Of a stretch of 20,028 bases of DNA, positions 1-20,028 are shown one piece after another. The translations under genes were made by a program, and so were the position numbers. How positions within the stretch are numbered: the stretch's first letter is position 1; each line of letters starts with the position of its first letter. The stretch is from a virus: the IMG/VR virus record IMGVR_UViG_3300025508_000207, positions 1 to 20,028 of that record; one strand, written 5' to 3'. The notes under the pieces were generated by a model, which was not told the DNA's origin, ran no database searches, and saw only the letters and a program-made list of their open reading frames with translations.

Positions 1-36
1 AAATATGCAAGTTGTCCTATAGGAAACTGGAAATAA
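1..36 (+). CDS. C-terminal tail of an upstream gene (partial)
   Basis: The first reading frame is open from the window edge and ends at a TAA at 34-36, giving an 11-residue tail KYASCPIGNWK. It lies just ahead of the ribosome-binding region of the next gene on the same strand, as expected in this tightly packed operon. The product cannot be identified from so short a tail. By position it would be another virion gene, but that is inference. Confidence 0.4.
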   Translation, partial: KYASCPIGNWK

Positions 37-48
37 GGAAATATAAAC

Positions 49-423
49 ATGGACTATACAATAACAGAACTATCAGATGAAAAAGCAGTTGTAACCTTCG
101 CTGATGGAGCTTGGGCCACTGTTCCAGTACTAGAAACAGATACTAAAGAGGTTTTTGAAACAAGACTCCAAGGATTTGTCACAAAAATTACTGGATCAAA
201 CCCTGAGTGGATAGCGGTTAATCAAACTGGTTCAGTAACTCAAGAAGCATATTCTGAAACAACTGTAGAAAAGGTAGAAGAGACAGATAACCCAGCGTGG
301 CTAGACGCAAGAATAGCCGCATATGGTGCAACCTCTTCCCAAATAGAGTTTATTACTGAGAAAGGTTTGGCAGCTTGGCAAGAAGAAGTAGCGGCTATCA
401 AACTAGCTAACCCAATTGTGTAA
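49..423 (+). CDS. Hypothetical phage protein, 124 aa, possibly structural or assembly-related
   Basis: This is a small acidic protein with no signal peptide or membrane segment. The ATG at 49 follows a modest purine-rich AAGGA stretch. The C-terminal third (about residues 81-124) has the look of a short module common at the ends of phage virion or assembly proteins: a tryptophan-containing helix, then AAYG, QIEFITEKG, and a final AIKLANP stretch. That resemblance is from memory and does not name a function. It is followed after 3 bases by a membrane protein gene and sits in the late operon, so a role in the particle or its assembly is likely. I do not recognise a specific family. Confidence 0.75.
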   Translation: MDYTITELSDEKAVVTFADGAWATVPVLETDTKEVFETRLQGFVTKITGSNPEWIAVNQTGSVTQEAYSETTVEKVEETDNPAWLDARIAAYGATSSQIEFITEKGLAAWQEEVAAIKLANPIV

Positions 424-426
424 CTT

Positions 427-696
427 ATGACTACAGAAAAAAACAACTGGCATCTGAGTAAGTCAGTACCCGTATCACTTATACTAGCACTTGTAATACA
501 AGCAGCCGCCATAGTGTGGACTGTATCACAGATGCAATCTAGTATAGAAGCTAACGCTAACAGTATAGTACGCATAGAAATAAGAACAGAAAAGCTAGAG
601 CTTGCAGTCCAAGGACAAGCAGTAGCTCTTGCACGAATAGATGAGAACATCAAAGCAATACGTATGTCAGTAGAACGTATAGCTTCAAAAGATTAG
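427..696 (+). CDS. Small single-pass membrane protein with C-terminal coiled coil (possible holin or spanin-like)
   Basis: The 89-residue product has a short polar N-terminus, one clear membrane helix at about residues 14-33 (VSLILALVIQAAAIVWTV), and then a charged, heptad-like helix to the end (about 36-87). No enzyme motif is visible. One-helix proteins with a coiled coil are common among phage lysis accessory proteins and membrane-anchored regulators, so a holin- or spanin-like role is possible but unproven. The start has almost no Shine-Dalgarno sequence and lies 3 bases after the previous stop, so translation is probably coupled. The next gene starts 10 bases downstream. Confidence 0.75.
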   Translation: MTTEKNNWHLSKSVPVSLILALVIQAAAIVWTVSQMQSSIEANANSIVRIEIRTEKLELAVQGQAVALARIDENIKAIRMSVERIASKD

Positions 697-706
697 GGAT
701 AAAAGA

Positions 707-3025
707 ATGTTACAATTTCAGGGATTTAAACCAGACGCATTAAATCGCATGGCTAAGACTATGGGATACTCAGGAGACATGGGGGAGTTTAATAAATTTC
801 TGAATGAGAACCCTGAGAAACAAGAGATGATGGATGTGTACTCTGAAAAAGCTAAAGAGATGATGATGGGTGGCTATGTAAAAGGCTATGCTGAAGGTGG
901 GATGGTAACTCCATCTCCGGGGATGGAAAATATTCCGGGTACACTTAGTTATGAACAAGCACTTAATAGACAAATGTCAAGAGATGTTAAAGATACTTGG
1001 GAAGCAAAAAGAATAGCAGCAGCCCTAGCGTTAGGTCCGGGTACTAGATATACTATACCTCCTGAAAATATGGCAGAACAGCAACAAGCACAAGCTGCAC
1101 AGATGCAGATGGCCCAAGCCAATCCCTTACGTCAAATGGCACAATTAGCACCACTTGGACTAGCAGCACCCACAGTTCTACCTAGAGACTATGTACCCAA
1201 TCCTAGTGCAGAGAAATTTGGACAACGAGCAGCACAAACTACAGGACAAACAGCCAACCCACAAGCAACAGCACCCGTATCACCAGTAGACTACACACAG
1301 GGGCCAGTGCCTCAGTCAACTGGGTATCAGGGTGGTACTATAACTGAAGCAATAGCTAACAGAGCATTTACTCCGGGCCTACCTTTTGGTGGTACTGTAT
1401 CACCAGTTGGTACAGCATACAATGCTAACCAAGCAGTAGATACTACACTTGGTCAGGTATCAGGAACGATTGCTCCAAGCATAGCAGGTGCAACAACCTC
1501 AACAGCAGCAGCACCAACAGTGGTTGATCCACGTACAATGACTGCATCTACTGCAGCATCAGGAGTGCAAGCAGCAACAGGTGCAATGGCTCCTGCACAG
1601 GGTACAGTAGATCCACGCGCACAAGCTACAGCTCAACAAACAACAGAGACAAGTGTAGAAGCTTTAACTGAAGCACAGGGTACAGCCACTACAATGGTTA
1701 ATCCTGTTACACGTACTATACAGGCAGGTGAAGTTGTAAGTGGTGCAGCAAATGCTGAGACAGCAGCAACCTTTATGGAACAGGTGGAAGCTGCAGAGGC
1801 AACACCAACTAACAAAGCTACAGTACAAGGACAGTTAGAAGGATTGATGGCAGCCTTTGAAGGTGGTAATACACCTGCATGGGCAGCAGGGGCAATGCGT
1901 AACGTCACTACACAGATGGCAAACAGAGGTTTAGGTGCATCAAGTATGGCAGCACAGGCTCTTATACAAGGGGCTATGGAATCTGCACTACCAATAGCAC
2001 AAGCAGATGCACAAGTAATTGCACAATTTGAAGCACAGAACTTGTCAAACAGACAACAACGTGCTATGCTTGCAGCACAACAACGTGCTACATTTATGGG
2101 CATGGAGTTTGACCAAGAGTTTCAATCACGAGTACAAAACTCTGCACGTATAGGTGACATAGCTAATATGAACTTTACTGCTGACCAACAGGTTGCACTA
2201 GAGAATAGTCGTATAGCTAACACAGTTAATCTATCTAACCTAAGTAATAGACAAGCAATGATAATGGCAGAGGCTTCTGCACTAGCAAACCTTGACATGT
2301 CTAATCTTGCTAATAGGCAACAAGCTGCTGTACAAAATGCACAGAACTTTATGCAGATGGATATGCAAAATTTATCTAATCAACAACAGACTGATATGTT
2401 TAAAGGTCAACAAATTATTCAATCTTTATTTACAGATCAAGCTGCTGAGAATGCAGCAAAACAATTTAATGCTACTAGTCAATCACAGACTGATCAGTTC
2501 TTTGCAAGCCTAGCAAGTACAACTTCGCAGTTTAATGCTTCACAAGCCAATGCTCAAGGACAGTTTAATGCAGGGCAAACTAATACTATGAATAAATTTG
2601 TTGCAGAAGTACAGAATCAACGTGACCAGTTTAATGCTCAGAATAGATTAGTTATAGACCAGAACAATGCACAGTGGCGTAGGGAAATTGCAACAGCAGA
2701 TACCGTAGCAATCAATAGAGCCAATGAGTTAAACGCTAGTTCTATACTGGAGATGTCTGACTCTGCATATAAAAACCTATGGCAGTACTACTCAGATAGT
2801 ATGGAGTGGGCATGGAACAGTGCAGAGAATGAGCAAGAGCGTTGGAACAGACTAGCACTACAGCAAATGCAGAACGATACTAGTATAAAACTAGCAGATA
2901 TGAAGAGTGATTATCAATCCTCTACATCGTTTGGTAAATTAATTGGTACACTATTTACTGGTGGTAATAAAATATTTGGCAGCTTGACTGGTGGTACTAG
3001 CTCATTAGATTCTGTAATATCATAA
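707..3025 (+). CDS. Probable internal virion protein, Q/A/N-rich with long 11/22-residue helical repeats
   Basis: The 772-residue protein begins with a Met-rich helical region and a glycine motif (GGYVKGYAEGGMV, about 55-67) of a kind seen in marine phage virion proteins. A low-complexity Ala/Thr/Gln/Pro region follows (about 120-390). Residues 445-576 form six 22-residue units, each with Leu or Phe at the second position and usually Asn/Asp and Gln after it. Residues 586-677 carry a QFNA-type motif every 11 residues. Such spacing predicts a long helical rod. The C-terminus is hydrophobic and glycine-rich (about 741-766). There is no catalytic motif. Size, position before two further large proteins, and composition suggest an ejected core protein playing a T7 gp14/gp15-like role. 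The family is not recognised with certainty. ATG at 707 follows AGGGATAAAAGA. Confidence 0.8.
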   Translation: MLQFQGFKPDALNRMAKTMGYSGDMGEFNKFLNENPEKQEMMDVYSEKAKEMMMGGYVKGYAEGGMVTPSPGMENIPGTLSYEQALNRQMSRDVKDTWEAKRIAAALALGPGTRYTIPPENMAEQQQAQAAQMQMAQANPLRQMAQLAPLGLAAPTVLPRDYVPNPSAEKFGQRAAQTTGQTANPQATAPVSPVDYTQGPVPQSTGYQGGTITEAIANRAFTPGLPFGGTVSPVGTAYNANQAVDTTLGQVSGTIAPSIAGATTSTAAAPTVVDPRTMTASTAASGVQAATGAMAPAQGTVDPRAQATAQQTTETSVEALTEAQGTATTMVNPVTRTIQAGEVVSGAANAETAATFMEQVEAAEATPTNKATVQGQLEGLMAAFEGGNTPAWAAGAMRNVTTQMANRGLGASSMAAQALIQGAMESALPIAQADAQVIAQFEAQNLSNRQQRAMLAAQQRATFMGMEFDQEFQSRVQNSARIGDIANMNFTADQQVALENSRIANTVNLSNLSNRQAMIMAEASALANLDMSNLANRQQAAVQNAQNFMQMDMQNLSNQQQTDMFKGQQIIQSLFTDQAAENAAKQFNATSQSQTDQFFASLASTTSQFNASQANAQGQFNAGQTNTMNKFVAEVQNQRDQFNAQNRLVIDQNNAQWRREIATADTVAINRANELNASSILEMSDSAYKNLWQYYSDSMEWAWNSAENEQERWNRLALQQMQNDTSIKLADMKSDYQSSTSFGKLIGTLFTGGNKIFGSLTGGTSSLDSVIS
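2039..2737 (+). repeat. In-frame 66-bp / 33-bp repeat region encoding 22- and 11-residue helical repeats
   Basis: Codons for residues 445, 467, 489, 511, 533 and 555 of the 772-residue protein each open a 22-residue unit (66 bp). The clearest copies start NLSNRQQ, NLSNRQ, NLANRQQ and NLSNQQQ; the second and third (467, 489) are diverged. After a small phase shift, Phe occurs at 587, 598, 609, 620, 631 and 642, exactly 11 residues apart, mostly inside QFNA. Weaker copies follow at 652-655 and 674-677. DNA identity between copies is partial, so this is an old protein-level repeat rather than a fresh tandem duplication. Confidence 0.8.
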
Positions 3026-3035
3026 GGAAAATAAA

Positions 3036-3239
3036 ATGTACGATGAGGCATACAAAGTCTACCAAGGTATTATAAAGAAATTACCTGATGAAAGTAAAGA
3101 CAAACCAAAGCAAATATCTAGTGGTTTGCTAGGAAGACCTACAGTAAAAAAAGAAAGTGTATCTACAGAACCAGTAGATCGTATCGCACGATATGTTGCA
3201 AGCATACGTAGAGACAGAAGAGAGTTAAACAATGGCTGA
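3036..3239 (+). CDS. Small hypothetical virion-operon protein, 67 aa
   Basis: This short basic, mostly helical protein has no membrane segment. It starts at an ATG preceded by AAGGAAAATAAA, a reasonable ribosome-binding site. It carries a GLLGRP motif in the middle that loosely echoes the GGLMSRR tail of the next protein. Its last 8 bases overlap the start of the next gene, which points to coupled translation. The product is not recognised. Position among virion genes suggests a small particle component or assembly helper. Confidence 0.75.
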   Translation: MYDEAYKVYQGIIKKLPDESKDKPKQISSGLLGRPTVKKESVSTEPVDRIARYVASIRRDRRELNNG

Positions 3240-3744
3240 ACCACAAGCACTACCCTTTGATGCACCTATAGCAGGTATGTCATTAACGGCAGAGCCGGGC
3301 AATAGACCTTGGCAACAACCACCACAACATGATACCGTCGAACAGGCTATAGAATATTACCTACCCAAGTTAAGTGACGAAGAGTTCTATGAACAACTAT
3401 TAAATGTCATGGAGATGGGGATACCTATTACTACTATAGCAAATGGTATACAACTAAATGGAGTGATGACAGGTATACATACTATAGATGTAGGTATATT
3501 AATCATGCCTGTGTTAGTAGAGACTATGGCTTACATGGCTGACGAGGCAGGAGTTGATTATGATTTAGGTACAGAGAACAGAGTAGATTCTGATTTAGTA
3601 TCTGATAGCCAGTTAGCTTTAGTAATCAAAAAGATAAAAGATAAACAGGGTATAGAATCAGAGATGCCAGTACAAGAAGAGATGGCCCCAGAGCCAGTGG
3701 AAGAACCAGTTGAATCTGGTGGGCTAATGTCGAGGAGAATGTAA
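3232..3744 (+). CDS. Hypothetical virion-operon protein with one hydrophobic segment, 170 aa
   Basis: The protein has a Pro/Gln-rich N-terminus, a folded-looking middle (about 34-75), and a hydrophobic stretch at about 83-103 (GILIMPVLVETMAYMA flanked by Ile/Val residues) that could be a membrane helix or a buried core helix. An acidic Glu/Pro linker follows (about 143-162), and the end is basic: GGLMSRRM. No enzyme motif is seen. The start overlaps the previous stop by 8 bases and the stop overlaps the next ATG by one base (TAATG), so all three are likely translated together. I believe proteins of this kind are conserved in marine podoviruses, but I cannot give a function. Confidence 0.78.
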   Translation: MAEPQALPFDAPIAGMSLTAEPGNRPWQQPPQHDTVEQAIEYYLPKLSDEEFYEQLLNVMEMGIPITTIANGIQLNGVMTGIHTIDVGILIMPVLVETMAYMADEAGVDYDLGTENRVDSDLVSDSQLALVIKKIKDKQGIESEMPVQEEMAPEPVEEPVESGGLMSRRM

Positions 3745-4868
3745 TGGGTTTTAATATAGGTGGTTTTTTAGGTGGTGTTTCTGAGGGTGTTAATGATGCT
3801 ATCCTTCGTGAAGAAGAACGACTAGACGAAAAGTTAACGATGAATCGACAGGAAGCTAGTCTTCAACGTAGAGATAAAAATAAAGAAAGACTTAGAAAAG
3901 AAGTATTACTTGAAGAGTTAACTGAGCAGCTTGCCGTACACCATACAGAAGATCAAATTACACAGATGTCAGCTAAAGGTTTGGGTGCTATGAAACAGTT
4001 TGCAACTATAAGTCAGGCAGAGTTTGCAGCAGGGCGAGATCCTAGTGCTGCATATAACTGGAGTGTAGCTACTGCAGATCTTGCTCCACCACCTATGTCT
4101 TCACAGGTAGATAACTCAGCAAAGTCTGATGACCTTGAAAAAACAACTATTAAACCCACATCTTTTGGTCTTAAAAGACCAACACAAACATATAAATCAT
4201 ACGCTACAATAGACGAATCGTTAGAACGTAATGCTCAAGCAATAGTTACTGCACAACAAAATGGTGATAACAAAAAATTAGCAGAGTTACAAAGGCGTGG
4301 AGAACTTCTAATGGAACAGGCTCTAACACAAGGAGATGGTAGCCAGTTTAAAGATGCGTCAGTGACATCAGTATTAAACTATAGTTATAAAACATACATG
4401 ACTGGGCTAGGGTATGACTATGACAACGTAGAAAACAAAATAGCTAATCTAACAACAGATATGCGTGGTCAAGTTATTGCAGATAACTACGGTTATGGGC
4501 AGTCTTTGTTAAGAAATAAAAAATTTGCAGCAGATGGAACTATAAACTCTATTGCAACAAACCATAAGAACGATGCAAATATAAATGCGCGTGCATTTGC
4601 AGATAAACAGTATGTAAATAGAGGTGAAGGTTTGTACTTTCAACCTGCTCCCTCATCTAACTATCATGTAATACCTTTGCCGGGTGTCCAAGAAATGAAT
4701 AGAAAAGAACAAGGGGAATTTATGAAAAGTCAGTTTCAAAAATATAAACAGACTAACAAAGTATTACATGGTTCAACCGTAATATACCAAGGGGTAACTG
4801 CTGACGGTAAAAGTTACAAAGCAGCAGGTGGAGTTTACTCAAGAAATGGAGATAGGATAATTGGCTGA
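3744..4868 (+). CDS. Probable internal virion protein, 374 aa
   Basis: The N-terminus (GFNIGGFLGGVSEGVNDAI) is glycine-rich and amphipathic. It is followed by a strongly charged helix rich in Glu, Lys and Arg (about 20-66), then a mixed region with no visible catalytic motif. The C-terminal part (about 290-374) is more globular, with several aromatic residues. Its place between the repeat-rich protein and the 1243-residue protein matches the usual tandem of ejected core proteins in T7-like phages, so a gp15-like role inside the head or in the DNA ejection channel is a reasonable inference. Start and end both overlap neighbours (1 base and 8 bases), showing tight translational coupling. Confidence 0.75.
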   Translation: MGFNIGGFLGGVSEGVNDAILREEERLDEKLTMNRQEASLQRRDKNKERLRKEVLLEELTEQLAVHHTEDQITQMSAKGLGAMKQFATISQAEFAAGRDPSAAYNWSVATADLAPPPMSSQVDNSAKSDDLEKTTIKPTSFGLKRPTQTYKSYATIDESLERNAQAIVTAQQNGDNKKLAELQRRGELLMEQALTQGDGSQFKDASVTSVLNYSYKTYMTGLGYDYDNVENKIANLTTDMRGQVIADNYGYGQSLLRNKKFAADGTINSIATNHKNDANINARAFADKQYVNRGEGLYFQPAPSSNYHVIPLPGVQEMNRKEQGEFMKSQFQKYKQTNKVLHGSTVIYQGVTADGKSYKAAGGVYSRNGDRIIG

Positions 4869-7800
4869 TAGTTTACAAGATTTATTAAGTGAGGACAACT
4901 CAGAAGATACGTCTAGTATAAGACCTATTACTAATGTAGATAACACCTCTGAGGTAGAAGATGATTCTGATGAAATAGAATTAGAACTTGATTTTAAATC
5001 AGAAGGTTTTTTAGATGTTCCTGAATCTGTTGAGCCACCATTAACTGATCCTGAGTCTATAATAGATAGGACTACAGAGAGCGAGATGGATGAGAGTACA
5101 CAATTTAGCCGTGGTATAGGAAACTTAATGTCTGCAGGTCGTGACATAGGAGAGTTTATTACGAGTGGAGAAATTGTAACTGCACCTGCTCAAGGTATTG
5201 TTCGTGGATTAGAAGAGGTAACTGAGTTTGGTAAATCTGTAGTAACAGGTGGTACTAAAGGTGTTGCTAAAGGAATTGACTGGGTGTTTGATGAGACTGA
5301 TATTGATGATAAAATTATGTCAGGTATTTTAACAGCACAAGATGTAGCTTTTTCTCCTTTGATAGGACGTGGAGATGAAGAAGGTGGTGGTCTTCTTGGT
5401 GCTGTGGAAGAGTTTATACCTGACCCTGAAAGCGTAACAGGTGTATTGACTGCAGGTATTAGTCAGTTTGCTACAGGTATGATACTTACACGTAGAGTAA
5501 CAGGACTTAGTGGGCTAAAAGGAAATGTAATTAATGGTGCTATAACAGATGCTACATTCTTTGACCCATTTGAGGGTAACATTTCTACACTAGCCAAGTC
5601 ATCAGGTGGTGTATTTAATAATGCTATAACAGATGCTCTTGCAACAAATGAAACACAGGGTGAATTTGTTAATAGAATTAGAAACGGTATTGAGGGTCTT
5701 GCATTTGGTGGTGTAATAGAAGTATTTGGTAAAGCATTTAGAGCAGCAAAGGCTACAAAGAATGCTAAAGAAGAGTTTATAAAAACAGGTGAGGTGTCTA
5801 TTCCTGCAAGAAAAGAAATGGATGATGCTATTGACGACTTAAAAAACCTAGACCTTGAAGGGTCTCCTAAAAAAGAAGACATTAAAAAAGCTTATGATAA
5901 ACGTAAAGGTAAGTACGATATTGAACGAGCAAAAGCTAATACAAAAATAGAAGCTAACGAACAAAAAATTAAAGCTAAAGCAGTTGCATCAGATAACAGA
6001 GAAGTATCTAAAGATTTTATTGAGGAATTTGAAGAGCGACTAGGAAAACAAATATCAACACGTGACGCAGATGGTAATGTAACAGGATTAGATTTTGATT
6101 TAGCTAGAAAAGTAGGTAAGGAAACTACTGAAAGTTTATATGGGTCTAAGACCAGAGCATTTCTTGACAACGTAGTAGGTGTTAAAACAATAGCTGATGT
6201 GGATGTAGCTAAAGGAGTTGATGAAACATTTAGTGTTATATTAAATCCTGATAAACTAGATGCCATAGTAGCAGTTGCTAGTGATCTAAAAAAACAATTC
6301 CCAGATGCATTTAAACCAAAGGTAAACCCTGCCACAAATAAACAGCTACGGGTTATAGATCATTTGTTTGAACTAACTGTTAGTGGAGAGTTAAAAAGCG
6401 ATAAACTAATAGACACTTTAGGAACGTACGGTCTAACTTATGAAGATTATATAGTAAGTGTTATGGGTTCTGGATCTGATGCTGGAAGATTATTAAATAA
6501 ACTGAGCCAGTTGGGAAGAGCTAGACCTAAGAGCGAAGCAGAAGAACTTGCCAACAGATCTTTAATGGATGCACAAAATGGTATACGTCAATGGGTAATG
6601 CGTATTGAAAATATTAGAAGAGGTTCATTGGTTTCACAGTTAGCTACAGCAGCTAGGAACGTAACCTCTGTAGCCATACGTATGCCTCTTGAAAGTCTTG
6701 GCAATGTAATGGACACAGCCCTGTACTCATTAGGTAAAGAAGGCTGGGGTGCAGCAGGAAAGTCAATGCTTAATAGGCAAAACTGGGTAGGTTCTTTTAA
6801 AGGTATGGGGCATTTTTCATCTTTAAACACTGGTGGTTTGTATCGTAAGAACAGAGAATTTACTGACATGATACTGGAGCAACCAGAGTTCTCCGTACAG
6901 TATGACAAAATGTTTAATCAGTTAAATGAAATAAGAAAGCACACTAAAGGACCAACAGGTGGTGTGCTTGACAAAGTAGCTACACAACTAGAAAGAGGTG
7001 TAGATGTTTTAAACACACCTAACAGACTGCAAGAGTTTATGGTTAGAAGGGTTAGTTTTTTAAGTGAACTTGAAAGATTAGTTAAACGAGAGTGGAATGT
7101 AGATCTTATAGATACAGTAGGTAATGGAGATCTTCGTAAGCTTACCTCTGACATGAGCCAGTTTAGACCTAAAGGTGCAAGATCATTTATAGAATTAGTA
7201 GACTCATCTGTAGGTAAAGCATTAGACGTAACATACGCCAAACAACCAGACTTAAAAATATTTAGAGATGCTACAAACTTTATAACTCGTAATGGTCTTA
7301 CAACTATCATACCTTTTCCACGGTTTATGTTTAATAGTATTGAGTTAGTTGCCACCTACGCAGGTGGTGCATCAATACCACTAACCCGTAAGTTACTAGA
7401 CATGGGTAAGAAAGGTAAGAGTGCAGCATTAAATGAAGTCGAGCGTAAACTTGTAACACGAAATGTTATGGGCCTTGCAGGTATAATGGCAGCCTACCAA
7501 TACAGATCAGAGATTGGATCTATGGAATTAGGTGACGAATTAAGAGAGCAAGTTGAAGGTGATTATAAACTACTAGCCTTTGGTGATAAACGAGTTGATG
7601 TAACACCTCAGTTTCCCATGCGTCAGTATATGTGGGCAGGTGAAGCAGTAAGAAGAATAGCTAACGGTACATTCTCAGATTGGTATGACCACAGAGAGGC
7701 TATGCAAACCTTCATGGGTACTAACGTAAGAGTTGGCACAGGTAATGTAATCTTTAATGATCTTGCAGAAATTATATCAAGTGACGATGCAGTAGCAGGG

Positions 7801-8592
7801 GAAAGAGTTAAAACAGGTTTTGCAAAAGCAGTAGGTAACTATCTATCTACCTTTGCTACACCAATAGCACAGATAGTAGAGGCACAACGAGCAGCAGGTA
7901 TGAGAACTATGGACTATGCAGATGCTGCACAAGATCCTACACTTAATACTAGAGACAATTATTTCAGTGAGTTTTCCAGACCATTTAGAGCAAGAGGTTT
8001 CTCTAATCTATTTACCCCAGACTCTGAAGGAACACTGCCACCACGTGAGTTTTTATTCTCACAAGATAAACAAAGACCTAATCCTCTGGTCAAAGGAATA
8101 TTTGGAATAAATATGTTTGAAAAGGATGAGGATTATGGTCAGTTCTTTAAACAGCTAGGATACACAGAGTGGAAACTAGGTAGTAGATCTAAGATACCTA
8201 CACAAAAAAGAAACGAGAACCAGATTATAAGAACTATACTACCTGCAGTTGCAAACTTAGGTAGGGCATTACAAGCAGAGTATGAATCAGAGTATGATAT
8301 TCTTGTAAATAGAGGTCAGGAGACTGGTGGTCTATCAAAAGACAAGTGGGTATCAAGTAAACTTAAAGTCACACTTGACAAACAATTAACAAAAGCAAAG
8401 AGTTTAGCAGGTCAAGTTGGTGAGAAAGATGTAAGTAGAGAATCACTAGCACATGACTCGTGGCGAAAAATTCCTAAGAATGCACGATCATCAGCTATGA
8501 CTAGGTTTTTAGAAATAAAAAATAGAGACCCAGAGCTGACAGATCTTAAAGATATGGAGCTATTAATAGGCATAGCAAAAGCAGTTAGATAA
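4861..8592 (+). CDS. Large internal virion protein (T7 gp16-like role inferred), 1243 aa, TTG start
   Basis: This is the largest gene in the window. The protein begins with a very acidic segment (about 1-80). A Gly/Ala-rich region with several hydrophobic stretches follows (about 100-290), then a Lys/Glu-rich helical segment (about 290-390) and a long mixed region to the C-terminus. Its length is close to that of T7 gp16 (about 1300 residues), and it ends the virion operon as gp16 does. I see no lytic transglycosylase signature like the one at the gp16 N-terminus. The start is TTG: an in-frame TAA lies directly before it (4858-4860) and the first in-frame ATG is at residue 76. It overlaps the previous stop by 8 bases, within ATTGGCTGA, mirroring AATGGCTGA at 3231-3239. 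A terminator hairpin follows. Confidence 0.82.
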   Translation: MADSLQDLLSEDNSEDTSSIRPITNVDNTSEVEDDSDEIELELDFKSEGFLDVPESVEPPLTDPESIIDRTTESEMDESTQFSRGIGNLMSAGRDIGEFITSGEIVTAPAQGIVRGLEEVTEFGKSVVTGGTKGVAKGIDWVFDETDIDDKIMSGILTAQDVAFSPLIGRGDEEGGGLLGAVEEFIPDPESVTGVLTAGISQFATGMILTRRVTGLSGLKGNVINGAITDATFFDPFEGNISTLAKSSGGVFNNAITDALATNETQGEFVNRIRNGIEGLAFGGVIEVFGKAFRAAKATKNAKEEFIKTGEVSIPARKEMDDAIDDLKNLDLEGSPKKEDIKKAYDKRKGKYDIERAKANTKIEANEQKIKAKAVASDNREVSKDFIEEFEERLGKQISTRDADGNVTGLDFDLARKVGKETTESLYGSKTRAFLDNVVGVKTIADVDVAKGVDETFSVILNPDKLDAIVAVASDLKKQFPDAFKPKVNPATNKQLRVIDHLFELTVSGELKSDKLIDTLGTYGLTYEDYIVSVMGSGSDAGRLLNKLSQLGRARPKSEAEELANRSLMDAQNGIRQWVMRIENIRRGSLVSQLATAARNVTSVAIRMPLESLGNVMDTALYSLGKEGWGAAGKSMLNRQNWVGSFKGMGHFSSLNTGGLYRKNREFTDMILEQPEFSVQYDKMFNQLNEIRKHTKGPTGGVLDKVATQLERGVDVLNTPNRLQEFMVRRVSFLSELERLVKREWNVDLIDTVGNGDLRKLTSDMSQFRPKGARSFIELVDSSVGKALDVTYAKQPDLKIFRDATNFITRNGLTTIIPFPRFMFNSIELVATYAGGASIPLTRKLLDMGKKGKSAALNEVERKLVTRNVMGLAGIMAAYQYRSEIGSMELGDELREQVEGDYKLLAFGDKRVDVTPQFPMRQYMWAGEAVRRIANGTFSDWYDHREAMQTFMGTNVRVGTGNVIFNDLAEIISSDDAVAGERVKTGFAKAVGNYLSTFATPIAQIVEAQRAAGMRTMDYADAAQDPTLNTRDNYFSEFSRPFRARGFSNLFTPDSEGTLPPREFLFSQDKQRPNPLVKGIFGINMFEKDEDYGQFFKQLGYTEWKLGSRSKIPTQKRNENQIIRTILPAVANLGRALQAEYESEYDILVNRGQETGGLSKDKWVSSKLKVTLDKQLTKAKSLAGQVGEKDVSRESLAHDSWRKIPKNARSSAMTRFLEIKNRDPELTDLKDMELLIGIAKAVR

Positions 8593-8594
8593 AA

Positions 8595-8628
8595 CAAAAA
8601 AGGGGGCAACTAAGCCCCCAATTTTTTA
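8595..8628. terminator. Bidirectional intrinsic terminator between convergent operons
   Basis: GGGGGC at 8602-8607 pairs perfectly with GCCCCC at 8614-8619 around a 6-base AACTAA loop. A run of six A precedes the stem (8596-8601) and six T follow it (8622-8627), so either strand gives a GC stem followed by a U run. It lies 3 bases after the stop of the plus-strand virion operon and touches the stop codon of the minus-strand MazG gene, exactly where two converging transcripts must end. Confidence 0.92.
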
Positions 8629-8955
8629 CCTATTATCTCCACTTCCCCCTATTTTATTCTCACTCATCCTCTTATGTAGCTTGGCTTGATTGAGACCTGC
8701 TATTGTACCAAGAGATAAATTAAGATCTGTTGCCAGTGCAGCACAGTACCATAGTACATCTCCTATCTCACTAGCAATATCATCACGCCAATTCTCTGGC
8801 ATATTATTTACACCATCCCTCATTAATTTCTTTACTTTATTGGCTACTTCTCCTGCCTCTCCTGCAAGCCCAAGTGCAGGGTAGGATATCTTATACTTAT
8901 CGTCATAGATAGCTGTCTTTGCTGATGACCTTTGATACGAATTAAAGTCTGACAT
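8626..8955 (-). CDS. mazG: MazG-like nucleoside triphosphate pyrophosphohydrolase
   Basis: The 109-residue protein has the all-alpha NTP pyrophosphatase pattern: EAGE (Glu33, Glu36) followed by SEIGD (Glu63, Asp66), the ExxE...ExxD metal-binding set of MazG-type enzymes that split NTPs or dNTPs to monophosphate and pyrophosphate. It is a single-domain form, as usual in phages. An in-frame upstream ATG at 9006 would add 17 residues, but the ATG at 8955 has a strong AAGGAG site 9 bases ahead and gives the usual phage MazG N-terminus, so I chose it. It overlaps the end of the previous gene by 14 bases and is last in the minus-strand operon. In marine phages MazG is thought to adjust the nucleotide pool or stress signalling; its true substrate here is unknown. 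Confidence 0.9.
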   Translation of the reverse strand: MSDFNSYQRSSAKTAIYDDKYKISYPALGLAGEAGEVANKVKKLMRDGVNNMPENWRDDIASEIGDVLWYCAALATDLNLSLGTIAGLNQAKLHKRMSENKIGGSGDNR

Positions 8956-9205
8956 TTTGTACTTCTCCTTTAGCCAATTCTGCGCCTCTGTTTCTAATCT
9001 GTTCATGCTTAGTAACTCTCTTTAAGTTCTCACTAAATGCTTTATTAAAGCCCCTATCCCACTCTCTAAACTGCATAGTATCCATATGAAAGGGGTTGTT
9101 TATTCTACCCCTCTTGAAATCATCATAGCCTCGCTGAAATTGAACCTTCAGTGGGGCATCATATTTTCCAAGACCCCTTTCTTTACGTGTTAACATTCTC
9201 TGCAT
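8942..9205 (-). CDS. Small ribosome modulation factor (RMF)-like protein
   Basis: The 87-residue basic protein has a core (about 20-57) with the spacing seen in the RMF family: a helix with RGYDDF, a Gly at 33, NPF (37-39), and after about ten residues EWDRGF (48-53). RMF in enterobacteria binds 70S ribosomes and promotes dormant dimers. RMF-like small proteins occur in many phage genomes with unknown roles. It is longer than cellular RMF (about 55 residues) because of extra basic residues at both ends. The start ATG at 9205 follows GGAG by 6 bases, and that site overlaps the previous gene's stop region. The assignment rests on pattern resemblance only, so family membership is moderately likely and function unproven. 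Confidence 0.6.
   Translation of the reverse strand: MQRMLTRKERGLGKYDAPLKVQFQRGYDDFKRGRINNPFHMDTMQFREWDRGFNKAFSENLKRVTKHEQIRNRGAELAKGEVQNVRL
8965..8970 (-). promoter_or_regulatory. Ribosome-binding site deciding the MazG start
   Basis: The plus-strand CTCCTT reads AAGGAG on the coding strand and lies 9 bases before the ATG at 8955. It sits inside the coding end of the upstream RMF-like gene. No comparable site precedes the alternative ATG at 9006. Confidence 0.75.
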
Positions 9206-9208
9206 GTG

Positions 9209-9397
9209 CTACTCCTTTGGATTAAGTTTAGTTTTTAATTCATCTGTCTTAGTATTCTGGATAGTCTGTACACATTGTGCCATATGATTAAGTATCTTTA
9301 ATGAGTTACTCCCAGTAGACAGTGTCCTTACTACACCCATGATATTCTCATCCTTTTCATCTACGTCATACTCTTTATCTTCTACAGTAATCTTCAT
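9209..9397 (-). CDS. Small hypothetical protein, 62 aa (DUF6447-like pattern)
   Basis: The protein opens with a short beta-like segment, MKITVEDKEYDVDE, followed by a helix rich in polar residues to the end. This layout (a KEYDVD strand followed by a single long helix) recalls small phage proteins of the DUF6447 type, whose function is unknown. The similarity is weak and from memory. The start forms an ATGA overlap with the stop of the upstream gene and has a good GGAG site. It sits in the nucleotide metabolism cluster, but that does not show its job. Confidence 0.7.
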   Translation of the reverse strand: MKITVEDKEYDVDEKDENIMGVVRTLSTGSNSLKILNHMAQCVQTIQNTKTDELKTKLNPKE

Positions 9398-9669
9398 GTT
9401 ATCTCCTTCTCTAATTGTTTTTCTAGGTTAGCCATAGCTCTCCAAGCTACCTGCGCCCAGTCTTCTTCTAGTAAGTGACGCATCATTGCGTCTAGTTCAT
9501 CCTTAGACTTTGTTCTATCCCAGAATATAGTCTCAGGTGTCTGCCCATGTTGTAAACCACCAACATAAGATATCTTTGCTATAGCTGCAATAGCTCTAGG
9601 AAAGTATTTAATGAAGCCTGTGTATACAGGTATTGCTTTTCTTTCCTTACTGTCCGTTGGTAATATCAT
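9394..9669 (-). CDS. dATP/dGTP diphosphohydrolase-like protein (DUF5664 type)
   Basis: The 91-residue protein matches the pattern of the phage DUF5664 / dATP-dGTP diphosphohydrolase N-terminal family. It shows RKAIPVYTGFIKYFPRAIAA (10-29), then KISYVGG, a His at 41, FWDR (49-52), Asp57 and Asp60, MRHLL (63-67), and a final AWRAMANLEK helix (75-84). Relatives hydrolyse purine deoxynucleotides and include the MazZ type linked to phages that use 2-aminoadenine; others are common in ordinary phages. It is short, close to the minimal domain. It lies 10 bases downstream of the ribonucleotide reductase and upstream of MazG, fitting a role in the purine dNTP pool. Family call is fairly confident; substrate is inferred. 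Confidence 0.75.
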   Translation of the reverse strand: MILPTDSKERKAIPVYTGFIKYFPRAIAAIAKISYVGGLQHGQTPETIFWDRTKSKDELDAMMRHLLEEDWAQVAWRAMANLEKQLEKEIT

Positions 9670-9679
9670 GGTGATCTCC

Positions 9680-11587
9680 TTATGTTAAGTCTACTATTTC
9701 ACAAACATCTCCTGAACAGGCTAACGTCTGCATCGCTACTGTATTATCTTCTTCCTCATAACTAGACAGTAATGCCCAATCAATTTTCTTAGGAAGCTTC
9801 TTTGATAATGCCTCATACTCTTTCTTATTGCAATCCTGATATGGTGCTTGTTGATAACTATGATCAGAGTGTGGTAAAAAAGACACACCTGACATCTCAT
9901 CAAAATACTTATAGACAAACGCACCAACTTCCATCCACTCTGCATCACGTACTGTGATAGTAACAGATGGTTTATGCTCACACCAATGTCTCTGATACAT
10001 CAGCCACATGTCTAGCTGTTGGATCGCAGTCATATCATTCCTAGTTACAGCACTTTTGGGTGATGCAATTGGAAAACTAAACACAGTTGTAGTGTCAGGT
10101 TTCATTACACATAGTTCTGAAGGTACACCCTGATCAATCATAAACTGTGTCAATGGATCTTTGTTATCACCTCGTACAGTTCTTACGTAGTATTGGCTAT
10201 GTCTGGCATGTATACCACTAGCACTGTCTACTAATTGTGATACAGTTCCAGATGGTTTTACACAAGTGACAGCAGTAGACTGTGGTATCCCTAGCTTCTC
10301 AGCCCACTCTTTATTTGTGTCAACAGCAACTAATCTAAGATGATTGAGTGTCTGTTCAAGACCTTTGTTCTTACTAGTCATAAGAGGATTGTCCATGATA
10401 CCTGTAAGTGATACACCAAGTAGACGTTCTTCTTCTGTGTTGTTCTGCCACACCTTACGTAAGTATGGGAACTTTGTAAACTTAGATTGTATAGTACCCA
10501 AGATGGTGGCAAGTTCTACCTTCTTAGATAAACTTTTGATATCATCTGTTGCTCGTACAACTATCTCTGTAAGATTACAGAATTGGTATGGTCGTAATAT
10601 TATCTCAGAACAAGGGTTGCAAGCAAACTCCCAGTCAGCATCTCGTCTACCATTTCTAGCTGCTTGTTTCTGTGCAGCCTGTCTGTTAAAGATACCACGC
10701 TCACCTGACTTAGACTCAACTAGTGCAGTCCACTCACGTAAGAATGTCTCCATGTCTGGCTTCTCTGTATAGCACACACTGTTATTTGACAACGCTCTAT
10801 GAGGGGCAGCTTCCCACCAGTTACCTGACTTAGCATGTCTCATACGGTCATCAGATAGATTAGACAGACTGATCATAGCTGACCTACGTACACCACCAAC
10901 AACAACTATCTCACCTATCTTACACATAATGTCGTGACACTCTATGCTTGATAGCTTACGAGTCTGTGCTGTCTTAAACGTACCAATCACAAACATAAAC
11001 AGATCTACTAAAGGTGCAGGGCCAGATGCTCTACCACCAAATGTTTTTAACTTAGCTCCTGCAGGTCTGACCAGTGACACATCCCACTTGGGTATCTCAC
11101 CTGCCCATAGTAATGCAAGCAGTTGACGTAGTGCTTTAGCCCAACCTTCTTTACTATCCTTGACCACTATAGTTGTATCACTATTATACAGTGGTGGTAT
11201 CTCTGGTAGCTTAGATATGTATTGTCGTTCCACACTAAAGCCTACACCTGTACCACACAGTAGTATAAACATAGCCTCGTCAAAACTCTTTGGATCATCT
11301 ACAGGTAGGTAGCTACAGTTGTAACCTGCTGTGTTATCTCTGTCCAATGCAGGGCCAGCAGTCATCATCGCTCTCATAGAGGGCATCACAGCTAGACTAG
11401 CTATAGCATCATACAATTCTTCACGTGTATCTGTGTCTAACTCATAGCCTATCTTGTCAGCCATGTAATCTACATACCTGCCTACAGTTTCTCCCCAGTT
11501 CTCTCGTCTTTTGTCTTTGTCCAACCATCTTGCGTAACGAGATGTATGTATAAACGCTTGATAATCTGTTGGTAAATAATTACTCAT
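9680..11587 (-). CDS. nrdJ: Class II (adenosylcobalamin-dependent) ribonucleoside-triphosphate reductase
   Basis: The 635-residue enzyme converts ribonucleotides to deoxyribonucleotides using a cobalamin-generated thiyl radical. Key residues are in place: NPCSE at 324-328 (Asn324, thiyl Cys326, Glu328), the redox pair Cys91 (YNCSY) and Cys337 (QFCNL), the KPSGTVSQLVDSASGIH loop (444-460), and C-terminal shuttle cysteines Cys624 and Cys629 in a CX4C arrangement. This matches the monomeric Lactobacillus leichmannii-type reductase, though it is about 100 residues shorter than that enzyme. Class II needs no oxygen and no separate small subunit, and none is visible nearby. AAGGAG precedes the ATG (rather GGAG, spaced 8 bases). 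The host must supply vitamin B12. Its place after the nucleases suggests recycling host nucleotides into phage DNA. Confidence 0.93.
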   Translation of the reverse strand: MSNYLPTDYQAFIHTSRYARWLDKDKRRENWGETVGRYVDYMADKIGYELDTDTREELYDAIASLAVMPSMRAMMTAGPALDRDNTAGYNCSYLPVDDPKSFDEAMFILLCGTGVGFSVERQYISKLPEIPPLYNSDTTIVVKDSKEGWAKALRQLLALLWAGEIPKWDVSLVRPAGAKLKTFGGRASGPAPLVDLFMFVIGTFKTAQTRKLSSIECHDIMCKIGEIVVVGGVRRSAMISLSNLSDDRMRHAKSGNWWEAAPHRALSNNSVCYTEKPDMETFLREWTALVESKSGERGIFNRQAAQKQAARNGRRDADWEFACNPCSEIILRPYQFCNLTEIVVRATDDIKSLSKKVELATILGTIQSKFTKFPYLRKVWQNNTEEERLLGVSLTGIMDNPLMTSKNKGLEQTLNHLRLVAVDTNKEWAEKLGIPQSTAVTCVKPSGTVSQLVDSASGIHARHSQYYVRTVRGDNKDPLTQFMIDQGVPSELCVMKPDTTTVFSFPIASPKSAVTRNDMTAIQQLDMWLMYQRHWCEHKPSVTITVRDAEWMEVGAFVYKYFDEMSGVSFLPHSDHSYQQAPYQDCNKKEYEALSKKLPKKIDWALLSSYEEEDNTVAMQTLACSGDVCEIVDLT

Positions 11588-11591
11588 GTGT

Positions 11592-11750
11592 TTACTCCGT
11601 TAATATTCTAATTGTTTCTATTTTCATACCATCTATATCATAGATAAATTCATGTAATGCTTCTCTAATCTCTTGATCAACGAACCCATCAACAGGTATA
11701 GGATACTCGTCCTCGTCTAGATTCAAACCTAAAAATACTTTTACTCTCAT
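11592..11750 (-). CDS. Small hypothetical protein, 52 aa
   Basis: This short acidic ORF fills the gap between the reductase and the 110-residue gene. It starts at ATG 11750, 8 bases after the previous stop, with an AGGAG site overlapping that stop, and ends with TAA at 11592-11594, only 4 bases before the reductase start. The product begins MRVKVFLGLNLDEDEYPIPV and ends IETIRILTE, with a helix in between. The good ribosome-binding site, exact fit and the fact that its last codons supply the GGAG site of the reductase support it as a real gene. Function is unknown. Confidence 0.75.
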   Translation of the reverse strand: MRVKVFLGLNLDEDEYPIPVDGFVDQEIREALHEFIYDIDGMKIETIRILTE

Positions 11751-11758
11751 GTCTACTC

Positions 11759-12091
11759 CTAATGAAACTTCAACTGTATCACATTGTCATCACCAGTTTC
11801 GACTGTTACGTTATCATTTTTATCTGGGTTATTTTGTTTCAATACTTTATTTGTATAGTTATATAACATATCTCTAAACTCTACGTTCTCTTCCATTAGA
11901 GGTATGCACGAGCTGACCAATGTACTCACAAACATTAGGTGATCATAGTCGTATACGTCTAAATTATTTTCTTGTGTCGTTATAGTACCTATCTTTAATT
12001 CTCCTGTCCACATACCATCTTCATCTAGTAGTGGAGCTAAACGAATAATAAAATCGTTAGGATCAAAGTCTAAGAATAATTTGTCATCCAT
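11759..12091 (-). CDS. Hypothetical protein, 110 aa, acidic
   Basis: The protein is strongly acidic, with an N-terminal strand-rich part (DKLFLDFDPNDFIIRLAP, then WTGELKIGTI) and a central helix (about 46-85) containing several methionines and two hydrophobic patches. No catalytic, metal-binding or membrane motif is obvious. It starts one base after the endonuclease I stop, behind a good AAGGAG site. Proteins of this style are frequent between nuclease and nucleotide-metabolism genes of marine podoviruses, but I do not know a function and cannot place it in a named family. Confidence 0.8.
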   Translation of the reverse strand: MDDKLFLDFDPNDFIIRLAPLLDEDGMWTGELKIGTITTQENNLDVYDYDHLMFVSTLVSSCIPLMEENVEFRDMLYNYTNKVLKQNNPDKNDNVTVETGDDNVIQLKFH

Positions 12092-12092
12092 G

Positions 12093-12581
12093 TTATGCTC
12101 TCCTTGTTTTCTTTAGTGGGAAAGGTATAACACTTTTGTCTTGTAGTTGCCATAGTGTGTCAGGTTTTTTTATCTTTTCTTTTATCCACGACTCAGGAAT
12201 AATCCTATCATGATATAAGAAGTTATTCTTTTCACACCAACTTGCATACGTACCCTTTGCACCCTTATTTAGTTTTCTTTTACTGCTCTCAAATACAAAC
12301 CTAATGTCAAGGTTTGGATGTTGCTTTTGTATAGCCAGATGTTTACGCCTATCTGCTTGTACAAAGCGACCTTTCACTTCTATTATAATACCATTAGGTA
12401 GCAGGAAGTCTGGCGTATATGTTCTATACATCAGGTCTTCCCACTCTATCTTAAAACATTCGTACCTAAAGTCTTGTTGTAATTCCTTCAAGTAATCAGA
12501 GACCTTAATCTCCAGACCACTACGATACCCATACTTTAACGCAGCCTTAAACTGTTTGACGTTACGCATTAGATGGATCAT
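12093..12581 (-). CDS. T7-type endonuclease I (Holliday junction resolvase)
   Basis: The 162-residue protein closely follows T7 gp3 endonuclease I: RSGLEIKVS near the start, TYTPDFLLPNG in the middle, and IIIEVKG after it. The catalytic set of T7 (Glu20, Asp55, Glu65, Lys67) corresponds to Glu24, Asp58, Glu68 and Lys70. Later matches include HPNLDIRFVFESS (about 87-99) and the IPESWIKEK tail. The enzyme resolves branched DNA during replication and packaging and helps degrade host DNA. The start at 12581 overlaps the upstream exonuclease gene by 20 bases; a second in-frame ATG at 12569 would give an 8-base overlap. Neither has a clear ribosome-binding site, so the start is uncertain by four codons. 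Confidence 0.93.
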   Translation of the reverse strand: MIHLMRNVKQFKAALKYGYRSGLEIKVSDYLKELQQDFRYECFKIEWEDLMYRTYTPDFLLPNGIIIEVKGRFVQADRRKHLAIQKQHPNLDIRFVFESSKRKLNKGAKGTYASWCEKNNFLYHDRIIPESWIKEKIKKPDTLWQLQDKSVIPFPLKKTRRA

Positions 12582-13323
12582 AGTTCTTGAACAACTTCCA
12601 GTATGTCAACAGGCTAGTGAACATAGATATATGTTTAGCATGTGACTCTTTACTCCACAGCCAAGGTATAATTAATCCTGTATCCTTTCTGTCTACAAAG
12701 ATAGATACCCTCTCAGGATCTTTTACATTACATCCTTCAGCATAGGCTGATAGTTGCATACCATGTTCAGGAAATACTAAACTAGAAGGTGATTTCTTCT
12801 TAGCTTCTAAGTTGTCTTTAGTTTTAAAGTCAACAAAGATACCTGTATCAGAGTGTAGATCTATCTTACCACCATACCCTAAGTCAGCACAGAATGAATC
12901 CTCTGCAGTCCATGTCTCATTAGGGAATGTTTTATCCAAGTACTTCTTGATTGCTAGGTAGGGCTTAGTCTCTGCCCCACCTGCAAACCCCTGCTCTATC
13001 ATGGCGTGGATGGTTGTACCCATCTCTGCTGCCTCTTTGCCTGTACTCTTTGAGTGTTCCTTACACCTGTAAAAGAATTGATCTGTACTTTCATCATCTT
13101 GTTTCTTTAACGTAAGTGCAGAGTTCAGAGCCTGATTTATTTTCCAGTTCTCTAAAGCAGGTTTAGCTGCAACACCAAGGATGGTAGTAACAGATGGTAC
13201 ATAACCATGTTTCCTAGCATCTCGTAAGTTCGTGTTACGTTCCTTACCATTGGAGCCTACGATAGTGTACGCAGCTTCTCCTGTTTTATTGTACCAGTGT
13301 TCAGACTCTGACTCTTTTTTCAT
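12562..13323 (-). CDS. PD-(D/E)XK exonuclease, RecB/Cas4-like
   Basis: The 253-residue protein carries the full RecB-type nuclease pattern: GTTIH (His106), GGKIDL (Asp155), VDFKTK (Asp165, Lys167) and the QLSAYAEG helix (Gln190, Tyr194). These residues bind metal and DNA in exonucleases of this superfamily. In podoviruses such a gene commonly fills the role of T7 gp6, degrading host DNA and acting in recombination and primer removal. The N-terminal part (about 1-90) is helical and likely helps grip DNA. Its ATG overlaps the stop of the upstream ssDNA-binding-like gene by one base (TAATG), and its end overlaps endonuclease I, so the three DNA-processing proteins are probably made in step. Confidence 0.88.
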   Translation of the reverse strand: MKKESESEHWYNKTGEAAYTIVGSNGKERNTNLRDARKHGYVPSVTTILGVAAKPALENWKINQALNSALTLKKQDDESTDQFFYRCKEHSKSTGKEAAEMGTTIHAMIEQGFAGGAETKPYLAIKKYLDKTFPNETWTAEDSFCADLGYGGKIDLHSDTGIFVDFKTKDNLEAKKKSPSSLVFPEHGMQLSAYAEGCNVKDPERVSIFVDRKDTGLIIPWLWSKESHAKHISMFTSLLTYWKLFKNYDPSNA

Positions 13324-14222
13324 TAAGCAAAGTCCTCTGCGTCTATGTTGATAAAGTCATCGACTGTCGCTGTATCAACGTCTTCTTTCTTATGCATGTT
13401 CTCATCCCACGAATTGGTAATGTACCCATTGTAGTTTGAGATCCATGCTAGGAAGTTAGCAAAGGTTTCTTGTGCCAGATCATCCATGTCAAGTGTACTT
13501 GTTAAGTCAAGAGACACAGTTGGTAGGTAGAAACAGTTACCATTAGGTAGCTTACGTTCCTCTGTAGAAAGTTTTACATTGTGCTGTATAGGTAGACGCT
13601 TCATCTTACCTAGCTTGTTGAACACATTTGTACCAAAGGTTTTGAAAGCATCTCTGTTCTCAACTTCCCATATGAATGGCGTAGCCCCTATAGTAACTGA
13701 TGCACCTGTCTCATCCACAGGATTGTCTAACTCTATAGTACCAAACAGTACACGTACACGCTTGATCTGTTTCAATAAATCCTGCATCTTCTCAGGTAAA
13801 GACTTGAAGTCTTGTATATACCCTGCAGGTTTACCACAATTGAAACCACCATCGTTATCTTTCAGATCAATGTTTAGATTGTCTGCCATGATAGTCTTTA
13901 CATACCTGTTAGGTGTGTCTGATGTCTTCATTATGAAACGCTTATGCATAAACCTCTGCATGTAAGGACGTATGGTAGCCGTATTAGAGTAATATGTTGG
14001 CCCATCTGGGATGTCCAGTTTGTATGTACCACCACTAACAACTTCTACGTTTACCATTTTACCATTAACCTCTGACCTACCCATGATAGGTGAGTGGTTA
14101 ATACGCACACGAGCCAGTGCGTCTGCCTTCTCCTTGTTGGAGCCTGTGTCCATTGCCATGCCCATAGCCTTTGCCATTGATGCATAGTCATTGGTATCTA
14201 CTTTCATTACTTGATTATCCAT
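13323..14222 (-). CDS. Probable single-stranded DNA-binding protein
   Basis: The 299-residue protein lacks catalytic motifs, has a strand-rich middle (about 40-240), and ends in an acidic tail with a final aromatic residue region (DDFINIDAEDFA). Such tails in phage single-strand DNA-binding proteins, including T7 gp2.5, contact the polymerase and helicase. It lies directly between DNA polymerase and the recombination-type exonuclease, the usual place for such a gene in these phages. A strong AAAGGAG site precedes the ATG at 14222, after a 42-base gap, which would fit high expression. The OB-fold itself cannot be confirmed by eye, so the call rests on tail, context and size. Confidence 0.6.
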   Translation of the reverse strand: MDNQVMKVDTNDYASMAKAMGMAMDTGSNKEKADALARVRINHSPIMGRSEVNGKMVNVEVVSGGTYKLDIPDGPTYYSNTATIRPYMQRFMHKRFIMKTSDTPNRYVKTIMADNLNIDLKDNDGGFNCGKPAGYIQDFKSLPEKMQDLLKQIKRVRVLFGTIELDNPVDETGASVTIGATPFIWEVENRDAFKTFGTNVFNKLGKMKRLPIQHNVKLSTEERKLPNGNCFYLPTVSLDLTSTLDMDDLAQETFANFLAWISNYNGYITNSWDENMHKKEDVDTATVDDFINIDAEDFA

Positions 14223-14264
14223 GTATTAATCTCCTTTGTTTTATACGTTAAGGTTCTAGTTATA

Positions 14265-16325
14265 TCACGCAACATCTTTTGTGTCAAGCCAGTTTGGTCC
14301 TATCTTTGCTTCTAATAATAATGGTACATTAAAGTCTATGTTCCACCTCTTATTAAAGATGTTAACGAGGTTGTCGTTAGTTAGTTTTATTATCTTTATT
14401 ACTCTATCCGTTTCGTCTGGGTGTATGTCAATTACTATACTATCATGTACAGTATTAACAACACAGCTTTGCATAGAGTTTGTCTCTAAAAGCTTGTCTA
14501 TGTATAGCATAGATATAGGTACGATGTCAGCAGTTGCAAAAGATTGAACAGGATAATTCTTTATCTGTGTGAAAAATGTCACACCACCGTTACGTCTACG
14601 TTGTACATCTGGGAATGCAAACTCCCTACCAGAGGGTATAGTTACCTTACCTGTAGTCAATACTTCTCGTGCTAGTTCCTTATGCCAACGTGCTATACCT
14701 GAGTACTTCTGAGTGAACTGTGCATAGTAAGCAGCTTCAGCTCTTGTTCTACCAAACCCACTCGCGCCATACAAGGGAGCAAAAGTATGTGCCTTTGCTT
14801 CTTGACGGGAGATCTTCTGTCCTGCGTCACTGATAACTTTAGCTGTATAACTATGTACATCAAAGCCTGTTGACACTTCTTGTATAGCTACCTCATCCTG
14901 ACTCAGGAATGCAGCGACCCTAAACTCTAGCTGTGCAAAGTCAGCTTCCATGATCTGCCCACCATCCCATCGTGATACAAACACTTTCTTTACAGGGAAT
15001 GTACCACCACGTGGCATGTTCTGCATGTTAGGTTCTGTACTAGATAGCCTACCTGTAGCTGTGGTACTCTGACGCAGCTTAACATGTAGCATACCATCAG
15101 CCTTAGTGTAGGTAGTTATACCTTCTACAAAACTAGACAGGTATGTATCCAATGCAGATAGTCTTCGTATCCTTTGTAAGAATAGTACAGTGTCACTATG
15201 TCCTTTGTCTCTGGCTACTGTCTCTAGCCTGACTAGATTATCCTTACCTGTACGAAACCCATTGGCACTAATCCAATCAGGGTTAGGTGCTGCGAACTTT
15301 AGACCTGCTACACTCGTGGTGTCAGTAAACCTATAGCCTACAGCACCACAGTCGAGACACTTAGTTGTCTTAACAAAGGGTGTACCATTCTTCTTAGTCT
15401 TACGTATCTGACCTGACCCTCTACAAGAAGGGCATTGCTTTGCCTTCTGCTTGTACAACATAGAGCAGTTGTTCTTGATAGTAGATCTGAACTCCTGATC
15501 TGTGGCACGTGGATCAAATGCATTAGCCCACATGGTTTTATCGTGTGGTTTACGACTGAATATAATCCACGACAATTGCTCTGGGCTATTGAGATTGATA
15601 GGTCTGTCACCCATAAGATGTTGCACTTGTCCTTCAAGCACAGATAGTAGCTCATTCTTCTCTGTCTCAAACTCCTTGCGTACTTCTTCTAGTACATCCA
15701 AGTCTACCTTAAAACCACGTTGGTATATACGTGTGAGGCAGTCAGCTATTCTATTACTTAGCTTCACTGTCTCCATTAGACCTGCATCTTCTCCAGTAAG
15801 CTTAGACTCTAGCTTATTGAACAGGTCCATTGTAGAATGTAAGTCAGCAGATAGGTACTCAGACAACTCATCGTGTGGTATTTCTCTGGTTGTATACCCT
15901 TTGTTGAAGTAGTCCTTTAGTGTACCCATCTTCTGTGTGTCACAGTTGTATCTCTCAGCCAAGTAACTAAGGCTAAGAGGTTCTTTCTGTCCACGTTGTA
16001 GTATGTAAGCACCAAGCATAGTATCAAACACCTCACCAGTATAAGTGAAGCCTGATTCCCATATCCATATAAGGTCATGGGCTGCATTGTGCATCACCAA
16101 GAGATGGGTATCATCTAGAATACTCTGGACAATACGACCACCCTCAGTGGTAGGTTGCTGTTCACTGTGATCAAACGTCACTATCTTTTCTTTAGAGCCT
16201 GACGGCCCTTGGCACAGCATACCTACCATAGTTAGTGTGTTCTCTGCCTCGAATGGGTCAAGCATCAGCTTACCATTACGCTTCAGAGTTGTGTTTTCTA
16301 CATCTAGTACTGTTACATGTCTCAT
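14265..16325 (-). CDS. polA: DNA polymerase, family A, with 3'-5' exonuclease and DnaJ-like cysteine insert
   Basis: The 686-residue replicative polymerase has an intact proofreading exonuclease: DVE (Asp8, Glu10), HNAAHD (His79 to Asp84) and YLSAD (Tyr157, Asp161). The polymerase part shows motif A ADFAQLEFR (Asp462), motif B RQEAKAHTFAPLYG (Arg507, Lys511, Phe515, Tyr519) and motif C VHDS (His627, Asp628). Phe515 corresponds to E. coli Pol I Phe762. Between the two domains, CPSCRGSG (Cys298, Cys301) and CLDCGAVG (Cys323, Cys326) form a DnaJ-central-domain-like zinc module, the hallmark of HMO-2011-type phages. The ATG overlaps the stop of the small upstream gene as ATGA. It is shorter than cellular Pol I and lacks the 5'-3' nuclease domain, as in T7. 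Confidence 0.96.
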   Translation of the reverse strand: MRHVTVLDVENTTLKRNGKLMLDPFEAENTLTMVGMLCQGPSGSKEKIVTFDHSEQQPTTEGGRIVQSILDDTHLLVMHNAAHDLIWIWESGFTYTGEVFDTMLGAYILQRGQKEPLSLSYLAERYNCDTQKMGTLKDYFNKGYTTREIPHDELSEYLSADLHSTMDLFNKLESKLTGEDAGLMETVKLSNRIADCLTRIYQRGFKVDLDVLEEVRKEFETEKNELLSVLEGQVQHLMGDRPINLNSPEQLSWIIFSRKPHDKTMWANAFDPRATDQEFRSTIKNNCSMLYKQKAKQCPSCRGSGQIRKTKKNGTPFVKTTKCLDCGAVGYRFTDTTSVAGLKFAAPNPDWISANGFRTGKDNLVRLETVARDKGHSDTVLFLQRIRRLSALDTYLSSFVEGITTYTKADGMLHVKLRQSTTATGRLSSTEPNMQNMPRGGTFPVKKVFVSRWDGGQIMEADFAQLEFRVAAFLSQDEVAIQEVSTGFDVHSYTAKVISDAGQKISRQEAKAHTFAPLYGASGFGRTRAEAAYYAQFTQKYSGIARWHKELAREVLTTGKVTIPSGREFAFPDVQRRRNGGVTFFTQIKNYPVQSFATADIVPISMLYIDKLLETNSMQSCVVNTVHDSIVIDIHPDETDRVIKIIKLTNDNLVNIFNKRWNIDFNVPLLLEAKIGPNWLDTKDVA

Positions 16326-16477
16326 TCTATTTCCTCTATCTTAGCTACAATATAGCTGTCAAGTATATCTAGTACCATTTGTGGGCCATGAGCAAAAAGA
16401 GTTATACTTTCTGTATCATGCTCTGCATTTATCTCATATTCCACGTAGTACTTAATCCTTGGTGGTTTGTGCATCAT
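16322..16477 (-). CDS. Small hypothetical protein upstream of DNA polymerase, 51 aa
   Basis: This short ORF fills the gap between the GIY-YIG gene and the polymerase. It starts at ATG 16477 inside the last codons of the GIY-YIG gene (26-base overlap), with a GGAG site 9 bases ahead, and its TGA overlaps the polymerase ATG as ATGA. The product begins MMHKPPRIKYYVEYEINAEH and ends in a helix rich in Ile, Val and Glu. No family is recognised. The ATGA junction and the ribosome-binding site support translation, and coupling suggests it may set polymerase expression. Confidence 0.75.
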   Translation of the reverse strand: MMHKPPRIKYYVEYEINAEHDTESITLFAHGPQMVLDILDSYIVAKIEEIE

Positions 16478-17000
16478 TTGTTTCCACTCCTTTTATCACA
16501 TTGATTGCATCTTGTACAGACATTTTAAACCACTCACCATTATCATACTTACTATGTTGCTGGGCTACCTGCTTAGCTATAATATGCACAGCCTTCTCTG
16601 CGTCTGCCCTACTGTCAAATCTACTTGACACATACTCTAAGATATAATCTCTATTAGGGCTATACGTTTGGTAATCATTGAATCTATTCTTACCATTGTG
16701 CGCTCTACCTATCTTCACCCTATCAGGCCAAGCTGGATTCGTAATTACGTATACTACTCCATCTGGTGGTCTTTTACTGGATGAAGTTTTCATACGACCA
16801 CTGGCTTGTGCTTTTTGTATTGCTTTGAGTACACCTGTATCATCAAGATCAGCTAGTGTTAGCCCCTCAGTTGATAGCATCTGCTTTAAGCTTCGCTTAG
16901 CCTTCTCATAGTTACGTTGATACTCTCTTTTATGGTCTGCATTATCTTTATAGTATGCTGTTTTACCTGTACGAGGATTTATTTCATTCGTATCTAACAT
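16452..17000 (-). CDS. GIY-YIG nuclease-like protein (T5orf172 / MUG113 type)
   Basis: The C-terminal domain (about 81-172) matches the T5orf172 branch of GIY-YIG nucleases: GVVYVI (GIY position, Tyr84), VKIGRA (YIG position, Lys96-Gly98), RF with Arg106, AEKAVH with a candidate catalytic Glu135 and His139, and GEWF (155-158). The first tyrosine-containing motif is VYV rather than GIY, as is common in this branch. The N-terminal part (about 10-75) is basic and helical and may bind DNA. It lies between helicase and polymerase genes. It could be a repair or host-DNA nuclease or a free-standing homing enzyme; its smooth fit into the operon argues mildly against recent homing. The start at 17000 has GGGAG 6 bases ahead. 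Confidence 0.82.
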   Translation of the reverse strand: MLDTNEINPRTGKTAYYKDNADHKREYQRNYEKAKRSLKQMLSTEGLTLADLDDTGVLKAIQKAQASGRMKTSSSKRPPDGVVYVITNPAWPDRVKIGRAHNGKNRFNDYQTYSPNRDYILEYVSSRFDSRADAEKAVHIIAKQVAQQHSKYDNGEWFKMSVQDAINVIKGVETNDAQTTKD

Positions 17001-17033
17001 TAAGTTCTCCCTATATTAATTATAATTAAACAA

Positions 17034-18257
17034 CTAAACTTCATATCTAGCTGTCTTGTAGTTGAGTTCACAATGAACTATACCATGCCACCCTGATAGT
17101 TTGTTCTTAACTACATTAAGATGACGCTGCGTATCCTCTTCATCCTGTCCTTCGACAGGTGGATTCTTTGCTATGAGTAACATGAGGTCAGCTTCAGCAG
17201 CCTTACCTGTACGTGACCCTTCCATCATAGCTTGGTTCAGCACAACTTTATTCTCTGCATCAGCAGATAGCTGTGACATATAAAAGATAGCACAACTATG
17301 TTGCTTGGCTATCTGTCGTGCATGTATGGCATTAGCCTTGAGTGCTTCATCTGCTCTGGCAAAGCCTTGTGTCCTAGCAAACTTATCACCCATGTCTAGT
17401 ATAACTATATCAGGCTTGTAAGATTTACATACACTCTCAACCCATGACATATCTCTACTGGTAGAGTCCTTGATCTTTATATTACTACTGATCTGAGAGT
17501 ACACATCACGCGCCCTACTTGGGTTAGACTTTATCTCTTGCATGGTCATACCTGTAGCTGCTGTTAAGTATCTAGCACCAACACGATGTGACCCTTCTTC
17601 GTTACACAAGACAATACACTTAGCACCCTGCTGTGCAAAACCATTTGGCCCTGCAACTAAACTGGCATGGAAGGATGTCTTACCTGTGTTAGGTCTAGCA
17701 CCTACCTCAATCAGGTGTCCTTCATTCACACCTTCTATCTTACGTGTGAGTGTAGGTATGTTGAACACCCAACGTGCTTCAAGATCATTCTTTGTAAGCA
17801 GTGTCTCAATGTCCATGTCATCCCACTCAATGTTTAAGTCAGGTGTGAAGTCATCACCATACTGCTCAAGTATATTACGTAGTGGTTCAAGTGTAGTCTT
17901 TGTACCATTAACATAGTCAAAGCCAATGTTAGCTATGTCTTCTCCAACTACTTGTTGAAACAACTTAGACAACACCTCTTGTGCTACGTCACTACCCATA
18001 GGTGACTCTTTCTTTATCTGATTAAACAAGGCTGAGTATGCTTGCTTCTGTGCTGTAGTAAGTTGTGCATTACTGGACATAAACAATGCCTCAATCTCAG
18101 CAGGTGTAACAGTACGTTCGTATCTCTCCATCGCTAGGTCTATTGATGCCTTGATCTTGCGTACATCTTTGCTGAACAGACGATCTGGGCAACGTGCGCC
18201 ACGATGATCGTCATAGAAACCTTTGTCCATAAGGCTACGTACTAATGATAGTTCCAT
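17034..18257 (-). CDS. Replicative DNA helicase, DnaB / T7 gp4 C-terminal type
   Basis: The 407-residue protein has a RecA-like core from about residue 165. Walker A is ARPNTGKTS (Gly192, Lys193, Thr194), an acidic EEG follows at 220-222, Walker B is IVILDMGD (Asp288), the sensor-like motif is MSQLS (327-331), and RTGKAAEADLMLLI plus NVVKNKLSG give the late hexameric helicase motifs. It would unwind DNA ahead of the polymerase as a hexamer. The N-terminal 160 residues are helical, with no zinc finger or Toprim motif; those are in the separate primase gene 3 bases upstream. Thus the functions fused in T7 gp4 are split here. The ATG at 18257 follows GGAG by 8 bases. Confidence 0.92.
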   Translation of the reverse strand: MELSLVRSLMDKGFYDDHRGARCPDRLFSKDVRKIKASIDLAMERYERTVTPAEIEALFMSSNAQLTTAQKQAYSALFNQIKKESPMGSDVAQEVLSKLFQQVVGEDIANIGFDYVNGTKTTLEPLRNILEQYGDDFTPDLNIEWDDMDIETLLTKNDLEARWVFNIPTLTRKIEGVNEGHLIEVGARPNTGKTSFHASLVAGPNGFAQQGAKCIVLCNEEGSHRVGARYLTAATGMTMQEIKSNPSRARDVYSQISSNIKIKDSTSRDMSWVESVCKSYKPDIVILDMGDKFARTQGFARADEALKANAIHARQIAKQHSCAIFYMSQLSADAENKVVLNQAMMEGSRTGKAAEADLMLLIAKNPPVEGQDEEDTQRHLNVVKNKLSGWHGIVHCELNYKTARYEV

Positions 18258-18260
18258 GTA

Positions 18261-19022
18261 TTATTCTCCTAATGCTGTAAGGTTTTGAATGTCGTTAGGA
18301 TTACGGTATTTCAAATCATCTGTTAATCGTAAGGCACGAACTGAATGAACGTGACCTCTTAGTTCTTTAGTAAATTGTAGTGTCTTAGGTAGTGCGTCAG
18401 GGTCTAGTGCTACAATGGCTGTTGAGAACTGCGATAAGAACCTCTTGTGTGCTTCTGATAATGACGTACCCAACACAGCGACCCCAACATATACATCACT
18501 ACCTACAATCGCAGCACTTATGCAGTCCTCAACAACTACAGCGACCTTACCATACCCATATGAGTAGGGCAAGTCACTCTTACCATATCGTTTCCATTTT
18601 GGTAGCCTGTGTGTGATACTTCTGCCACTAGCATCTACCATCACACTCGACTTGACCACAGGAAATACGACACGGCTTTCCTTTACGTCATACAACAGAC
18701 CTAGTTCATCTGGGTCTATATCCCATTGCTTACAGAACACATCTATTGCTGCGTTATCTTTTACTAACCACTCAGGCTTAGTGAATGGTATCTCTTTTGT
18801 TTCTTCAGCTACCTTACTGATAGACTTACGTATGTCATCACTCGTCAAGTGAACACGAGTACCACCTGAGTACTCACAACTTGCCTTGTAACAATTCCAT
18901 AGGACTGATCCCATATTATTAGTTACAGTAAAGGTATTGTATCCCTTACATGAAGGACAAGTCATCCTTTTTGTTTCACCATTTACAAGTGATAGATCAT
19001 TTATAATATTATTTATATTCAT
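18261..19022 (-). CDS. DNA primase with zinc finger and Toprim domain
   Basis: The 253-residue protein begins with a four-cysteine zinc finger (Cys22, Cys25, Cys44, Cys49) of the T7 gp4 primase type, used to recognise the priming site. A linker follows, and then a Toprim core with VVVED (Glu165, Asp166) and VALDPDA (Asp207, Asp209), the metal-binding acidic residues for RNA primer synthesis. It lies immediately before the helicase. I chose the ATG at 19022; an in-frame GTG at 19031 would add three residues (to give MIHM) but has no ribosome-binding site, whereas GAAAG lies about 9 bases before the ATG. The start overlaps the integrase stop by 14 bases. Confidence 0.92.
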   Translation of the reverse strand: MNINNIINDLSLVNGETKRMTCPSCKGYNTFTVTNNMGSVLWNCYKASCEYSGGTRVHLTSDDIRKSISKVAEETKEIPFTKPEWLVKDNAAIDVFCKQWDIDPDELGLLYDVKESRVVFPVVKSSVMVDASGRSITHRLPKWKRYGKSDLPYSYGYGKVAVVVEDCISAAIVGSDVYVGVAVLGTSLSEAHKRFLSQFSTAIVALDPDALPKTLQFTKELRGHVHSVRALRLTDDLKYRNPNDIQNLTALGE

Positions 19023-20028
19023 ATGTATCACTTTCGTTGTTGCAACCTGTTGTTGATTGTAAGCTATCTGATCTTTGTGTCAAGGCTGAATTTGCACTAG
19101 CATATGTATGCTTCATGTATGGTTGCACAGAAGACACATGTGTATGCCCAGTCACTGACATTACTTGTGGCAATGAGACACCTGCGTCCACCATTTGTGT
19201 CACACCTGTCCTTCTCAAGTCCATTAGACGTAGTGTGTCAGACAGCTTGGCCTTACGCATGATAGCCCTTCCATTCTTAGATAGACGCTCTAAGGTATAA
19301 GGGTGGTATGACCCCTGTATGGGGCTAGGATGAGGTGCTACGTACCTTTGAAAGCCAAAGTCTACACGCTGATCTTGCAACATGCCCATCAAGTCCTCTG
19401 ATATAGGTAGGAATACCTCTGCTCTACGCTTGCTTTGTTCAAGGTGTAGTACCCCTGTATCCCAGTCAATATCTGTCCACTCAAGGGTACGCATGTCACC
19501 CAATCTTTGACACCACTCGTATGCCATCTGTATAATTAGTCCAATGTTTCTAGTATCAAAGTTAGCATAGGCTACATCAAGGAAGTTAACCACATCATCT
19601 GTTGCCCAGACAACTGTTCTCTTCTTAGATGCCTTACGTTTTATATTACTAAAGGGATTTAAGATAGCGTGTTCCATCTCAATAGCATAGTTGAATACAC
19701 GTGAGGCACAGGTAGCTGTATGATTTGCAAAGCTCACACCACGCTTGACCCATTCCTCATATGCACCCTTGGCAACCTTAGTACTTATGTTTTTATATTT
19801 AACTGTGTTAAATTTGTCACACACTACACCCAAGAAGTATTTGTAATCCACCTTAGTTGTATCACGTAACATATTGAAATCATTAGACATATAGTAGTAG
19901 TCCACTAGATCATTGAAGGTGCTACGATCTGTGATCACTAACACCTGTGACTGTATGTCACGCCAGTTATCAATGGCTTCATTGTCTTTGCGAACAAGTC
20001 TACGTACCTGTTGCAGGTCAGTGCCAAA
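19009..20028 (-). CDS. int: Tyrosine recombinase / phage integrase (5' end beyond the window)
   Basis: The frame is open to the right edge, with 28 codons and no stop before the GTG at 19944, so the true start is probably outside the window. Counting from that GTG, residues 10-100 form a helical core-binding domain and the catalytic domain follows. It has Arg147 (QRLGDMR), Lys172 (QSKRR), Arg244 (MDLRRTG), His267 (TGHT) and Tyr276 (QPYMKH). The Arg-to-His and His-to-Tyr spacings (23 and 9) equal those of Cre. Where His is usual, three residues before Arg244, there is Met241. The enzyme would insert the phage genome into the host chromosome. Its 3' end overlaps the primase, so no attachment site lies just downstream; attP may lie beyond the edge. 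Confidence 0.92.
   Translation of the reverse strand, partial: FGTDLQQVRRLVRKDNEAIDNWRDIQSQVLVITDRSTFNDLVDYYYMSNDFNMLRDTTKVDYKYFLGVVCDKFNTVKYKNISTKVAKGAYEEWVKRGVSFANHTATCASRVFNYAIEMEHAILNPFSNIKRKASKKRTVVWATDDVVNFLDVAYANFDTRNIGLIIQMAYEWCQRLGDMRTLEWTDIDWDTGVLHLEQSKRRAEVFLPISEDLMGMLQDQRVDFGFQRYVAPHPSPIQGSYHPYTLERLSKNGRAIMRKAKLSDTLRLMDLRRTGVTQMVDAGVSLPQVMSVTGHTHVSSVQPYMKHTYASANSALTQRSDSLQSTTGCNNESDTYEYK

What the first reader, a model, noticed from the sequence alone, without database searches (positions are those of the whole stretch)
2039..2737. Strict 22- and 11-residue repeat rod in the 772-residue virion protein
Six 22-residue units start at residues 445, 467, 489, 511, 533 and 555, and then Phe recurs every 11 residues at 587, 598, 609, 620, 631 and 642, mostly in QFNA. 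Eleven-residue periodicity is typical of hendecad helices that form slightly right-handed coiled coils or lie along membranes. In a podovirus core protein this suggests a long rod or tube that may span the periplasm during DNA ejection. I do not know of a description of this repeat in this phage group.
Basis: partly seen in the sequence, partly recalled or inferred. Interest (0 to 1): 0.6.

Follow-up and report, generated by a model that had tools for sequence, protein, structure and literature searches.

The report
Virus rod built in 11-residue steps
A protein of abundant ocean viruses with short tails holds a long helical rod whose length varies about sixfold between relatives, but always by exact multiples of 11 amino acids, which suggests a modular shaft or tube that helps deliver the viral DNA into bacteria.

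Summary
In the 772-residue protein (window 707-3025) self-comparison peaks at lags 11, 22, 33 and 44, and the six 22-residue units and six Phe lie where stated. The array is an alpha-helical hendecad rod: hydropathy period 3.665 (= 11/3), one proline in 54,740 rod residues, all-helical AlphaFold2 models. Between two fixed anchor domains the rod spans 148-863 residues in 26 different lengths, and all 404 ORFs measured (179 non-redundant) differ by whole multiples of 11, mostly 22. Flanking segments show no such rule. A tree needs at least 54 length changes, none out of register. The gene heads a conserved cassette of small, ~170-residue, ~370-930-residue and ~820-1,670-residue proteins, consistent with a podovirus ejection module. 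My best reading is an oligomeric amide-rich hendecad coiled coil or tube used in DNA delivery, like the phiX174 H tube and siphophage tape-measure repeats but with no detectable homology to either. Virion location, oligomeric state and a DNA-conducting lumen are inferred. A simple periplasm-spanning rod is weakened: long members would be 80-129 nm, and phages of one host strain carry different lengths.

The parts
707..3025 (+). gene of the 772-aa hendecad-rod protein
   Evidence: ORF; orthologues in HMO-2011-type phages and relatives
707..1813 (+). N-terminal part (residues 1-369): conserved head at about residues 1-65, then a low-complexity region of very variable length
   Evidence: alignment A1; indels of many sizes at residues 100-300; pLDDT mostly below 50 between 140 and 370
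1814..2038 (+). helical N-terminal anchor domain (residues 370-444), holding conserved P429
   Evidence: pLDDT 79-91; P at the anchor position in 386 of 404 ORFs
2039..2434 (+). N half of the rod: 22-residue units, residues 445-576
   Evidence: length changes are even numbers of hendecads in 307 of 320 ORFs
2435..2665 (+). C half of the rod: 11-residue Phe ladder, residues 577-653
   Evidence: predicted helix 578-680
2666..2926 (+). C-terminal anchor (residues 654-740): N-x-x-WR motif, fixed 30-residue spacing N654 to S684
   Evidence: spacing 30 in 320 of 320 ORFs and N654 in 394 of 404; pLDDT 80-87 around residues 710-740
2927..3022 (+). Gly-rich hydrophobic C-terminal tail (residues 741-772); in the CRP-3 clade followed by an S74-type intramolecular chaperone domain
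   Evidence: alignments; S74 in CRP-3 and 35 ORFs
3036..3239 (+). small cassette protein, 67 aa
   Evidence: ORF; a gene of similar size occupies this place in several relatives
3232..3744 (+). 170-aa cassette protein with PI-x-G-x-x-x-T ... PW-x-x-P motif
   Evidence: family found downstream of the rod in 280 of 282 loci with enough flank
3744..4868 (+). 374-aa cassette protein (370-930 aa in relatives)
   Evidence: synteny
4861..8592 (+). 1,243-aa large cassette protein, probable internal virion protein
   Evidence: weak match to phrog_6651 'internal virion protein', E = 2.6e-5; a large protein ends the cassette in relatives

Best explanation
The gene encodes the rod protein of the DNA-ejection (internal virion) cassette of HMO-2011-type and related podoviruses. 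Residues 431-684 form a proline-free alpha-helix with exact 11/3 periodicity. Several copies associate side by side, in parallel and in register, into a hendecad coiled coil or helical tube whose core and faces are unusually rich in Gln, Asn and Ala. The protein is stored in the virion and leaves with the cassette partners at infection to extend the very short tail as a shaft or conduit for DNA. Repeats are gained and lost only as whole hendecads, usually pairs, because any other change would break the helical register between the two anchor domains. Shown: repeats, helical period, whole-hendecad length rule, proline absence, cassette synteny. Inferred: presence in the virion, oligomer and its order, role in ejection, lumen.
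For: All 320 ORFs of the first set have an anchor distance of 225 + 11k residues. 84 of 84 ORFs fetched later agree, 23 of them non-redundant to the first set. 26 distinct lengths, 148-863 residues; controls upstream and downstream are spread over all residues mod 11. At least 54 length changes on a tree of the anchors. Hydropathy period 3.665 in both halves. One proline in 54,740 rod residues of 156 representatives. AlphaFold2: helices 513-569, 578-680, 685-751 and no strand. Gln + Asn about 30% and Ala 17% of the rod; seams b-f-j and d-h-a/k alternate hydrophobic and amide residues. Cassette conserved across all length classes. Long-rod genomes carry T7-like connector/portal and major head families and no Pfam tape-measure hit.
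Against: No virion proteomics for any member was found. PHROG gives no family for the window protein; phrog_6121 'virion structural protein' hits only the CRP-3 member, partly over its S74 domain. Profile comparison with SU10/phiEco32 DNA injection proteins finds nothing. No fold match in the PDB. The rod is modelled with low confidence (pLDDT 42-75; monomer only). Long members (533-863 residues, 80-129 nm if straight) exceed any periplasm, and one host strain is infected by phages with 159- and 214-residue rods. Gene position next to fibre genes also fits an external fibre.
Confidence: 0.6

Rival explanations
1. External trimeric fibre or tail-needle shaft: the rod is the coiled-coil stalk of a receptor-binding or membrane-piercing appendage.
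For: The gene follows tail-fibre genes in HMO-2011 and relatives. The CRP-3 clade carries a C-terminal S74 chaperone, a domain usual on trimeric fibres and spikes.
Against: The conserved partners are downstream: a ~170-aa protein and large proteins, one with a weak internal-virion match. S74 also sits on proteins annotated as DNA ejection proteins in phage 7-11 and relatives. No receptor-binding or beta-rich domain was detected.
Confidence: 0.2
2. Tape-measure or core-scaffold role: the rod sets the length of an internal core or of a tail tube during assembly rather than conducting DNA.
For: Siphophage tape-measure proteins have 11-residue aromatic-marked repeats, about 0.15 nm per residue (PMC5099701). 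Whole-repeat length changes fit.
Against: The named groups have short tails (PMC6918029, PMC9038755). Two long-rod genomes have podovirus-type connector genes, and five show no Pfam tape-measure hit.
Confidence: 0.1
3. Membrane-lying amphipathic helix, as in apolipoproteins or perilipins, coating a membrane during entry.
For: 11/22-residue tandem helices are typical of such proteins (general knowledge). The C half has one Phe/Ile/Val face.
Against: The N half has hydrophobic positions on two faces (b/j and h), with amides between; net charge is slightly negative (-2 per 100 residues) and the hydrophobic faces are mixed with Asn/Gln.
Confidence: 0.06
4. Neutral low-complexity array: lengths are quantised only because repeats duplicate, with no structural constraint.
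For: Duplication of units trivially gives multiples of the unit.
Against: No DNA-level repeats even in the longest array. Units have diverged strongly, yet no out-of-register indel among 404 ORFs and at least 54 changes, while adjacent segments take indels of any size. Proline is almost absent.
Confidence: 0.04

Closest known systems
phiX174 DNA pilot protein H (H-tube)
   Same: Hendecad helix segments, Gln/Asn-rich, thought to pipe DNA across the envelope; 18 of 23 lumen residues are Asn, Gln or Arg (PMC7354561).
   Different: H has three hendecads then heptads over 121 residues; here 13-78 hendecads. Unrelated microvirus; no sequence match in the PDB.
Siphophage tape-measure proteins with 11-residue aromatic repeats (TP901-1, p2)
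   Same: Helical, 11-residue repeats marked by Phe/Trp; whole repeats can be removed (PMC5099701).
   Different: TP901-1 mixes 11- and 18-residue spacings and has hydrophobic membrane segments; here a pure 11/22 register with fixed anchors in short-tailed phages.
T7 gp14/gp15/gp16 ejectosome
   Same: Assumed role: internal proteins ejected to build a trans-envelope conduit (PMC8954989).
   Different: T7 gp15 is a hexameric tunnel with no reported hendecad array; no detectable sequence or fold similarity.
phiEco32/SU10/7-11 DNA injection proteins
   Same: First of a run of ejection-type genes; the 7-11 type ends in an S74-like domain as the CRP-3 rod does; SU10 gp20-gp24 are in the virion (PMC4281155).
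   Different: No 11-residue periodicity in 7-11 gp20; profile comparison negative.

Membership tests
HMO-2011-type podovirus group | Orthologous structural and replication genes in the same order | tested here: met
   Rod protein 60% identical to HMO-2011; same cassette order, MazG and RNR genes nearby; family A DNA polymerase
Hendecad coiled coil | 11-residue repeat with 3.67 residues per turn, helical, no proline | tested here: met
Hendecad coiled coil | Oligomer with packed core | not testable with these tools
   No multimer prediction available; S74 domain in one clade only hints at a trimer
phiX174 H-type DNA pilot tube | Sequence or fold homology to H | tested here: not met
   No match in sequence search of the PDB or fold search
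phiX174 H-type DNA pilot tube | Lumen lined by Asn/Gln/Arg | tested here: inconclusive
   Amides dominate positions a, f, g (and j in the C half), but which face points to a lumen is unknown
Siphophage tape-measure protein | 11-residue aromatic repeats | tested here: met
   Phe ladder
Siphophage tape-measure protein | Recognised tape-measure domain; long tail | tested here: not met
   No Pfam or PHROG tape-measure match for rod proteins; none for PF10145 in five long-rod genomes; group described as short-tailed (PMC9038755)
T7-type ejectosome proteins gp14/15/16 | Sequence or profile similarity | tested here: not met
   No Pfam or PHROG family for the rod protein; only the 1,243-aa neighbour weakly matches phrog_6651
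T7-type ejectosome proteins gp14/15/16 | Packaged in the virion and ejected | not testable with these tools
   No virion proteomics for a member found
phiEco32/SU10 DNA injection protein family | Profile similarity | tested here: not met
   hhalign probability below 1%

The most novel reading that the evidence does not exclude
Short-tailed phages adjust a modular trans-envelope tube by adding or removing whole hendecad pairs between two fixed end pieces. The tube is a 'tape measure without a tail' whose length varies from about 22 to 129 nm and evolves under a strict register rule, giving conduits suited to different envelopes or surface layers.
Probability: 0.25. Interest if true: 0.8.

Novelty: new variant of a known kind. 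Interest (0 to 1): 0.6.

Why it matters
How short-tailed phages span the envelope is solved for very few model phages. Here is a large, abundant marine family in which the candidate conduit protein differs only in the number of identical-length steps. That gives a natural length series (148-863 residues) to test whether the rod length sets a conduit, core or tail dimension, and whether register or sequence matters. It also gives a likely role to a gene left as 'hypothetical protein' (once 'huntingtin') in all genomes looked at.

Tried and rejected
Pfam, PHROG and PDB sequence searches of the rod protein gave no family. Foldseek against the PDB gave nothing significant; against BFVD the significant hits look like relatives of this same family. 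Homology to SU10/phiEco32 DNA injection proteins was suggested by the shared S74 domain and a GSS-like motif and was rejected by profile comparison. Salmonella phage 7-11 gp20 has no 11-residue signal. A DNA tandem array was rejected. A pure heptad (3.5) period was rejected: power 0.5-0.6 against 1.8-2.7 at 3.667. In the window family alone the strongest hydropathy harmonic is 2.75 (11/4), which puzzled me until the two opposite seams b-f-j and d-h-a were seen. A fixed ruler for host periplasm is not supported. A genome-contig scan with alignment A4 failed because nothing was conserved enough; A2 was used instead and gave six loci, all in register. No held paper describes this repeat in these phages.

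Full report
What is there. The window is a 20,028-base virus record. Its gene order, class II ribonucleotide reductase, family A DNA polymerase and MazG-like gene place it in the HMO-2011-type podovirus group. The finding lies in ORF 707-3025, 772 residues, 60% identical to HMO-2011 phage1322_25, which is annotated only as a hypothetical protein.

The observation. DNA-level tandem repeats are absent from the rod, so the periodicity is held at the protein level.

Relatives. Five scans of viral contigs, one of genome contigs, and the phage collection supplied relatives from Roseobacter, SAR116, Pelagibacter, Rhizobium, Sinorhizobium, Aeromonas, Vibrio and Pseudoalteromonas phages. Among the 80 closest the rod (residues 445-680) has no indel at all (one locus ends before it), while residues 100-300 differ by gaps of many sizes. 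Between distant phages the rod length changes, and every change was a multiple of 11.

Length rule. I built two profile HMMs, one for the N-terminal anchor (W 370-448) and one for the C-terminal anchor (W 646-722), and measured the distance from P429 to N654, so that gaps inside the repeats could not influence the result. In 320 of 320 ORFs the distance was 225 + 11k. Loci fetched afterwards, as an out-of-sample test, gave 84 of 84, of which 23 were non-redundant to the first set. In all there are 26 lengths from 148 to 863 residues, in 179 non-redundant sequences. The anchors are real landmarks: P in 386 and N in 394 of 404, and the next spacing (N654-S684) is 30 in 320 of 320. As control, the stretch upstream of P429 and the tail after N654 are spread over all residues modulo 11 in the same 156 sequences. 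Parsimony on a quick tree of the anchors needs at least 54 changes of length; the short alignment makes this number rough, but 26 lengths alone need 25. Changes are even numbers of hendecads in 307 of 320 ORFs for the N half and 308 of 320 for the C half. Long classes step by 88 and 110 residues, suggesting duplication of four- and five-pair blocks, but no DNA repeat remains in the longest array.

Structure. Hydropathy averaged over 53 very divergent members peaks at 3.665 residues per turn in both halves, not 3.5 or 3.6. One proline occurs in 54,740 rod residues. AlphaFold2 with 52 close sequences predicts only helices from residue 348 on, including 578-680 and 685-751, with pLDDT 66-79 in residues 590-740 and pTM 0.24. 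With 74 diverse sequences the N anchor (pLDDT 79-91) and C anchor (up to 87) are well modelled, and the rod is helical with low confidence, as expected for a monomer of an oligomeric rod. On a hendecad wheel the N half has two opposite seams, b-f-j (Leu/Ala, Gln, Leu/Met) and d-h-a (Asn/Ala, Met/Ala/Val, Asn); the C half has one seam k-d-h (Phe, mixed, Ile/Val/Ala) and an opposite Ala/Asn/Gln face b-f-j. Two seams suit a helix with neighbours on both sides, as in a tube or multi-helix bundle; this is inference.

Surroundings. The downstream genes follow a fixed plan. In all relatives read in full a ~170-aa protein follows, usually after one or more small genes, then a 370-930-aa protein and a large protein of about 820-1,670 aa. 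The 170-aa family is found downstream in 280 of 282 rod loci with enough flank, in every length class. The 1,243-aa protein weakly matches an internal virion protein family. In the CRP-3 clade the rod protein ends in an S74 intramolecular chaperone domain (Pfam E = 6.7e-6; 35 ORFs), a domain otherwise known on trimeric fibres and also present on proteins annotated as DNA ejection proteins in phage 7-11 and its relatives. In SU10, of the same distant type, gp20-gp24 including the injection protein are virion proteins by mass spectrometry (PMC4281155), but no homology to the rod could be shown.

How it most likely works. I think the rod protein is packed in the head and ejected with its partners, and that its helices associate in register into a hendecad shaft or tube that prolongs the short tail. 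The closest working analogue is the phiX174 H tube, which has hendecad segments and a lumen of Asn, Gln and Arg (PMC7354561). The closest sequence style is the 11-residue aromatic repeats of some siphophage tape-measure proteins, where whole repeats can be deleted and length maps to 0.145-0.15 nm per residue (PMC5099701). In both cases this is 'works like', not membership: no homology was detected.

Limits. A plain periplasm-spanning rod is only partly compatible with the data: cultured members would measure 22-50 nm, but uncultured ones reach 129 nm, and strain FZCC0040 is infected by phages with 159- and 214-residue rods. The two long-rod genomes examined for structural genes have T7-like connector and major head genes, and none of five long-rod genomes has a PF10145 tape-measure hit, so the long rods do not simply mark long-tailed phages. 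Quantised length could arise from unit duplication alone; what argues for constraint is that no out-of-register change has survived in any of the sampled lineages although the units have diverged.

Noticed in passing
L345:3554-4003 (HTVC115P, directly after the rod gene): A gene annotated toxin-activating lysine-acyltransferase (HlyC-like) sits between the rod gene and the rest of the cassette; it might acylate an ejection protein.
   Followed up: no
L090, L202, L203 and 32 further rod ORFs: C-terminal S74-type intramolecular chaperone fused to the rod protein in one clade; the domain normally serves trimers.
   Followed up: partly
window 3232-3744: 170-aa family with conserved PI-x-G-x-x-x-T and PW-x-x-P motifs, nearly always downstream of the rod; no Pfam or PHROG match.
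   Followed up: partly
window 822-884: Imperfect 33-bp (11-codon) DNA repeat of 1.9 copies near the N terminus, outside the rod.
   Followed up: no
window 16452-17000 (-): 182-aa protein whose C half reads like a GIY-YIG/T5orf172-type domain (VYVITNPAWPDRVKIGRA); by eye only.
   Followed up: no
window 14265-16325 (-): Family A DNA polymerase with an inserted CxxCxGxG zinc motif (CPSCRGSG), the partial DnaJ domain reported for this group (PMC9038755).
   Followed up: no
L432:6918-10568 (G005): 1,217-aa protein between the portal and scaffold-like genes with a weak match to a PHROG tape-measure family (E = 2e-6).
   Followed up: no
L091:4360-6951 (ctYwJ313): The rod protein of this record is annotated 'huntingtin', evidently from its Gln richness.
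   Followed up: yes
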